From: an uncultured Clostridia bacterium
Lineage (GTDB): Bacteria > Bacillota > Clostridia > Oscillospirales > Acutalibacteraceae
Direction: 5' to 3'
Assembly (NCBI GenBank): GCA_947625785.1
Contig: CANQPS010000009.1
Coordinates: 1 to 64,000 of the forward strand
DNA: 64,000 bases
In this document: positions 1 to 64,000 of the stretch, piece after piece
Numbering within the stretch: the stretch's first letter is position 1
How the letters are laid out: every line of letters starts with the position of its first letter
Position numbers and translations under genes: made by a program
The notes under the pieces: model-generated
The model's input: only the letters and a program-made list of their open reading frames with translations
The model's database searches: none
Told to the model about the DNA's origin: nothing

Positions 1-226
1 ACAGAGGTTCCGCCAAAGGCGGAACAGGGGAGTTTCGCTCTCTGCGGAGAGCGACCAAAGGCTCTGCCTTTGGAAACTGCAAGCCTTTTAAAAAAGGCTT
101 GACCGAAAACTTTTACATTTTAAAATTTAAAAGTTTTTGAGAGTTTTAAGAGAACTTTTTGAAAAAAGTTCTCTTAACGGGTCGAGGGCAGAGCCCTCGT
201 GGGGTGTGGGGCAAAGCACCCACAAA
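1..226. repeat. Dispersed multi-hairpin repeat, copy 1
   Basis: This is a non-coding chain of inverted repeats. The visible hairpins are GTTCCGCC/GGCGGAAC (7-25), CGCTCTC/GAGAGCG, CCAAAGG/CCTTTGG, AAGCCTTTT/AAAAGGCTT, AAGAGAACTTT/AAAGTTCTCTT and GAGGGC/GCCCTC. The segment at about 127-184 is the exact reverse complement of segments near 46493-46550 and 46662-46719, so this copy lies in the opposite orientation. It has no open frame and may extend left of the window. It ends just before the promoter of the next gene. Confidence 0.85.
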
Positions 227-234
227 GGAAATTT

Positions 235-277
235 TTCGACTTATTTTTTCGACAAATCAAACATAATATGTTATAAT
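235..277 (+). promoter_or_regulatory. Sigma-A promoter with two 0A-box-like heptamers
   Basis: TCGACA (249-254) is followed by a 17-base spacer and a perfect TATAAT (272-277), 21 bases before the start codon at 299. TTCGACA at 248-254 is the exact reverse complement of the Spo0A box TGTCGAA, and TTCGACT at 235-241 differs from it by one base. The promoter hexamers are seen directly. Control by Spo0A is inference. Confidence 0.6.
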
Positions 278-298
278 TAAAACAGGAGTGATTTTAAT

Positions 299-2629
299 AT
301 GGATATAAAAGATACATTGAAAAAACTTGACATATTATTTAGTGAAAATAAAATTGATATGGTAGAGGGATTTTTATCAAAATCCCTTGAACAAGCTATT
401 AAGGAAGATGATACATCTTCTGTTATCACAATAGTTAATGAACTCATAGGCTTTTATCGTGATACCGGTAAATATGATATGGCTGTTTTGTATAGTCAAA
501 AAATTATTAATTTAATGAAAAATATTGGATTGGAAAACACAATTCATTATGCGACAACACTATTAAATGTTGCGAATGCGTACAGAGCGAGCGGAATACT
601 TGAACAATCGCTCGAATATTACAAACAAACAGAAACTATATATAAAAATTTATTGGATAAAAATGATTTTCTTTTTGCAAGTTTTTATAATAATAAAAGT
701 TTATTGTATCAAGAGTTAGGAGATTATGAACAATCTTGTGTATGCCTAAGGAAAGCCCTTGAAATTGCCGAAACTTATCCCGATGCTATAATTGAAGTGG
801 CAACTACATATACAAATTTAGCATCATCTTTGATAAAATTAAATAAATCGCAGGAGGCAAAAAACTGTCTTGATAAATCCATTAAAATATTTGAGAGCTT
901 TGAAAATAAAGATTATCATTACAGTGCAGCACTATCGGCGATGGGTGACTTCTATTTTCTTAAGGGTGAGTACGAAAACGCTATACTATACTATGAAAAA
1001 TCATTAACGGAATTATATAATCATACAGGTTTAACACATTCATATATGAGGGTAATGTCTAATATGCAGTTGTGTTATAAAAAGCTAAATCGTGAAAGTG
1101 AAATAAAAGGGTTAAATCTTTCCAAGTCATTTTACTTGGAATATGGAAAACCAATGATTGAAAGCAAATTTCCGGAATATGTCAATAAAATTGCAGTAGG
1201 TTTAGTCGGTGAAGGTTCAGAATGTTTTGGTTTTGATGATTTATATTCGTCTGACCACGATTTTGGAGTGGGCTTTTGTTTGTGGGTTAGCAAAGAAACT
1301 TATAATCATATAGGTACGGCATTGCAAAATGAATATGATAATCTGCCTAAGATTTACAAAGGATTTATAAATAATTCTTCTAAAAATATTAATTCTCGAA
1401 AAGGTGTAATAGTTATAGATGATTTTTATAACAGGATACTCGGTGAAATACCAAAAACTTTTGAACAGTGGTTATATATTGATGAGTGGAAACTTGCCAC
1501 AGCCACGAACGGAGAAATATTTTTTGACAATGAAGGTATATTTACAAAAATAAGGAACAGTATTTTATATTATCCCAAGGAAATATATATAATACGACTA
1601 TCGCAGGAATTAGTGAAAATGGCACAGAGTGGTCAGTATAACTATTCACGAATGATGGGCAGATGTGATTATTTTACAGCTAAAATTGCATTGAATAAAT
1701 TTATAGAGCATACAATCAATGTTATTTATTTGTTAAATAAAAAATATGCACCTTATTATAAGTGGCAGCGTGAGGGCATTAAGAAGTTAACAATTCTAAC
1801 TGATATTGTTGAAAAATTGGAATATCTTTTAAACGCAGAATCTCAAAAAGAAAATTGGATAGGGGTTGAAAATCTCAGCAGTTTTGGTAAAATAAATAAA
1901 AAAGATAACATTGTTAAAACTATCGAAGAAATAGCAAATTCGATAGTTAAAGAACTTAATCTTCAAAAATTATCATTTATCAACGATAATTATTTAGAAA
2001 GACAGGGGGAATATGTGTTGAATTTAAAAGAAAATTTGGTTGATGAGTTGGTTAAAATTGAATGGGAACAGTTTGATAAAGTAAAAAATATTGGCGGCAG
2101 GGCTGATTGTCAAGATGATTGGGAAACATTTTCGATAATGAGAAAAAGCCAATATATGATTTGGAATGTTGATATGCTTCAAAGTTATATAGATGATTTT
2201 AAAAATGCTATATCTATGGGAAGAAATCTTATTTCTGAAAAGTATGCAAGAATGATGAAGAGTACCTCACCGGAGGAATATGAAAAATTAAAAGATAATC
2301 TTGTATATATTTCAGATGAAACAAATTTGATTATTGAAAAAATTGTGGATATTCAAGTTACTATGATGGAAAATTTCGCCGAAAAATATCCTAAACTTGC
2401 CCTGAATGCAAGAAGCATACATTCAAGCGAAGATACAATATTTAATACATCTTATGAAACATATTTAAAAGGAGAATTGTCTACATATTCTCCTGAAACC
2501 TTGGCATTATATGGACAATTTGTAGTTAATCTTGTAAAAGAAAATAAAAATATTGCCGAGTTGATAATAAAAAATACTGTCAAAATGTACGGATATGATA
2601 GTTTAGATGATGCAGAAGAAAAAATTTAA
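299..2629 (+). CDS. TPR-repeat protein with DUF4037 nucleotidyltransferase-like domain
   Basis: A 776-residue, apparently cytoplasmic protein with no signal peptide or membrane segment. Residues of about 1-280 are helical tetratricopeptide-type repeats (for example YYKQTETIYKNL, YYEKSLTELY). From about 297 a nucleotidyltransferase-fold motif follows: GEGSECFGFDD, then S-D319-H-D321-F-G. This is the G-S...D-x-D signature of polymerase-beta-like enzymes and matches my memory of DUF4037. The rest is a long helical region. The ATG at 299 has AGGAGTG about 8 bases upstream. The next gene starts 26 bases after the stop with its own ribosome site, so the two are probably cotranscribed. The substrate is unknown. 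The family is only a predicted nucleotidyltransferase, and I cannot tell whether it modifies a small molecule, an RNA or a protein. Confidence 0.75.
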   Translation: MDIKDTLKKLDILFSENKIDMVEGFLSKSLEQAIKEDDTSSVITIVNELIGFYRDTGKYDMAVLYSQKIINLMKNIGLENTIHYATTLLNVANAYRASGILEQSLEYYKQTETIYKNLLDKNDFLFASFYNNKSLLYQELGDYEQSCVCLRKALEIAETYPDAIIEVATTYTNLASSLIKLNKSQEAKNCLDKSIKIFESFENKDYHYSAALSAMGDFYFLKGEYENAILYYEKSLTELYNHTGLTHSYMRVMSNMQLCYKKLNRESEIKGLNLSKSFYLEYGKPMIESKFPEYVNKIAVGLVGEGSECFGFDDLYSSDHDFGVGFCLWVSKETYNHIGTALQNEYDNLPKIYKGFINNSSKNINSRKGVIVIDDFYNRILGEIPKTFEQWLYIDEWKLATATNGEIFFDNEGIFTKIRNSILYYPKEIYIIRLSQELVKMAQSGQYNYSRMMGRCDYFTAKIALNKFIEHTINVIYLLNKKYAPYYKWQREGIKKLTILTDIVEKLEYLLNAESQKENWIGVENLSSFGKINKKDNIVKTIEEIANSIVKELNLQKLSFINDNYLERQGEYVLNLKENLVDELVKIEWEQFDKVKNIGGRADCQDDWETFSIMRKSQYMIWNVDMLQSYIDDFKNAISMGRNLISEKYARMMKSTSPEEYEKLKDNLVYISDETNLIIEKIVDIQVTMMENFAEKYPKLALNARSIHSSEDTIFNTSYETYLKGELSTYSPETLALYGQFVVNLVKENKNIAELIIKNTVKMYGYDSLDDAEEKI

Positions 2630-2655
2630 ATTTTAAAGTACAAGGAGAAATACCT

Positions 2656-4419
2656 ATGAAGAAAAAAATTAGAAAATTTTTATTATCTTTGATAATGTCA
2701 GTAACATTAGTTTTTGTTTCTGTATCACCTGCTTTTGCGGGAGATACTGATGAATATAATATATATCACGGAAATTTAAACTTTAATGATATTGAGTATG
2801 AACATTATAATCTTAATGATATGAATAGCTTTGCCAAGAAACTAAGAAATTTAATTACTCAAAAAAATAAATTTGATGATATTGAAAATTGTATATATGA
2901 TATGTTATATGAAATAGATTATATACAGTCTTTATATTCTTATACGGGCATACAGATAAGTATTGATTATAAGAATAGTTATTATATTAATGAAAAAGAT
3001 TACTGTTCGAAACTTTTTTCAGATGCTTATGATGTTTTTGGATTGGCTATCAGTGATGCACTTAAATCGGATTATAAAGAACAAATATTAGAAAAATTTG
3101 ATTTTCAGAACCTTGAAAATTACACAGCAAATAAAAATAATGATGATAAATTAAGTCAGTATATGACTGATTATTATAATATATATGATGATATATCCAA
3201 TATCAACAATCTCTCTGATACTGATTTGAAAAAATTAAAAAATAGTATGGCTTCAATCTATTCAAATATAATTTCTGTTTATAAAAATTCCTATAAGACT
3301 TATGATGATTTTCTAAAATATTACTGGGTAAGAGATTTTTCGTCAGATGATATTGATGATATGCATAATTATGTAAAAAAGTATATTGTGCCTCTTTATA
3401 GCAGGCTATACAATGAAATCGAAAAAGATGGAAAAGAAATTGTCAATTCAAAAAAAATGAGTACAAGTAAGATGCTTGACAGTGTGGGTATGTATATCGG
3501 GGATATTTCAAGTGATATGAAAACAGCATTTCAATATATGCGTAATATGAATTTGTACTATATAGGCAACGAAAAAAATAATATGAATGATGGTTATACT
3601 GTCGAATTTTACCATATTAATGAGCCATTTATATATCTTTATAAAAATGATTCATTTTATGATTTTAGCAGCTTGATACACGAATTTGGCCATTTTTATC
3701 ATTCATATAATGACGATAATTATTATTTTAATATAACTGATGATGTAGAAGCATCAGAGGTTCATTCACAAGGATTAGAGTTGTTATTTTTGGACTATTA
3801 CGATGAATTGTTTGGCAAAGATGCAAATATCCTTAGAAAATACATATTGTTCAATATGTTAGATTCAATAGTTCAGGGTTGTTGTATAGAAGAATTTGAA
3901 AGAACTGTATTCAATAGTGAAAAAGCTATGTCCGGTGATGAATTAACAAAATTATTTGGTGATTTATGTAAAGAGTATAGTGTGGGTTTTGAGGATTATG
4001 AATGGATTTCAATAACGCATCTATATGAAGCACCGGGATATTACATAGGATATGCCGTATCGGCACTTATTGCACTCGATATATGGGAAAATTCTTTGAC
4101 AGATAAAAAAACTGCTGTTCAGCAATATCTTGATTTTGAATATTACAGCGGATATTATTATTTACAGGATATTATGGAAGAAGTAGGAATAGAAGATGTA
4201 TTTTCTGAGAATTATATTAAGGGAATAGAAACAACGATTCAAAATTATTTGGACAATCCTAATGATGTAACCGTACCGGCTGATACTACACCGGCTACTA
4301 CACCTACAAACTCATTTTCTCTTAATATGAATAGTCAGGCTTGGATTTTCATAATGATTTTTGTAGGTGCAATAGTATTGGTTGTAGTTGTAGGGCTTGT
4401 CTGTATGAAAGTTTTATAA
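2656..4419 (+). CDS. Exported, membrane-anchored M3-family (oligoendopeptidase F-like) metallopeptidase
   Basis: A 587-residue protein with an N-terminal signal peptide (basic start, hydrophobic core, likely AFA cleavage near residue 28). The zinc site is complete: H342-E-F-G-H346, with E368 in SEVHSQGLE, equivalent to the E of EAPSQ in thimet oligopeptidase. Further on, THLYEAPGYYIGYAVS matches the substrate-binding His/Tyr segment of M3 enzymes. A Thr/Pro-rich linker (about 538-550) leads to a C-terminal membrane span (about 561-584) with almost no tail, so the catalytic domain should face outside. M3 enzymes are usually cytoplasmic peptide scavengers, so the double anchoring signals are notable. 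It probably trims peptides at the cell surface. Ribosome site AAGGAG. The family call is firm at motif level; the substrate is unknown. Confidence 0.8.
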   Translation: MKKKIRKFLLSLIMSVTLVFVSVSPAFAGDTDEYNIYHGNLNFNDIEYEHYNLNDMNSFAKKLRNLITQKNKFDDIENCIYDMLYEIDYIQSLYSYTGIQISIDYKNSYYINEKDYCSKLFSDAYDVFGLAISDALKSDYKEQILEKFDFQNLENYTANKNNDDKLSQYMTDYYNIYDDISNINNLSDTDLKKLKNSMASIYSNIISVYKNSYKTYDDFLKYYWVRDFSSDDIDDMHNYVKKYIVPLYSRLYNEIEKDGKEIVNSKKMSTSKMLDSVGMYIGDISSDMKTAFQYMRNMNLYYIGNEKNNMNDGYTVEFYHINEPFIYLYKNDSFYDFSSLIHEFGHFYHSYNDDNYYFNITDDVEASEVHSQGLELLFLDYYDELFGKDANILRKYILFNMLDSIVQGCCIEEFERTVFNSEKAMSGDELTKLFGDLCKEYSVGFEDYEWISITHLYEAPGYYIGYAVSALIALDIWENSLTDKKTAVQQYLDFEYYSGYYYLQDIMEEVGIEDVFSENYIKGIETTIQNYLDNPNDVTVPADTTPATTPTNSFSLNMNSQAWIFIMIFVGAIVLVVVVGLVCMKVL

Positions 4420-4423
4420 AATA

Positions 4424-4513
4424 TTACTGTTTATCATTTACTTGTACAAGACACATTGTTAAAATTCCCAGAATTGCCCCAATAAAAATTCCAATAACTA
4501 TTCCTATTATCAT
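4424..4513 (-). CDS. 29-residue hydrophobic membrane peptide, DUF3789-like
   Basis: A minus-strand frame from ATG (4511-4513) to TAA (4424-4426) encodes 29 residues: MIIGIVIGIFIGAILGI, then LTMCLVQVNDKQ. It has a textbook ribosome site, AAGGAGTG, about 9 bases upstream (4523-4530). One Gly-rich membrane helix is followed by a Cys and a short polar tail. The form resembles the tiny DUF3789 proteins of Firmicutes as I remember them. It is convergent with the peptidase gene, whose stop is only 4 bases away. It could equally be a type I toxin-like peptide. The ribosome site and the clean helix make it more than a chance frame, but expression is unproven. Confidence 0.6.
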   Translation of the reverse strand: MIIGIVIGIFIGAILGILTMCLVQVNDKQ

Positions 4514-4582
4514 AATATAAAACACTCCTTTTTATAATTATATGATTGCAAAATATATTTTATGTCAGGTAAGGTGAAATTT

Positions 4583-5521
4583 TTGAAAATACTTGTAATT
4601 CTTACAGGCGGAACAATAGGAAGTACAATAGAAAATAATCTGATTAATACTACAAGGAAAACATCTTATAGAATAATTGAGATGTACAATGAAAAATATA
4701 AAGATGATATAAATTTTGAAGTTGTACAACCTATAAATATTCTTAGCGAAAACCTCGTAAAAGAGCAGTGGGAAGTATTGGGAAAATACTTACTGTCGAT
4801 TGATTTAGTAAATTATGATGGTGTAATAATAACACACGGCAGTGATACTCTTGCGTATTCGTCAGCTTTTATTGGTATATTGATGGAAAAAACAAGTAAG
4901 CCTATTACAATAACAGCAAGTAATAAAGTTCTTGATGATAAAAATTCAAATGGTATGGATAATTTTAGAGGTTGTGTACAGATTATAAAATCCGGCATTA
5001 AAGGTGTATATACTGTTTATCGTGATAATAATAACAGGGTTATTGTGTATAATTCGACCAGATTGAGGGAAGCTGATTTATATAGTGATGAATTTTCGAG
5101 TTGGGGAGATGTATTCGGAGAAATATACAACGACAGCCTGAAAATAACACAAAATAATCTTAATCTGTATAATTCAGGGATTGATGTAAATCTTAATAAT
5201 ATTCTCAATATGAAAAATGTTCTTATGATTAGACCGTATCCCTCAATGAATTACGATTGTTTTAATCTTAAAAATGTAGATGCTGTTGTGCATATATTTT
5301 ATCATTCTTCAACAGCGTGTACATTCGGAGATAATACCTCCATCATTAATTTTATTCTTAAATGTAATGATATGGGAATAAAAATTTATGGCTGTTGTGA
5401 TAAGGTGAATTTTGGCATAAAATATGCTTCATCAGGTAAATTTTTTGATAATAATATAGTTATACTGAATAATATTTCTCCGGAAGAAGCGTATGTAAGA
5501 GCAACTCTTGGATTGCTATAA
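4583..5521 (+). CDS. L-asparaginase family amidohydrolase
   Basis: Predicted to hydrolyse L-asparagine (or a related amide) to aspartate and ammonia in the cytoplasm. The first catalytic Thr lies in ILTGGTIGS at the N-terminus. The second motif, ITHGSDTLAYS, corresponds to HGTDT with Ser for the first Thr. The protein is about 312 residues, slightly short for type I asparaginases, with no signal peptide. An ATG at 4562 is in frame but has no ribosome site. TTG at 4583 follows AAGGTG by 5 bases and gives an N-terminus starting right at the conserved KILVILTGG strand, so I chose it. A GatD-like or other amidase role cannot be excluded because the C-terminal half is divergent. It stands alone, in the same direction as the sugar operon that follows. 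Confidence 0.75.
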   Translation: MKILVILTGGTIGSTIENNLINTTRKTSYRIIEMYNEKYKDDINFEVVQPINILSENLVKEQWEVLGKYLLSIDLVNYDGVIITHGSDTLAYSSAFIGILMEKTSKPITITASNKVLDDKNSNGMDNFRGCVQIIKSGIKGVYTVYRDNNNRVIVYNSTRLREADLYSDEFSSWGDVFGEIYNDSLKITQNNLNLYNSGIDVNLNNILNMKNVLMIRPYPSMNYDCFNLKNVDAVVHIFYHSSTACTFGDNTSIINFILKCNDMGIKIYGCCDKVNFGIKYASSGKFFDNNIVILNNISPEEAYVRATLGLL

Positions 5522-5949
5522 AATAAGTTACTAAAAAATTTATACTTTTATAACAATTTTATTAATAATATTATTATATTAGGCTTTTTATTACTTTAAA
5601 GAATAATAATTGCCTTGAAGTGACTGTTTTGTGAACAATATTTGTGCAATTTGTATATTTTTGTTATGTTGAAATATATAAAATTTATAGTATATATTTG
5701 TTAAATATGTATGAAAATTAAAATATTAATAGGTAAAATATACAATATTTTTATACATATTTTATCTATATATATAAAATCGTGCTTTGGTTGTTGCAAA
5801 ACAGTGACCTTTTATGATATTATTGTTATAGATACAACAGCATATTAAAAATTGCGTAAACAATTGGTGCGATTTTGTATGTATTGTACACAGTATATTT
5901 TTTAGTATGCTGATTAAATTTATATTTTATGAAAGAAGGAAATGTAATT
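5522..5949. other. 428-base AT-rich region upstream of the maltodextrin operon
   Basis: There is no credible gene here. The only short frames lack ribosome sites. It must hold the promoter of the downstream operon, but I cannot choose one confidently: TTGTAC (about 5884) with TATGCT 16 bases on is a weak candidate. A sequence near 5855-5872 (GCGTAAACAATTGGTGC) faintly resembles a LacI/MalR-type operator but is poorly symmetric. The end of the region carries the ribosome site AAGGAAA for the binding-protein start at 5950. Confidence 0.4.
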
Positions 5950-7284
5950 ATGTTAAGTAAAAAGAAGGTTGCCAGCCTTATACTGGCTTCATTGATGGTT
6001 GCTGGTGCATTTGCAGGTTGTGGCGGTAATAAGGATGACGACAACAGTCGAGGCGGTAGTAACCCAGGAAGCCAAGGCAGCAGTAACACAGGAAGCCAAG
6101 GCGGCAGTACTACTCATTATGGTCCTGAAAACACAGACCTTTCAGATGAGGCTACAAACGGTGTTATTAAATTGAAGGTTTGGGGTTCACAAGCTGACCA
6201 AGATATACTTAAAAAGCTCTGCACAGACTTCGCAAAAGAATACGAAGAGGGCAAGAGTTATAAGTTTGAGTTTGAGTATGGCGTTGTAGGTGAACCGGAT
6301 GCCCAAAAAACAATTACAGGCGACCCGGATGCTGCTGCTGATGTATTTGCGTTTGCAAATGACCAGTTTGACCTACTCTTAGATGGTGGTTACCTCGCAA
6401 AAGTTATAAGAAATAAAGACGAAATTATAGCAGCAAATGATGAAGGTTCAGTAGCATCAGTTACTGATAACGGAGTTCTTTATGCTTATCCTCTTACATC
6501 GGATAACGGATACTTCCTCTACTATGATAAGTCAAAGCTCACAGAAGATGATGTTAAATCTTGGGAATCAATAGTTTCTAAATGTGATACAAACGGTTGG
6601 AAATATCATATGAACCTTATTGATAACGGTTGGTATCTTGCAGGTTTCTTTATCGGTGCAGGTGCACAGATTATTCCTTCAACAGATAACAAGACAAATG
6701 ATGTTGAATTTGGTAAGTATCCGGATGTAGCTGAGTATCTTAGAACTTTCGTTCAAGGAGCAAACTACCTCAACGGTGACGATAACCTTGTAGAGGCAGG
6801 ATTTAAAGATGGTACACTTGCTTGTGCAGTATCAGGTACTTGGGCTGCTGAGGCTTTCGAAGGTGCTCTCGGTGATAATTTAGGTGCAACTAAACTCCCT
6901 ACATTTACAACAACCAAAGCTACTTACCAAACAGGTTCATTCGGTGGATATAAGCTCATTGGTGTAAATGCATATTCTAAGGTTGGCGGTGCTGCTGCTT
7001 GTTTAGCTGAATATCTTTCAAGTGAATCATCTCAAGCATACAGATTTGAACAAAAGGGTTATGGTCCATCTAACAAAAATGTTCAGGCTTCTGATGCAGT
7101 TAAGGCTAATGCTCCTTTGGCTGCTTTAGGTGCACAATCTGCATATTCTGTACCACAGCGTGGTGTTGCTAATGCTTTCTGGTCTGCTTCAAATGCATTC
7201 AGCCAGGCTATTAAAGACCCAGCAAATACCAAAACTACACAAGAACTCCTTGATGCTTATGTTGCAGGTTGTAAAGAGGCTTAA
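5950..7284 (+). CDS. Maltose/maltodextrin-type ABC transporter substrate-binding lipoprotein
   Basis: Captures a sugar, probably maltodextrin, outside the membrane and delivers it to the two permeases encoded next. The 444-residue protein begins with a lipoprotein signal (LVASL-type core, A-F-A-G-C24 lipobox), then a Gly/Ser/Asn linker to about residue 55. The mature domain starts IKLKVWGSQADQ and continues as a family 1 solute-binding (MalE-like) fold with DVFAFANDQFDLLLDGG. An ATG at 5929 is in frame, but the sequence following it is itself the ribosome site AAGGAAA, which sits about 9 bases before the ATG at 5950. The protein then also starts directly with a signal peptide, so 5950 is preferred. 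The nearby lipid-anchored amylase supports starch breakdown products as substrate. The exact sugar is inference. Confidence 0.88.
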   Translation: MLSKKKVASLILASLMVAGAFAGCGGNKDDDNSRGGSNPGSQGSSNTGSQGGSTTHYGPENTDLSDEATNGVIKLKVWGSQADQDILKKLCTDFAKEYEEGKSYKFEFEYGVVGEPDAQKTITGDPDAAADVFAFANDQFDLLLDGGYLAKVIRNKDEIIAANDEGSVASVTDNGVLYAYPLTSDNGYFLYYDKSKLTEDDVKSWESIVSKCDTNGWKYHMNLIDNGWYLAGFFIGAGAQIIPSTDNKTNDVEFGKYPDVAEYLRTFVQGANYLNGDDNLVEAGFKDGTLACAVSGTWAAEAFEGALGDNLGATKLPTFTTTKATYQTGSFGGYKLIGVNAYSKVGGAAACLAEYLSSESSQAYRFEQKGYGPSNKNVQASDAVKANAPLAALGAQSAYSVPQRGVANAFWSASNAFSQAIKDPANTKTTQELLDAYVAGCKEA

Positions 7285-7338
7285 TCTGAAATATATTGCT
7301 TAAATTAAGTTAATACTTTTGTAAAAATCAAGTTCTAT

Positions 7339-7370
7339 CAAGCAGTCTTGGTATATACCCTGACTGCTTG
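7339..7370 (+). promoter_or_regulatory. Intercistronic hairpin after the binding-protein gene
   Basis: CAAGCAGTC (7339-7347) pairs with GACTGCTTG (7362-7370) around a 14-base loop. No clean T-run follows, so it looks more like a processing or mRNA-stabilising hairpin than a full terminator. Such elements often keep binding-protein mRNA more abundant than permease mRNA in ABC importers; that role here is inference. Confidence 0.55.
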
Positions 7371-7425
7371 TGTTGGCTTGGGCGGCTTTAATTGATAAAA
7401 TTTTTATATACAGGAGTGTGAGAAG

Positions 7426-8928
7426 ATGAATTATATTGATTATGTCAGCTTAAATCCATTTCAAAGATTTTTGCGTAAAATCGTTGGATTTTTCATTAAT
7501 CTCCCTCGTAATGTAGGAAATTTGTTTAAAAAAATCGGCAGAGGAATAGTTTCATTCTTCAAATGGATTGTAGACGGAGTAAAAGACTATTTTTCAAGAT
7601 TTTCAAAGGGCGATAGTTTTACCAAATTATCCTATATTATAATGGGAACAAGCAGTATTGCAAGAGGTCAGCTTTTAAAAGGTTTTCTTTTCTTTTTCAC
7701 AGAAGTTGCATATTTTGTTTATATGATTTCCTTTGGTATGAAATGGCTTTCGCAATTTGATACACTTGGTGATACAGAAACATATAAATATGTACCTGAA
7801 GGATCTTGGAAAGAAGAAACTGTACAGGGTGACAACTCAATGTTTATCCTTTTGTTCGGTGTATTAACAATTATCATAACAGTTGTATTCTTTGCTTTGT
7901 ATATAGGTAATACAAAGTCCGCATATAAGACACAGTTGTTGGTAGAAAGCGGCAAAAAACTTGAAACAAGTAAAGAAATGATTCATAATCTTCTTGATAA
8001 GAATTTCCATACAACACTTCTTACGATTCCTACATTAATGGTTTGTGCGTTTACAATTATCCCATTAGTATTTATGATTCTTATAGCATTCACAAACTAT
8101 GATATAGAACACCAGCCACCGGGAAAACTCTTTACTTGGGTTGGTTTTGATAACTTCTCTGATGTATTCTTTGGCAGTGGCAAGAAGTCAAAAACATTCT
8201 TTAAACTCCTTGAATGGACAATAGTTTGGGCTATATTTGCAACATTTGTAAACTATATTTTAGGTATGGTACTTGCTCTTATGATTAATAAGAAGGGTAT
8301 TAAACTTAAAGCCTTTTGGAGAACACTTTTCGTTATAACAATAGCTGTTCCAAACTTCGTTACACTTCTTTTGATGAGCCAAATGCTTAACGAATATGGT
8401 GCTATTAATGTTTTGCTTCAAAACTTGGGCATTACTGACCATAATATACTCTTCCTTACAGACCCGGGCGGACTTATTCCTAAGATAACTGTTATAGTGG
8501 TAAACTGTTGGATAGGTATTCCTTATACGATGCTTATTACAAGTGGTATCCTTATGAATATTCCTGAGGAATTGTACGAAAGTGCAAAGATTGATGGTGC
8601 AGGACCGGTAAGAACATTTGTAAGCATTACATTGCCGTATATGCTGTTTGTTACAACACCTTATCTTATTACACAATTTGTTGGTAACATCAACAACTTT
8701 AATGTAATATATCTTTTGACGGGCGGCGGTCCAAATACACAAGAATATTACAATGGTGCAGGTAAAACAGACCTTCTTGTTACCTGGTTATATAAATTAA
8801 CAAACGATACGTCTGATTTTAACCTTGCTTCAACAATAGGTATTCTTATATTTATAATCTGTTCTGCTTTGTCACTGATTACATTTAACTCAACAAAATC
8901 AGCTAAGAACGAGGAGGAATTCTCATGA
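7426..8928 (+). CDS. MalF-like sugar ABC transporter permease
   Basis: First membrane subunit of the sugar importer. It has 500 residues, longer than typical permeases of about 300, because of a basic, aromatic N-terminal extension of some 60 residues and an extra membrane pair (about 85-160) before the six-span transport core, as in E. coli MalF. The cytoplasmic EAA loop that docks the ATPase is clear: EELYESAKIDGAGPVRTF. Ribosome site GGAGTG about 8 bases before ATG. The last 4 bases overlap the start of the next permease (ATGA), implying translational coupling. No ATPase gene is in this cluster, so a shared MsmX/MalK-type ATPase encoded elsewhere is expected. Confidence 0.9.
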   Translation: MNYIDYVSLNPFQRFLRKIVGFFINLPRNVGNLFKKIGRGIVSFFKWIVDGVKDYFSRFSKGDSFTKLSYIIMGTSSIARGQLLKGFLFFFTEVAYFVYMISFGMKWLSQFDTLGDTETYKYVPEGSWKEETVQGDNSMFILLFGVLTIIITVVFFALYIGNTKSAYKTQLLVESGKKLETSKEMIHNLLDKNFHTTLLTIPTLMVCAFTIIPLVFMILIAFTNYDIEHQPPGKLFTWVGFDNFSDVFFGSGKKSKTFFKLLEWTIVWAIFATFVNYILGMVLALMINKKGIKLKAFWRTLFVITIAVPNFVTLLLMSQMLNEYGAINVLLQNLGITDHNILFLTDPGGLIPKITVIVVNCWIGIPYTMLITSGILMNIPEELYESAKIDGAGPVRTFVSITLPYMLFVTTPYLITQFVGNINNFNVIYLLTGGGPNTQEYYNGAGKTDLLVTWLYKLTNDTSDFNLASTIGILIFIICSALSLITFNSTKSAKNEEEFS

Positions 8929-9788
8929 TAAAAAGTTATTCTTTGAGAAGAAAAGTAGCGAATGCTATTGTTTATACTGTCCTCACGATTATGGGAATAA
9001 TCTGGATTTTGCCAATAGTTTATTTAATAATTAATTCATTTGATGCAGCCACAGGTGCATATCACAGCTATATTATTCCGCCTGAATTTACATTTGATAA
9101 TTATGTAAGGCTATTTACAGAAACGGACCAGTTTAACTATCCAAAATGGTTTATGAATACATTTATAATTGCCATAATTTCTTGTGTTTTGTCAACATTG
9201 TATGTACTTATGGTAAGTTATACATTCAGCCGTTTGCGTTTTAAATCCCGTAAGTTACTTATGAATATAAGTATGATACTTGGTATGTTCCCTGGATTTA
9301 TGACAATGATTGCAGTTTATTATCTTTTAAAAACCATTGGTCTTACACAACCTAGTACTCAGCATGTAGCTCTTGTACTTGTTTATTCAGGTGGTGCCGG
9401 TCTTGGATACTTTATATCAAAAGGTTTCTTCGATACGATTCCGCGTTCGCTCGATGAAGCCGCAACCATAGACGGTGCTACAAAAAATCAAATATTCTGG
9501 AAAATTATTCTTCCAATGTCAAAACCAATTATAGTTTATACGGTTTTAACTTCATTTATTTCCCCTTGGGTTGACTATATTTTTGTAAGTATCATAGTTC
9601 GTGACCAATACGACAACTATACGGTTGCTATTGGATTGAAGAAAATGCTCGAAAGAGAGTTTATTTCAAGATATTGGACAAGATTCTGTGCAGGTGCGGT
9701 TATTGTATCTATTCCAATTACAATACTGTTCTGTTGTATGCAAAAATATTATGTATCTGGCGTTACTGCTGGTGGTGTTAAGGGCTAA
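8925..9788 (+). CDS. MalG-like sugar ABC transporter permease
   Basis: Second membrane subunit, 287 residues with six predicted spans. The EAA loop is PRSLDEAATIDGATKNQIFW, followed by KIILPMSKPI, as in MalG-type proteins. The start ATG overlaps the stop of the MalF-like gene, and AGGAGG lies about 8 bases upstream, inside the end of that gene. It forms a heterodimer with the preceding permease. A strong hairpin follows the stop, before the amylase gene. Confidence 0.9.
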   Translation: MIKSYSLRRKVANAIVYTVLTIMGIIWILPIVYLIINSFDAATGAYHSYIIPPEFTFDNYVRLFTETDQFNYPKWFMNTFIIAIISCVLSTLYVLMVSYTFSRLRFKSRKLLMNISMILGMFPGFMTMIAVYYLLKTIGLTQPSTQHVALVLVYSGGAGLGYFISKGFFDTIPRSLDEAATIDGATKNQIFWKIILPMSKPIIVYTVLTSFISPWVDYIFVSIIVRDQYDNYTVAIGLKKMLEREFISRYWTRFCAGAVIVSIPITILFCCMQKYYVSGVTAGGVKG

Positions 9789-9800
9789 TAAGCAAACTTT

Positions 9801-9833
9801 TAGGGTGGCAGTACCAATGCCACCCTATTTTAT
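9801..9833 (+). terminator. Hairpin between importer and amylase genes
   Basis: TAGGGTGGCA (9801-9810) pairs perfectly with TGCCACCCTA (9818-9827), followed by TTTTATT. It has the form of an intrinsic terminator. The amylase start is only 20 bases further on with no clear promoter between, so partial read-through is likely: attenuation rather than a full stop. Confidence 0.75.
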
Positions 9834-9853
9834 TAAAATAAAGGAGTATATTT

Positions 9854-11533
9854 ATGAGAAGTAAAAGAATATTATCACTTATTCTTGCTGCTTTTATAAC
9901 GTCAAGCGTAACATTGGCCGGTTGTAGTGGCAATAATAACAATAATAGCAGCAACAACAATAACTCACAGCAAAGTACAAATGCTCTGATAGGCACAGAT
10001 AGCGACCCCGTTGAAACCCTCGAACTAAAAGCCAGTACGGATAAATATAGGAATTACTACGAAATATTTGTAGGTTCGTTCTATGATTCTAATGGCGATG
10101 GAATGGGAGATTTAAACGGTGTTATCGAAAAATTGGATTATCTTAATGACGGAGACCCGACAACAGATACCGACTTAGGAGTTGACGGCATATGGTTAAT
10201 GCCTATACACGAATCGCCTACATATCATAAATATGATGTAATTGATTATTACTCTGTTGATAATGATTATGGTACAATAGATGATATGAAAAAACTTATT
10301 GAAGAGTGTCATAAGCGTGGCATAAATATAATTATTGATATGGTTTTAAACCATAGTTCAAACAGAAACGAGTTTTTCGTAAAAGCAAAGCAGGAAATAT
10401 TAGAAGGAAAAACTGACGGATACGCAAAATATTACAATTTTATACAGACAGACAAAAAACCGGACGGATTTGTAAAATTATCGGGTACTGATAATTGGTA
10501 TTATGAAGCCGAATGGGGAGCATCAATGCCTGACCTAAATCTTGCAAATGATGAAACAAAGGAAGAAATTAAAAAAATTCTTAAATATTGGCTTGATTTA
10601 GGTGTTGATGGGTTCAGACTTGACGCCGTTAAGCACTATGCACAGGAAGGTGTAAACGGAACCGATTTTATGGAATGGATGTACGATTACGCTAAAAGTA
10701 TTAAACCTGACATATATATGGTAGGCGAGTTATGGAGCGGAAATTCTGCTTTATACGAAATGTACGAAAGTGGTATAGATAGTCTATTTGATTTTGCTTC
10801 AGCACAGTCAACAGGTGATATTACTACGAGTGTAAACGGCAGTAAGGGCAGAGAATGGGTTAAAAGTCTTGTAGAGTGGGATAATAAACTTAAAGAAATT
10901 AATCCTAATATTATTAATGCTACATTCTGGGGAAATCACGATATGGCAAGAAGTGCCGGTTATGTCGTTAAAAGAGAAGAAAGAATGAAGATGGGTGCAA
11001 GCCTTTATCTTTTAGTGCCGGGAAATTCGTATATTTATTATGGTGAAGAAATCGGTATGACAGGCGGCAGTAAATCAGACCCTGATAAGAGAACTTCTAT
11101 GGTTTGGTCTGTCAGCGATAGTACAGGTCGTACAAATGACCCATCAGGATTACAGGAGGAACACACCGACCCGAACGAAGGTGTTACTGAACAACTTGCT
11201 AATGATGATAGTCTTTTAAGTTTTTATCAGAGAGTATTAAAAATCAAAAACCAAAATCCTGAAATTGCAAGAGGTACTGTTGCAGATGTTTCGGAACAAA
11301 TCAGCAGTGACAGTGCCATCGGTGCTTATACGGTAGAATATGAGGGTTCTAAGCTCCTTATCATTCATAATTGCAGCAAAGATACAGAGATTACAGTTAC
11401 TGTTCCTGACAGCGTTATGAATATCACAGAGGTTAGAGGTACTTTGGAGGCTATGGGAAAAGACTCGACAGGTTTTAAGTATAACGGAAAAACAATCACA
11501 TTACCTGCTTATTCCACAATTATATTGAAATAA
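9854..11533 (+). CDS. Lipid-anchored GH13 alpha-amylase-family glycosidase
   Basis: Predicted to cut alpha-glucosidic bonds of starch or maltodextrins outside the cell. The 559-residue protein has a lipoprotein signal (L-A-G-C24), then an Asn/Ser-rich tether to about residue 42, then a GH13 barrel. Conserved regions are all present: DMVLNHSS (162-169), GFRLDAVKH with nucleophile D257, VGELW with acid/base E292, and GNHDMAR with D363. A beta-sandwich C-terminal domain follows from about 470. Ribosome site AAGGAG. It sits directly behind the binding protein and permeases, so products are probably imported by them. The active site looks complete. The cleavage specificity (amylase, neopullulanase or glucosidase) cannot be fixed from motifs alone. 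Confidence 0.9.
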   Translation: MRSKRILSLILAAFITSSVTLAGCSGNNNNNSSNNNNSQQSTNALIGTDSDPVETLELKASTDKYRNYYEIFVGSFYDSNGDGMGDLNGVIEKLDYLNDGDPTTDTDLGVDGIWLMPIHESPTYHKYDVIDYYSVDNDYGTIDDMKKLIEECHKRGINIIIDMVLNHSSNRNEFFVKAKQEILEGKTDGYAKYYNFIQTDKKPDGFVKLSGTDNWYYEAEWGASMPDLNLANDETKEEIKKILKYWLDLGVDGFRLDAVKHYAQEGVNGTDFMEWMYDYAKSIKPDIYMVGELWSGNSALYEMYESGIDSLFDFASAQSTGDITTSVNGSKGREWVKSLVEWDNKLKEINPNIINATFWGNHDMARSAGYVVKREERMKMGASLYLLVPGNSYIYYGEEIGMTGGSKSDPDKRTSMVWSVSDSTGRTNDPSGLQEEHTDPNEGVTEQLANDDSLLSFYQRVLKIKNQNPEIARGTVADVSEQISSDSAIGAYTVEYEGSKLLIIHNCSKDTEITVTVPDSVMNITEVRGTLEAMGKDSTGFKYNGKTITLPAYSTIILK

Positions 11534-11540
11534 TATCTAT

Positions 11541-11583
11541 ATGCTGTATCAAAGCGAGAAAGGCTTGATACAGCATTTTTTTG
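11541..11583 (+). terminator. Intrinsic terminator of the maltodextrin/amylase operon
   Basis: ATGCTGTATCAA (11541-11552) pairs with TTGATACAGCAT (11565-11576), followed by seven T. This is a strong rho-independent terminator 7 bases after the amylase stop. Confidence 0.9.
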
Positions 11584-11616
11584 ATTTAGACGAGTTTTAA
11601 CCACATCTTACGAAGA

Positions 11617-11755
11617 TTCTGCCCTCGAACCGTTAAAGGAACTTTTTGAACAAAGTTCTCTTAAAACTCTCAAAAACTTTTTCCTTTTTAAAAAAGGGCG
11701 AAAATTTTCGTTTAGTCCTTTTTTAAAAGACTTGTAAGTTCCAAAGGCGGAATTT
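11617..11755. repeat. Dispersed multi-hairpin repeat, degraded copy 2
   Basis: It shares TCTGCCCTCGA-CCGTTAA, the GAACTTTTTGAA/AAGTTCTCTTAAAACTC core, CTCAAAAACTTTT and the AGTCCTTTTTTAAAAGACTTG hairpin with the copy at 46.4 kb, in the same orientation. Several arms carry mismatches and the G+C-rich ends are lost. It lies between the amylase terminator and purL. The rest of this gap (to 11915) holds only a TATAAT at about 11813 that could serve purL. Confidence 0.7.
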
Positions 11756-11915
11756 CTTAAAAAAACAAAAATTTAAGTTCTTTCTGTCAAATAAAAGTAC
11801 TTTACCATTTTGATATAATATGATAAAATGATTTTGTTGATGTCAGCAAAAAAAAATCATACCTTATGTGCTGTACATTATTATTTATTGGGGTATGAAG
11901 AAACGGTGGCTAAAT

Positions 11916-14900
11916 ATGTCAGATGTTATAAGAATATTTGTAGAAAAAAGAAATGGCTTTGATGTCGAAGCTAATCAACTAAAAACGGATTTAAAACAAA
12001 ATCTTGGTCTTAATTTTATTGAAGCTGTTAGGGTTGTTAACAGATATGATATTTCCGGCATATCACAAGAGGAATATCAAAAGGCTAAATATACTGTTCT
12101 TTCTGAGCCAAATGCTGATATTGTTTATGATGAAGTTCTTACTATAAGTGATGACTATAAAGTTTTTGCTATGGAATATCTTCCGGGTCAATATGACCAA
12201 AGAGCCGATTCAGCATCTCAATGTATTCAGCTTTTAACACAGGGTGAAAGACCTGTTGTTTTGACCGCTAAGATTATAGCCGTAAAGGGTAAAATTACAG
12301 ATGACGAATTCAAAAAAATTCAAAATTATCTTATTAATCCTGTTGAATCAAGACTTGCTTCTTTGGAAAAACCTGAAAACCTTGACATTAAGGCAGATAT
12401 TCCGAAAAATGTAGCAACAATCGAGAATTTTATTTCTTTCAGTGATAAAGAAATGGAAAATTATTATAATTCAATGGGATTTGCTATGACACTTGCAGAC
12501 CTTAAATTCTGTCGTGATTATTTCAGAGATGAAGAAAAGCGTAATCCTACGGTTACAGAGCTTAGAGTTATTGATACATACTGGTCAGACCATTGTCGTC
12601 ATACTACTTTCCTAACAAAACTTGAAAAAATTGAAATAGAAAAAGGTGCGTTAAGTACTGCCATTGAAAATGCTTTACAGGCTTATTATAATGCAAGGAA
12701 TGAAGTTTATGGAGAAGATACTATAAGAGATATATCTCTTATGGATATGGCACTTATTGGTATGAAGTTGCTTAAAAAACAAGGATTAATTCCGGATTTA
12801 GATGAGAGTGACGAAATTAATGCCTGTTCTATTGAAGTTCCTGTCACGATAGACGGACAAACCCAACAATGGTTAGTTCAATTTAAAAATGAAACCCATA
12901 ATCACCCGACAGAAATTGAACCTTTTGGCGGAGCAGCTACTTGCCTTGGTGGTGCAATTCGAGATCCTCTTTCCGGACGCTCATATGTATATCAAGCTAT
13001 GCGTGTTACCGGCAGCGGAGACCCTACTGTTCCTTTTGAAAAAACTATGAATGGCAAATTACCTTCAAGGAAAATTACAACCGGTGCAGCGGCCGGTTAT
13101 AGTTCTTATGGCAACCAAATTGGTCTTGCAACAGGTCAGGTTACGGAGTTGTATGATGCAGGCTATATTGCCAAAAGACTTGAAATAGGTGCTGTTATTG
13201 GTGCATCACCAAAAGAAAATGTTTATAGAGGTGTCCCGGAGCCGAATGATGTAATAGTATTGCTTGGAGGCAGAACAGGTCGTGATGGCTGCGGCGGTGC
13301 AACCGGTTCTTCAAAGGCTCATACTCTGCAGTCAATAGAAACTTGTGGTGCGGAAGTTCAAAAAGGTAATCCTCCGACCGAACGCAAAATTCAAAGACTA
13401 TTTAGAACTGCTGAGGTTGCTAAACTTATTAAGCGTTGTAATGATTTCGGTGCAGGTGGAGTTTGTGTTGCCATTGGTGAACTTGCAGACGGTTTAACAA
13501 TAAATCTCGATAAAGTTACTAAAAAATACGATGGTCTTGACGGTACAGAACTTGCTATATCAGAGTCACAAGAAAGAATGGCAGTTGTTCTTGCTCCTGA
13601 TGATGTAGATAAATTTATTGAGGCTTCTCATAAAGAAAATCTCGAAGCAACGGTTGTTGCAGCAGTTACGGAACAACCGAGATTGACAATGAATTGGCGT
13701 GGAAATACTATTGTAGATTTAAGCAGAGCTTTCCTAAATACTAATGGCGTGACACAAAGGGCAAAAGCCTATATTACATCTCCTAAGGCAGAAGATAATT
13801 ATAGAGAAAATTCCCCAAAAATACTCGATAATTTAACCGTTGAAAACGCATTTATTAAAAATTTGACAAGGCTTGAAGTTTGTTCGCAAAAGGGATTGGT
13901 TGAACGCTTTGACGCAAGTATAGGTGCAGGGACAGTTATAATGCCTTTTGGAGGTATTACCCAGCTTACACCGGAAGATGCTATGGTTGCTAAAATTCCG
14001 CTTTTAGATGGTGAGACAGATGATGCAACAGCTATGAGTTATGGATATATTCCGGGAATTGCTCGTTGGAGTCCGTTCCATAGTTCAGCTTATGCTGTAA
14101 CAGAATCGCTTTCAAAATTACTTGCAGTAGGTGCAAATCCGCTTACAGCGAGGTTAACATTCCAAGAATATTTTGAACGCTTATACGATAAACCTGAGCG
14201 TTGGGGTAAACCTGCCGCTGCATTACTTGGTGCTATGACAGCACAGATGGAACTTGGTATTCCTTCAATAGGCGGTAAAGATAGTATGTCGGGTTCATTT
14301 GAGGACTTAGATGTTCCTCCAACACTCGTTAGTTTCGCAGTTGCTATGACAAAGGCCTCAAAAACTGTTACGGCAGAATTTAAGAAAGCAAATTCTACTG
14401 TTGTATATATACCAATTCCGGAAAATAAAGATACTCTTATGCCGGATTGGGCAAAATTAAAGGATATGTATTCTGCCGTATATTCTCTTATGGATAATGG
14501 TAAGATACTTTCTGCATCTGTTGTAAAAGAAGGTGGTTGTGCAGCGACAGTATGTAAAATGGCTTTCGGTAATAATATAGGTTTTAAATTTGCAAAAGAA
14601 TTAACAAAACAAGAATTATTTGCTCCGCTTAATGGTTCTCTTGTTCTTGAACTTGCAGACGGCTGCGAAATTCCAAATAATATAACATATTATGTACTCG
14701 GTAAGACAACTAAGGACGCAACAATTAAAGTTAATGGAAGTACACTTACACTTGGTATGCTTGTATCTGCTTGGACATATAAACTTGAAAAAGTATTTCC
14801 TATGAAAGCTGAATGTCCAAGAAATGAGATTAAAGTCCCTCTTTATAAAAATAAATCAACATTATCTCCTGCTATCAAAACAGCAAAACCAACTGTATTT

Positions 14901-15683
14901 ATACCGGTATTTCCTGGTACAAACTGCGAGGTCGATACTGCAAGAGCATTTACAAAAGCGGGTGCTAATCCTGAATTGCTTGTTGTTAAAAATCTGACAC
15001 CATCAGATATAGAGGAAACCATTGATAAAATGGTTGAAATAATTAATCGTTCACAAATAATTATGTTCCCGGGTGGTTTTTCGGGCGGTGACGAACCGGA
15101 CGGTTCAGGTAAGTTTATTGCGACAACTTTCAGAAATCCTCGTATAGCTGAGGCTGTAAATAATCTTTTAAAACAGCGTGATGGTTTAATTCTTGGCATA
15201 TGTAACGGTTTCCAAGCACTTATAAAACTTGGTCTTGTTCCTTATGGTGAAATAAGAGAATTAAAGGATACAGACCCAACATTGACATTCAATACTGTTG
15301 GCAGACATATTTCTTGTATGGCTTATACAAGGATTACCTCTACAAAATCTCCTTGGTTGTCATCAGTTCAGGCGGGAGATGTATTTGCAATACCGATATC
15401 TCACGGTGAAGGCAGATTTGTTGCTAATGACGATATGATTAAACAACTTATTGCAAATGGTCAAATAGCTACCCAATATGTTGATGCAAATGGTAAGGTT
15501 GCAGATAATATTGAATTTAACTTTAACGGTTCTGTTTGTGCTATTGAGGGAATTACAAGTCCTGATGGCAGAGTATTCGGTAAGATGGGTCACTCAGAAC
15601 GCAAAGGTAATAATCTTTATATTAATGTTCCGTTTGCAAAAGACCAGAAAATATTTGAGAGCGGAGTAAATTATTTTAAATAA
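11916..15683 (+). CDS. purL: Phosphoribosylformylglycinamidine synthase, one-chain clade II type
   Basis: Purine synthesis step 4: converts FGAR, glutamine and ATP to FGAM. The protein is about 1255 residues with synthetase domains first (ETHNHPTEIEPFGGAATC, and later SIGGKDSMSGSF) and a glutaminase domain last (GTNCEVDTARAF, catalytic Cys in GICNGFQALIKLG, and SHGEGRF). Fusion of PurL and PurQ in one chain is typical of the clade II enzymes of Clostridia and Bacteroidetes. The start was set at the ATG giving MSDVIRIFVEKR, about 6 bases after GGTGG. In-frame ATGs at 11868 and 11895 would add residues with no family counterpart. No other purine genes are adjacent, so it is transcribed alone, from a promoter probably near 11813. 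Confidence 0.95.
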   Translation: MSDVIRIFVEKRNGFDVEANQLKTDLKQNLGLNFIEAVRVVNRYDISGISQEEYQKAKYTVLSEPNADIVYDEVLTISDDYKVFAMEYLPGQYDQRADSASQCIQLLTQGERPVVLTAKIIAVKGKITDDEFKKIQNYLINPVESRLASLEKPENLDIKADIPKNVATIENFISFSDKEMENYYNSMGFAMTLADLKFCRDYFRDEEKRNPTVTELRVIDTYWSDHCRHTTFLTKLEKIEIEKGALSTAIENALQAYYNARNEVYGEDTIRDISLMDMALIGMKLLKKQGLIPDLDESDEINACSIEVPVTIDGQTQQWLVQFKNETHNHPTEIEPFGGAATCLGGAIRDPLSGRSYVYQAMRVTGSGDPTVPFEKTMNGKLPSRKITTGAAAGYSSYGNQIGLATGQVTELYDAGYIAKRLEIGAVIGASPKENVYRGVPEPNDVIVLLGGRTGRDGCGGATGSSKAHTLQSIETCGAEVQKGNPPTERKIQRLFRTAEVAKLIKRCNDFGAGGVCVAIGELADGLTINLDKVTKKYDGLDGTELAISESQERMAVVLAPDDVDKFIEASHKENLEATVVAAVTEQPRLTMNWRGNTIVDLSRAFLNTNGVTQRAKAYITSPKAEDNYRENSPKILDNLTVENAFIKNLTRLEVCSQKGLVERFDASIGAGTVIMPFGGITQLTPEDAMVAKIPLLDGETDDATAMSYGYIPGIARWSPFHSSAYAVTESLSKLLAVGANPLTARLTFQEYFERLYDKPERWGKPAAALLGAMTAQMELGIPSIGGKDSMSGSFEDLDVPPTLVSFAVAMTKASKTVTAEFKKANSTVVYIPIPENKDTLMPDWAKLKDMYSAVYSLMDNGKILSASVVKEGGCAATVCKMAFGNNIGFKFAKELTKQELFAPLNGSLVLELADGCEIPNNITYYVLGKTTKDATIKVNGSTLTLGMLVSAWTYKLEKVFPMKAECPRNEIKVPLYKNKSTLSPAIKTAKPTVFIPVFPGTNCEVDTARAFTKAGANPELLVVKNLTPSDIEETIDKMVEIINRSQIIMFPGGFSGGDEPDGSGKFIATTFRNPRIAEAVNNLLKQRDGLILGICNGFQALIKLGLVPYGEIRELKDTDPTLTFNTVGRHISCMAYTRITSTKSPWLSSVQAGDVFAIPISHGEGRFVANDDMIKQLIANGQIATQYVDANGKVADNIEFNFNGSVCAIEGITSPDGRVFGKMGHSERKGNNLYINVPFAKDQKIFESGVNYFK

Positions 15684-15703
15684 TTAATAATATAAAATAT
15701 ATT

Positions 15704-15742
15704 CAGGCTGTATTGGATAAGACGATACAGCCTGTTTGATTT
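15704..15742 (+). terminator. Intrinsic terminator of purL
   Basis: CAGGCTGTAT (15704-15713) pairs with ATACAGCCTG (15725-15734), followed by TTTGATTTT. It lies 20 bases after the stop. Confidence 0.85.
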
Positions 15743-15768
15743 TATGTAAATAAATAAATTTCACCGAC

Positions 15769-15802
15769 TTCGACAAAAGATTTGTGATTAATTTTGTATA
15801 AT
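15769..15802 (+). promoter_or_regulatory. Spo0A-type spoIIE promoter with 21-base spacer
   Basis: TTCGACA (15769-15775) is an exact inverse 0A box. A perfect TATAAT lies at 15797-15802 after exactly 21 bases. No sigma-A -35 hexamer is present at the normal 17-base distance. In Bacillus subtilis the Spo0A-activated spoIIE and spoIIG promoters have this same abnormal 21-22-base spacing with a 0A box at the -35. The sequence facts are direct; Spo0A activation is inference from that parallel. Confidence 0.75.
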
Positions 15803-15838
15803 GATTGTTACAAATAAATTTTATAGGGTGGTGAATAT

Positions 15839-18175
15839 ATGAAAACAAAAGCTATTGGTACAGTTAGTCGTACATTCAGCAGTACAGCAGGTTCAGATAC
15901 AGCTAAAAAAATTATTATGCAGATTATATATTTTTTAAGCGGAATAGTTGTTTCTAAGGCGACTTTATTCGGAGAATATGCACCATTTGGTGTTTCGATA
16001 GTAGCGGCAGCTCCGTTTGGAGCTATATTATCGTCATCTTTCGGAGCAGTAATAGGGTATATTTTTTTGCCGTCATCTGCTGACAGCGTAAAATATGTTG
16101 CAGGTATAATGGCTGTATGTGCTATAAGATGGACTTTGAATGAATTTGGCAGATTGCAAAGACATCAGTTATTTTCGCCAATAGTGGCGTTTTTGCCTAT
16201 AATTGCAACAGGTTTGGCTTCTATGACATCAAGGGGTTTCACAAGCGAATTGGTTATTGAAAGTATCATAGAGGCATTAATGGCAGCAGTTGGGGCATAT
16301 TTTATTTGCAGAACTATTGTTATAACAACGGGTACGCAAAATATCAGAACTCTAAGTCAACAAGAGATAGCCTGTATAGTAATGGTGTTGTATATAGCTG
16401 TTTTATCGCTGGTAAATGTTAATATAGGCAGTTTATCGGTAGGCAGAATAGTATCCATATTGATAATATATTTTTCTGCTTTATATGGAGGAGTCAGCGG
16501 AGGAAGTATTGCCGGTGTATGTGCCGGAATAGTATTTGCTTTAAATAATAATCAAAATTTTGCTTATGTTGCAGGAGCATATTCGTTTGGTGGACTTATG
16601 GCGGGGTTATTATCGCCGATGGGCAGAATAGTTGTAATTATATCATTTATATTATGTAGTTGTTCAACAGCGTTGGCATTTACAGGTTTTGAGTATATAA
16701 TGATTTGTTTATATGAATGTTTAATATCAGGCATTATATTTATACTTATACCTAAGAGTATAGGACGAACCGTATCAGTAATATTCGCACCGCCATCTGA
16801 TACAAGTAAATCTGAGGGTTTAAGAAAATCAGTTATTATGCGACTTGATTTTGCAGCGAAAGCATTGTCGGAGGTGTCGGATTCGGTTGAGAATGTTTCT
16901 CAGAAGTTAATAGAAATATCAACGGTAGATATTAATTCGGTATATAAAAAATCAATAGATGATACTTGTAAGAGATGTGGTTTAAAAGTTTTTTGTTGGG
17001 AAAGACAGGAGGAAAAAACAAGAAATTCATTTGAGAGCATAACAGAAAAGCTCAAAATTAATGGTGGTATCATAAAAGAAGATTTTCCGAGTACATTTGT
17101 TAAAAGATGCTGTAAAATTGATGAGATGACTTATGCTGTAAACAAATATTATGATGAATATACAGCTTGGGAATCAGCGGAAAGAAGGGTTGGAGAAATC
17201 CGTTCGGTAGTAGCAAGTCAATTTTGCGGTTTAGGTGATGTGCTGGGCGAAATAGCAAATGAATTTAAGGATTTTGAAAGTTTTGATTATGAATCGGCAG
17301 AACAGATAAATGCCTTTTTAAAAACTTGCCGAGTTATACCTGTTGAAACAAGCTGCAGAATCGATAGATTTGGCAGAATGAGTGTAGAGATAGAAACCGC
17401 AACTACTGACAGAAGAATATTCAAAAAATTACAACTTATGAGAGAAATATCGAAAATATGCGGACGAGATTTCGATATTCCATACATAACTTCAACCTCC
17501 AATCGCTGCAGGATTACTTTAAGTGAAAAACCTTGTTATGATGTACAAATAGGTTCTGCTCAACATACTTGTAAGGGTAATCAATTATGTGGTGACCATT
17601 TTAGATATTTTACAGATGGTATGGGCAGAATGATTGTTATTATAAGTGATGGTATGGGAACAGGCGGCAGAGCAGCGGTTGATGGAAGTATGGCAGTTGG
17701 GATTATGTCAAGGCTGACGGGTGCAGGTTTAGGGTTTGAGTCGGCATTAAAAATTGTTAATTCAGCTATTATGGTTAAATCCGGCGAGGAATCATTTGCT
17801 ACACTTGATGTGTGCTGCATTGATTTATACAGCGGAATAGTTGATTTTTATAAAGCCGGTGCACCATTATCATTTTTAAAAAAAGATGGTAAAGTATATA
17901 AGGCAGATGTTTCTTCTCTGCCTGCCGGTATTTTGCCGGAGATTCAATTTTCTAAATATAGTAAGAAGTTATCTAATGGAGATATTATAGTTATGACTTC
18001 TGACGGGGCATTGGCAACAGGTGAAGATTGGATTTGTTCTACTATAAAAACTTTCGGAGAGGATTCAATAGGTGATTTATGTAATTATCTTACAGATGAG
18101 GCTGTAAATCGCAGAAATGACGGCAGAGATGATGATATTACTGTAATAGCTATGAGATTAATAAATTCGGAATAA
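15839..18175 (+). CDS. spoIIE: Stage II sporulation protein E (membrane PP2C phosphatase)
   Basis: Dephosphorylates the anti-anti-sigma factor SpoIIAA to release sigma-F in the forespore and takes part in asymmetric division. The 778-residue protein has about 10 membrane spans in residues 25-310, a central regulatory region with Cys pairs (CKRCG), and a C-terminal PP2C domain. The metal-binding motifs are intact: SDGMGTGG, MTSDGALATG and DDDITVIAM. The size is close to the Bacillus protein (827 residues). Ribosome site AGGGTGGTG before ATG. It is monocistronic with a strong bidirectional terminator behind it. Together with the germination gene at 46.9 kb it marks the organism as a spore former. 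Confidence 0.95.
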   Translation: MKTKAIGTVSRTFSSTAGSDTAKKIIMQIIYFLSGIVVSKATLFGEYAPFGVSIVAAAPFGAILSSSFGAVIGYIFLPSSADSVKYVAGIMAVCAIRWTLNEFGRLQRHQLFSPIVAFLPIIATGLASMTSRGFTSELVIESIIEALMAAVGAYFICRTIVITTGTQNIRTLSQQEIACIVMVLYIAVLSLVNVNIGSLSVGRIVSILIIYFSALYGGVSGGSIAGVCAGIVFALNNNQNFAYVAGAYSFGGLMAGLLSPMGRIVVIISFILCSCSTALAFTGFEYIMICLYECLISGIIFILIPKSIGRTVSVIFAPPSDTSKSEGLRKSVIMRLDFAAKALSEVSDSVENVSQKLIEISTVDINSVYKKSIDDTCKRCGLKVFCWERQEEKTRNSFESITEKLKINGGIIKEDFPSTFVKRCCKIDEMTYAVNKYYDEYTAWESAERRVGEIRSVVASQFCGLGDVLGEIANEFKDFESFDYESAEQINAFLKTCRVIPVETSCRIDRFGRMSVEIETATTDRRIFKKLQLMREISKICGRDFDIPYITSTSNRCRITLSEKPCYDVQIGSAQHTCKGNQLCGDHFRYFTDGMGRMIVIISDGMGTGGRAAVDGSMAVGIMSRLTGAGLGFESALKIVNSAIMVKSGEESFATLDVCCIDLYSGIVDFYKAGAPLSFLKKDGKVYKADVSSLPAGILPEIQFSKYSKKLSNGDIIVMTSDGALATGEDWICSTIKTFGEDSIGDLCNYLTDEAVNRRNDGRDDDITVIAMRLINSE

Positions 18176-18178
18176 GCA

Positions 18179-18221
18179 AAAAAGTCGGCTGAATTATTAT
18201 AATAAATTCAGCCGACTTTTT
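18179..18221. terminator. Bidirectional terminator between spoIIE and the ABC operon
   Basis: AAAAAGTCGGCTGAATT (18179-18195) pairs perfectly with AATTCAGCCGACTTTTT (18205-18221). A-run and T-run flanks make it usable by both converging transcripts. It ends 2 bases from the stop of the minus-strand gene. Confidence 0.92.
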
Positions 18222-18222
18222 G

Positions 18223-19074
18223 TTATTCGAGATTTAATTTGTTATGGAATATTTTGTTTACCCCGAAAAATTCTAAGATAAATGAGATAACATATATAAC
18301 ATTTCCTACTATAATTGTACCAATCAGATGGGGATTATATATTGAAGCAACTTCCTCTAACTTATCCAGAGATTCTATCATCATATAGTAGTTTGAGCCT
18401 ATACTATAAGACATAGGCACATCAAATATCAAATAAGCTCCTATAAATACTATAAGATTGAAAATCAAAAAGTAAGAAAAGAAATAAGTTAAACCAAATA
18501 TTATTTTATGTCTTGGAAATTGCGTTCCAACTGCCACTGACATATATATATGTATAATAAAGAATAATATGTACAAGAATATATATAAGAATGTCATTAT
18601 TAAAACAAATCTTGGATTCTGATTTATTTTTTCCAAATTATAATATAAATAATCAGTTGTACTCTTAATGGTATCTACAAGTAATTTTAAAGTTAAACCG
18701 CTTGATTTATTTAAAGATATAATAATTAATGATAGTATAAAATCTGCAAAGCCGATAATTGCCCATATAATAGTAGTAAAAAGCTTTGATAAAATTAAGT
18801 TATATGTTGAAGTTGGAAGTGTAAACATAAGATAGCCCTCACTGCCAACAAAATTTGAAATAAATCTGTTTATGCAGACAATTAAAAACATAACTATTGC
18901 TACTAAACAGGTAAATGAAAATAGAAAATCAAAAACTAATATTAATGAACTGTCGCTTTTGCATAAGTCTAACGAAAGTCTGTTTACAACGGCAACTAAT
19001 AATACAAAAGCATATACGGGTATGAGAACACGACCGATTGCATTATTTTCATACTTTATTAGCTTCAATAACAT
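18223..19074 (-). CDS. ABC transporter membrane subunit of a GntR-controlled operon
   Basis: A 283-residue, very hydrophobic protein with about six membrane spans (first near residues 15-35, last near 255-272) and few charged residues. It has no motif specific enough for a family name. Its first codons overlap the end of the ATPase gene by 10 bases, and its ribosome site GGGAG lies inside that gene, so the two are translationally coupled. Operons of GntR regulator, ABC ATPase and membrane protein of the YtrA/YtrB type typically respond to cell-envelope stress or peptide antibiotics. That role is inference from context; export of another molecule is possible. Confidence 0.7.
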   Translation of the reverse strand: MLLKLIKYENNAIGRVLIPVYAFVLLVAVVNRLSLDLCKSDSSLILVFDFLFSFTCLVAIVMFLIVCINRFISNFVGSEGYLMFTLPTSTYNLILSKLFTTIIWAIIGFADFILSLIIISLNKSSGLTLKLLVDTIKSTTDYLYYNLEKINQNPRFVLIMTFLYIFLYILFFIIHIYMSVAVGTQFPRHKIIFGLTYFFSYFLIFNLIVFIGAYLIFDVPMSYSIGSNYYMMIESLDKLEEVASIYNPHLIGTIIVGNVIYVISFILEFFGVNKIFHNKLNLE

Positions 19075-19805
19075 TTAAACATCTCCCTAAATATATTGTC
19101 GATGGATTTATTATATTTTTGTCTGATTTCATCTGCGGAAGAAAATATTTTTATACTGCCGTTTTCCAGTATAAGTACATCATCAAGAATATTTTCAATA
19201 TCAGAAATTAAATGTGTTGATATAATAACTCCGGAATTTTCACTGTAATTGCTGATAATTGTTCTTATTATGTAATCTCTTGTTGCAGGGTCTACCCCGC
19301 ATATAGGCTCGTCTAATAGGTAAACCTGTGCTTCTCTGCTCATAACAAGGATAAGCTGTAATTTTTCTTTTGTACCTTTTGACATAGTTAGTAGTTTTTC
19401 GTTTGTATTAACATTAAGTCTTTTGAGCATATCATAGGCTTTTGCCTCGTTAAAGTCCTTATAAAAATCTTTAAAAAATGAAATTGTATCTTTAACCTTT
19501 GACCATTCATTTAAATAAGTTTTTTCCGGAAGATATGAAACAATTTGTTTAGAAGCTATTCCTATTGGTTTTCCGCAAACTTTAACAGAGCCGGATGTTG
19601 GGACGAGCAATCCTGCTATCATTTTCATAAGGGTAGTTTTGCCGCTTCCGTTGACACCCATAATTCCTGTTATTTTACCGCGACCGATACTAAAACTTAT
19701 ATCATTAAGAGCTATTTTTTTCCCATATAATTTGGTTAAATTTTTACATTCTATTATAGGGGATAATTCGTCAGTATCATTAGATAGATTTTTTACCTTT
19801 TCCAT
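19065..19805 (-). CDS. ABC transporter ATP-binding protein
   Basis: A 246-residue ATPase subunit. The Walker A is GVNGSGKTT and the Walker B VYLLDEP. The signature loop is degenerate: MSKGTKEKLQL in place of LSGGQ. It starts IIECKNLTKLYGKKIAL after a short N-terminal tail. The longest frame opens at 19859, but those extra residues are simply GntR codons in another frame. The ATG at 19805 has GAGAGGT 8 to 14 bases upstream, so it is preferred. It overlaps the end of the GntR gene by 26 bases and the start of the membrane-subunit gene by 10, a tight three-gene operon. It drives the adjacent membrane protein; the substrate is unknown. Confidence 0.88.
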   Translation of the reverse strand: MEKVKNLSNDTDELSPIIECKNLTKLYGKKIALNDISFSIGRGKITGIMGVNGSGKTTLMKMIAGLLVPTSGSVKVCGKPIGIASKQIVSYLPEKTYLNEWSKVKDTISFFKDFYKDFNEAKAYDMLKRLNVNTNEKLLTMSKGTKEKLQLILVMSREAQVYLLDEPICGVDPATRDYIIRTIISNYSENSGVIISTHLISDIENILDDVLILENGSIKIFSSADEIRQKYNKSIDNIFREMFKCY

Positions 19806-20166
19806 TTTTATCGGTGACCTCTCTGAGCAAATTATAGGTTTGATCGACTGAAAAGCCAAGTTCAGCCATATTATTTAGAAATTTGCTTACTTCATTATAA
19901 GCGATATTTTTTTTCAAGTCTTCAAGGAGTTGAGTATCGTCTGTTACAAATCTTCCGGTAGTTCGTTTACTGTACAATAATTTTTCTCGTTCAAGTTCCG
20001 AAAGAGCCTTCTGCATAGTATTTGGATTAACTTCCGCTTCAATTGCCAAATCCCTTACGACAGGAAACTTATCTCCGGCTTTATATACGCCGGAAGCAAT
20101 TTGTTTTTTAATATGGTCGATAAGCTGAATATATACAGGTCTGTCTGATTGAATTTCCCAAGCCAA
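19780..20166 (-). CDS. GntR-family regulator (YtrA-like)
   Basis: A 128-residue repressor-type protein with a winged-helix domain: PVYIQLIDHIKKQIASG, GDKFPVVRDLAIEAEVN, then PNTMQKALSELEREKLL and the wing RTTGRFV. It has only a short helical tail and no sugar-binding or aminotransferase domain, as in the YtrA subgroup. The longest frame starts at 20211, but GGGAGGGT lies 7 bases before TTG at 20166, which gives (M)AWEIQSDRPVYIQ, the usual family start, so TTG is chosen. It is first in the operon with the ABC genes. A perfect 14-base palindrome sits between its promoter and start codon, suggesting self-repression. Confidence 0.85.
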   Translation of the reverse strand: MAWEIQSDRPVYIQLIDHIKKQIASGVYKAGDKFPVVRDLAIEAEVNPNTMQKALSELEREKLLYSKRTTGRFVTDDTQLLEDLKKNIAYNEVSKFLNNMAELGFSVDQTYNLLREVTDKNGKGKKSI

Positions 20167-20178
20167 AAGATTTACCCT

Positions 20179-20228
20179 CCCATACAATATTGTATTAATA
20201 TTATGGGACAAATGATATAAAAAGTCAA
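20179..20228 (-). promoter_or_regulatory. GntR/ABC operon promoter with palindromic operator
   Basis: On the minus strand, TTGACT (20223-20228) is 17 bases from CATAAT (20200-20205). Directly downstream is the perfect palindrome ATACAATATTGTAT (20182-20195), nested between outer arms CCCAT and ATGGG (20179-20207). The palindrome covers the expected transcription start and reaches the ribosome site. The geometry fits an operator for the GntR protein encoded next; binding is inference. Confidence 0.7.
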
Positions 20229-20338
20229 TATGCTCAATGCAATTTTTTAATCAATGAAAATAAATTGGCTTTTTGGCAAAAATATGAAAAGTAATTTTGT
20301 ATAAAATTAATAAAAATTTTATTTTTATTAACATACTC

Positions 20339-20367
20339 TTTAACATTATTGTATGATATGTTATAAT
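20339..20367 (+). promoter_or_regulatory. Sigma-A promoter of the glucokinase gene
   Basis: TTTAAC (20339-20344), a 17-base spacer and perfect TATAAT (20362-20367), 32 bases before the start codon. Confidence 0.7.
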
Positions 20368-20399
20368 ATACCTGAAATAATAATCGGAGGTAATAAACA

Positions 20400-21356
20400 A
20401 TGTACTATTTAGGAATTGATTTAGGCGGAACAAATATTGTTGCGGGAGTAGTTGACGAAAACTACAATATTATCGCTAAGGAAAGCTGTAAAACGAATGT
20501 TCCTCGTTCGGAGGAAGCTATAAGCGATGATATGGCAAATTTGGCTTTAAAAGCTCTTGAAAAAGCAGGTTTGACAATAGACAATATTGATTGTATTGGT
20601 ATTGGTGCACCGGGTGCAGTAAACAGCCAGACAGGTATTATTGAATTTTCAGCTAATCTGCAATTCCATAATTGGAAAATAGTTGAAATGATGGAAAATC
20701 GTTTGAATAAAAAGGTTATAGTTGAAAATGACGCAAATGCGGCAGCATTTGGAGAATATATAGCAGGTGCTGCAAAGGGTGCTAAAAATGCTATTGCAAT
20801 TACACTTGGAACAGGCGTAGGCGGCGGAATTATTATTGATGGTAAAATTTATTCGGGTTCAAATTTTGCCGGTGCGGAAGTAGGTCATATTGTAATCAAT
20901 TACAATGGCCGTCAATGCGGCTGTGGCAGAAAAGGCTGTTGGGAAGCATATTCGTCAGCAACAGGTCTTATAAAGTCCACAAAAGAAGCTATCCAAAAGG
21001 AAAATCCGGAGCAATCATATATGCTTAAAGCAATAGGCGGCGATATAAATAAAGTTAGTGGTATTACAGCCTTTAATGCTATGCGTGAGGGTGATGAAAC
21101 AGGTAAAAAGGTAGTAGATGAATATATTAAAATGTTAGCCTGCGGTATAACTAATATGATTAATATTTTCCAGCCTGATATATTGTGTATTGGTGGTGGT
21201 ATCAGTAAAGAGGGAGATAACCTCCTTATACCACTCAGAAAGTATGTTGAAGAAGAAAGATATACAAAGCATAATGATAAACAAACTTATATTTGTGCCG
21301 CTAAGCTTGGAAATGATGCCGGTATAATTGGTGCGGCATTTCTTGGCGAAATGTGA
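20400..21356 (+). CDS. ROK-family glucokinase
   Basis: Predicted to phosphorylate glucose to glucose 6-phosphate with ATP, feeding glycolysis from the sugars released by the maltodextrin system upstream. The 318-residue protein starts with the phosphate loop GIDLGGTNIVAG. It has VENDANAAAFGEY with the catalytic Asp, ITLGTGVGGGII, a zinc motif CGCGRKGCWE, and an adenosine loop near GGGISKEGD. There is no DNA-binding N-terminus, so it is a kinase and not a ROK repressor. Ribosome site CGGAGG about 10 bases before ATG. It has its own promoter and terminator. ROK kinases can prefer other hexoses, so glucose is likely but not proven. Confidence 0.88.
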   Translation: MYYLGIDLGGTNIVAGVVDENYNIIAKESCKTNVPRSEEAISDDMANLALKALEKAGLTIDNIDCIGIGAPGAVNSQTGIIEFSANLQFHNWKIVEMMENRLNKKVIVENDANAAAFGEYIAGAAKGAKNAIAITLGTGVGGGIIIDGKIYSGSNFAGAEVGHIVINYNGRQCGCGRKGCWEAYSSATGLIKSTKEAIQKENPEQSYMLKAIGGDINKVSGITAFNAMREGDETGKKVVDEYIKMLACGITNMINIFQPDILCIGGGISKEGDNLLIPLRKYVEEERYTKHNDKQTYICAAKLGNDAGIIGAAFLGEM

Positions 21357-21386
21357 TTAAATAAAATTTGTGCCTTTAATTTTTAG

Positions 21387-21422
21387 AAGGGTAAACTTTT
21401 ATGGTTTACCCTTTATTTTTTT
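21387..21422 (+). terminator. Intrinsic terminator of the glucokinase gene
   Basis: AAGGGTAAAC (21387-21396) pairs with GTTTACCCTT (21404-21413), followed by TATTTTTTTA. Confidence 0.88.
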
Positions 21423-21482
21423 ATTTGTTTATGTTAAAATTAAGATGTGTGTAGATTAGTTTTTAATTGGGAGTTTTACAAT

Positions 21483-22274
21483 ATGGACAACAAAAAAAAT
21501 AATACTGTGACAAGTGATGATAATTCTGTCAGAGGTGAAGATATAATTTCAGGCAGAAATCCTGTTGTGGAGGCTTTGCGTTCAGGCAGAAATATAGAAT
21601 CAATACTGGTTGCAAAAGGTGAAAAAAACGGCAGTATAGGTGTTATAATTTCAAAAGCCAAAGATAAAGGCATACCGATAAAAGAAGTTGACAGCAAAAA
21701 GTTGGATATTTTAGGCGGTAAAAATAATCAGGGCATTGTTGCGATAGCTTCTGTAAAGGAATATGCAACAATAGATGACATTTTCAATCTTGCAAAAGAG
21801 AGAAATGAAGAACCGTTCATTATAATTCTTGATAATATAGAAGACCCACATAATCTGGGAGCTATATTGAGAACAGCAGAATGTACGGGGGTTCACGGAA
21901 TTATAATTCCAAAACGCAGAGCTGTGGGATTAACATATTCTGTGGGAAAATCATCAGCAGGGGCGGTAGAATATGTACCTGTTGCGAGGGTTACAAATTT
22001 ATCTGCAGCCATTGACGAATTAAAAGAACGAGGGGTATGGATTTATGGTGCAGATATGAAAGGACAATGTTGGTGTCAAAATAATCTTAGGGGCAGTATT
22101 GCACTCGTGATTGGTTCTGAGGGTGAAGGTATTGGCAGATTAATAAAGGAAAAATGTGATATTATGTTATCATTGCCAATGAAAGGAAAAATTAATTCTT
22201 TAAATGCGTCAGTATCGGCGGGAATTTTAATGTATGAAATAGCAAGACAAAGAGCCGGTATAGATGCTGTGTAA
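21483..22274 (+). CDS. rlmB: 23S rRNA 2'-O-methyltransferase, RlmB/TrmH family
   Basis: A SPOUT-family enzyme using S-adenosylmethionine to methylate a ribose 2'-OH, most likely G2251 of 23S rRNA. The 263-residue protein has the N-terminal substrate-binding domain (ISGRNPVVEALRSGR) and the knotted C-terminal domain. The three motifs are present: ILDNIEDPHNLGAILRTAE, ALVIGSEGEGI and LPMKGKINSLNASVSAGI. The longest frame opens at 21447, but the ATG at 21483 has GGGAG 9 bases before it and gives the usual short N-terminus. The next gene begins 12 bases after the stop, so rlmB and the large gene behind it are probably cotranscribed. TrmH-type tRNA specificity is less likely. Confidence 0.9.
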   Translation: MDNKKNNTVTSDDNSVRGEDIISGRNPVVEALRSGRNIESILVAKGEKNGSIGVIISKAKDKGIPIKEVDSKKLDILGGKNNQGIVAIASVKEYATIDDIFNLAKERNEEPFIIILDNIEDPHNLGAILRTAECTGVHGIIIPKRRAVGLTYSVGKSSAGAVEYVPVARVTNLSAAIDELKERGVWIYGADMKGQCWCQNNLRGSIALVIGSEGEGIGRLIKEKCDIMLSLPMKGKINSLNASVSAGILMYEIARQRAGIDAV

Positions 22275-22286
22275 GGTGGTATATTG

Positions 22287-25200
22287 ATGAATGATTTAGA
22301 TTTAGAAAATATTGATATAGACGATATAGATATAGATACGCTTCTTGAAGAAACAAAATATTTAGTGGAAAAAGCAAAGGCAGAAGAAAATGCTAAAAAT
22401 TTAACAAAAGATGAAATTCCTAATATAAAAACATCTCATTTTAAAGAAGAAAAGAGCGGTGTTTTCGGTAATTTAGGTAATAAAATTATTTCTAAATTTA
22501 AGGGTAAGGAAGGAAAACACACAATCGAAGAAAATAACATAGATTATACTGTTGAAGAAAAACAAGCAGAAACATATACAGAGTATGCACCATCTTCTAA
22601 GACAGAAAGTAATATTACACAAACGGATTATAATAATTATAAAGATTTAGGTGTGCCGATTGATTCTATGCCTTCGCCTGAAAAATACGGGGATATACAT
22701 ATACCGCCTGCAGAAGATGAGATTGATAAAATAATTGATGAGAGTGATAAACCGGAAAATTTAAATGACTTAAAAAATAAGAATAATAATCCCAAAAAAC
22801 TAAATATTGTTAATGGAATAAAAAAATTGATTGGGGTTAGTGACAGTGACCCGGTTGAAAAAGAAAGACCATCATTATTCTCGTTTATAAACAATATAAA
22901 AGATATTGGTAATTCTCTTAATGAGGAAAATGATGATATTGAAGATGTTGAAGTGGATATTTCTATTAAGGAAAATATGGAAAATATATTTAGTACAAGT
23001 GAGCATACTATAAGATTGACTAATACAGACCCCCTTGATATTGAAGATGAGAAAAATAAATCAAATGATGTAATATCTTCCGAAAAAAATATCGTAAATA
23101 CTTCTGATAATTCTGTTGTTGGTGATATTACCGACAATACCAAAGATTTTAAAAAATTTGATATTATCTCAAAAGATGGAAGTGATAATATTGATTTTTC
23201 AAATTTAAAAGATATAAATCTTTCAAATGATTTTGATGAAGATGATGAGTTGACCTTAAATATACTTTTTGGCAAAGGTGTGAATAATATATCTCAGCCT
23301 AAGCCTAACGAAAAAGATATTAAAGAGCAGGCTGATGAAATACTTCGTATTCAGCAGGAGAGAGTAAAAATTCAACCGAATTTAGTAGAAAAATACGCCG
23401 ATAAAAAGGAAAATATTGATAATGATAATATTATAAATATTGCTGATGTTTCACAGGAAAACGAGCCTGATGGGGAGAATACAAAAATTTTCAAAAAGCC
23501 TGTCATTGTTAAAAAGGTTGTTTCTGCGAATACTGTTAAGACTAAGCAAAATAAACCAAAAGTAAATGTTAAAATTATGGGAGGAGAAAGCATCAAAATT
23601 AATAATGAAAAAATTGGAGATGATGAAATAAAAAATATAAGTGATGAAAAAATGGAAAAGATTACTGATGCCACTTTAAAGCTGATAAAGGATAAAGAAA
23701 AAGAGATTGTTGGAAGTGACGGAGAATATCCTGTTTTATATGGTGATAATCAGACGACAAAGCAATTTGACAATATTAAAAAGCAAGATGATAAAATTAA
23801 TAGCTTTGTCAAGCAAAATAAAATTAGTAGTATATCTAAATATACTATACCAAAAGATGAAGATACTATTGTAATTACAGTAGGAAGTTTTTCAAAGACG
23901 GTATCTTTTGAATATGATAATTATAAGAAAATCTCTAAATTTAAGAACGAAGATAAAGCTGTATCAAAAGATAATATAGTCGATATTAATAAGAATAAGA
24001 ATGATAAGGCAAGTAAAAAAAGTTTATTGAAAAAAAGTTTATTGAAAAAAAGTGATAAGAAAAAAGAAGAAAGGGTTATAGATGATGGTGACCCTGTACA
24101 GGCGGAATATAATGAAGATACATATTTATTATTAGAAGATTATTCTGACCCAAAATACAAGGATACTATAAAAGAAAACTTAGCTTCAGACAGAAAATCA
24201 CTGGTTTTAAGAAGTATAGGAATTACACTAATAACATTTGTATCAATTCTTTGTGCTGTATTGAATTGTTTTACAGGAAATATATTTTCTGCATTAAATA
24301 TAACACATCACGAATATTTTGGAATAATGGTGGATTTCATTTTAATATTACTTGCGATTTTAGTTTGTAGAGGTACACTCATAAATGGCTTTAATGGTTT
24401 GTTTACTAAGGGAAATGGTGATACTGCTGTTACATTTGCGGTTATTATGGTTGCCATACAAGATATTGCTGTATTTTTTGCCCCACAAGGTTATAGAGAG
24501 GGAGTAATCAGTCTTTATTCTGTTTTAGCACTTTTGGCACTTATGTTAAATATATACGGAAAGTTATTAATTGCTAAAAGAGTTCAGGAGAATTTTAAGT
24601 TTGTATCATCTGATAAGCAAAAGTATGTCAGCAAAATTTATGATAAAGATATATTTGCCAATGCTTTGATTACAGGAACAGCCGTACATAAACCTTTTAT
24701 AGCTTATCAAAGAAAAACAGGATTTTTGAAAGATTTTTTAAAGTTATCATATATTCCGGATAGTTTAGAACTATTATCCGGTAAATTTGCAAATATTGGT
24801 GTGTTGATTTCGTTGGTATTTGGCGTAATTTATGGTATTATCAGCAAAAATATCGTAGAGGCTATTTCGGCTGCGGCATTGTGTTCCTGTATAGTTACGC
24901 CAATATGCAATATATTTGGATTTAATATACAATTAAATAAGATTTGCAGCGATTCTCTTGAAGATGGTGCTATGATTATAGGTACGGAGGGTGTAAAACA
25001 ATTTTGCGATACAAATGCTGTAATGCTTGATGTTAAAGATTTATATAGTGGAAGTAATATTAAATTTTGTGGTTTTCACCCTATAAATAATAGTAATCAA
25101 GATGATTGTATTAAATATGCAACATCACTTACGATGGCATTGGATAATCCGTTGTGCGAAATGTTTATGAAAATGGTAAAAAGTAAGTCGATTATATTGC

Positions 25201-25868
25201 CTAATATAGACAGAGAGCATACAATTTATGAAGACGGAAAAGGTATAGTTGGTTGGGTTGATGGCAAAAGGGCATTTCTTGGCAATAAAGACCTTATGAT
25301 ACAATATGGAATAAATATACCTGAGTTTGATTATGACGAAAAGTATGCAAAAGAAAATAAATATGTTATTTATGTGGCTGTATCCAGCAAATTATTGGGA
25401 ATGTTTGTAATAAGTTACAAAGCTAATGCCGATATGGTGTGCGAGCTTCAAAGAATGGAAGAAAACGGCATAAGTTTTTTAATTAGAACAACAGATTGTA
25501 ATATTACTGCTGAAAAAATTTCAAAGGATTTTGGAGTATATTTGCGTTCGGTTAAGATATTGTCATATCAATTTGGAAATGCTTGTAAAATTGAAAGAGA
25601 AACAAAAGATAAATCTACAAGAGCTTATATGGTAACAAGAGGTAAAATGAGTGCTTTTTGCAGAGCATTATCTGCTTGTGTAAATCTGAAATCAAGAATG
25701 TCAATAGTTAAAAATCTGCAAATAAGTTCTGTTATTATAGGGGTAGTATTATGTATAATATTATCTTTAATATCGGGAGTATCTGCTTTAAATGTTATAA
25801 AGCCGCTTATATATGTTATAGTTTGGATATTTATAATATGGTTAGTGCCTAAGTTCAATAAATTATAG
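22287..25868 (+). CDS. P-type-ATPase-like membrane protein lacking catalytic motifs, with long acidic N-terminal tail
   Basis: A 1193-residue protein. Residues 1 to about 620 are low-complexity, Asp/Glu/Asn/Lys-rich and look disordered, ending in a basic patch with the duplicated SLLKKSLLKKS. From about 640 there are hydrophobic spans, then a C-terminal part whose order mirrors P1B-type ATPases: a span with IVTPICNIF where CPC would be, then GAMIIGTEGVKQFCDTNAVMLD in the place of the G..(I/K)G.E.LE...(V)..DKTGT segment. Here D915 is kept but KTGT is replaced by VKDLYS. GWVDGKRAFLGNKDLM matches the nucleotide-domain G.v.G..v.vGn motif. TTDCN (1068-) stands where TGDN is expected, and no GDGxND motif follows before the final spans. 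I therefore call it a pseudo-ATPase. Function is unknown. It sits between rlmB and rpe. A TTG just before the ATG is an alternative start. Confidence 0.65.
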   Translation: MNDLDLENIDIDDIDIDTLLEETKYLVEKAKAEENAKNLTKDEIPNIKTSHFKEEKSGVFGNLGNKIISKFKGKEGKHTIEENNIDYTVEEKQAETYTEYAPSSKTESNITQTDYNNYKDLGVPIDSMPSPEKYGDIHIPPAEDEIDKIIDESDKPENLNDLKNKNNNPKKLNIVNGIKKLIGVSDSDPVEKERPSLFSFINNIKDIGNSLNEENDDIEDVEVDISIKENMENIFSTSEHTIRLTNTDPLDIEDEKNKSNDVISSEKNIVNTSDNSVVGDITDNTKDFKKFDIISKDGSDNIDFSNLKDINLSNDFDEDDELTLNILFGKGVNNISQPKPNEKDIKEQADEILRIQQERVKIQPNLVEKYADKKENIDNDNIINIADVSQENEPDGENTKIFKKPVIVKKVVSANTVKTKQNKPKVNVKIMGGESIKINNEKIGDDEIKNISDEKMEKITDATLKLIKDKEKEIVGSDGEYPVLYGDNQTTKQFDNIKKQDDKINSFVKQNKISSISKYTIPKDEDTIVITVGSFSKTVSFEYDNYKKISKFKNEDKAVSKDNIVDINKNKNDKASKKSLLKKSLLKKSDKKKEERVIDDGDPVQAEYNEDTYLLLEDYSDPKYKDTIKENLASDRKSLVLRSIGITLITFVSILCAVLNCFTGNIFSALNITHHEYFGIMVDFILILLAILVCRGTLINGFNGLFTKGNGDTAVTFAVIMVAIQDIAVFFAPQGYREGVISLYSVLALLALMLNIYGKLLIAKRVQENFKFVSSDKQKYVSKIYDKDIFANALITGTAVHKPFIAYQRKTGFLKDFLKLSYIPDSLELLSGKFANIGVLISLVFGVIYGIISKNIVEAISAAALCSCIVTPICNIFGFNIQLNKICSDSLEDGAMIIGTEGVKQFCDTNAVMLDVKDLYSGSNIKFCGFHPINNSNQDDCIKYATSLTMALDNPLCEMFMKMVKSKSIILPNIDREHTIYEDGKGIVGWVDGKRAFLGNKDLMIQYGINIPEFDYDEKYAKENKYVIYVAVSSKLLGMFVISYKANADMVCELQRMEENGISFLIRTTDCNITAEKISKDFGVYLRSVKILSYQFGNACKIERETKDKSTRAYMVTRGKMSAFCRALSACVNLKSRMSIVKNLQISSVIIGVVLCIILSLISGVSALNVIKPLIYVIVWIFIIWLVPKFNKL

Positions 25869-25901
25869 TAGTTATATTATTTGAAAGGATTGTAAATTAT
25901 T

Positions 25902-26546
25902 ATGAAAATAGCTCCGTCATTACTTGCGTGTGATTTTTCAAAAATGGGTGAGGAACTTGTAAAGGTGGATAAGGGAGGTGCAGATTGGATACATCTTGAT
26001 GTTATGGACGGTCATTTTGTACCTAATTTAACTATTGGCCCTGCAATTATTAAGGCTTTAAGACCTTTAAGTAAAATGCCTTTTGATGTTCACCTTATGA
26101 TAACAGACCCAATTAATTATATAGATGCATTTGTTGATGCGGGTGCAGATATAATTACATTTCATATAGAAGCAAATTCGGATATTAATGCTACAATAGA
26201 TAAGATTAACTCTTATGGTATAAAGTCGGGACTTGTTATAAAGCCTGATACACCAGCGGAAAGTGTATTTCCATATCTTAGTAAGATATATATGGTGCTT
26301 ATAATGACAGTGGAACCGGGATTTGGCGGACAATCATTTATGGAAGATATGATGCCAAAAGCCAAAATTATAAGAGATGAGGCAAAACGCAGAGGTTTAG
26401 ATATAGTTATTGAAGCGGACGGAGGTATTTCCTCAAAAACTATAAAAGCCGTTGCCGATGCCGGAATAGATGTAAGCGTTTCCGGAACAGGTGTTTTTAA
26501 GGCAAAAGATGTTAAAGCTGAAATAGAATTACTTAAATCTTATTAA
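25902..26546 (+). CDS. rpe: Ribulose-phosphate 3-epimerase
   Basis: Interconverts ribulose 5-phosphate and xylulose 5-phosphate in the pentose phosphate pathway. The 214-residue TIM barrel is full length. It starts KIAPSLLACDFSKMG and has the metal/catalytic motif H31-L-D33-V-M-D-G-H-F-V-P-N, then VHLMI, VEPGFGGQ and EADGGIS with the second catalytic Asp. Ribosome site AAAGGA. It lies 33 bases after the pseudo-ATPase gene, in the same direction, and ends in a strong terminator, so it closes the rlmB operon. Confidence 0.95.
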   Translation: MKIAPSLLACDFSKMGEELVKVDKGGADWIHLDVMDGHFVPNLTIGPAIIKALRPLSKMPFDVHLMITDPINYIDAFVDAGADIITFHIEANSDINATIDKINSYGIKSGLVIKPDTPAESVFPYLSKIYMVLIMTVEPGFGGQSFMEDMMPKAKIIRDEAKRRGLDIVIEADGGISSKTIKAVADAGIDVSVSGTGVFKAKDVKAEIELLKSY

Positions 26547-26554
26547 TAAAAATT

Positions 26555-26590
26555 ATTCTCTCACAAACAAAATCGTGAGAGAATTTTTTT
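26555..26590 (+). terminator. Intrinsic terminator after rpe
   Basis: ATTCTCTCAC (26555-26564) pairs with GTGAGAGAAT (26575-26584), followed by seven T. Confidence 0.9.
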
Positions 26591-26598
26591 GATTATAA

Positions 26599-26627
26599 TT
26601 GACATATATAGAAAATTAGCTTAAAAT
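26599..26627 (+). promoter_or_regulatory. Sigma-A promoter of the CNNM/CorC gene
   Basis: Perfect TTGACA (26599-26604), a 17-base spacer and TAAAAT (26622-26627), 34 bases before the start codon. Confidence 0.8.
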
Positions 26628-26661
26628 ATGCTTATTATACAATTAGGGAGGATTTAACCTT

Positions 26662-28068
26662 ATGTCTGATGACAATAGTGAAAGTAGGGAATTATTAATT
26701 ATGTCAAATCCAACTGATGATTATCATATGAATCTATATGTAATAGTAGTAGTCAGTATAGTATTATTAATAATATTCAGGGCATTTTTTACTTTTGCAG
26801 AAACAGCAGTTATCTCATTAAATGACAATAAAATTAAAAAAATGGCAGAGGATAATCATAAGGGTGCAATAAGGGTTGTTAAATTAACATCTTCGCCCAA
26901 TAATTTTTTTGCAACATTTGATTTTTGTGCAACATTGTGTTCTTTATTCATAGCAGGAATATCCGCAAAAAGCTACACAGATATTTTGGCAATAAATATT
27001 AATTTTTATGGTATATCTTATATTATACGACAGATAATTGCATTATTAATTATAATAGCAGTAGTTGGGAGTATATATATTATATTTGGTGATTTAATTC
27101 CAAAAAGAATTGCTGTTCAGACTTCTGAAAAAATTGCTTTTGCGGTATCTGCACCATTACTATTTATATATAATTTATTTAAGCCTGTAATATTTATTAT
27201 GTCGTCAATAACAAGTTTATTTGTTAAAATTATGGGATTTGACCCGAATGGGAGCGAAAAAAAAGGCACAGAAGAAGAAATTATGATGATGGTTGATGCG
27301 GGCGAGGAGAAGGGTTTTATAGAGGAAACTGCAAAAGATATGATAGCAGGTATATTTGATTTTGATGACTTAACAGCGGGAGAAGTTATGACGCATAGGA
27401 GAGATGTTGTAGCAGTAAGTGATAATTCAGAGTTAAACGAAGCTGTAAATCTTGCTATAAAAGGCGGGTATTCTCGTATTCCTGTATTTCATAATGATAT
27501 AGATAATATAGTTGGTATAATATATGTAAAAGATTTATTAAAATATGTATGTACTAATGTTCCTGATGTAAAGGTATTGGATATAATGAGAGAACCATTA
27601 TTTGTGCCGAGAACACGAAAATGCAGTGAGTTATTTTCTGAAATGACAGAAAGTAAAACTCAGATAGTTATAGTTATTGATGAATATGGTGGTACAGAGG
27701 GAATATTAACAATGGAGGATTTAGTAGAATGTATTGTGGGTAACATACAGGACGAATATGATAACGAAGACGAGTATATTAAAAATTTAGGAGATAATAA
27801 ATTTTTAGTTGATGGTTCTGTTTCGATAGATGATATAGAAGAAAATATTGGTATTACAATAAAAGATAATAATTTTGAAACGATAGCAGGACTTATCCTT
27901 GAAAAAATAGGTCATATTCCTCAGAATAATGAAAAACCGTCTGTAATAATAGATAATACGATATTTACTGTTGATAAAATGGAGGATAGGCGTATATCTA
28001 AAATTTTAATTGAAAAACAAATTAATACTGATAGTATAGATGAATCAAATAAAAGCAGCAAATTATAA
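26662..28068 (+). CDS. CNNM/CorC-type transporter with DUF21 and CBS domains (hemolysin-family)
   Basis: A 468-residue membrane protein. An N-terminal DUF21 domain (about residues 25-200, four spans, with FFTFAETAVISLNDNKIKK and DLIPKRIAVQ) is followed by paired CBS domains (GEVMTHRRDVVAV, GYSRIPVFHNDIDNIVGIIYVKD given here in part) and a C-terminal CorC_HlyC domain with VIDEYGGTEGILTMEDLVE. This is the complete architecture of bacterial CNNM proteins, which export Mg2+ or related ions with control by ATP-Mg binding to the CBS pair. The old name hemolysin is misleading. Ribosome site GGGAGG about 9 bases before ATG. It is monocistronic with its own promoter and a shared bidirectional terminator. 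The ion is inferred from the family. Confidence 0.88.
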   Translation: MSDDNSESRELLIMSNPTDDYHMNLYVIVVVSIVLLIIFRAFFTFAETAVISLNDNKIKKMAEDNHKGAIRVVKLTSSPNNFFATFDFCATLCSLFIAGISAKSYTDILAININFYGISYIIRQIIALLIIIAVVGSIYIIFGDLIPKRIAVQTSEKIAFAVSAPLLFIYNLFKPVIFIMSSITSLFVKIMGFDPNGSEKKGTEEEIMMMVDAGEEKGFIEETAKDMIAGIFDFDDLTAGEVMTHRRDVVAVSDNSELNEAVNLAIKGGYSRIPVFHNDIDNIVGIIYVKDLLKYVCTNVPDVKVLDIMREPLFVPRTRKCSELFSEMTESKTQIVIVIDEYGGTEGILTMEDLVECIVGNIQDEYDNEDEYIKNLGDNKFLVDGSVSIDDIEENIGITIKDNNFETIAGLILEKIGHIPQNNEKPSVIIDNTIFTVDKMEDRRISKILIEKQINTDSIDESNKSSKL

Positions 28069-28095
28069 CTAATTTGCTGCTGATTTTATTTAATC
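28054..28095. terminator. Bidirectional terminator between the CNNM gene and pdxT
   Basis: AGCAGCAAATTA (28054-28065) pairs with TAATTTGCTGCT (28070-28081) around 4 bases. A T-rich tail follows on the plus strand and one on the minus strand as well. The arms include the last codons and stop of the plus-strand gene. Confidence 0.8.
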
Positions 28096-28649
28096 ATAGA
28101 AATAAAATATTTATGTACGGTAGTATCATCAGTTAATTCGGGGTGAAAAGCGGTTGCAAGACAATTTTTTTGACGAACGGCAACAATTTTATTATTAACT
28201 GTTGCGAGTATTTCTACTTTATCGCCGACTCTCTCGATATATGGTGCTCTTATAAATACCATAGGTATTTCACCGCAATCGGCAAATGTACTATTTATTT
28301 CAAAGCTTCCAAGCTGTCTGCCATAGGCATTCCTTTTAGCTGTAAAATCCATTGAGGCAAAATATATATTGGTATCATTACAAATTTTATTTGCGAGTAA
28401 TATAAGTCCTGCACAAGTACCAAACACTGCCATACCATTATCAATAAGTGATTTAATTGTATCAAACATATCAAGTTCTCTTAATAGTTTACCCATAACG
28501 GTACTTTCACCGCCCGGTAATATTATACCATCAAATTTTTGTTCCAAATCAGACTTTTTTCTGATTTCAAAACTTGCAACACCAATTTTATCGAGCAGTT
28601 TTTTATGTTCTTCAAAAGCACCCTGTACAGCTAAAATGCCTATTTTCAT
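28086..28649 (-). CDS. pdxT: Pyridoxal 5'-phosphate synthase glutaminase subunit
   Basis: Supplies ammonia from glutamine to PdxS for direct PLP synthesis. The 187-residue class I glutaminase has LPGGEST at the oxyanion region, catalytic Cys79 in VFGTCAGLILL, and the His169/Glu171 pair in AFHPELTDD. Length and motifs are normal. It starts 1 base after the pdxS stop, with a ribosome site AGAGGAATT inside the end of pdxS, so the pair is translationally coupled. Confidence 0.96.
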   Translation of the reverse strand: MKIGILAVQGAFEEHKKLLDKIGVASFEIRKKSDLEQKFDGIILPGGESTVMGKLLRELDMFDTIKSLIDNGMAVFGTCAGLILLANKICNDTNIYFASMDFTAKRNAYGRQLGSFEINSTFADCGEIPMVFIRAPYIERVGDKVEILATVNNKIVAVRQKNCLATAFHPELTDDTTVHKYFISMIK

Positions 28650-28650
28650 T

Positions 28651-29520
28651 TTAAATTCCTCTTTCAGCCATCAAGATTTCAATTTCCTGTTCATTGATAC
28701 CAACCATTGCTTCACCCAAATCTTCTGATAATTCAGCAAGAATTTTAGGATTATTATAGTTTGTAACAGCCTTAACAATAGCTTGTGCTCGTTTTTCCGG
28801 ATTGCCTGATTTGAATATGCCGGAACCTACAAATACACCCTCAGCACCTAACTGCATCATTAAAGCAGCATCAGCAGGAGTGGCAACTCCACCCGCAGCA
28901 AAGTTTACAACAGGAAGTTTACCATTTTGGTGAACATATACTAATAATTCATAAGGAACGCCTAATTCCTTAGCAACATTAAAAAGTTCGTCCTCTCTCA
29001 TTGATTGAACTCGTCTTATTTCGCTTTGCATCGTTCTCATATGACGAACGGCTTGTATTACATCACCAGTGCCAGCCTCGCCCTTAGTTCTTATCATAGA
29101 TGCACCCTCTGCAATTCTTCTGAGAGCTTCCCCAAGATTTCTCGCACCGCATACAAAAGGTACTTGGAACTTAGTTTTATCAATATGGTTTATGTCATCA
29201 GCAGGTGAAAGAACCTCGCTTTCATCAATATAATCTATTTCAAGAGCCTCCAATATTTGAGCCTCAACAAAATGTCCTATTCTTGCCTTAGCCATAACAG
29301 GAATTGAAACAGCTTCTTGAATACCTTTTATCATTTTAGGGTCACTCATTCTTGATACGCCACCCGCAGCACGAATATCAGCGGGAATTCTTTCAAGTGC
29401 CATAACTGCACAAGCACCGGCATTTTCGGCAATTTTTGCCTGTTCAGGGGTGGTAACGTCCATAATTACACCACCTTTTAACATCTGAGCCAAATTTTTA
29501 TTTAAATCATATCTTGACAT
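28651..29520 (-). CDS. pdxS: Pyridoxal 5'-phosphate synthase subunit PdxS
   Basis: Makes PLP from ribose 5-phosphate, glyceraldehyde 3-phosphate and ammonia delivered by PdxT, in a 12+12 complex. The 289-residue barrel is highly conserved: [53 protein letters not shown], and [16 protein letters not shown]. The longest frame opens at 29541, but the ATG at 29520 follows AAAGGA by about 11 bases and gives the family start [14 protein letters not shown]. It has its own promoter, and pdxT follows immediately. Confidence 0.96.
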
Positions 29521-29573
29521 ATAATAATATTTTCCTTTCATTTTGTTTTTGCAAAATATATTTTACAGATACT

Positions 29574-29639
29574 ATTATATTTAAAACTGATATGTTTTCA
29601 ATAGCCAGTTTTGTTATAATTTATAATGTCAGTTTTAAA
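29574..29639 (-). promoter_or_regulatory. pdxST promoter inside an 11-base inverted repeat
   Basis: Minus strand: TTGAAA (29596-29601), a 16-base spacer and TATAAT (29574-29579). The arms TTTAAAACTGA (29580-29590) and TCAGTTTTAAA (29629-29639) are perfect inverses 38 bases apart and bracket the -35. They could be paired operator half-sites for a vitamin B6 regulator, but no regulator gene is adjacent. The rest of the gap to the kinase gene has nothing else except the opposite promoter at 29751. Confidence 0.6.
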
Positions 29640-29750
29640 TTATGAGTATATTTATAAAACAATAAAAATATAATTAGCGTATTTTTATTAAGAAAGTTTT
29701 AATATTTTCCATATTCAACAAAATATATAATCGAATAAGATAAAAATGTA

Positions 29751-29779
29751 TTGACTACTGATATAATTAGTAATAAAAT
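29751..29779 (+). promoter_or_regulatory. Sigma-A promoter of the kinase/surface-protein cluster
   Basis: TTGACT (29751-29756), a 17-base spacer and TAAAAT (29774-29779), about 60 bases before the start codon. Confidence 0.7.
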
Positions 29780-29840
29780 AAAATTGGCATACTTTATTTT
29801 AATATATGTTATGTAGTTTGTAAGAGATGTGGTGATGCAA

Positions 29841-31928
29841 ATGAGTGCAATAGGTACAGTACTAAGCGGCAGATATGAAATAATATCTGAACTTGGACGA
29901 GGTGGTACAAGTACCGTTTATCTTGCAAAAGATAAAAATCTTGGCTCATATTGGGCAGTAAAACAAGTTGATGGCGATTTAAATAAAGATATGGATTCCT
30001 TTAAAAAAGAGGTCGAACTGCTTTCGACTTTACAACACTCGGATATACCAAGAATAGTTGATAGAGTTGAAATTGGAAAAGATTATTTTGTTGTGATGGA
30101 TTTTGTTGATGGTACTTCATTAGGGAAAAAGGTTGAGGCAGAAGGACCTCAGCCGGAAGAAAAAGTAGTAGAATGGGCTAAAATGCTTTGTGATGTACTT
30201 GATTATCTTCATAATGTTAAAGGAGCAAATCCAATAGTATATAGAGATATGAAACCGGATAATGTAATGCTTATGCAATCTGGCAGAGTAAAACTTATAG
30301 ATTTTGGTATAGCAAAAGAATGTGAAAGAGGTAAAAAAGTATTAGGTCCGCCTGTTGGCACAAGAGGATATGCTTCCCCTGAACAATATAAAAATTCAAG
30401 TAATATACTTGATGAAAGGTCCGATATATATAGTCTTGGCTGCACTCTTTATTATGTTATAACAGGCATAACTCCGGGAAAACCTCCGAACGGTTTAAGA
30501 CCTTTAAGACAGATTAATCCTCTTATATCAGAAGGTATGGAGTATATAGTAAAAAAATGTACCAACTTTAATCCCGAGGACAGATACCAGAACTGTCGTG
30601 AACTCAAAAAAGATTTAGAAAATATTGGAAAATTTAATTCTTCTTATAAGAAGAAAATGAGTAACAAAATTTTATTATGTGCAGGCAGTTTAGCAGCAAG
30701 TCTTGCATTTCTAATATTGACAATAATTGGGTATAATGGTATGGAAACTCAAAAAGAAAACAGCTACCAAGCATCTTACCAAACTGCGATAGAGTATGAT
30801 AGAAAAGGTGATTATACAAACGCAGCAAAGTATTATCGTGAGGCAATAGGATATAATGACAGTGATTACGAAATATATATAAAATTGTTTGAAACATTAT
30901 TGCCGCATACAGTAAATAATGATGATGAAAGAAAAAATCTTATCAAATCTGCCATAGATGAAATGAGAAAAAGTTATATTGATAATAGTAAATCATCTAT
31001 GTACCATAATACAATGGTTATGTATCAGGTTGTTGTTAAAGGTATGGATATAATAGAAGACCCAACATATGCAAAATATTTGCTTGAATATATAAAGTTA
31101 ATTCAAGAAAGCAACGAATACAAAAATAATACTATTGATAAAATTAGAGTGGACAGTTATTATGTAATTGCATCTAACTGTGCAGATGATTTAACAACAA
31201 AAGATTTTAAAGAATTTGGAAAAGCTCTTGAAGAATTGACTAAATCAATAGATGGCTATAATATGGAGGCAGAAGAAAAAGTATCAAATTACTTTACTAT
31301 TTTAAGAATTTACTGTACCTATGCCACCAAAATTGACAGTGCGTACGATAGGATTATTGATATAAGCAATAAAGCCCAAGAACTTATTGTAAATTCAGAA
31401 ATTGCAATTATAGACGCTTCAAGTGAAGAAACAACAGGTATAGAGTACAGCGAATTGGTATCAATTTATAAAACTTTGGCAAATAGATTATATAGTGGTG
31501 CTAAGTCTACAAGTAACATTGATAAACAAAAATTATTGTATCAAAACAGTATAAAGTGGTTTGAACTTTTGGATACATATAGCGTAGATTTAGATATTGA
31601 TTTGAAATTAGTAAAAGGTAATTGTTATAAAGGATTTTTTGATACATACGATAATAAAAATTCGGACGAGGCTAAAAAATATTTAAATATTGCTGTTGAT
31701 TTATATAAGGCTGTTCTTGATGAAAATAATGAAAATTTTTCGGCAAAGGTGTACTATACACAAGCGTTACTTGCCCAAGAAAAAATTTCTCATAGTACAG
31801 GCAGAGTAAATGAAATAAATACTCTATATAAACAACTGTTAAAGCAGTCATCTGATGCCAGTTATACAGAAAAAACGCTATTTAATGCTTTAAAGGAACA
31901 AATGAAAATGGCAGGATTGGGGGTATAA
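29841..31928 (+). CDS. Transmembrane eukaryotic-like Ser/Thr protein kinase
   Basis: Predicted to phosphorylate proteins on Ser/Thr from the cytoplasmic face. The 695-residue protein has a complete kinase domain (residues 10-265): glycine loop ELGRGGTSTVYLAKDK, K41 in WAVKQV, VYRDMKPDNVM with D136, and LIDFGIAKE with D154, then an activation loop with PVGTRGYASPEQY. The usual HRD is YRD, as in many Clostridial kinases. One membrane span (about 274-296) leads to an outer part of about 400 residues made of TPR-like helices, not the PASTA repeats of PknB/PrkC, so it should sense something other than muropeptides. In-frame starts exist at 29829 (GTG) and 29835 (ATG); 29841 best fits GGTG spacing and the family start. 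The next gene starts 4 bases after the stop. Confidence 0.88.
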   Translation: MSAIGTVLSGRYEIISELGRGGTSTVYLAKDKNLGSYWAVKQVDGDLNKDMDSFKKEVELLSTLQHSDIPRIVDRVEIGKDYFVVMDFVDGTSLGKKVEAEGPQPEEKVVEWAKMLCDVLDYLHNVKGANPIVYRDMKPDNVMLMQSGRVKLIDFGIAKECERGKKVLGPPVGTRGYASPEQYKNSSNILDERSDIYSLGCTLYYVITGITPGKPPNGLRPLRQINPLISEGMEYIVKKCTNFNPEDRYQNCRELKKDLENIGKFNSSYKKKMSNKILLCAGSLAASLAFLILTIIGYNGMETQKENSYQASYQTAIEYDRKGDYTNAAKYYREAIGYNDSDYEIYIKLFETLLPHTVNNDDERKNLIKSAIDEMRKSYIDNSKSSMYHNTMVMYQVVVKGMDIIEDPTYAKYLLEYIKLIQESNEYKNNTIDKIRVDSYYVIASNCADDLTTKDFKEFGKALEELTKSIDGYNMEAEEKVSNYFTILRIYCTYATKIDSAYDRIIDISNKAQELIVNSEIAIIDASSEETTGIEYSELVSIYKTLANRLYSGAKSTSNIDKQKLLYQNSIKWFELLDTYSVDLDIDLKLVKGNCYKGFFDTYDNKNSDEAKKYLNIAVDLYKAVLDENNENFSAKVYYTQALLAQEKISHSTGRVNEINTLYKQLLKQSSDASYTEKTLFNALKEQMKMAGLGV

Positions 31929-31932
31929 CATA

Positions 31933-32376
31933 ATGTATGAATTATTTTTTTATGTAGGTATAGTATTGTGTATAGCTTGTTTTGTACTTTCGATATTTCT
32001 GTTCTTTTCACAAAATGTTATAGGTGCTATTAAATACTTTTTAAAATTGGATAAAAAGATAATGAAAAACGATAGAAATAACAATAATGTTTCTGTACCT
32101 GTTTTAGTACAAAATAATACATTAAACAATCAAAATAATGTCCTTAATGCGAGCCTTTTAAATAGTACTGCCACAAAAAATAATCAAAATATTTCAAAAT
32201 CTGATGATAAACAATCTATTTCTGATTTAAGTTATGAGCCTACTGAGGTTTTAGATTACAGTGCTGATATGGATATTGACGAAAAAACCGAGTTGCTTGG
32301 AGTAGCAAATTTTGCAACAGCATTACTTGATGCGGATAGTACAATAGTTTTACCGAATATTGAAGATGAGGTGTGA
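31933..32376 (+). CDS. Small membrane protein with repeated T-x-(V/L)-L motifs, possible kinase substrate
   Basis: A 147-residue protein that I do not recognise as a named family. It has one N-terminal membrane span (about 5-27), a basic stretch (KLDKKIMKNDR), then an Asn/Ser-rich disordered middle and an acidic tail. In the tail four similar motifs occur: T104-EVL, T119-ELL, T129-ALL and T137-IVL, mostly preceded by acidic residues. Acidic-T-x-(V/I/L)-L motifs resemble kinase sites read by FHA domains in Gram-positive bacteria. It lies between the kinase gene (4 bases away) and the giant surface-protein gene (3 bases away), so it is very likely translated from the same mRNA. Its role as an adaptor or substrate is inference. 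Confidence 0.6.
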   Translation: MYELFFYVGIVLCIACFVLSIFLFFSQNVIGAIKYFLKLDKKIMKNDRNNNNVSVPVLVQNNTLNNQNNVLNASLLNSTATKNNQNISKSDDKQSISDLSYEPTEVLDYSADMDIDEKTELLGVANFATALLDADSTIVLPNIEDEV

Positions 32377-32379
32377 TAG

Positions 32380-35300
32380 ATGGATAAATTTAAAAATAGT
32401 AAAAAGAAAAGAGTAGCATCGGCTGTTTTGACTGCCACTGTATCATTTGCAATATTATTTGGAGATGGCAGTATAGTAAATGCAGAATCTTATGTTAAGC
32501 AAGATGGAGAAAATGGCTTTACTTATTATGAGAACGGAAGTAAAGTAGCATCTCTTGTGCTTGAAAGGCTTAATGAAAATACTCAAAAAGCGATAGTTTT
32601 TACAAAGGATTCTGATGGAATATTTACAGTACATTCATTAACGGTTGTAAGTGATGATAATAAAATTGCTATTACATCAGGTGATGATTTATCTAAAACA
32701 TACTATGTAGGTTTTACAGAAGATAATTCAATAACTTATGAAATGGCAAAAGAAAAGTTTGATAATGCAACTATTGTAAGCGAGGATAAAACAAATAATA
32801 TTTACACAATTAAAAAAGGTGAAAATAGTATTGATATTAAAAAGACAGATGTTGTTATTGATGATAAAGCACCTGATATGGAAATAAACAAAGATACAGA
32901 TAAATATACTTTTTCAGTTAATGTTACAATTAACGCAGTAGATAATTGTGAAGACCCGACAAATGTCCTGCAATATGCATATGCACCAAAGGGAAGCAAG
33001 CCACAAGAGTGGACAACAGATAATAATTTTACAATTTCAAGTAATGGCGAATTTACATTTTATGTAAAAGACAGTAATGGGAATAAAAATCATAAGAGTG
33101 TAGAGATTAAAAACATAGTTACACAAAATGAAAATTACACAATAACTAAATCTGTCGAGCATAATGAAAATACTGAGAGCGGTCCAAGTATTGCAAGTTA
33201 TAATATATCGATAGAAGGTGACGAAAATACAGAATATTGTTATATGACAAGAAACGGTAAAGCTAATTTATTGAGAGAGGATACAAAATTTAAATGGGAG
33301 GATAATTCCCTATACAGTTTAGATGCAAACAATCTTAAAAAATATATTGGTATATTTGAAAAAAATAATGAATTAGTCAATTTGCAAATAGTGAAAACTG
33401 ATGACATAAATCTTAGAATTAATAATTATCAAAAAGATATAGAAAAATCGAATAATAAGAAATATGTCGCTGCTGTTTCTATTACATCAGAGAAAGATGA
33501 TATTTCAATTAATGATATAAAAAATAAGTTATCAGGTGAGATTGAAAACGGTACGGTTTCATTTAGTGTTGATAAGGAAAAAAATCTAATAATAATAACA
33601 GTCAGACCGGAAGAAGATAAAAGTGTAAACGGAGATTTGAAGGTTAGTTATCAAAATGATGATGGTACCGTTGAGTATTTTGTTGTAGAAAATGTTATTA
33701 TTGATACACAAGAACCTGAGGTATCGGTAAAAGATGATTACAAAGATAGCACATATAGAAAAGAATTATATCCTGTTGAAATAGCAGTATCCGATAATAT
33801 ATCAAAAGATATAACCATCAATGCACGATTAGTTGATAGGTTAACTAACAACATAATTGCTGACAATAAAGTCGAAGGTAAAGATTTAAATATAAAAGTT
33901 GAGAAGAATGGTGATAATACCTATATTATCAATGTTGAGGGTGACTATAAGGAAAAAATTAACGCTAAATTGCAGGTAGAAGCTATCGATGAATACGGAA
34001 ATATTAAGACATTTGCTAAGGTTTGCGATTATAAAGTTGATTTTGTAAATCCTAATATAAAAGAATCGGAGATTGAGGATTTAGAAGAAAATCTTGTGAA
34101 TGGTAAGAAATATAATATAAGTGTACAAGCAGAAGATGAAGAGTCTGGTATCGCTAAGGTAGAAATTGTATGTGGTAATAAAAGTATAGAATTATCAGAA
34201 AGCAAAGAAAATCCCGGATATTATGAAAAAAAGGGTGTTATTCTAAGTGAAGAGTTTGAAGACCAAATTTCTGGCGATACTTTGGTATTTAGTGTTAAAG
34301 TTACAGATAATTCGGGAAGAACCTCAACAAAAGAATTAAAAAGTGTAAAATATTATAACTCTATTAAATTAATAAGTTCCAAATGTATGATATCACCAGA
34401 TGATAATGAGTATCTTAACGATGGAGAAGATATAGTTTTAACATATATTTTTGACCATAAAGTAGAAATAGACGATGTTATCGTTAATGGTAAAAAGGGA
34501 ATAGAAGTTTATAATAGCAGTGTAACCCCAATATCCGGAGAATATCAATATAGTGCTATTATTCCTTATGAAAAAATTAAAGATATTCTTAAAGATGGAG
34601 AAGATGTTGTCATATCTATTGTTGCATCTGATGATAATGGAAATAACGAAGAGTTTACATCGGAAGATAAAATAAAATATTATAAAGAATTTGGCATATT
34701 AGATGTAACTTTAAAATCAAATAATAAAACAAGTCCGACAGCTGTCAAAAAGGGTAATAAGTTAACTTTAAACTTTAAAACGAGTAAGGCTATTACAAAT
34801 TTAGATAAGGCAGAAATTCAGATTGGTGGACAAAATGTTGCTTTTACCTCAAAGGATTATGAGAATTGGGAGGCAGAATACACTGTTACAGGAGAAGAAG
34901 GCTGGACAGATACACAAAGTATTACAGCAAATATTACAATAAGAGATAATGCAGGTAATTATGCACATAATGAATTATCAGATACCGATATAACATATTA
35001 TAAGTCTATTAATATTGCAGAAAGAAGTATTTTAATTAAAAACGAAAAAGGAAAAAATATGGTTAAAGATGGGGATAAGGTATTTATTACATTCTCTACA
35101 AATCATAAGGCTGATAGTATTGTTGCTAAAATAGGTGAAAAGGAATTAGAGGCAAATTCAGAGGATCATATAAACTGGACAATAGAATATACAGTTGACG
35201 GGGCTGATGGTTTAGTTGACGATAAAACCTTATATTATGTAAATGATACACTGAATATCAATATTACTGCAAAAGATATTGCAGGCAACTCATATCGTGC

Positions 35301-38300
35301 CGTAATTAAAAGTTTTTCTAATACAGAAACAGTAAGGTATCAAGCACCTGTGCATATAGGCGAAATAAAAGTCAAACCGGATAGTGTAGCTGTTGGAGAT
35401 GAAGTTATAATTAATTTTTCGGTAGATGATACAGTAGAAAAAGCAATAGTTATCATTGATGGAAAAGAATTTGAAGCAACTCCTACAAATAACAGTAAAA
35501 CAAAATGGCAGTTAATTTATACGGTTACAGAAGATAATAATTTTACAGATGTTGCTGATATTCCTATAAGTATTTCCGTAGAAGATATAGCCGGCAATAT
35601 AGATACAAAGAAATTTGAAAAATCAGGCGTAATATATTATGGCGATTTAGCGGTAGATGTTACCGAGATAAAAAGTTCAAATTCTAATTCAGACACCGTC
35701 AAAAAAGGTGACACAATAGACTTAACCTTTGAAATAACAAATGGGCATATAATAGATATTAGTAACCCTGATAAAGTAAATATAAAAATCGGAGGATTGG
35801 CTGCAAAAATAACTGCTGTTGAAACAGAAGAAGGTTCAAATAATAAATTTAAGGCAACAGTTATAGTCGATGATAGTCTTGAAGATTTATCAAATATACA
35901 ATATTCCATATATGCAGAAGATTCCGTTGGTAATAAATATGCGGATAGTAAAGAAACAAATATAATTTATTATTCGGCATTAAGTATAATTGATGGTAGT
36001 ATTAAAGTGGTATCTGATAATGAAAATTCATCTTTGGCAACATTCGGCAATACTTTAAAAGTTGAATTTTTGACAAATCACGAAATCACAAATGAAACAG
36101 TTATTATTAATGGTCTTGAAGTAAATAAAAATGATATAAAATTTATTGATTTTAATGAAGATGGTCAAGCTATATATGAAGCTGTTTTTAAGATAGATGA
36201 TAATTTTTATTTAGGTCAGCCAAATGAAGATGATTTTATTATTCCGATAGTGATATCCGCAACAGATACAGCAGGTAATGAAGTTATATCTGATAATAAT
36301 AGTTTATCTGAAATACTTGTTACATTTGGTGCAAAAGTAAATATTACAAATATTAATATAATATCAAAAAATAATGATACTTCTGTTATAGCACCGAATG
36401 ATAAAATTCAAGTCGATTTTAGTACAGATGATGATATAATCAGTGCAGATATTAAGGTTAAAATCGGGGAAATAGTTATTTCCGAAACTACTTTGGATAT
36501 AAATGATATTCAAGATGTTTATAGTACGATTATTGAAATACCGGACTTTTATACACTTTTAGAAAAAAATGTAATTGATTTAGATGATATTAGCGTAGAA
36601 ATTTCTGTAAAAGATAGATACAGCAATCAAGATAGTCAAATTCAATCTACAACTATAAAATATTATGGTAATATTGAGATAAAAGATATTAAAGTTGTTT
36701 CTGATAATGTTAAAAGGAATGATGTTGCTAAGGATGGTAATATTATAACAGTATCATTTACAACAAATCATACTGCGACAGAGGCAAAAGTAAATATTAA
36801 TGGTAATGTTATTGAAGCTGAGAAAACAGACGGAATTAATTGGTCCATAAAATATGAAATTCCGGAAAATACATTCGAAGATACAAAAAATATTATTGTA
36901 TCCGAAATATCTGTAACAGATATGGCAAGTAATAGCTGCACAGAAAATGATTATATCGGAGAAGTTGTATATTACGCACCTATCGTTGTTTCTGATATAT
37001 CAGTTAATACAAATAACGCAAAAGATGGCACAAAATATGCAAAAAATAATGATATTGTAACTATAAAATTCAGTACAAACCATTCCATATCCATAAAAAA
37101 TATACTTATGGGAAATGGTACAGAATTGAATATTATTTCACCGGAAAGTAAAATAGATAGCAGTATCGAAAATGATAAATATACTTATACAATTCAATAT
37201 ACAATACCTAATGGAACAACTTTAAAAGACATTCAAAATATTGCCGTAAAAGTTGATGTATTTGATATAGCTGAAAATGAAAATTATTTGAATAATGAAA
37301 GTTCGGTTGTATATTATGCTCCTATTGTTATGAGTGATATAGTAATGTCGTCAAATAATGTAAGTAAAAATAGTTATATTGCAAAAGATGGGGATATAAT
37401 AACAGTTAATTTTAATACAAATCATAATGTTGTTGTAGAACAATCGACAATATCAGGTCAAGAAACAACAGTTTCAAATAATGGTAATGTATGGTCCTTG
37501 ACACATAAACTTGTAAACGGAGATGTATTAAACGATAATTCGAATATCAGTACATATGTTAAAGTTTCAGATGCTGCAGGAAATGAAATGGATTACAGGA
37601 ATTTATATGATAATAATACTGTTGTTTATTATAAGCCTATCGAACAAAGTATAAACAATATAACTATGACAAGCAGCGAAACAGATACAAACTTAAATAA
37701 TGGCGATACAATGTTTTGGAATTTAACAACGACACACCCTATTAGTACAGATAATACATATATCGAAATTAACGGAAATAAAGTAAATTTTGTATTATTG
37801 TCAAGCACAGGAACTGAATATATATATCAATCCAGTTATGTTATACCTGCTGCGAATAATTTTACAGATTTTGGAACAATAAATTATAATTTGTTTGTAA
37901 ATGATTCTGCTAAAAATACTACTTATAAAAATAATCAGGATAGAACAACTAAGTTTACATACTATGCGCCAATTCAGATAACAGATATTGCTATTAATAC
38001 AAATAACTCAAATAATGGTACAATGTATGCTAAAAATGGTGATACGGTAACAGTATCATTTACATCTAATCATATGATTAATATTGATACGGCTACAATA
38101 GCAGGTGTTGCAGCAAACATATCAAGCAACAGATTATCAGGCAATAATATGCACTATACTCTTACATATATGGTTACACAAGGTACGCTGTCGGATTTAA
38201 GTGTAGTACCATTTGTATTTACAACATCTGATGCGGCAAGAAATATAACAAGTCCTATAACCAACACCTCTAATGGCGTTAGAAATACAATTACATATTA

Positions 38301-39645
38301 TGCACCTATAACCGCAACTGCAAAAATTTCATCAAATGCCTCAAATCCATCATTTGTATCAAATTCGGGTGTGGTTACCGTAAATCTTGAAACAAATCAT
38401 AATACTACAATTTCAAATGCTGTCGTTGGTGGATACAACGCTGTAACAAATGGTGCAAATACATTAACCCCATATTTAACATATACTATTCCATCAAACG
38501 AAAGCACATTATCGCAGGGAACTTTGAACTTTAATTGTAATGTAATTGATGTTGCCGGTAATGTTCTTACAGTGACAGATACACCGGGTTCAGTAGTAAT
38601 ATATGATAAAGATAAACCGACTGTATCAATAGTTCCTGATTTATCATCGTTTATAAATAAAGAAATAACATATACTGTTACAATTTCTGATGCGAATATT
38701 GAAGCGAACTATATAACAATAGCTGTAACAACAGATGGCAGCACAGTAATATATCCTGTAACATATTCTGATATTATCTCAAGTGGTGGAAGCACTGTTT
38801 CAAAGGAGATTACCTTATCTAAGGACGCAGAATATCTTATTGAAGTGACGGCAAGGGATAAGGCTGATAATACGGCAGAACCAAAAACCGTAAGAGTTAC
38901 GATTGATACTATAAATCCTGTTGTCAATGTTGTTGGTATAGACTTAAATACACCTAAGACATATAAGAAAGGTCAGATTTTAGGAGATTTCTTTGATATT
39001 ACCGAAAAAAATGTAAAGGATATAGTTTGTACTGTAACAGACAGCAAGGGTAATGTACAAGATTGGTCCTTAGATAAGCCTATTACTGAAGATATGGACG
39101 GCAGACAAACATTTACTTTGCAGGTTACAGACCTTGCCGGTAATACATCAAATGTAATTACTTATGATTTCTATATTGACAATACAAAACCTAAATTTGT
39201 AATATCAGATGATATTACTAATACTTCGCTTAATACTTCTATAATGGATACATTTATATCTGATATGAAAATTAATATTTCACTTGAAGATATACGCATT
39301 GGTGATAATGGATTAGACCGTTTTACATCTGCTAAGTTAATAAAACCGGATAATACAGAGATAAATCTTTTAGGTTCTGATGCAACAAAGGCTATTTTAT
39401 TTGAGTTAAATTCTTCAAACTTTGAGGACGGGGAATACAAATTAATATTAAGTGCCATAGATGATATGGGAAATGATACAGGCGAAACAGTATATACATT
39501 TGAATTTAAGGATAAATCTATATTTGTAAAATTCTTTGAAAATAAAGGTTTATTCTATACATCAGTTGCAATAGCAGGTGTACTCATTATTGCAGGTATT
39601 GTAATTATAATTAAAAAGAAAAAGAAAGACCAAAGTAATAATTAA
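32380..39645 (+). CDS. Giant surface protein with 13 tandem Ig-like repeats and C-terminal membrane anchor
   Basis: A 2421-residue exported protein. A signal peptide (about 1-35, ending VNAES) is followed by a long beta-rich region with DxxGN/AGN motifs typical of bacterial Ig-like domains. From residue 658 to about 2075 there are 13 tandem repeats of about 109 residues, each opening YYxPI-like and containing KDGDxVTVxFxTNH and DxAGN. Two further Ig-like units follow. The C-terminus has one membrane span (FYTSVAIAGVLIIAGIVIII) and a KKKKKD tail; there is no LPXTG sorting motif, so it stays membrane-anchored. Likely an adhesin or a structural filament reaching through the wall. Start ATG has GAGGTG 6 bases before it and lies 3 bases after the previous stop. 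Ligand unknown; cytoplasmic tail only about 10 residues. Confidence 0.82.
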   Translation: MDKFKNSKKKRVASAVLTATVSFAILFGDGSIVNAESYVKQDGENGFTYYENGSKVASLVLERLNENTQKAIVFTKDSDGIFTVHSLTVVSDDNKIAITSGDDLSKTYYVGFTEDNSITYEMAKEKFDNATIVSEDKTNNIYTIKKGENSIDIKKTDVVIDDKAPDMEINKDTDKYTFSVNVTINAVDNCEDPTNVLQYAYAPKGSKPQEWTTDNNFTISSNGEFTFYVKDSNGNKNHKSVEIKNIVTQNENYTITKSVEHNENTESGPSIASYNISIEGDENTEYCYMTRNGKANLLREDTKFKWEDNSLYSLDANNLKKYIGIFEKNNELVNLQIVKTDDINLRINNYQKDIEKSNNKKYVAAVSITSEKDDISINDIKNKLSGEIENGTVSFSVDKEKNLIIITVRPEEDKSVNGDLKVSYQNDDGTVEYFVVENVIIDTQEPEVSVKDDYKDSTYRKELYPVEIAVSDNISKDITINARLVDRLTNNIIADNKVEGKDLNIKVEKNGDNTYIINVEGDYKEKINAKLQVEAIDEYGNIKTFAKVCDYKVDFVNPNIKESEIEDLEENLVNGKKYNISVQAEDEESGIAKVEIVCGNKSIELSESKENPGYYEKKGVILSEEFEDQISGDTLVFSVKVTDNSGRTSTKELKSVKYYNSIKLISSKCMISPDDNEYLNDGEDIVLTYIFDHKVEIDDVIVNGKKGIEVYNSSVTPISGEYQYSAIIPYEKIKDILKDGEDVVISIVASDDNGNNEEFTSEDKIKYYKEFGILDVTLKSNNKTSPTAVKKGNKLTLNFKTSKAITNLDKAEIQIGGQNVAFTSKDYENWEAEYTVTGEEGWTDTQSITANITIRDNAGNYAHNELSDTDITYYKSINIAERSILIKNEKGKNMVKDGDKVFITFSTNHKADSIVAKIGEKELEANSEDHINWTIEYTVDGADGLVDDKTLYYVNDTLNINITAKDIAGNSYRAVIKSFSNTETVRYQAPVHIGEIKVKPDSVAVGDEVIINFSVDDTVEKAIVIIDGKEFEATPTNNSKTKWQLIYTVTEDNNFTDVADIPISISVEDIAGNIDTKKFEKSGVIYYGDLAVDVTEIKSSNSNSDTVKKGDTIDLTFEITNGHIIDISNPDKVNIKIGGLAAKITAVETEEGSNNKFKATVIVDDSLEDLSNIQYSIYAEDSVGNKYADSKETNIIYYSALSIIDGSIKVVSDNENSSLATFGNTLKVEFLTNHEITNETVIINGLEVNKNDIKFIDFNEDGQAIYEAVFKIDDNFYLGQPNEDDFIIPIVISATDTAGNEVISDNNSLSEILVTFGAKVNITNINIISKNNDTSVIAPNDKIQVDFSTDDDIISADIKVKIGEIVISETTLDINDIQDVYSTIIEIPDFYTLLEKNVIDLDDISVEISVKDRYSNQDSQIQSTTIKYYGNIEIKDIKVVSDNVKRNDVAKDGNIITVSFTTNHTATEAKVNINGNVIEAEKTDGINWSIKYEIPENTFEDTKNIIVSEISVTDMASNSCTENDYIGEVVYYAPIVVSDISVNTNNAKDGTKYAKNNDIVTIKFSTNHSISIKNILMGNGTELNIISPESKIDSSIENDKYTYTIQYTIPNGTTLKDIQNIAVKVDVFDIAENENYLNNESSVVYYAPIVMSDIVMSSNNVSKNSYIAKDGDIITVNFNTNHNVVVEQSTISGQETTVSNNGNVWSLTHKLVNGDVLNDNSNISTYVKVSDAAGNEMDYRNLYDNNTVVYYKPIEQSINNITMTSSETDTNLNNGDTMFWNLTTTHPISTDNTYIEINGNKVNFVLLSSTGTEYIYQSSYVIPAANNFTDFGTINYNLFVNDSAKNTTYKNNQDRTTKFTYYAPIQITDIAINTNNSNNGTMYAKNGDTVTVSFTSNHMINIDTATIAGVAANISSNRLSGNNMHYTLTYMVTQGTLSDLSVVPFVFTTSDAARNITSPITNTSNGVRNTITYYAPITATAKISSNASNPSFVSNSGVVTVNLETNHNTTISNAVVGGYNAVTNGANTLTPYLTYTIPSNESTLSQGTLNFNCNVIDVAGNVLTVTDTPGSVVIYDKDKPTVSIVPDLSSFINKEITYTVTISDANIEANYITIAVTTDGSTVIYPVTYSDIISSGGSTVSKEITLSKDAEYLIEVTARDKADNTAEPKTVRVTIDTINPVVNVVGIDLNTPKTYKKGQILGDFFDITEKNVKDIVCTVTDSKGNVQDWSLDKPITEDMDGRQTFTLQVTDLAGNTSNVITYDFYIDNTKPKFVISDDITNTSLNTSIMDTFISDMKINISLEDIRIGDNGLDRFTSAKLIKPDNTEINLLGSDATKAILFELNSSNFEDGEYKLILSAIDDMGNDTGETVYTFEFKDKSIFVKFFENKGLFYTSVAIAGVLIIAGIVIIIKKKKKDQSNN
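34351..38603 (+). repeat. 13 in-frame tandem repeats of about 327 bases in the surface-protein gene
   Basis: Each unit encodes about 109 residues starting near YYNSIKL, YYKEFGI, YYKSINI, YQAPVHI, YYGDLAV, YYSALSI, FGAKVNI, YYGNIEI, YYAPIVV, YYAPIVM, YYKPIEQ, YYAPIQI and YYAPITA. The T-N-H motif is strongest in units 3, 6 and 8-13. The copies have diverged at DNA level, so this is an old array, not a recently expanded one. Confidence 0.85.
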
Positions 39646-39658
39646 TATTTAAAAAATC

Positions 39659-39700
39659 ATATATCCTGTATATTTGATATACAGGATATATGGATATAAT
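39659..39700 (+). promoter_or_regulatory. 15-base perfect hairpin followed by a TATAAT, before the phosphatase gene
   Basis: ATATATCCTGTATAT (39659-39673) and ATATACAGGATATAT (39677-39691) are perfect inverses with a 3-base loop. No T-run follows, so it is a poor terminator. A TATAAT sits at 39695-39700, too close to the start codon for a long leader. It could separate expression of the phosphatase from the surface protein, as an mRNA-processing hairpin or an operator. The role is inference. Confidence 0.6.
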
Positions 39701-39724
39701 AGAGAGGAGGGTTAAGAAAAATTT

Positions 39725-40468
39725 ATGTCGTTGAAATTTGATGTATTTGGTATAACTGATATAGGTACTACTAAGGCTGTAAATCAGGATTGTTTTACAT
39801 ATAGAGTAGTAGATGTTGATAATGAATATTCAGGTGTTTTTGCGGTCGCAGACGGTGTTGGGGGTTTAGACAGCGGAGAAATAGCAAGTTCGATAGCTAT
39901 TTATAATGTTAATGAATGGTGGGAAAATGAGTTTAAATCGCATTATGATGATTATAGCTATATAGTCAAATCCTTAATAGATTGTATGCATCAAAGTAAC
40001 ATAGATATAATAGAAGAATCAAAAGCTAATAATATAAGGTCTGCCTCTACACTATCAATATTATTGCTTTATAAAAATTTATTTACTATTGTTCATACCG
40101 GTGACAGTAGAATTTATAGAGTTAGGGGAACATTAATACCGAAAATGGAGTTATTGACACAGGACCAGTCTTGTCTTGTGCAAAGAAATATCAATGGTCA
40201 AATAGTGATGAAAAGTGTTTTAACTGAATGTTTGGGTAATAGGGAAATGCTTAATCATTATTGTAATAATGGCGAATACAAGAAAAATGATATATTTATA
40301 TTGGGAAGTGACGGAATATGCAAGAAAAATACGGATTCTGAAATACTTTCTATTGTAAGGGCAAATAGAAATAATATGCAGCAGCTTTCCAATACAATGG
40401 TAAATACCGTTAAATCCAAAGGTGAAACGGATAATATTACATCAATATCAATTAAAATTATAGATTAA
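39725..40468 (+). CDS. PP2C-family Ser/Thr protein phosphatase
   Basis: Predicted to remove phosphate from Ser/Thr residues in the cytoplasm with Mn/Mg, most likely opposing the kinase at 29.8 kb. The 247-residue protein has the PrpC/PstP pattern: TKAVNQDCF (D22), FAVADGVGG (D43), HTGDSRIYRVR, LGSDGICK and GETDNITSISI. It is a normal length with no membrane span. Ribosome site GAGAGGAGGG lies about 11 bases before ATG, a strong site. It lies 79 bases after the surface-protein gene with a hairpin between them, and closes the cluster. In most Firmicutes the phosphatase directly precedes the PASTA kinase; here the pair brackets two membrane proteins. Confidence 0.9.
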   Translation: MSLKFDVFGITDIGTTKAVNQDCFTYRVVDVDNEYSGVFAVADGVGGLDSGEIASSIAIYNVNEWWENEFKSHYDDYSYIVKSLIDCMHQSNIDIIEESKANNIRSASTLSILLLYKNLFTIVHTGDSRIYRVRGTLIPKMELLTQDQSCLVQRNINGQIVMKSVLTECLGNREMLNHYCNNGEYKKNDIFILGSDGICKKNTDSEILSIVRANRNNMQQLSNTMVNTVKSKGETDNITSISIKIID

Positions 40469-40485
40469 CAATATTAACATAAGAA

Positions 40486-40518
40486 AACGGCAGTTTGAAA
40501 GCTGCCGTTAATTTTTTA
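40486..40518. terminator. Terminator between the phosphatase gene and nadE
   Basis: AACGGCAG (40486-40493) pairs with CTGCCGTT (40502-40509), followed by AATTTTTTAT. It lies between converging genes and may serve both. Confidence 0.88.
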
Positions 40519-40523
40519 TAATA

Positions 40524-42431
40524 TTACTCATTATCGAGATTATTAAGCCATTCTGTAACACAAGCATCGCTTGGCATTCTGAAATCACTTCTTGGTGACA
40601 GTGTAACAGTACCAACCTTTGGACCGTCCGGCAAACAAGAACGCTTGAATTGTTGTGCAAAAAATCTTTTAAGAAAAACTTTTAGCCATTTCAGAATTAC
40701 ATCATCAGTGTAAGAACCTTCAAAAGCATATTTTGCTAATCTATAAATTTTTGTTGGTTCAAATCCCATTCTTACAAAGTAATATAGGAAAAAGTCGTGT
40801 AATTCATATGGACCAACTAAATCTTCGGTTTTTTGTGAAATTTCATCGTCTTTTGGCGGAAGAAGTTCGGGGCTTACGGGTGTATCAAGAATATCGAGCA
40901 GCACATCTTTTAAAATTCCGTTGGAACGATATGCCTCGTATGAAGTAAGATGTCTTACAAGTGTTTTAGGAATGGAGGAATTGACAGCATACATAGACAT
41001 ATGGTCACCATTATAAGTTGCCCAACCGAGTGCAAGCTCTGATAAATCACCTGTGCCAATTACAAGACCATTATTTTTATTTGCAATATCCATAAGGACT
41101 TGTGTGCGTTCTCTTGCCTGACCGTTCTCGAATGTTACATCAAGAACATTTACATCTTGTCCTATATCTTCAAAGTGCTGCAACACAGATTTTGAAATAT
41201 TTATATCTTTAAAGGATACATTATACGCCTCAGATAATTTTTCGGCATTACTTTTTGTGCGTTTTGTAGTGCCAAAACAAGGCATAGTAACGGCTATTAT
41301 ATTTTTTCGGTCTATATTCAGTATATCGAATGCGTGAACGGTGACTATGAGTGCGAGTGTTGAGTCAAGACCTCCGGATAAACCAATTACAGCACATTTG
41401 CAGCCTGTATGCCTTAATCTTGTAGCAAGTCCTTGTGCCTGAATAGTTAGAATTTCTTTACATCTTCTCTCAAGATTAAATTTATCAGATGGTACGAACG
41501 GTGTGCGGCTAAATTTTCTTGTAAGATTAGTTTGTTTAAATTTTATGTCAAAGTAAATGGTTTGAATTTCGGAAATAGGTGAATAGGTATTCATTCTGCG
41601 GCGTTCGCTTTCCATTCTGGCAAGGTCAACTTCTGTTGTGGTTATACCCGTTGAAAATAATTCGGATTCAGCGATAATACTGCCATTTTCAGCAATAATA
41701 TTATGACCTGCAAATACCATATCAGTGCTTGATTCCCCGATACCTGCGTCAGCATAAAGATATGCACACAGTAATCTTGCAGATTGTGATTTTACAAGAT
41801 TAGAGCGATAATCCATTTTACCGATTAGTTCATCACTTGCAGATAAATTTGCAATAACAGTAGCTCCACAAGATGCTAAATGTGTAGAAGGCGGATCAGG
41901 CACCCATAAGTCCTCACAAATTTCAATACCAAGTTTAAATTCACTCATTGATTTACAGCAAAATATTATATTACAGCCGAATATTGTAGTTTGACCGCAA
42001 AGATTAATATTGATATTATTATTTAATTCTCTGCCGGACGCAAAGTGACGAGCCTCATAAAATTCCGAATAATTAGGTATATTTTTTTTAGGTACTACAC
42101 CTAAAATTTCGCCTTTGCAAATTACAACACCGCAGTTGAATAGTTTTGAATTATATTTTAAAGGTAAACCCACAACTATAACCATATCAAGATTAGCAGT
42201 TTCGGTCAGAATTTTTGACAAGGCTGCTTCGGCGGAGGAGAGTAGGGTACTCTGTGCAAAAAGGTCCCCACAAGTATAAGCAGTTATACATAATTCAGGA
42301 AATACTACAAGTGAAGAACCTTTATTAAATGCCTCTTTTGCAAGTGAAATAATATTATCACTGTTATATTGACAATCAGCAACCTTAATTTTAGGAGTTG
42401 CCGTACTTACAGTTATAAAACCGTCTTTCAT
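40524..42431 (-). CDS. nadE: Glutamine-dependent NAD+ synthetase
   Basis: Makes NAD+ from nicotinate adenine dinucleotide, ATP and glutamine. The 635-residue protein is a fusion: an N-terminal nitrilase-type glutaminase with triad E46 (VVFPELCITAY), Lys near 116 (VPKKNIPNYSEFYE) and C172 (LGIEICEDLWVP), then a synthetase domain with the ATP-pyrophosphatase loop GLSGGLDST and TGDLSELALGWATYNGDHM. Length and motifs are normal for the two-domain type. The longest frame opens at 42518, but ATG 42431 follows GAAGGGTAGG and gives the expected N-terminus. Its promoter overlaps the terminator of the preceding operon. Confidence 0.94.
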   Translation of the reverse strand: MKDGFITVSTATPKIKVADCQYNSDNIISLAKEAFNKGSSLVVFPELCITAYTCGDLFAQSTLLSSAEAALSKILTETANLDMVIVVGLPLKYNSKLFNCGVVICKGEILGVVPKKNIPNYSEFYEARHFASGRELNNNININLCGQTTIFGCNIIFCCKSMSEFKLGIEICEDLWVPDPPSTHLASCGATVIANLSASDELIGKMDYRSNLVKSQSARLLCAYLYADAGIGESSTDMVFAGHNIIAENGSIIAESELFSTGITTTEVDLARMESERRRMNTYSPISEIQTIYFDIKFKQTNLTRKFSRTPFVPSDKFNLERRCKEILTIQAQGLATRLRHTGCKCAVIGLSGGLDSTLALIVTVHAFDILNIDRKNIIAVTMPCFGTTKRTKSNAEKLSEAYNVSFKDINISKSVLQHFEDIGQDVNVLDVTFENGQARERTQVLMDIANKNNGLVIGTGDLSELALGWATYNGDHMSMYAVNSSIPKTLVRHLTSYEAYRSNGILKDVLLDILDTPVSPELLPPKDDEISQKTEDLVGPYELHDFFLYYFVRMGFEPTKIYRLAKYAFEGSYTDDVILKWLKVFLKRFFAQQFKRSCLPDGPKVGTVTLSPRSDFRMPSDACVTEWLNNLDNE

Positions 42432-42464
42432 AAAAAAATACCTACCCTTCTCTACTATATAAAA

Positions 42465-42503
42465 AATACCATTATAAGATTTAAATTTTCTTATAATGGT
42501 ATT
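42465..42503 (-). terminator. Terminator of the polysaccharide/RqcH operon
   Basis: Arms 42465-42479 and 42489-42503 (AATACCATTATAAGA and its exact inverse) form a 15-base stem. Read on the minus strand it is followed by a T-run (TTTTTTATATAG overlapping the stem base). It lies about 55 bases after the stop of the polymerase-like gene. Confidence 0.8.
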
Positions 42504-42529
42504 ATAACCTACTAACATAATTTTTACAA
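42501..42529 (-). promoter_or_regulatory. nadE promoter overlapping the upstream terminator
   Basis: Minus strand: TTGTAA (42524-42529), a 17-base spacer and perfect TATAAT (42501-42506). The -10 overlaps the first terminator arm by 3 bases. A transcript started here would begin inside that arm and so lack a full hairpin, while transcripts coming from upstream would form it. Confidence 0.65.
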
Positions 42530-42557
42530 TATTTATTTTTGCTTGAGTAAATCGATA

Positions 42558-43865
42558 CTAAGTAATATTATGTTTATCATAATTATTCATATAATTTGCA
42601 GCATATCCTAAAAAGAGCCAGAATATGACAGTTGTAAACGAAAAATTACATATTAAAGTTATTTCTATAAAAGAATAAACCAAATATGCTAATATAAATG
42701 ATAAAAGACAAGGAAAAGCATCTTGTTTTTTTGTAAACATATATTTGAGCATATTTTTAATCAGTATATATAAAAATATTAAAAATATATTTAGAGCTGA
42801 CAGTCCAAAACTCACAAGCAATGTTAAATATCCGTTATGAAGATATGGAGTTAGAAATCCATCAATCCTTATTCCGTTGCCAAATATGGGAGCTTTCATA
42901 AAAGCTGCTATTCCCTGTGTATATAGTTGTAATCTGCCGCTGTCGATATTAGGGTTTAGATGTTCAAACGAAATGTTGGTGGAATTAAAAAACTCTGAAA
43001 AACCTTGCTGCAAACCACCCTTTAATACTATAAAACCGCTGATTATAACTATAAGTAATAGTATAAGCACTATAAATCTTTTTAAAATAGTTCTTTTACT
43101 TAATTTTACACTTTTAGCGGTAACATATTGTATAAGATATATACTTGAATATGTTGTTAGTAACAGCATACCGCCGTTTGAATCCGTCAAAAATAATGCA
43201 AAAAGATTTAAGGCTAAAAGTGATATATAATATATATAATTATATTTATTTAATTTAGATATAGAATTTTTTTTGTATGTGTATAGTGTATGACATAATA
43301 TAATGTCAACTACACAGTGGAAGGCAATTAAATTTGCATTGACAAATACCCCCACAAATCTGTTGTCTTTAATACAAAAATAATAATTTGCCATTATCAC
43401 TTCTTTTTTTACTAAAAATAACAAAATGAAACTAATTCCTATAAAGAAACTCGTTAAATGTAAAATATAGGAAAATATATCGAGCATTTCTTTTTTTAAT
43501 TCATCATACGAGTAGTGTGAGTGCATACCGTAAAATAATACAAAACATAATATATTTTGATAAAGGTACCCTATATTTTCAAAAAAATTATCCGATATAT
43601 GTATTATAATCGTAATTAGTGAACTGCATATAAAAGCGATTATAAGTTGTTTATATTTTATATTAAGAAGTTTTCTTTTAGTAAAAATATCAATTAGTAT
43701 AAAAGCTATCGACCATATATATAATGGAATTGATAATAGAAAAAAGATTTTGTCTACCAAACATATGCCGGACAAAAAAAGTAATGTTATACAAGCCTTT
43801 CGTAATGCAGATACATTCATAATAAAATCTATGAAAATATTTTTTTGACTTCTAATTTCTTCCAT
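42558..43865 (-). CDS. O-antigen ligase/polymerase-like polysaccharide membrane protein
   Basis: A 435-residue membrane protein with about 11-12 spans and one larger outer loop before the last spans (residues of about 285-335, containing NIDSGRLQLYTQGIAAF and PIFGNGIRIDGF). The pattern G-R..L...g...f...PifGnG, followed by HNGYL, is the Wzy_C/WaaL signature; the His of LHNGY is typical of ligases and polymerases acting on undecaprenyl-linked glycans. Probably polymerises or transfers a surface polysaccharide outside the membrane. Ribosome site AAAGAGGAAA before ATG. It follows the sugar-transferase gene by 30 bases, so both belong to a short surface-glycan operon behind rqcH. Which glycan is unknown. 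Confidence 0.78.
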   Translation of the reverse strand: MEEIRSQKNIFIDFIMNVSALRKACITLLFLSGICLVDKIFFLLSIPLYIWSIAFILIDIFTKRKLLNIKYKQLIIAFICSSLITIIIHISDNFFENIGYLYQNILCFVLFYGMHSHYSYDELKKEMLDIFSYILHLTSFFIGISFILLFLVKKEVIMANYYFCIKDNRFVGVFVNANLIAFHCVVDIILCHTLYTYKKNSISKLNKYNYIYYISLLALNLFALFLTDSNGGMLLLTTYSSIYLIQYVTAKSVKLSKRTILKRFIVLILLLIVIISGFIVLKGGLQQGFSEFFNSTNISFEHLNPNIDSGRLQLYTQGIAAFMKAPIFGNGIRIDGFLTPYLHNGYLTLLVSFGLSALNIFLIFLYILIKNMLKYMFTKKQDAFPCLLSFILAYLVYSFIEITLICNFSFTTVIFWLFLGYAANYMNNYDKHNIT

Positions 43866-43895
43866 ATAATTTCCTCTTTCCTAAAAAATTATATA

Positions 43896-44582
43896 TCAAT
43901 AAAATACTGCATAAACCGTCATAATAATAGTTTTTATATCGTAAAAAAAGTTAAATTTTCGCATATATTCAAGGTTATACTTCATTTTTTCGGGTAAAAT
44001 ATTATTTATATATGTTTCGTTTGGATTAGAGGAGGCATCAAGCAATTTTTCCTCATCTTTATATTTTATGCTTGCAAGAGATGTAACACCTGCCGGTAAA
44101 AGCAAGGTAGCATACATTTCATTTGTATATTCTTTTACAAATTTTTCAACTTCCGGTCTTGTTCCGACAAGCGTCATATCTCCAACCAGAATATTGATAA
44201 GCTGAGGCAATTCATCAAGTCGTGTTTTTCTAAGAAATTTGCCGATTTTAGTTACTCGTGCATCATTGCTTACTGTAACTTGTGTTCCTAATTTTTCGGC
44301 ATCTGATACCATAGTTCTGAATTTAATTATTTTGAATACTTTACCATAGGCTGTAACTCTTTTTTGTAAAAAAAATATACTCCCTTCGGAATCTAACTTC
44401 ACATATATAGCTATGATTAGCAATACAGGCGATAAAAATATAAGCAATGTAAGTGATAATATAATATCGAATAATCTTTTTATAATAAGACTAAAAGTTT
44501 TATGCCTTAATAATTCATAATATTCTTTAACTTCCTCAGTTTTCATATAATCAGGCAGTTTGTTCCATTTTTTCATAATCAT
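43896..44582 (-). CDS. Undecaprenyl-phosphate sugar phosphotransferase (bacterial sugar transferase family)
   Basis: Starts assembly of a surface polysaccharide by moving a sugar 1-phosphate from a UDP-sugar to undecaprenyl phosphate. The 228-residue protein has one membrane-inserted helix (about 33-58) and the catalytic domain of the monotopic PglC/WcaJ type: KRLFDIILSL, FFLQKRV, FKIIKFRTMV, FLRKTRLDELPQL with the catalytic Asp-Glu, and GDMTLVGTRPE. It lacks the extra N-terminal spans of long WcaJ-type enzymes. The longest frame opens at 44630 inside rqcH. AAAAGGA lies 9 bases before ATG 44582 (another ATG is 6 bases further), so 44582 is chosen. The polymerase-like gene follows. Confidence 0.88.
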   Translation of the reverse strand: MIMKKWNKLPDYMKTEEVKEYYELLRHKTFSLIIKRLFDIILSLTLLIFLSPVLLIIAIYVKLDSEGSIFFLQKRVTAYGKVFKIIKFRTMVSDAEKLGTQVTVSNDARVTKIGKFLRKTRLDELPQLINILVGDMTLVGTRPEVEKFVKEYTNEMYATLLLPAGVTSLASIKYKDEEKLLDASSNPNETYINNILPEKMKYNLEYMRKFNFFYDIKTIIMTVYAVFY

Positions 44583-44601
44583 ATAAAACATTCCTTTTAA
44601 A

Positions 44602-46344
44602 TTATTTTTCAAATTCGGTGTAATCCACATAAACGGTTTTATAGTTTACATATATAACCATACCAGGTTTAGAACCTTGTGGTTTGCTTACATATCTGAC
44701 CTGTGTATAATCAACAGGAATTTTTCCTCCACCCTTAGCCTTACTATGTTTTGCTGCTATTAAAGCACCTTCTACAATGGTTTCATCATCTATTATTTTC
44801 CCGTCAGATGCAATTATTGTATGTGAACCGGGAATATTTTTTGTATGAAGCCAAATATCATTTTTATCTGCTTGTTTAAGTGTGAGCTTATCATTTTGCT
44901 TATTATTTCTGCCGACAAGTATTGTAAAACCCTTTTTTGATGTGAATTTTAAAGGTGGCAGCATAGGAGGGAGTTTTTGTTTATTGCGATTATTTTTAAT
45001 ATAGCCTTGTTCCTGTAATTCTTCTTTTATTTCTGAAAGTTCTCTTTCAGATGTTGCTCTCGAAATACTATCTATGACAGAATTAATATATATTAATTCT
45101 TGTTCGGCTTTTTTTATTTGTTGAGTTAGAACCGTTTCAGCGGTTTTAGCTTTTCTATATTCTTTATAGTATTTTTGAGAATTTTGTGCAGGGGTAAGTG
45201 CAGGATTTATTTTAATTTTTATTATTGGCATATTTTCGTCATAGTAATTTTGTACCTCAACAAAATCTGCACCCTTTTTTATATTATACATATTTGCCTG
45301 TAATAAATCGCCGTAAATTCTTAATGTATCTCTATTGGCACATTGTTCAAGCTCGGCTTTTTGGGTGTTGATTTTTCTTGAAATTCTGTCCTCAATATTT
45401 GTTACAAGTCGCAATAAATCGTGAGATTTAACTCTCATTCTATCAATGCTATCTCTTTCGTGATAAAATTCTTCTAATAATTCGCTGAAACTATCAAATT
45501 TCTTTATAGAGATTGAACTTTGATATTGGCATATATCCATAAAAGAAATATCCATAGGTTTCCCATTACTTTGGATTATCATATATGGGGAGCCACTGCA
45601 ATCCTTAGCACAACAGATTAATCTATCAAGAAAAAATGATAATCTTTTTTTGTGTTCGTCTGACATTTCCTTAGTATAAATATCTTCTCCCTTGCCTGTG
45701 AGATACTCAATTTCCCTTGAAATAACAGGCGATATTCCCTGTATAACATTCATAAGTCCTTTTGATAATAATTCATTTTTTGGCAGAGTAGACATAACAC
45801 TTTGAATTTCCTTACTGCCATATTCGAGCATAGAAAGTTTATTTTGCGAGGGAGGCATAGAATATTCAAGATTTGGCAATACAAGTCTTTGAGAGGTCAT
45901 AGATGCGTCAACTCTTTTTAAAGCGTCAATAATCTTATTATTTTGGTCGATAAATATAATATTACTGTATTGTCCCATAATTTCTATTGTTAAAGTTAAA
46001 TTTATATCATCACCAAGCTCGTTTTTACTTTCAAAATCAAGAAATAATATTCTTTCGAGCTGAGGCTGACGAATATCTTTAAGTCGTGCCGAGGTTAATT
46101 TTTTTCTTAATAACATACATAGCATAGGAGGTGTTTGTGGATTTTCGGGTATTTTATCAACAAGATTTATACGAGGGCTGTTTGCCCTTGCAGACATAAG
46201 TAATTTATAGCTGCCTTCTCTTGAGCGAAGATTAATAATAATTTCATCTTTATTTGGTTGGTAAATTTTATCTATTCGTGTACCTATTAATTTATCATAT
46301 AATTCTTTTTTTAAGTGATGCAAAAAGACACCATCGAATGCCAT
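44602..46344 (-). CDS. rqcH: RqcH (NFACT family ribosome quality-control protein)
   Basis: Binds stalled 50S-peptidyl-tRNA complexes and directs addition of C-terminal alanine tails that mark the chain for degradation. The 580-residue protein has all parts: NFACT-N (MAFDGVFLHHLKKEL), helix-hairpin-helix, a long coiled coil (about 285-430, with EQCANRDTLRIYGDLL) and NFACT-R (FTILVGRNNKQND, DIWLHTKNIPGSHTII). The pair corresponding to B. subtilis D97/R98 reads E97-R98 here (QPQLERILFL). The longest frame starts at 46365, but those codons contain the ribosome site AAAGAGAG for the ATG at 46344. Older annotations call this family fibronectin-binding protein. It shares an operon with two polysaccharide genes. 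Confidence 0.92.
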   Translation of the reverse strand: MAFDGVFLHHLKKELYDKLIGTRIDKIYQPNKDEIIINLRSREGSYKLLMSARANSPRINLVDKIPENPQTPPMLCMLLRKKLTSARLKDIRQPQLERILFLDFESKNELGDDINLTLTIEIMGQYSNIIFIDQNNKIIDALKRVDASMTSQRLVLPNLEYSMPPSQNKLSMLEYGSKEIQSVMSTLPKNELLSKGLMNVIQGISPVISREIEYLTGKGEDIYTKEMSDEHKKRLSFFLDRLICCAKDCSGSPYMIIQSNGKPMDISFMDICQYQSSISIKKFDSFSELLEEFYHERDSIDRMRVKSHDLLRLVTNIEDRISRKINTQKAELEQCANRDTLRIYGDLLQANMYNIKKGADFVEVQNYYDENMPIIKIKINPALTPAQNSQKYYKEYRKAKTAETVLTQQIKKAEQELIYINSVIDSISRATSERELSEIKEELQEQGYIKNNRNKQKLPPMLPPLKFTSKKGFTILVGRNNKQNDKLTLKQADKNDIWLHTKNIPGSHTIIASDGKIIDDETIVEGALIAAKHSKAKGGGKIPVDYTQVRYVSKPQGSKPGMVIYVNYKTVYVDYTEFEK

Positions 46345-46386
46345 ATCTAAAAAACTCTCTTTCATTAATATTTATAACTGACTAAT

Positions 46387-46415
46387 ATTATATTATATTA
46401 TCAAATAAATTGCAA
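46387..46415 (-). promoter_or_regulatory. Sigma-A promoter of the rqcH operon
   Basis: Minus strand: TTGCAA (46410-46415), a 17-base spacer and perfect TATAAT (46387-46392), 42 bases before the start codon. Confidence 0.7.
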
Positions 46416-46455
46416 TTATTATAGAGGTGAAGCAAACTAAAATCAATAATCTTTG

Positions 46456-46814
46456 CGGGGCTTTGCCCCACACCCCACGATGGCTCTGCCCTCGACCCGT
46501 TAAGAGAACTTTTTGAAAAAAGTTCTCTTAAAACTCTCAAAAACTTTTAACTTTTTAAGGGTAAAAGTTTTCGGTCAAGCCTTTTTCAAAAGGCTTGCGG
46601 GTTAAGGGCGGAGCCCTTATGGGGCGTGGGGCAAAGCCCCACTAGCCGATGGCTCTGCCCTCGACCCGTTAAGAGAACTTTTTGAAAAAAGTTCTCTTAA
46701 AACTCTCAAAAACTTTTAATTTTTTTAAGAGTAAAAGTTTTCGGTCAAGCCTTTTTCAAAAGGCTTGCAGGTTAAGGGCGGAGCCCTTATGGGGCGTGGG
46801 GCAAAGCCCCGCCA
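46456..46814. repeat. Dispersed multi-hairpin repeat, tandem double copy 3
   Basis: Two nearly identical units start at 46482 and 46651 (period 169-170 bases, differing by one inserted base and a few substitutions). Each holds the stems AAGAGAACTTT/AAAGTTCTCTT, AAGCCTTTT/AAAAGGCTT, AAGGGC/GCCCTT and GGGGC/GCCCC. The outer ends form an inverted repeat: GCGGGGCTTTGCCCCAC near 46456 against GTGGGGCAAAGCCCCGC near 46797-46813, like the ends of a MITE. No open frame is present. It lies between divergent genes, so it is not simply a terminator. The remaining bases to 46932 show no convincing promoter. Confidence 0.9.
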
Positions 46815-46932
46815 ATGGCATATGATAATCATATTTTACCTGCATAAAATTGTTATTGTTGGCAAAAACTATGGTATATTACTTGTGTTTATAAAAAATA
46901 ATTAAAATAATAAATAGAAAAGGTGATATAAT

Positions 46933-48330
46933 ATGGTTTTTAACGATAGTGCGGAAAACAATATTAAGATTTTGAAGTTCAAATTAAAGACCGAAGAAAA
47001 TTTTGATGTTGTGTTCAGGGAGTTAGATATAAATAATAGAAAAAGTGGAGTATTTTTCGTCGATGGATTAACCAAAGATGATATAATGGAAAAAATTGTA
47101 CAATATTTTTATTCTTTAAAAGATGAAAAACTCTTTAAAGATGCAGAAACATTTTCAAAATCTTGCGTACCACATATAGAAGTTACCCTCGAAGATAATG
47201 CTGATAATATATTATTATCTGTATATTCCGGTATGTTGGCACTTGTTATAGATGGCTTTGAAAAAATAATATTGCTTGATGTCCGTTCATATCCTCAAAG
47301 AGAATATGGAGAGCCTGAAAAAGATAAAGTTTTAAGGGGTTCAAGAGATAGCTTTGTAGAAACATTAGTTTTTAATACTGCACTTATCAGAAGAAGAATA
47401 AGAAATGAAAATCTTAGAATGAAACATTTCCAAGTCGGAACGGTTACAAAAAATGATGTTGCTGTATGTTATATGGATAATAAAGTTGATAAAAAACTCT
47501 TAGACCAGATAACCCGTAAATTACAAAATGCTGAAATAAAATCTCTTGTAATGAATATACAAGCATTGGCAGAATGTTTATATAAAAAACCTTGGTATAA
47601 TCCTTTTCCTAAAATGAAATATACGGAGCGTCCGGATGTAGCGGCATCATCACTGCTTGACGGAAATATCGTTATAATAGCAGATAACGCTCCAAATGTT
47701 ATGATAATACCTACATCAATATTTGATATATTGGAGGAGGCAGACGATTATTATTTTCCGACAATAACAGGTACTTATATAAGATTATCTCGTTATTTAA
47801 TTACTTTGTTTACACTTGTAATTACACCGTTGTGGCTGTTATGTATGCAAAATCCTGATAAAGTACCGGAATTTTTTAAATTTGTTGTTATTGATGAGCA
47901 GGTAAATATACCAATTTTCTGGCAATTGATGATTTTGGAACTTGCAATAGACGGATTAAGATTAGCAAGTGTAAATGTCCCAAATATGCTAAGCTCAACA
48001 TTAAGTATAGTCGGAGCAATAGTATTGAGTGATTTTGCGGTAGATTCGGGTTGGTTCGCAAAGGAAGCAATGTTATATATGGCATTTGTTGCTGTTGCGA
48101 CATATTCGCACCCAAGCTATGAGTTGGGTTATGCTCTTAAATTTATGAGAATAATATTACTGATATTAACAGCTATATTTGATATATGGGGATTTATAGC
48201 AGGATTGGTACTTGTCGCAGTTCTTATTATTACAAATAAAACCATATCCGGAAAAAGTTATTTGTATCCATTAATACCGTTTGATAGCAGAAAATTTTTC
48301 AGTAAAGTTATACGAACTCGCTTAAGATAA
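46933..48330 (+). CDS. GerA-family spore germination protein, SpoVAF-like
   Basis: Inner-membrane spore protein of the GerAA/SpoVAF family, involved in nutrient sensing or ion and dipicolinate release at germination. The 465-residue protein has a soluble N-terminal half (with LLSVYSGMLALVIDG, the SYPQREYGEPEKDKVLRGSRDSF-type segment given here only in part as RGSRDSFVETLVFN, and LIRRRIRN) and then about five membrane spans from residue 270 (YIRLSRYLITLFTLVITPLW). PNMLSSTLSIVGAIVLSD and ATYSHPSYELGYALK are family hallmarks. The short N-terminus and the absence of adjacent GerB/GerC genes favour SpoVAF over a GerAA receptor subunit; that choice is inference. Ribosome site AAAAGGTG before ATG. 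Confidence 0.82.
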   Translation: MVFNDSAENNIKILKFKLKTEENFDVVFRELDINNRKSGVFFVDGLTKDDIMEKIVQYFYSLKDEKLFKDAETFSKSCVPHIEVTLEDNADNILLSVYSGMLALVIDGFEKIILLDVRSYPQREYGEPEKDKVLRGSRDSFVETLVFNTALIRRRIRNENLRMKHFQVGTVTKNDVAVCYMDNKVDKKLLDQITRKLQNAEIKSLVMNIQALAECLYKKPWYNPFPKMKYTERPDVAASSLLDGNIVIIADNAPNVMIIPTSIFDILEEADDYYFPTITGTYIRLSRYLITLFTLVITPLWLLCMQNPDKVPEFFKFVVIDEQVNIPIFWQLMILELAIDGLRLASVNVPNMLSSTLSIVGAIVLSDFAVDSGWFAKEAMLYMAFVAVATYSHPSYELGYALKFMRIILLILTAIFDIWGFIAGLVLVAVLIITNKTISGKSYLYPLIPFDSRKFFSKVIRTRLR

Positions 48331-48354
48331 TTTTAATTTATATAAAATAAACAG

Positions 48355-48395
48355 AAGAACAGTATAGAAATTTTTTCTATACTGTTCTTTCTGTT
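48355..48395. terminator. Terminator after the germination gene
   Basis: AAGAACAGTATAGAAA (48355-48370) pairs with TTTCTATACTGTTCTT (48374-48389), followed by TCTGTTCTT. A 16-base perfect stem between converging genes, likely used by both. Confidence 0.85.
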
Positions 48396-48443
48396 CTTAA
48401 TAAAAAGGATTCTTTATGAAAGGAAAAATTACTTATAATTAAA

Positions 48444-49135
48444 TTAATTAAACATAATATCTTGAAACTCATTTAATGTCAATGCAACGGTAAGATTACC
48501 GTTTCTACAACGAATTTCGTCAATAAATTCTTTCTGATCAATATCAGGCTTGATTTGTATTATATATACAACCTCAAATAATGCGCCAAAATCAATCGTT
48601 TTAACTCTTTTTAAATAAAAGGCATTTGTATATTTTTCTAAAATATCATCTAAAAAACCTTTGTAATTCAGGTCTTCCGGAATTGTAATTTTTAAGGTCA
48701 TAGATGTGGCTTTCGGATATGAGTATTTGGTTGCATACAATATAAAGATAAGTATGCACATAATAATTGTAAATAAAATTGATATGCCTACATATCCAAG
48801 ACCACAACCTAATCCCGTTGCAAGTGTAAAAAATACAAATGCAATATCTTTGACATCACTCGGAATACTTCTGTATCTTATAATTGTAAATGCACCTGCA
48901 ATGCTAAATGCCCTTGCAACATTATTGCCTACAAGCATAATAATAATTGCTATTATAGGGGGGAGCATAATTAATGTAATTGGTATGCTTGATATATAAC
49001 CGGATTTTTTATGTGTATATATATATATACTTTTGAAATTACAAATCCTATAATAATACACACTAAAATAATTATACTAAAACTACTAATCGAAAAAGTA
49101 TCTCCTATAATTGATTTTTCAAAAAATTCCAACAT
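48444..49135 (-). pseudogene. DUF4956 membrane protein split by a frameshift in a (TA)7 run
   Basis: Read from ATG 49135 (ribosome site AAAGGTTG upstream, 2 bases after the stop of the VTC gene), the frame gives MLEFFEKSIIGDTFSIS and a membrane span, then stops at 49007-49009 after 42 residues. The stop comes right after a (TA)7 tract. The frame one base back carries the rest of a normal DUF4956 protein: THKKSGYISSIPITL, IIIMLVGNNVARAFSIAGAF, TIIRYRSIPSDVKDIAF, and a soluble tail to 48444. With (TA)6 the two parts would join into one protein of about 228 residues. The frame containing the second part opens with an internal GTG at 49061, which lacks the first span. This is a decayed gene, a slippage-controlled gene or a sequencing error. 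DUF4956 proteins are commonly encoded next to VTC-domain proteins, as here. Biochemical role unknown. Confidence 0.75.
49016..49029. repeat. (TA)7 dinucleotide tract at the frameshift point
   Basis: Seven TA units flanked by G and C on either side. A change of one unit restores the reading frame of the DUF4956 gene. Short dinucleotide tracts can slip in replication. Confidence 0.9.
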
Positions 49136-49137
49136 AA

Positions 49138-49881
49138 TTATACAACCTTTCTGTTTTCGGAGATTTTATTTTTTATAAACATTTTGTATTCTGTGCCGTA
49201 TTTCGAGAAGGAGGTGTTATAAATTTTATTTTTGGACAATATTTGAATTATCCAAGTAGGCAAAGAACCGTTATTTTTGATTTCCATAAGTCTGTAACCT
49301 TCCTGTAAAATCCTGCTGTCAAATTCACTTTCTCCAAGATATATATTTTGTCGTCTTGCGTATATATTTCTGTCAAATGTAATTCTAATATTTTTATCAT
49401 AAGAGCAAAACAATGCATTTCTGTCATATCTTATTGCAACTTTGGGAACTATATTATGTATTTTTAAAAAATGATTAATTTCATTTATAACTTGTTTTTT
49501 TAAGTAGTTATTTTCCGAATTATCAAGACATTTATTTTCAATCATACGATTTACTTCTGCAATATTAAGTGATACCCTGCGCTTATAAACAACACCATCA
49601 TATTTTCTTTTAAGTTCAAGAAAAACTTTGTCATCAAGTGATTTTTGTGGATAGTAACTTCTCATTCTTATTTTTTCTTTGTAATTTACTTTATTAATAG
49701 AATGTCGGATTAATTCGTCATTGGGCGTGTCAAAATAAACATTATATATGGAGTACTCGTTACCGTTTAAGCAATACTTATCAGAAGTCATATATTTTTC
49801 TATTTCCGGCATTATATTTTTGTATTGCTGTTCGGTAATCAAAAATTTTTCTTCAAATCTTTTAAATGTCATTATTGGCAT
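49138..49881 (-). CDS. VTC-domain protein (polyphosphate polymerase-like)
   Basis: The VTC domain forms a tunnel enzyme of the triphosphate-tunnel type; in yeast Vtc4 it makes polyphosphate from ATP. The 247-residue protein is just this domain: FKRFEEKFLITEQQYKNI at the start, YNVYFDTPND, YKEKIRMRSYY, FLELKRKYDGVVYKRRVSL and a late MEIKNNGSLPTW. These carry the alternating Lys/Arg and Glu residues that line the tunnel. No membrane span, so it may act with the membrane DUF4956 protein encoded 2 bases downstream. Ribosome site AGGAGG about 13 bases before ATG, a wide spacing; an ATG three codons later is an alternative. Polyphosphate synthesis is inference from the family; some bacterial members lie beside CotH kinases instead. 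Confidence 0.8.
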   Translation of the reverse strand: MPIMTFKRFEEKFLITEQQYKNIMPEIEKYMTSDKYCLNGNEYSIYNVYFDTPNDELIRHSINKVNYKEKIRMRSYYPQKSLDDKVFLELKRKYDGVVYKRRVSLNIAEVNRMIENKCLDNSENNYLKKQVINEINHFLKIHNIVPKVAIRYDRNALFCSYDKNIRITFDRNIYARRQNIYLGESEFDSRILQEGYRLMEIKNNGSLPTWIIQILSKNKIYNTSFSKYGTEYKMFIKNKISENRKVV

Positions 49882-50045
49882 AAACTTTAATATTCCTCCT
49901 ATCTTTTAATATAGTAATATAAAATGCTGTATTTATCGTGAAAAAAATATGTTGATAAACTGAAATGTTATACATAAATCCCTCAGCCATATAAAAGAAC
50001 TTTTTATAAAAATAAAATTTTTTTAATATGACAAAGGGATTTAGT

Positions 50046-51143
50046 TTATTTTTTCTTCTTTTTATTTTTTTTATTGTTGTTAGCCATTCTTTTTTGAGCT
50101 TCGATTTCTCGGTGTTTGCTGTCCTTAAGAGTATTTTTATTTATTTCAAGTTTTTTATCATCAACAGCGGAATACTCCATATTATTTGCGATAGCCCCTA
50201 AAATGCTTAGTGGAATAACTATTATATATAGTATTATGGATACCAATGAACCATAAGATATATAATTTCTAATAAATATAATAATATCAATTATACAAAG
50301 TAATGATGCTATAATGGATATAACATATTTAATATTTCTTTTATTATCAAAGCATATAGCAAGAAATGCCGTAATAGGTGCTATGCCTAATATTAAAAAA
50401 TATGGGATTGTACCTGGATTTGCGTTTCCGAAAATATCTCGCCCGAATATCATATTTAAAGCAGTATTAGAAACCTTAGTAGAATTAAAAAGCTCTTTTC
50501 CTATATCAACATATTCATCAACCAAAATTTGACAGGCTGCTATATTTTCGCTTGAATTTTTTGAGATATACTTGCCAATAATAGCTTTAAGTTCTGTATC
50601 TGACGCACCATCAATTTTAGCGTTATCATACTCAGAAATAAGTGTTAAAGCATCGTCCTTCGTTTTATCTTTTCCGATATATGATATTATATCAGGCATA
50701 ATTTCATCTGTTCTTAAAGCTGTAACATATTGTTTAAGATATTTAAGAACTTTTTCATTAGCAACATCTATATTTTGTTGGTCTTTTTCGTATAAAATTT
50801 CGTCTGGGTTGTCTTTATTTTCCAAATATGTTTTGCCAAAGTACATATACATATTTTCTTCATTTATAATGTCAAGTATTTCTTTACTTTCGTTTGTATA
50901 ACCTTTATTTAATAGTTCAATATAATTTTCTATTAATTTTTCTGTTCTTTTTTCAGCATCTTCTTTACTTTCATCACTGCTTTTAAGCATTTGAGATATA
51001 CCGTTTTTTATCTCCTGTGAATCTAACATTCCCGATACAATCATAGATGAAAACGGTAATGACAATATTAATACACACGCAAGAAGTATTACTCCTAACG
51101 CTGCTCTGTATTTAAATGCTGTTGATTTTGAGGTATTAGCCAT
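50046..51143 (-). CDS. Membrane protein of unknown function
   Basis: I do not recognise this 365-residue protein. One membrane span near the N-terminus (about 12-33) is followed by a polar, Glu/Lys-rich helical region of about 200 residues that should lie outside (SSDESKEDAEKRTEKL, ILYEKDQQNI), then four hydrophobic spans (about 245-340) and a strongly basic C-terminal tail ending KKNKKKKK. There are no catalytic motifs that I can name. It lies 31 bases after ppa and ahead of the VTC gene, so it is probably in the same operon. A role with the VTC/DUF4956 pair is possible but only from position. Ribosome site AAAGGA before ATG. Confidence 0.65.
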   Translation of the reverse strand: MANTSKSTAFKYRAALGVILLACVLILSLPFSSMIVSGMLDSQEIKNGISQMLKSSDESKEDAEKRTEKLIENYIELLNKGYTNESKEILDIINEENMYMYFGKTYLENKDNPDEILYEKDQQNIDVANEKVLKYLKQYVTALRTDEIMPDIISYIGKDKTKDDALTLISEYDNAKIDGASDTELKAIIGKYISKNSSENIAACQILVDEYVDIGKELFNSTKVSNTALNMIFGRDIFGNANPGTIPYFLILGIAPITAFLAICFDNKRNIKYVISIIASLLCIIDIIIFIRNYISYGSLVSIILYIIVIPLSILGAIANNMEYSAVDDKKLEINKNTLKDSKHREIEAQKRMANNNKKNKKKKK

Positions 51144-51174
51144 AGGTAAATCCTTTCTTTAATAATTATTTTAT

Positions 51175-51708
51175 TTAAACTATATTGAATTTAGCATTAT
51201 AATTTTCTATGGCAGACTTGATAATCTCTATTGCAGAGGTACTGTCTTTTACCTCATCAACTGCGGTGTCTTTATTTTCAAGGGCCTTATATACTGTGAA
51301 AAAGTGTTTCATTTCATTAAAAATATGTTTAGGCAATTGGTCTATATTTTTATATTCATTATATGTAGGGTCATTAAATGGAATGGCAATAATTTTTTCG
51401 TCATTTCTGCCATTATCTATCATAGTAATCACACCGATAGGATAACAACGCACTAATGTCATAGGGTGTATAGTTTCCGAACATAGTACAAGTACATCAA
51501 GAGGGTCTAAATCATCTGCATAAGTTTTTGGTATAAAGCCATAATTAGCGGGATAATGTGTAGATGTATGTAAAATTCTATCCAATTTTAAAGAACCTGT
51601 TTGTTTATCAAGTTCATATTTTGATTTACTGCCTTTAGGTATTTCAATGACAACCATAAAATCATCAGGTTTAATTCTTGATGAATCTATATCGTGCCAA
51701 ATGTTCAT
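51175..51708 (-). CDS. ppa: Inorganic pyrophosphatase, class I
   Basis: Hydrolyses pyrophosphate to phosphate, driving biosynthetic reactions. The 177-residue protein has the signature YADDLDPLDVLVL (D-x-D-P-x-D-V metal site), IEIPKGSKSKYE with active-site Lys, and HYPANYGFIPKTY. It is the soluble class I type, less common in Clostridia than class II (PpaC) or membrane forms. A TTG at 51717 is in frame, but the ATG at 51708 follows AAGGAG by about 9 bases and gives MNIWHDID, the normal start. It is the first gene before the unknown membrane protein, the VTC gene and the DUF4956 gene. Confidence 0.92.
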   Translation of the reverse strand: MNIWHDIDSSRIKPDDFMVVIEIPKGSKSKYELDKQTGSLKLDRILHTSTHYPANYGFIPKTYADDLDPLDVLVLCSETIHPMTLVRCYPIGVITMIDNGRNDEKIIAIPFNDPTYNEYKNIDQLPKHIFNEMKHFFTVYKALENKDTAVDEVKDSTSAIEIIKSAIENYNAKFNIV

Positions 51709-51810
51709 AGTATGCAACTCCTTTATATTAGTATCATTCTAATTATATCACAAAAAATATGACTAATCTATATCATAAATATTAAATATTGAATTTTTTA
51801 TAAATTTATG

Positions 51811-51839
51811 TTTAAGTATAGGATAGTATGGTGTATAAT
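51811..51839 (+). promoter_or_regulatory. Sigma-A promoter of the DUF3048 gene
   Basis: TTTAAG (51811-51816), a 17-base spacer and perfect TATAAT (51834-51839), 48 bases before the start codon. Confidence 0.65.
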
Positions 51840-51887
51840 GTATAAAAGTATTATATATTATTACTAAAATTTAAGGAGTAGGAAATA

Positions 51888-53000
51888 ATGATTAATTTAA
51901 AAAACAAAATTGCTAAATTTCTAATGTGTTTATGTACAGTATCCTTTATTTTTTTATTAGCATCTTGTAACGACTTTTCGGAAATATCGGAAAATAATTC
52001 AAATGGAAATCAAACACAAAATAATAGCCAAAATTCCGGTTCAGAACAAAATTCAAATTTAAATCAGGATAATATTCAATCTTATACGAATAATCTTACT
52101 GGACTTGAAATATCACAGGATATTATTAATCGCAGACCAACGGCTGTTATGATAAATAATATACGAATAGCACAACCCTTACTTGGAATTAGTAAGGCAG
52201 ATATAGTCTATGAGTGTCTGGTAGAGGGAGGCATTACAAGATTATTGGCTGTTTATAAAGATATATCTGCTGTTGGAAGTATAGGTAGTATAAGAAGTGT
52301 CAGACCAAACTATTTGTCACTGGCAAGAGGGCTTGATGCGGCAATTTTGTATAACGGTACAAGTACACAAGCAAAAAATATAATTAAATCTGAAAAGTTG
52401 TCGGCTTATGATATAGGTTATTATGACAATACCTGCTGGAGAGATGATTACAGAAGAAAAAATTTAGGATATGAACATAGTTTATTAACAAGCGGAAGTA
52501 TGTTAGATAATCTGCTGGCAAAAGTCGGAGAAAGAAAAACATCAGATTACAGTAACGGATTAATATTTGATAATAATAATTCTCAGGTAAATAATGGTAA
52601 TTATGCAAATGAAGTAAAAGTAACATTTTCAGGCATTAAGACAACAACATTTAAATATGATAGTGCTTCAAAAGATTATAATATATTCCAGTATGGTACA
52701 AATCAATATGATGATTATTACAAAGTAAATAATACAGCTAAAAATGTTATTGCTATATTTGTAGAATGTAAAACGATAGACAGCGAGGGACATATAGATA
52801 TGAAACTTGTATCAAGCGGTGAAGGATATTATATATGTGAAGGTAAATATATAAAAATTAAATGGTCAAAATCAAGTGAGGACAGCCCTATATTATTTAA
52901 AGATGAAAACGGCAATAATTTGATTATGAAAACCGGCAGACAATATGTATGTTGCGTTCCGCAATATGGCAGCGTTGATATAAGCGAAAGTTACAACTAA
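51888..53000 (+). CDS. DUF3048 (YerB-like) lipoprotein
   Basis: A 370-residue exported lipoprotein. The signal peptide ends in the lipobox LLAS-C27, followed by an Asn/Gln/Ser-rich tether to about residue 60. DUF3048 follows: NRRPTAVMINNIRIAQPLLG, ADIVYECLVEGGITRLLAVY, SIGSIRSVRPNYLSLARGLD, and a C-terminal domain ending ICEGKYIKIKW and TGRQYVCCVPQYGSVD. These are the conserved blocks of B. subtilis YerB, whose function is not established. Ribosome site AAGGAGTAGG before ATG. It is monocistronic, with its own promoter and a strong terminator before rpoB. Confidence 0.87.
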   Translation: MINLKNKIAKFLMCLCTVSFIFLLASCNDFSEISENNSNGNQTQNNSQNSGSEQNSNLNQDNIQSYTNNLTGLEISQDIINRRPTAVMINNIRIAQPLLGISKADIVYECLVEGGITRLLAVYKDISAVGSIGSIRSVRPNYLSLARGLDAAILYNGTSTQAKNIIKSEKLSAYDIGYYDNTCWRDDYRRKNLGYEHSLLTSGSMLDNLLAKVGERKTSDYSNGLIFDNNNSQVNNGNYANEVKVTFSGIKTTTFKYDSASKDYNIFQYGTNQYDDYYKVNNTAKNVIAIFVECKTIDSEGHIDMKLVSSGEGYYICEGKYIKIKWSKSSEDSPILFKDENGNNLIMKTGRQYVCCVPQYGSVDISESYN

Positions 53001-53034
53001 TCCGAGTGTTTCCTGAATTTAAATAAAAAAAGAA

Positions 53035-53080
53035 AAGTTCTCAATTTTGTTTAAAACACAAAATTGAGAACTTAATTTTA
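53035..53080 (+). terminator. Intrinsic terminator of the DUF3048 gene
   Basis: AAGTTCTCAATTTTGT (53035-53050) pairs with ACAAAATTGAGAACTT (53058-53073), followed by AATTTTAT. It isolates rpoB from upstream transcription. Confidence 0.9.
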
Positions 53081-53120
53081 TAAAAAATGATAGCAATTTC
53101 CATAATTTTCGTAAATTAGC

Positions 53121-53149
53121 TTGACATAGACGCAATTAAAGTTTATAAT
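53121..53149 (+). promoter_or_regulatory. Consensus sigma-A promoter of rpoBC
   Basis: Perfect TTGACA (53121-53126), a 17-base spacer and perfect TATAAT (53144-53149). This is the best promoter match in the window, in line with high RNA polymerase expression. Confidence 0.92.
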
Positions 53150-53156
53150 AGATAAA

Positions 53157-53386
53157 TACACCATAATGGGAAAGTGTGCAAAATACCGCTTTCATTAAGT
53201 TTGATATTATCATAATATTGATAAAAAATCAAGAGTTTTTTAAAACAACACAAAATTCAAATCCTTACTTTAGGTATTTGATAAAAATTTTTTGTGTTTA
53301 AATGGATTTTGGTATTGTTTGTTTACAGGTGCAAAAGCTGTGCTTTTTTATACAGCTACTATAAAGAAACGGAGTGATAAAAGCCT
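53157..53386 (+). other. About 230-base 5' leader of rpoBC
   Basis: From the expected transcription start to the rpoB ATG. It has paired segments AACACAAAA and TTTTGTGTT, and a hairpin AGCTGT (53336-53341)/ACAGCT (53352-53357) just before the ribosome site GGAGTG. In many bacteria rpoB follows rplJL and is controlled through the L10 leader; here rplJL are absent, and I could not match this leader to the L10 motif. It may regulate rpoBC on its own. Confidence 0.5.
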
Positions 53387-56300
53387 ATGGTAAATGTCAA
53401 GCCAACTAAATTAGGCAATAATGTCAGAATGAGCTTTTCTAAAATTGATGAGGTTATAGAAATGCCAAACCTTATAGAAGTGCAAAAAAAATCATATCAA
53501 TGGTTTTTAGATACGGGTTTGCACGAGGTTTTTGAAGATGTTTCAGGTATTACAGATTTTAACGAAACTCTTGTTCTCGATTTTGTTGACTATAAGCTGG
53601 ACAAAGAACACCCTAATTACAGTGTTGAAGAATGTAAGGAAAGAGATGCTACTTATGCAGCTCCTCTTAAAGTTACTGCCCGTTTACTTAATAAGGAGAC
53701 AGGTGAAGTAAGAGATTCCGTTGTATATATGGGAGATTTTCCTCTTATGACAGCAAGTGGTACATTCGTCATCAATGGTGCGGAAAGAGTTATAGTTTCA
53801 CAACTTGTAAGATCACCGGGCGTTTACTATAAGATGGAGTATGACAAGACAGGTAAGAAATTATTCAGTTCTACTGTTATTCCGAACAGAGGTGCTTGGC
53901 TTGAATATGAAAACGATGTAAACGATGTAATGTATGTAAGAATTGATAAAAATCGTAAAATTCCAATAACAGTTTTTATTCGTGCATTAGGTCTTGGAAC
54001 TGATGCGGAAATATTTGATTATTTTGGCGATGATGAGAAAATTAGGGCAACTTTGGAAAAGGATTCTTGTTCCAATACTGATGAAGCCTTGAAAGAAGTT
54101 TACCATAAACTCCGTCCAAGTGAACCTCCTACTGTTGAAAGTGCATTGGCACACTTAAATATGCTTTTCTTTGACCCGAGAAGATATGATATGTCAAAGG
54201 TAGGACGCTATAAATATAATAAAAAGTTAAGCCTGTCAAACAGACTTTCCGGACAAACACTCGCTCAACCAATTATTGACCCTTCAACAGGCGAATTGAT
54301 AGCCGAAGAAGGAGAATTTATTTCAAGAGATAGAGCTATCCAGATAGAAAATACCGGTGTTGATATAGCTTATGTAAAAGTCGAGGGCGGCAAGGTAGTT
54401 AAGATTATATCAAACGGTATGGTTGATATAAAGTGTTTCGTTAATTTTGATGCTGAAAAAGAATGTGGCATAAACGAAAAAGTAAGATTTAGAGTGCTCA
54501 GGGAAATACTCGATACTTATTCAACTGATGAGGAAATAATTGCTGAAGTTAAAAAAAGAAAACTTGAACTTGTACCTAAACATATTATTATAGATGATAT
54601 ATTTGCAACAATTAACTATATGCTTAATCTTGCACACGGCGTTGGCACAACAGATGATATTGACCATTTGGGAAATAGAAGAATTCGTTCTGTTGGTGAA
54701 TTGCTCCAAAATCAATTCAGAATAGGCTTCGCAAGATTGGAAAGAGTTATAAGAGAAAGAATGACACTTCAAGCACAAGATTTGGCAACAATCCAACCAA
54801 GTGCTTTGATTAATATAAGACCTGTAACAGCCGCTATCAAAGAATTTTTTGGTTCATCTCCTCTTTCACAGTTTATGGACCAAACAAACCCTCTCGCGGA
54901 ACTTACACATAAAAGAAGACTTTCAGCATTAGGTCCGGGGGGTCTTTCAAGAGACAGAGCGGGATTTGAGGTTCGTGATGTTCATTATAGCCACTATGGA
55001 AGAATGTGTCCTATTGAAACGCCGGAAGGTCCAAATATCGGACTTATTTCTTATCTTGCTACATTTGCAAAAATTAATGACTATGGCTTCATTGAAGCTC
55101 CATTCCGTAAAATAGATAAAAGTACCGGAATAGTTACAAAAGAAGTTTTTTATATGTCTGCTGATGTGGAAGACGAGTTTGTAGTTGCACAGGCTAATGA
55201 ACCTCTTGATGAAGAAGGCAGATTTGTTAATAAAAAAGTAAATGGTCGTTATAAAGATGAGTTTGTTGAGGTCGAGAATACGGTTCCGGATTATATGGAC
55301 GTATCTCCGAGAATGGTTGTATCGGTTGCTACGGCTATGATACCATTCCTTGAAAATGATGACGCAAACAGAGCTTTAATGGGTTCTAATATGCAGCGTC
55401 AGGCAGTTCCTCTTATGGTAACGGAATCACCTATTGTCGGTACGGGTATGGAATATAAAGCAGGTGTTGACTCGGGAGTATGTGTACTTTCTGAGGAGGA
55501 CGGCGAAGTTCTTAGCGTAAGTGCCGACGAAGTTAAAGTAAAATATGACAGCGGCAGAATACAAACATTTAAATTGATTAAATTTAAGCGTTCAAATCAG
55601 GGAACTTGTGTAAATCAGATACCTGTTGTTGATAGAGGTCAAAGAGTTGTTAAGGGAGAGGTACTTGCAGACGGCCCTGCGACCAAAAACGGTGAAATAA
55701 GTCTTGGTAAAAACGCTCTTATCGGTTTTATGACTTGGGAAGGTTATAACTATGAAGATGCCGTTCTTATCAATGAAAAAATAGTAAGAGATGATGTATA
55801 TACATCGATTCATATAGAAGAATATGAAATGGAAGCAAGAGATACTAAGTTGGGTCCTGAAGAAATTACAAGAGATATCCCTAATGTCGGTGATGACCAA
55901 CTTAAAGACCTCGATGAGAGAGGAATTATCTGTATAGGTTCAGAAGTACACGCCGGAGATATCCTTGTTGGTAAGGTTACACCTAAGGGCGAAACTGAAT
56001 TGACAGCAGAAGAAAGATTACTAAGAGCTATTTTCGGTGAAAAGGCAAGAGAAGTAAGAGATACTTCTTTAAGAGTACCGCACGGAGAAAGCGGTATCGT
56101 GGTTGATGTAAAGGTGTTTACAAGAGAAAACAGCGGACACGACGAATTATCACCGGGTGTTAATAAAGTCGTTCGCTGCTATCTCGCACAGAAGCGTAAA
56201 ATTTCTGTCGGAGATAAAATGGCAGGTCGTCACGGTAACAAGGGTGTTGTTTCAAGAATACTCCCTGTCGAAGATATGCCATTCTTGCCGGACGGCACAC

Positions 56301-57106
56301 CGCTTGATATAGTTCTTAATCCGTTGGGTGTTCCTTCCCGTATGAATATCGGTCAGGTTCTTGAAGTCCATTTGGGATATGCCGCAAAAGCACTCGGTTG
56401 GAAGATTATGACACCTGTATTTGACGGTGCTCACGAACAGGATATTTTCCAAGCCTTTGAGGACGCAGGTTACAGCCGTGACGGTAAAACAATATTAAAA
56501 GACGGCAGAACAGGTGAATTTTTCGATAATCCTGTTACGGTAGGATATATGTACTACCTTAAACTGCACCACCTTGTTGATGATAAAATTCACGCCCGTT
56601 CAACAGGTCCTTATTCGCTCGTTACACAACAACCACTCGGAGGTAAAGCTCAATTTGGTGGTCAGCGTTTCGGTGAAATGGAGGTTTGGGCATTGGAGGC
56701 CTATGGTGCTGCCTATACTCTTCAAGAAATATTAACGGTTAAATCTGATGATGTTGTAGGTCGTGTTAAAACATACGAAGCTATTATCAAAGGTGAAAAT
56801 GTTCCTACACCGGGTATTCCTGAGTCATTTAAGGTTCTTATCAAGGAATTACAGTCACTTGCACTCGATGTAAGAGTACTCGATAAAAATAATGCTGAAA
56901 TCGACCTGAAACAAACTTACGATGATGAGGGTGTTGTAGAAGATGACACAACATTCCACGAGGATTTTGTAAGAGATGATATGACAGGCTATCAAATTGA
57001 CGATAATCCGGATAATGATGGTATATATTTTGACTCTGACGAAGGCGATTTACTCGAAACTGAGTCCGTTTATGATGATAGCGAAATGCTTGACTTTGAC
57101 GAATGA
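53387..57106 (+). CDS. rpoB: DNA-directed RNA polymerase subunit beta
   Basis: Catalytic-core subunit of RNA polymerase. The 1239-residue protein is a normal Clostridial length with no lineage insert of note. It starts [19 protein letters not shown]. The rifampicin pocket reads [13 protein letters not shown] and [13 protein letters not shown], with the wild-type Asp, His and Ser at the positions of E. coli 516, 526 and 531, so no resistance change is visible. [17 protein letters not shown] and [19 protein letters not shown] mark the C-terminal catalytic and rpoC-contact parts. An acidic tail of about 60 residues follows. It is cotranscribed with rpoC 18 bases downstream. Confidence 0.98.
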
Positions 57107-57124
57107 TGAAAGGAGCTATAAAAT

Positions 57125-60100
57125 ATGGCTTTTAATACATTTGAATCAATTAAAATAGGTCTTGCCTCACCGGAACAAATAAGAAATTGGTCACACGGTG
57201 AAGTTAAAAAACCTGAAACTATAAATTACCGCACCTTGAAACCTGAGCCGGGCGGACTCTTTTGCGAACGCATATTTGGACCTCAGAAAGACTGGGAATG
57301 TCATTGCGGAAAATATAAAAGAATTCGTTTTAAGGGTAAAAAATGTGAAAAATGTGGTGTTGAAGTTACTCGTTCAAAGGTAAGAAGAGAAAGAATGGGT
57401 CATATTGAACTTGCAGCCCCTGTATCTCATATATGGTACTTTAAAGGAATACCATCAAGAATGGGACTTATTCTTGATATTTCTCCAAGATTACTTGAAA
57501 AGATTATTTATTTTGCATCATATATAGTAGTCGACCCGGGAAAAGTAGAGGAACTCAGAAAATATCAGATATTATCCGAAAAAGAATACAGAGATTACGA
57601 AGAGAAATATGAAGATGATTTTACAGCACTTATGGGTGCTGAGGCCATTAAGAGACTTTTGATGGATATAGACCTCGACAAACTCTCCGAAGAACTAAAA
57701 GAAGAACTTAAAGACGCTACCGGTCAGAAAAAAGTAAGAATAGTAAAAAGACTTGAAGTTGTAGAATCATTCCGTATGTCAGGCAACAGACCTGAATGGA
57801 TGATTATGGACGCAATTCCTGTAATTCCGCCGGATATAAGACCTATGGTACAGCTTGACGGCGGCAGATTTGCTACATCGGACCTTAATGACCTATACCG
57901 CAGAGTTATCAACAGAAACAGCAGATTGAAAAAATTACTCGAACTTAATGCCCCTGATATCATTGTAAGAAATGAAAAGCGTATGCTGCAGGAATCTGTC
58001 GATGCACTTATCGACAACGGCAGGCGTGGCAGACCTGTTACAGGTCCTAATAACAGAGCATTAAAATCATTATCTGATATGCTTAAAGGTAAACAAGGTC
58101 GTTTCCGTCAAAATCTTCTCGGTAAGCGTGTTGACTATTCGGGTCGTTCCGTTATTGTAGTAGGTCCTGAACTTAAAATGTATCAGTGCGGTCTTCCTAA
58201 GGAAATGGCACTTGAATTATTTAAACCGTTCGTTATGAAAAGACTTGAAGAAACCGGTGTCGTTGCTAATATAAAAGCAGCCCGCAAAGCCGTTGAAAGA
58301 GCAAAACCGGAAGTATGGGACGCACTTGAAGTGGTTATAAAAGGACACCCTGTATTACTTAACAGAGCACCTACACTTCACAGACTTGGTATCCAGGCTT
58401 TTGAACCTGTACTTGTAGAAGGCAGAGCCTTAAAGCTGCACCCTCTTGTATGTACGGCTTATAACGCCGACTTTGACGGTGACCAAATGGCTGTTCACGT
58501 TCCATTGTCTGCTGAGGCACAAGCTGAAGCAAGATTTTTGATGTTGGCTGCCGGAAACTTATTAAAGCCGTCAGATGGTCGTCCTGTTGCTGTTCCTACA
58601 CAGGATATGATACTTGGTTCATATTATTTGACTCTTGATAAAGAAGGAGAGTTGGGTGAAGGTAAGGTATTTGCGGATTTTGATGAAGCATTAATGGCGT
58701 ATGACGCAAAAGTTATCAGCCTTCACGCAAGAATTAAGGTAAGACATTATAAGAAAATTGATGGCGTAATGAAATCTCAACTTATTGAAACAACAGTAGG
58801 TAAGATTATATTTAACCAGCCAATACCACAGGATTTAGGATTTGTTGACCGTAGTAAGCCGGAAAATCAATTTAGACTTGAAATTGAATTTCTTGTAGGT
58901 AAAAAACAACTCGGTCAAATTATTGATAAGTGTATAAAAGTACACGGTGCAAATATTACATCAAAAGTACTTGATGATATTAAGTCGCAAGGTTATAAGT
59001 ATTCAACAAAAGGTGCTATAACAGTTGCGGTATGTGATGCGGAAATTCCGCCAGCCAAAAAGGAAATTATCGGCGATGCTGAAAAAATGATTGATAGAAT
59101 TACTGCTAAATATAGACGAGGTCTTATGTCCAATCAGGAGCGCTATGAAGCTGTTCTTAAAGTTTGGGAAAAAGCTACAAATGATGTTGCCGACGCATTA
59201 AAAAATAATCTTGGCAGATATAATCCTATATTTATGATGGCAGATTCCGGCGCTCGTGGTAGTATGAGCCAAATTCGTCAGCTTGCAGGTATGCGTGGTC
59301 TTATCGCTAATACATCCGGTAAGACAATCGAAATTCCTATTAGGGCTAATTATCGTGAAGGTCTTAACATTTTGGAATACTTTATTTCATCTCGTGGTGC
59401 AAGAAAAGGTCTTGCTGATACAGCGCTGCGTACAGCAGACTCTGGTTATCTTACAAGGAGACTTGTTGATGTATCACAAGAAGTTATCATAAGAGAAGAC
59501 GATTGTGGTACTAAGGAAGGTCTTACAGTATTTGAAATTTGCGAAGGCAAGGAATCAATCGAGCCGCTGTACGAGCGTCTTTTGGGCAGATACTTATGCG
59601 AGGACTTTGTTTCTGAGGAGACAGGTGAGGTCATTGTATCTAAGGATAAAATGATGAGAGATGAAGATGCCGAAAAGATAGTAAACGCAGGTGTTAAAAA
59701 AATAAAAATACGCTCTATTCTTAGCTGTCGTGCAAAACACGGTGTATGTAAAAAATGTTATGGTGCTAACCTTGCAAATGGTATGCCTGTAACAGTTGGT
59801 GAAGCAGTAGGTATTATTGCTGCACAATCAATCGGTGAGCCTGGTACACAGCTTACAATGCGTACATTCCATACAGGTGGTGTCGCAAGTGCCGAAGATA
59901 TTACACAAGGTTTGCCTCGTGTAGAAGAACTTTTTGAAGGTCGTAAACCGAAACATCTTGCTATTATCAGTGAAATTGCCGGTGAGGTAAGATTCCAAGA
60001 TATTAAGAAAAATCGTCACGCCGTTATATTTAATAAGGAAACAAATCAGGAAGCAACATATTTGATACCGTTTGGTTCAAGGGTTAAAGTTGAAGAAGGT

Positions 60101-60649
60101 CAAATTATCGAGGCCGGCGATATGATTACAGAAGGTTCAATTAATCCGCACGATGTACTTGCTATTAAAGGTCCTGATGCTGTTCAAGACTATCTTATAC
60201 AAGAAGTACAAAAGACATATCGCCAACAGGGTGTTGATATTAATGATAAGCATATCGAAGTTATTGTTCGTCAAATGATGAAGAAAGTACGAATTGATGA
60301 GCAAGGTTCAACGGATATGCTTTCCGGAACACTTGTAGACAAACTTGATGTTATATTTGCAAATGAGGCAATACAAAAAAGAATTGACGATGGAGAAACA
60401 GGTCTTAACTTGGCAACTTATACGCCTGTATTGCTTGGTATTACAAAGGCATCATTAGCAACAGATTCTTTCTTGTCAGCAGCCTCTTTCCAAGAAACAA
60501 CCAGAGTTCTTACCGATGCGGCAATTAAAGGAAAAATAGACCCATTATTGGGACTTAAAGAAAATGTTATTATCGGTAAACTTGTTCCGGCAGGAACAGG
60601 TATGCACCGTTACAGTGATGTAGAACTCGAAGAAAATAACAAAATATAA
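57125..60649 (+). CDS. rpoC: DNA-directed RNA polymerase subunit beta'
   Basis: Largest catalytic-core subunit, 1174 residues. The N-terminal zinc site is complete ([20 protein letters not shown]). The active-site Mg loop is N447[11 protein letters not shown]. The bridge-helix region includes [18 protein letters not shown], and the second zinc site is [13 protein letters not shown] after SILS. The trigger loop is [15 protein letters not shown]. The C-terminus ends soon after RYSDVELEE, the normal Clostridial form. Ribosome site AAAGGAG about 8 bases before ATG. A terminator follows. Confidence 0.98.
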
Positions 60650-60661
60650 AAATTTATCAAT

Positions 60662-60697
60662 AAGGGTGCTGATAAAATATCAGTACCCTTGTTTATT
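60662..60697 (+). terminator. Intrinsic terminator of rpoBC
   Basis: AAGGGTGCTGATA (from 60662) pairs with TATCAGTACCCTT (to about 60690) with one mismatch, followed by GTTTATT. A moderately strong terminator. Confidence 0.8.
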
Positions 60698-60728
60698 GGA
60701 ATATAACTGCTAATGAGGTAAGAAATAA

Positions 60729-61994
60729 ATGGAAAATTTTAAAGAATATTTTATAATCAAGCAAAGAACAATCAGACGCCAAAGTTCTAATTTTTTGAAA
60801 TGGTTTTTAATTTCCGTATCTGTGGGGTTATTTATAGGAGTAATCGGGACTTTATTTAGATATTTGATAGATATGGCAAATGATATTCAAAAAAATAATT
60901 GGTGGCTGATATTTTTACTGCCAATAGGCGGAATTGTAATAGTTTTTCTTTATAAATTATGCAGAGATTCTGACAGCGGAACAAATACAATTATAAGAGC
61001 TGTAAGAAGTGAGGATAAGCCATCATATTTTACGCCTCTATTGATATTTGTCAGTACAATAATAACTCATCTGTTTGGAGGTTCGGCGGGCAGAGAAGGT
61101 GCAGCACTGCAAATTGGCGGAGGAATAGGTTCTACAATTGGCAGCATTTTTAAAATGAATAAAAATGATATGAAAATTATTACAATGTGCGGAATGAGTG
61201 CAGGATTTTCGGCAGTATTCGGAACTCCGATAGCTGCATCAATTTTCGCTATGGAAGTGACAAGCGTTGGAATTATGTATTATGCCGCATTAGTGCCTTG
61301 TGTTATTTCTGCATTTGTCGCAAAGGAAATTACAATACTTTTAGGTGCGTCAAGTACAGTGTATGATATGGTTATTTTTCCGAATGTGAATTTTGTATCT
61401 TTCGGACAAACAGCCTTGATGGGTGTATTGTGTGCGGTACTGAGTATAATTTTTTGTGAAAGTTTAAAATTAACATCAAAATATTATGCTAAGTTAATAA
61501 ATAATAAATATTTAAGAATATTTATAGGAGGATTATTGATTATTGCCTTAACCTTCCTCGTAGGCAGCAGAGATTACAATGGAGCAGGAGGAGCAATAAT
61601 AATAAATGCTTTATCGGGAAATGCCCGACCGGAAGCCTTTGCTTTAAAATTAATCTTCACAGTGCTAACTCTTGGGGCAGGATATAAAGGCGGAGAAATT
61701 ATACCTACATTCTTTATAGGTTCAACATTTGGGTGTTTAATTGGAGAAATGATAGGTTTACCGGCATCATTTGGGGCAAGTATCGGAATGATGGCATTAT
61801 TTTGTGGAGTAACAAATTGTCCAATAGCCTCAATTATGATTTCGATAGAGTTATTTGGAGTAAATGGTTTGTGGCTTTTTGCGGTTGCGATAGCTATAAG
61901 TTATAGACTTTCGGGATATTATAGTCTTTATGCAGGACAAAAAATAGCTCAGTCTAAAAAACGCATAGAATTTATAGACAAAAAAACGCATTAG
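60729..61994 (+). CDS. ClC-family anion channel or anion/proton antiporter
   Basis: A 421-residue membrane protein with the ClC double-fold (about 10 hydrophobic helices). The gating motif is GSAGREGAALQIGG, with the gate Glu kept, and the first anion-site loop reads DSGTNTII where ClC-ec1 has GSGIP. GAGYKGGEIIPTFFIGSTFG matches the third conserved ClC segment. There are no CBS domains, as usual in bacteria of this type. It moves Cl- or another anion across the membrane, possibly with H+ exchange for acid resistance. The altered first motif (T-N for I-P) leaves the ion open; fluoride-type ClCs also have changes there. Ribosome site GAGGTAAG before ATG. Probably monocistronic. Confidence 0.85.
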   Translation: MENFKEYFIIKQRTIRRQSSNFLKWFLISVSVGLFIGVIGTLFRYLIDMANDIQKNNWWLIFLLPIGGIVIVFLYKLCRDSDSGTNTIIRAVRSEDKPSYFTPLLIFVSTIITHLFGGSAGREGAALQIGGGIGSTIGSIFKMNKNDMKIITMCGMSAGFSAVFGTPIAASIFAMEVTSVGIMYYAALVPCVISAFVAKEITILLGASSTVYDMVIFPNVNFVSFGQTALMGVLCAVLSIIFCESLKLTSKYYAKLINNKYLRIFIGGLLIIALTFLVGSRDYNGAGGAIIINALSGNARPEAFALKLIFTVLTLGAGYKGGEIIPTFFIGSTFGCLIGEMIGLPASFGASIGMMALFCGVTNCPIASIMISIELFGVNGLWLFAVAIAISYRLSGYYSLYAGQKIAQSKKRIEFIDKKTH

Positions 61995-62027
61995 CTGTGT
62001 TGGAAATATATGAAAATCAAATTTATG

Positions 62028-62067
62028 AATTTTGCACATAATTAAAAATTTGTTTTTGTGCAAAATT
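62028..62067. repeat. 10-base perfect inverted repeat behind the ClC gene
   Basis: AATTTTGCAC (62028-62037) and GTGCAAAATT (62058-62067) with 20 bases between. No T-run follows, so it is a doubtful terminator and might be an operator for the surface-protein gene downstream. Apart from this and the promoter at 62188, the gap from 61995 to 62315 shows nothing. Confidence 0.55.
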
Positions 62068-62187
62068 AATGTTAAATTAGAGCTTTATGCTTTTATTTGG
62101 AAACAAAATGTAAACATTAATAGTCAAAATATCCAAATATATTGCTCAATATTTGTAAAAGTGTTTAATTTTAATAAAGGTGTATGC

Positions 62188-62216
62188 TTGACATAAAATT
62201 TATTTAGTTGTAAAAT
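62188..62216 (+). promoter_or_regulatory. Sigma-A promoter of the fibro-slime surface-protein gene
   Basis: Perfect TTGACA (62188-62193), a 17-base spacer and TAAAAT (62211-62216). The transcript would have a leader of about 93 bases. Confidence 0.75.
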
Positions 62217-62315
62217 AGGTGTAAATTAAAAGTAATAAGTAACAAGTATTCTTGTTATAAGCAACGGTTTTTATTAAAGTTGTGACTATACTTAGGAAAG
62301 GCGGTATTTTAAATT

Positions 62316-64000
62316 ATGAGAATTATTGTAAGAAAGGCAGAAGCGTACAGCAGGAAGTCGGTAGCTGTTTTTATGGCTATGTGTCTTTTACTTTCCTGTA
62401 TGGTGATAGGATTGACAACGGTGAGCATTGGTGATGTTAATGCTGCTGTTGGTTATAGTGGTAAAACAAAGTATGTCAATGCGGATTTTTTTGATTATTA
62501 TTATGATGACCAGATATTAAATAATCAACAAACACCTCAAACAGGAGCAACATATAAAAATCCGTATACAATATTTAATTCTTTAATTTCTGCTTCTAAA
62601 GAAGATGGTGAAAAATTTACAACTTCTATATTTGAATGGACGGCAAATGTAAGAAATTGGCAAAATCAACCTACATCTATTGAGATTCATATTTGGGTTG
62701 ATGGTGGTTCAGACATAACTGTGTGGGATAGTACAGACCCAAAAATGAACATACTTTACAATAGTAACACTGGTGTTATGACTGCTACTTATACTGTAGA
62801 TGTAGAATTAGCTAAGAAAATTGATAGTAATATTAAAAGTGGAAGAACAGTTAGGTGGATGTTGCATTATAAAGATGCTGGCGGTGAGTATCAAACTAGT
62901 AGTAATTATATTTTAAATAATGGCTGGGGAAGAAAAATTAAAATTAATGCTAGCAGTTCTACAAGTCCTGCTATATCATATGAAGGTAGCAATTTGACAG
63001 TATCTACGGCAGGATGTTTATATGATATACCGCTTTACTTTGGGCAGTTTTGGATAGATAAAGAAAATACAAGTACATATAATAGTATGTCTGCTAGTAC
63101 TCAAGGGTTAAATAATTTCTATTGGGGTGCAAACCTTGCTTTTAGACCAGTTACCAATTCAAATACTGCAAAACAATATAACACTGTTGCACAAGGAATA
63201 GTTGATAGTAAAAGTGGTGAAAATGTTCTGCAAAATGGTAAATCTTTACCATATTTTGACAAAGAATGGATTAGTAATACTACATATACTAATGGTAACC
63301 CAGTGGCTGATTATACAAATGTTTCGTTTCCTTTTTATGAATTTATAGATGATTATGGTGTTAAGCATTATAAATTTGATTCTAATGAAAAGGCTGTTTA
63401 TATTGATAAAAATAATGGAAAAGATGAAAATTTGATTGAATATAGCAGTTCAAATGTTCACGGTACAAATACAGGTGGCGGCGATGAGGGTATAGGTTTT
63501 TTTCCTTTTAATACTGTTGCAGATTCGCAATCTCAAAAAATCAATTATGGTTTCGGTGCAAGATTTGATATTGACTTTTCTATAACAAAAACAGGTAAAT
63601 ATAATGGCCAAGATTTATCGTTTGAATTTAAGGGCGACGATGATGTTTGGGTATTTATAGATGATGTACTTGTTCTTGATATGGGCGGCGGACATAAAGA
63701 AGCACACGGAACAATTAATTTTGCAACAGGTGATGCTGTTATAGAGTATGCAGGAAATGCTACGACACAAACTATTAAAAGTGACAGTATGACCAGTTTA
63801 GGAATTGTAACAAATAAGAAAATAAATATTTATGATGGTAGTGATGGTATATCTTTAAATTTAAAAGATGGCAAAGAACATAGAATTACAATGTATTATA
63901 TGGAAAGAGGTATGTTAAACTCTAATTTATATGTTGATTTTAGTGCTGTTTTGGGTTCAACATTAAAAATAGAAGACGTATTAGATACAAGCGATGTTAA
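62316..64000 (+). CDS. Exported fibro-slime-domain surface protein (5' part, runs off the window)
   Basis: An open frame of at least 561 residues with no stop before the window edge. ATG 62316 has AGGAAAGGCGG upstream. The N-terminus is a signal peptide (basic RIIVRKAEAYSRKS, core VAVFMAMCLLLSCMVIGL, likely cleavage after VNA near residue 44). Then comes a region rich in Asn, Tyr and Thr, and at about residues 407-485 a fibro-slime domain: FEFKGDDDVWVFIDD, LVLDMGGGHKEAHG, and later YYMERGMLNSNLYVDF. This domain is common in large surface or cellulose-binding-associated proteins of gut Clostridia and Fibrobacter. The protein is likely much longer, and its anchor lies outside the window. A role in adhesion is inferred from the family. 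Confidence 0.82.
   Translation, partial: MRIIVRKAEAYSRKSVAVFMAMCLLLSCMVIGLTTVSIGDVNAAVGYSGKTKYVNADFFDYYYDDQILNNQQTPQTGATYKNPYTIFNSLISASKEDGEKFTTSIFEWTANVRNWQNQPTSIEIHIWVDGGSDITVWDSTDPKMNILYNSNTGVMTATYTVDVELAKKIDSNIKSGRTVRWMLHYKDAGGEYQTSSNYILNNGWGRKIKINASSSTSPAISYEGSNLTVSTAGCLYDIPLYFGQFWIDKENTSTYNSMSASTQGLNNFYWGANLAFRPVTNSNTAKQYNTVAQGIVDSKSGENVLQNGKSLPYFDKEWISNTTYTNGNPVADYTNVSFPFYEFIDDYGVKHYKFDSNEKAVYIDKNNGKDENLIEYSSSNVHGTNTGGGDEGIGFFPFNTVADSQSQKINYGFGARFDIDFSITKTGKYNGQDLSFEFKGDDDVWVFIDDVLVLDMGGGHKEAHGTINFATGDAVIEYAGNATTQTIKSDSMTSLGIVTNKKINIYDGSDGISLNLKDGKEHRITMYYMERGMLNSNLYVDFSAVLGSTLKIEDVLDTSDV

Follow-up and report, generated by a model that had tools for sequence, protein, structure and literature searches.

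A cluster of four genes in the window (the whole stretch of 64,000 nucleotides analysed, from an uncultured Clostridia bacterium of the Acutalibacteraceae) encodes a membrane Ser/Thr kinase, a small membrane protein, a giant surface protein and a PP2C phosphatase. Judged by sequence comparison and by the published account of T7SSe, the cluster appears to be a variant of the known T7SSe module. We consider it likely that the T7SSe module of kinase, phosphatase, adaptor and giant is present here as a rearranged copy that stands alone, working from the kinase through phosphothreonine in the tail of the small protein and FHA docking to reset by PP2C. The T7SSe parts were assigned from the text of Garrett & Palmer 2024 (PMC11217815) and from domain content. 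The original prediction, that no described system has this order, was wrong because the components match TseD, TseH (or TseK), TseI and TseF of T7SSe as described in that text (PMC11217815).

Gene content of the cluster and its T7SSe counterparts

The four + strand ORFs lie in one operon with a terminal terminator-like hairpin, and their coordinates bear out the predicted same-direction genes with gaps of 4, 3 and 79 bases. All four frames are open across 10.6 kb. The promoter match is weak by itself, because 103 matches were found in the region where 93.5 were expected. The features were as follows.

29751..29779, + strand: sigma-70-like promoter match TTGACT-17-TAAAAT upstream of the kinase (consensus scan)
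29838..31928, + strand: putative TseD-like membrane Ser/Thr kinase (the listed ORF, 29829-31928, 699 aa, opens at GTG 29829)
29874..30590, + strand: cytoplasmic kinase domain, catalytic residues intact (Pkinase 1.9e-45; K45, D140, N145, D158 invariant)
30660..31925, + strand: kinase TM helix (TM at about residue 279) and predicted helical (TPR-like) outer domain, no PASTA (DSSP of AlphaFold model)
31933..32376, + strand: putative TseH/TseK-like small single-TM protein with cytoplasmic tail, 147 aa (profile search without the window)
32242..32352, + strand: four T-x-x-L sites, T104, T119, T129 and T137 (motif count in the small protein)
32380..39645, + strand: putative TseI-like giant surface protein with signal peptide and C-terminal TM, 2421 aa
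34372..38571, + strand: array of about 14 predicted Ig-like units of about 105 aa (repeat profile; AlphaFold of one unit; Ig-fold matches)
39418..39636, + strand: putative membrane-proximal motif and anchor of the TseI type (profile of 27 other giants)
39658..39692, no strand: 16-bp inverted repeat in the interval between giant and phosphatase (sequence scan)
39725..40468, + strand: PP2C phosphatase, 247 aa (Pfam, metal-site residues, tree)
40486..40509, no strand: 10-bp terminator-like hairpin at the operon end, 3' of the phosphatase

In the Pfam search the kinase was matched by Pkinase (E = 1.9e-45), no PASTA domain was found in it, and a TPR_19 match was weak (8e-5, under its cut-off). Residues K45, D140, N145 and D158 were conserved in the comparison with homologs, and ATG 29838 is a likelier start than GTG 29829 because the homologs begin at the matching residue. 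The AlphaFold model (built on 31 homologs) consists of a kinase domain, one TM helix and an outer part assigned as all-helical by DSSP; these results agree with the membrane kinase without PASTA that had been predicted. A PDB search with the whole model returned kinase domains alone and gave no independent confirmation of a TPR-like outer fold. The kinase is divergent (about 30% identity overall to homologs). A kinase profile from which it was excluded nevertheless gave it 427 bits, versus 210 for the PASTA kinase of the same genome, and in the tree it was placed on a long branch apart from the PASTA kinases (support 100). By sequence, it appears to be a TseD-like membrane kinase and not a PASTA kinase; TseD of T7SSe, which together with T7SSd and T7SSj is the closest known system, is likewise described as a membrane kinase with a helical outer part (PMC11217815). 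The cluster shares with the PrkC-PrpC/PASTA pair the same broad kinase family and a PP2C partner, but its kinase is without PASTA. Membership of that pair was ruled out by the lack of PASTA, by the separate position in the tree and by the presence of the usual PrpC-PrkC(PASTA) pair elsewhere in the genome.

The small protein has one N-terminal TM, followed by T104-EVL, T119-ELL, T129-ALL and T137-IVL. A profile of 36 homologs, with the window excluded, matched it at 4e-10 (next best, 0.44). It appears to be TseH/TseK-like, with a single TM and a predicted unstructured tail as described for TseH and TseK (PMC11217815); the two are indistinguishable here. The conserved C-terminal H-T-D-E-V-I tail is absent from it.

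The giant carries a signal peptide, about 14 tandem units of about 105 aa and a C-terminal TM. Pfam gave only weak Ig-like matches. One repeat unit (AlphaFold model built on 11 units of this giant) was predicted to form a seven-strand sandwich (pLDDT 83), whose best structural matches were largely Ig-like domains with Z of 7-8.6, moderate evidence of kinship; the earlier description as an Ig-repeat protein fits the tandem units and the modelled sandwich. An anchor profile of 27 other giants matched residues 2347-2419 of the window giant at 5e-11. A second giant of this genome (contig C12, see below) reached a higher whole-protein score owing to its repeats; the best single match was the C-terminus of the window giant. 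The latter appears to be TseI-like, TseI being described as a giant with a signal peptide, Ig-like domains and a C-terminal TM (PMC11217815).

As predicted, the last gene encodes a PP2C phosphatase (Pfam E = 1.9e-7, with the metal-site Asp residues kept). In the tree it was grouped with TseF and the linked phosphatases (support 99) on a very long branch, and a TseF-type profile, with the window excluded, scored the PrpC of this genome slightly above it. Its likeness to TseF, a PPM phosphatase (PMC11217815), is therefore less sure than that of the other parts.

Conservation in relatives and linkage to Tad and T7SS loci

A kinase of the linked type was found in 15 of 150 genomes of the family, that of the window included; the 14 others matched at E values of 1e-73 to 1e-86, versus about 1e-30 to 1e-42 for PASTA kinases. 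In a wider draw of the order, TseD-type kinases were present in 20 of 394 genomes. One family genome (G134) had several kinases of another architecture. At all 14 family loci a PP2C gene precedes the kinase and a small TM protein follows it, and the giant is next at 13 of the 14 (the contig of the remaining one, L041, ends early). An FHA gene, usually with a DUF6382 domain, lies directly before the PP2C gene at 11 of the 14. The small proteins were taken mostly from the automatic ORF call; those of L041, L048 and L049 were obtained by reading other frames. The linkage is thus not confined to this genome, and the conserved arrangement favours the earlier proposal that kinase and phosphatase form a dedicated circuit with the small protein and the giant. 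When the outer domain of the kinase was used alone as a query, no match was obtained among the relatives outside this genome, because the outer domain diverges too fast; that query by itself would have suggested a cluster unique to one genome, which the conserved linkage rules out.

An EssC-type ATPase was linked to the module in G140, G108, L070, L083, L091 (Bifidobacterium), L095, L139 and G188 (L077). The ATPase beside the module in L077 was rejected as EssC, being the chromosomal FtsK; a true EssC-size frame lies downstream of the giant on the same contig. In four other genomes (G122, G138, G002 and G147), a Tad locus is followed directly by FHA-PP2C-kinase-small-(4TM)-giant; tadA lies on the same strand, 12.6-15.6 kb upstream of the module. 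Pfam matches of representative genes of these loci were a TadZ receiver domain, T2SSE, two T2SSF, Flp1-like, A24 peptidase and DUF5702/TadE. Neither an EssC-size frame nor a WXG100 match was found in the four genomes, which were those covered by the WXG100 search among the Tad-linked set. The same arrangement was present at seven more loci (Natronobacillus azotifigens, Lachnospiraceae KA00044 and C.4_2, Clostridium lacusfryxellense, Thomasclavelia cocleata and two Lachnoanaerobaculum), whose contigs were assigned to our genome handles by inference from coordinates; an EssC-size frame was absent from six of these seven genomes and present elsewhere in the other (L086). In total, the module is Tad-linked in at least 11 genomes, 10 of them without a detectable T7SS ATPase. 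L088 was left out of this count (TadV-/TadZ-like matches, no TadA-size ATPase). In relatives, the module closes complete Tad loci of the Bacillota kind, whereas no Tad locus was found in the genome of the window.

In the kinase tree, parsimony requires at least five Tad/T7SS changes, while the well-supported branches force one at most; a single origin for all Tad links could still hold. In the openly available literature, no description of the module at Tad loci was found, and this linkage is new content beyond the T7SSe paper. Because it occurs on Tad loci in genomes without a detectable T7SS ATPase, the module looks portable rather than a part of T7SS, and therefore TseD, TseF, TseH, TseI and TseJ would not be T7SS-specific. 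Class III CpaF, the Tad ATPase, can carry an N-terminal FHA (PMC12019362), and TseC bears FHA domains; a shared way of coupling to the motors is possible.

With a probability that we put at about one in eight, the kinase instead senses the giant or the wall for general envelope control, with the giant as an adhesin or sensor stalk and neither a secretion machine nor a pilus involved. Three observations would suit this explanation: every giant is a membrane-anchored Ig-like stalk, no machine is linked to the window cluster, and G111, G016 and G183 are also without an adjacent machine at the kinase locus. Against it, linked FHA genes repeatedly follow machine genes, and in G016, G183 and G149 a distance of 10-12 kb separates tadA from the partner FHA gene, although the kinase unit lies on a different contig.

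T-x-x-L motifs and the FHA protein

Sequence statistics strongly back the earlier reading of the T-x-x-L motifs as phospho-sites. All four sites of the window small protein are intact, as originally noted for this 147-residue membrane protein with T-x-(V/A/L)-L motifs, versus 0.27 expected in tail shuffles (0 of 1000 shuffles reached four). Across 37 small proteins, 128 occurrences of T-x-[VALIM]-L were counted in the cytoplasmic tails, against a shuffle mean of 10.5 (1000 rounds, maximum 22; relatedness among the homologs remains in the shuffles). Of the 556 Thr residues, 128 stood in this frame, versus 9 of the 497 Ser residues. The consensus across the family is E-E-T-(T/E/D)-V-L, and the places and numbers of the sites vary among homologs within the disordered tails. 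The motif was likewise enriched in the linkers of 42 FHA proteins (75 versus 8.5 expected), often as a tandem G-E-T-T-V-L-G immediately before the FHA domain. It was at chance level in the DUF6382 parts and the 4TM proteins, and mildly in excess in the kinase domains (35 versus 20) and PP2Cs (33 versus 20), values that lie at the upper end of those given by shuffling. This family-wide motif code goes beyond the T7SSe paper and is new content.

FHA domains bind pThr and not pSer, and a pT-x-x-I ligand is documented (PMC4037201). Probably, the FHA domain docks on the T-x-x-L motifs once their Thr is phosphorylated, and by analogy with T6SS the code is most simply read as a set of sites written by the kinase and read by the FHA domain; the FHA protein could also read a ligand other than T-x-x-L sites. 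In T7SSe, TseJ is a DUF6382-FHA protein (PMC11217815). The counterpart in this genome is encoded on another contig (C19), unlinked to the window cluster: a 1004-aa protein with DUF6382, zinc ribbons and an FHA domain with the canonical S-R-x-H and N-G residues, whose linker is without the E-T-T-V-L motif. The original prediction had missed this FHA reader and the Tad and T7SS links in relatives.

Proposed mechanism and the orphaned state of the window copy

We infer phosphorylation, docking, signal direction and output as follows. The TseD-like kinase would be regulated via its helical outer domain, and its target would be the small protein, in which it would phosphorylate Thr of the E-x-T-x-(V/L)-L motifs that recur along the cytoplasmic tail. 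Docking on these phosphothreonines would fall to the FHA domain of the cytosolic DUF6382-FHA protein (TseJ-like, C19), and PP2C would reset the switch. In relatives, docking may recruit or gate an envelope machine, either T7SS or a Tad pilus, along with the Ig-repeat stalk. The window copy has no output machine linked to it; the giant or the divergent T7SS of C12 may fill that role. In T6SS, PpkA phosphorylates TssL, which is then bound by Fha (PMC3953482). The likeness to that PpkA-PppA-Fha/TssL pathway (membrane kinase, phosphatase, FHA reader and membrane substrate; PMC3953482) is an analogy of working. The proposed substrate here is a small multi-site tail protein and not TssL, the envelope is Gram-positive, and no T6SS genes were seen near the module.

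The window module is rearranged and orphaned: the phosphatase is last, the FHA gene is on C19, no Tad locus was found and the T7SS on C12 is separate. The phosphatase follows the giant in the window and at 0 of the other loci examined. Unlike T7SSe as described in the text of the paper, the locus has the phosphatase after the giant and not before the kinase. No TseC ATPase with FHA domains and no WXG100 protein (TseA/TseA2) was seen at it, nor was a ubiquitin-like TseB apparent there. The T2SSE matches of this genome belong to a PilB/PilT-like (type IV pilus-type) pair, no Tad ATPase being found. That the window copy is a functionless remnant decaying after loss of its machine seems very improbable: the kinase and PP2C branches are long, the small protein lacks the conserved C-terminal tail and the FHA gene is unlinked, but the four frames are open over 10.6 kb with the catalytic residues and all T-x-x-L sites intact.

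Contig C12 contains a divergent T7SS-like locus with WXG-like proteins (the WXG100 matches of the genome are weak and on C12 only) and an FtsK-type ATPase split into ORFs of 1054 and 570 aa. It further holds a separate kinase of 643 aa, a giant of 2931 aa, a 2TM protein and a 4TM protein; the last is related to the 4TM protein that relatives encode between the small protein and the giant. The window cluster might be the split-off half of this T7SS, serving the C12 ATPase and WXG-like proteins as T7SSe parts do, and the T7SSe-type kinase, small protein and giant of the window would agree with this. We consider it unlikely, at roughly one chance in six: the C12 locus has its own kinase, 4TM protein and giant, no FHA was detectable in its ATPase, and the module is retained in relatives that have no detectable T7SS ATPase. 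The window module is a second kinase-giant set in the same cell, because C12 has its own kinase and giant.

Beyond the stand-alone copy proposed for the window, we give an even chance to a broader reading, in which the module is a portable phosphothreonine-FHA cassette whose docking code is the repeated E-E-T-x-V-L motif. The cassette would have become joined to T7SS and to the Tad pilus, two envelope machines unrelated to each other, and could also stand alone; the giant Ig protein would then be its own envelope-spanning stalk and not a T7SS conduit. Given the Tad-linked modules, the secretion-conduit role suggested for TseI needs to be tested again. The motif code names exact Thr residues and peptides, and phospho-control of Gram-positive pili and T7SS thereby becomes testable in culturable species.

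Small single-TM and 4TM proteins

In most homologs of the small single-TM protein, the C-terminus carries a conserved tail, H-(S/T)-(D/N)-E-(V/I)-I (for example, L052:8329-8865; L-numbers denote extracted loci); the small protein of the window is without this tail. A 4TM protein of approximately 150 aa (L043:8935-9402 and homologs) is often found between the small-protein and giant genes. No trusted Pfam match was obtained for this protein and its homologs, and it is not named in the portion of the Garrett & Palmer text (2024; PMC11217815) consulted here.

FHA proteins

The copy of the window's genome is as follows.
L006:9938-12952, - strand: DUF6382-zinc ribbon-FHA protein, 1004 aa

Between its zinc ribbons, a Glu-rich repeat of approximately 30 residues is present in many copies. 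In genome G185 (L043:4159-5889), a trypsin-like protease with a TM segment is fused ahead of the FHA gene, and two E-T-T-V-L motifs are retained in the linker of the fusion.

Other features of the window and additional loci

22284-25868 (window): 1194-aa protein
39658-39692 (window): inverted repeat of 16 bp, in the gap that separates the phosphatase gene from the giant gene
L007:8300-10813, - strand: 837-aa protein, kinase-like domain

The 1194-aa protein consists of approximately 650 disordered residues followed by a P1B-type ATPase-like region, in which the catalytic DKTG seems to be absent, with DVKD in its place. The 837-aa protein combines the kinase-like domain with a PASTA-like part, and its C-terminus resembles an L,D-transpeptidase (YkuD). 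Contig C12 of the window's genome carries a divergent T7SS-like locus (L009:112-10466, L151:728-10258, and L152), with the following components.
WXG-like proteins
ATPase, split into two ORFs (1054 and 570 aa)
membrane kinase of its own
2TM protein and 4TM protein
giant protein, 2931 aa
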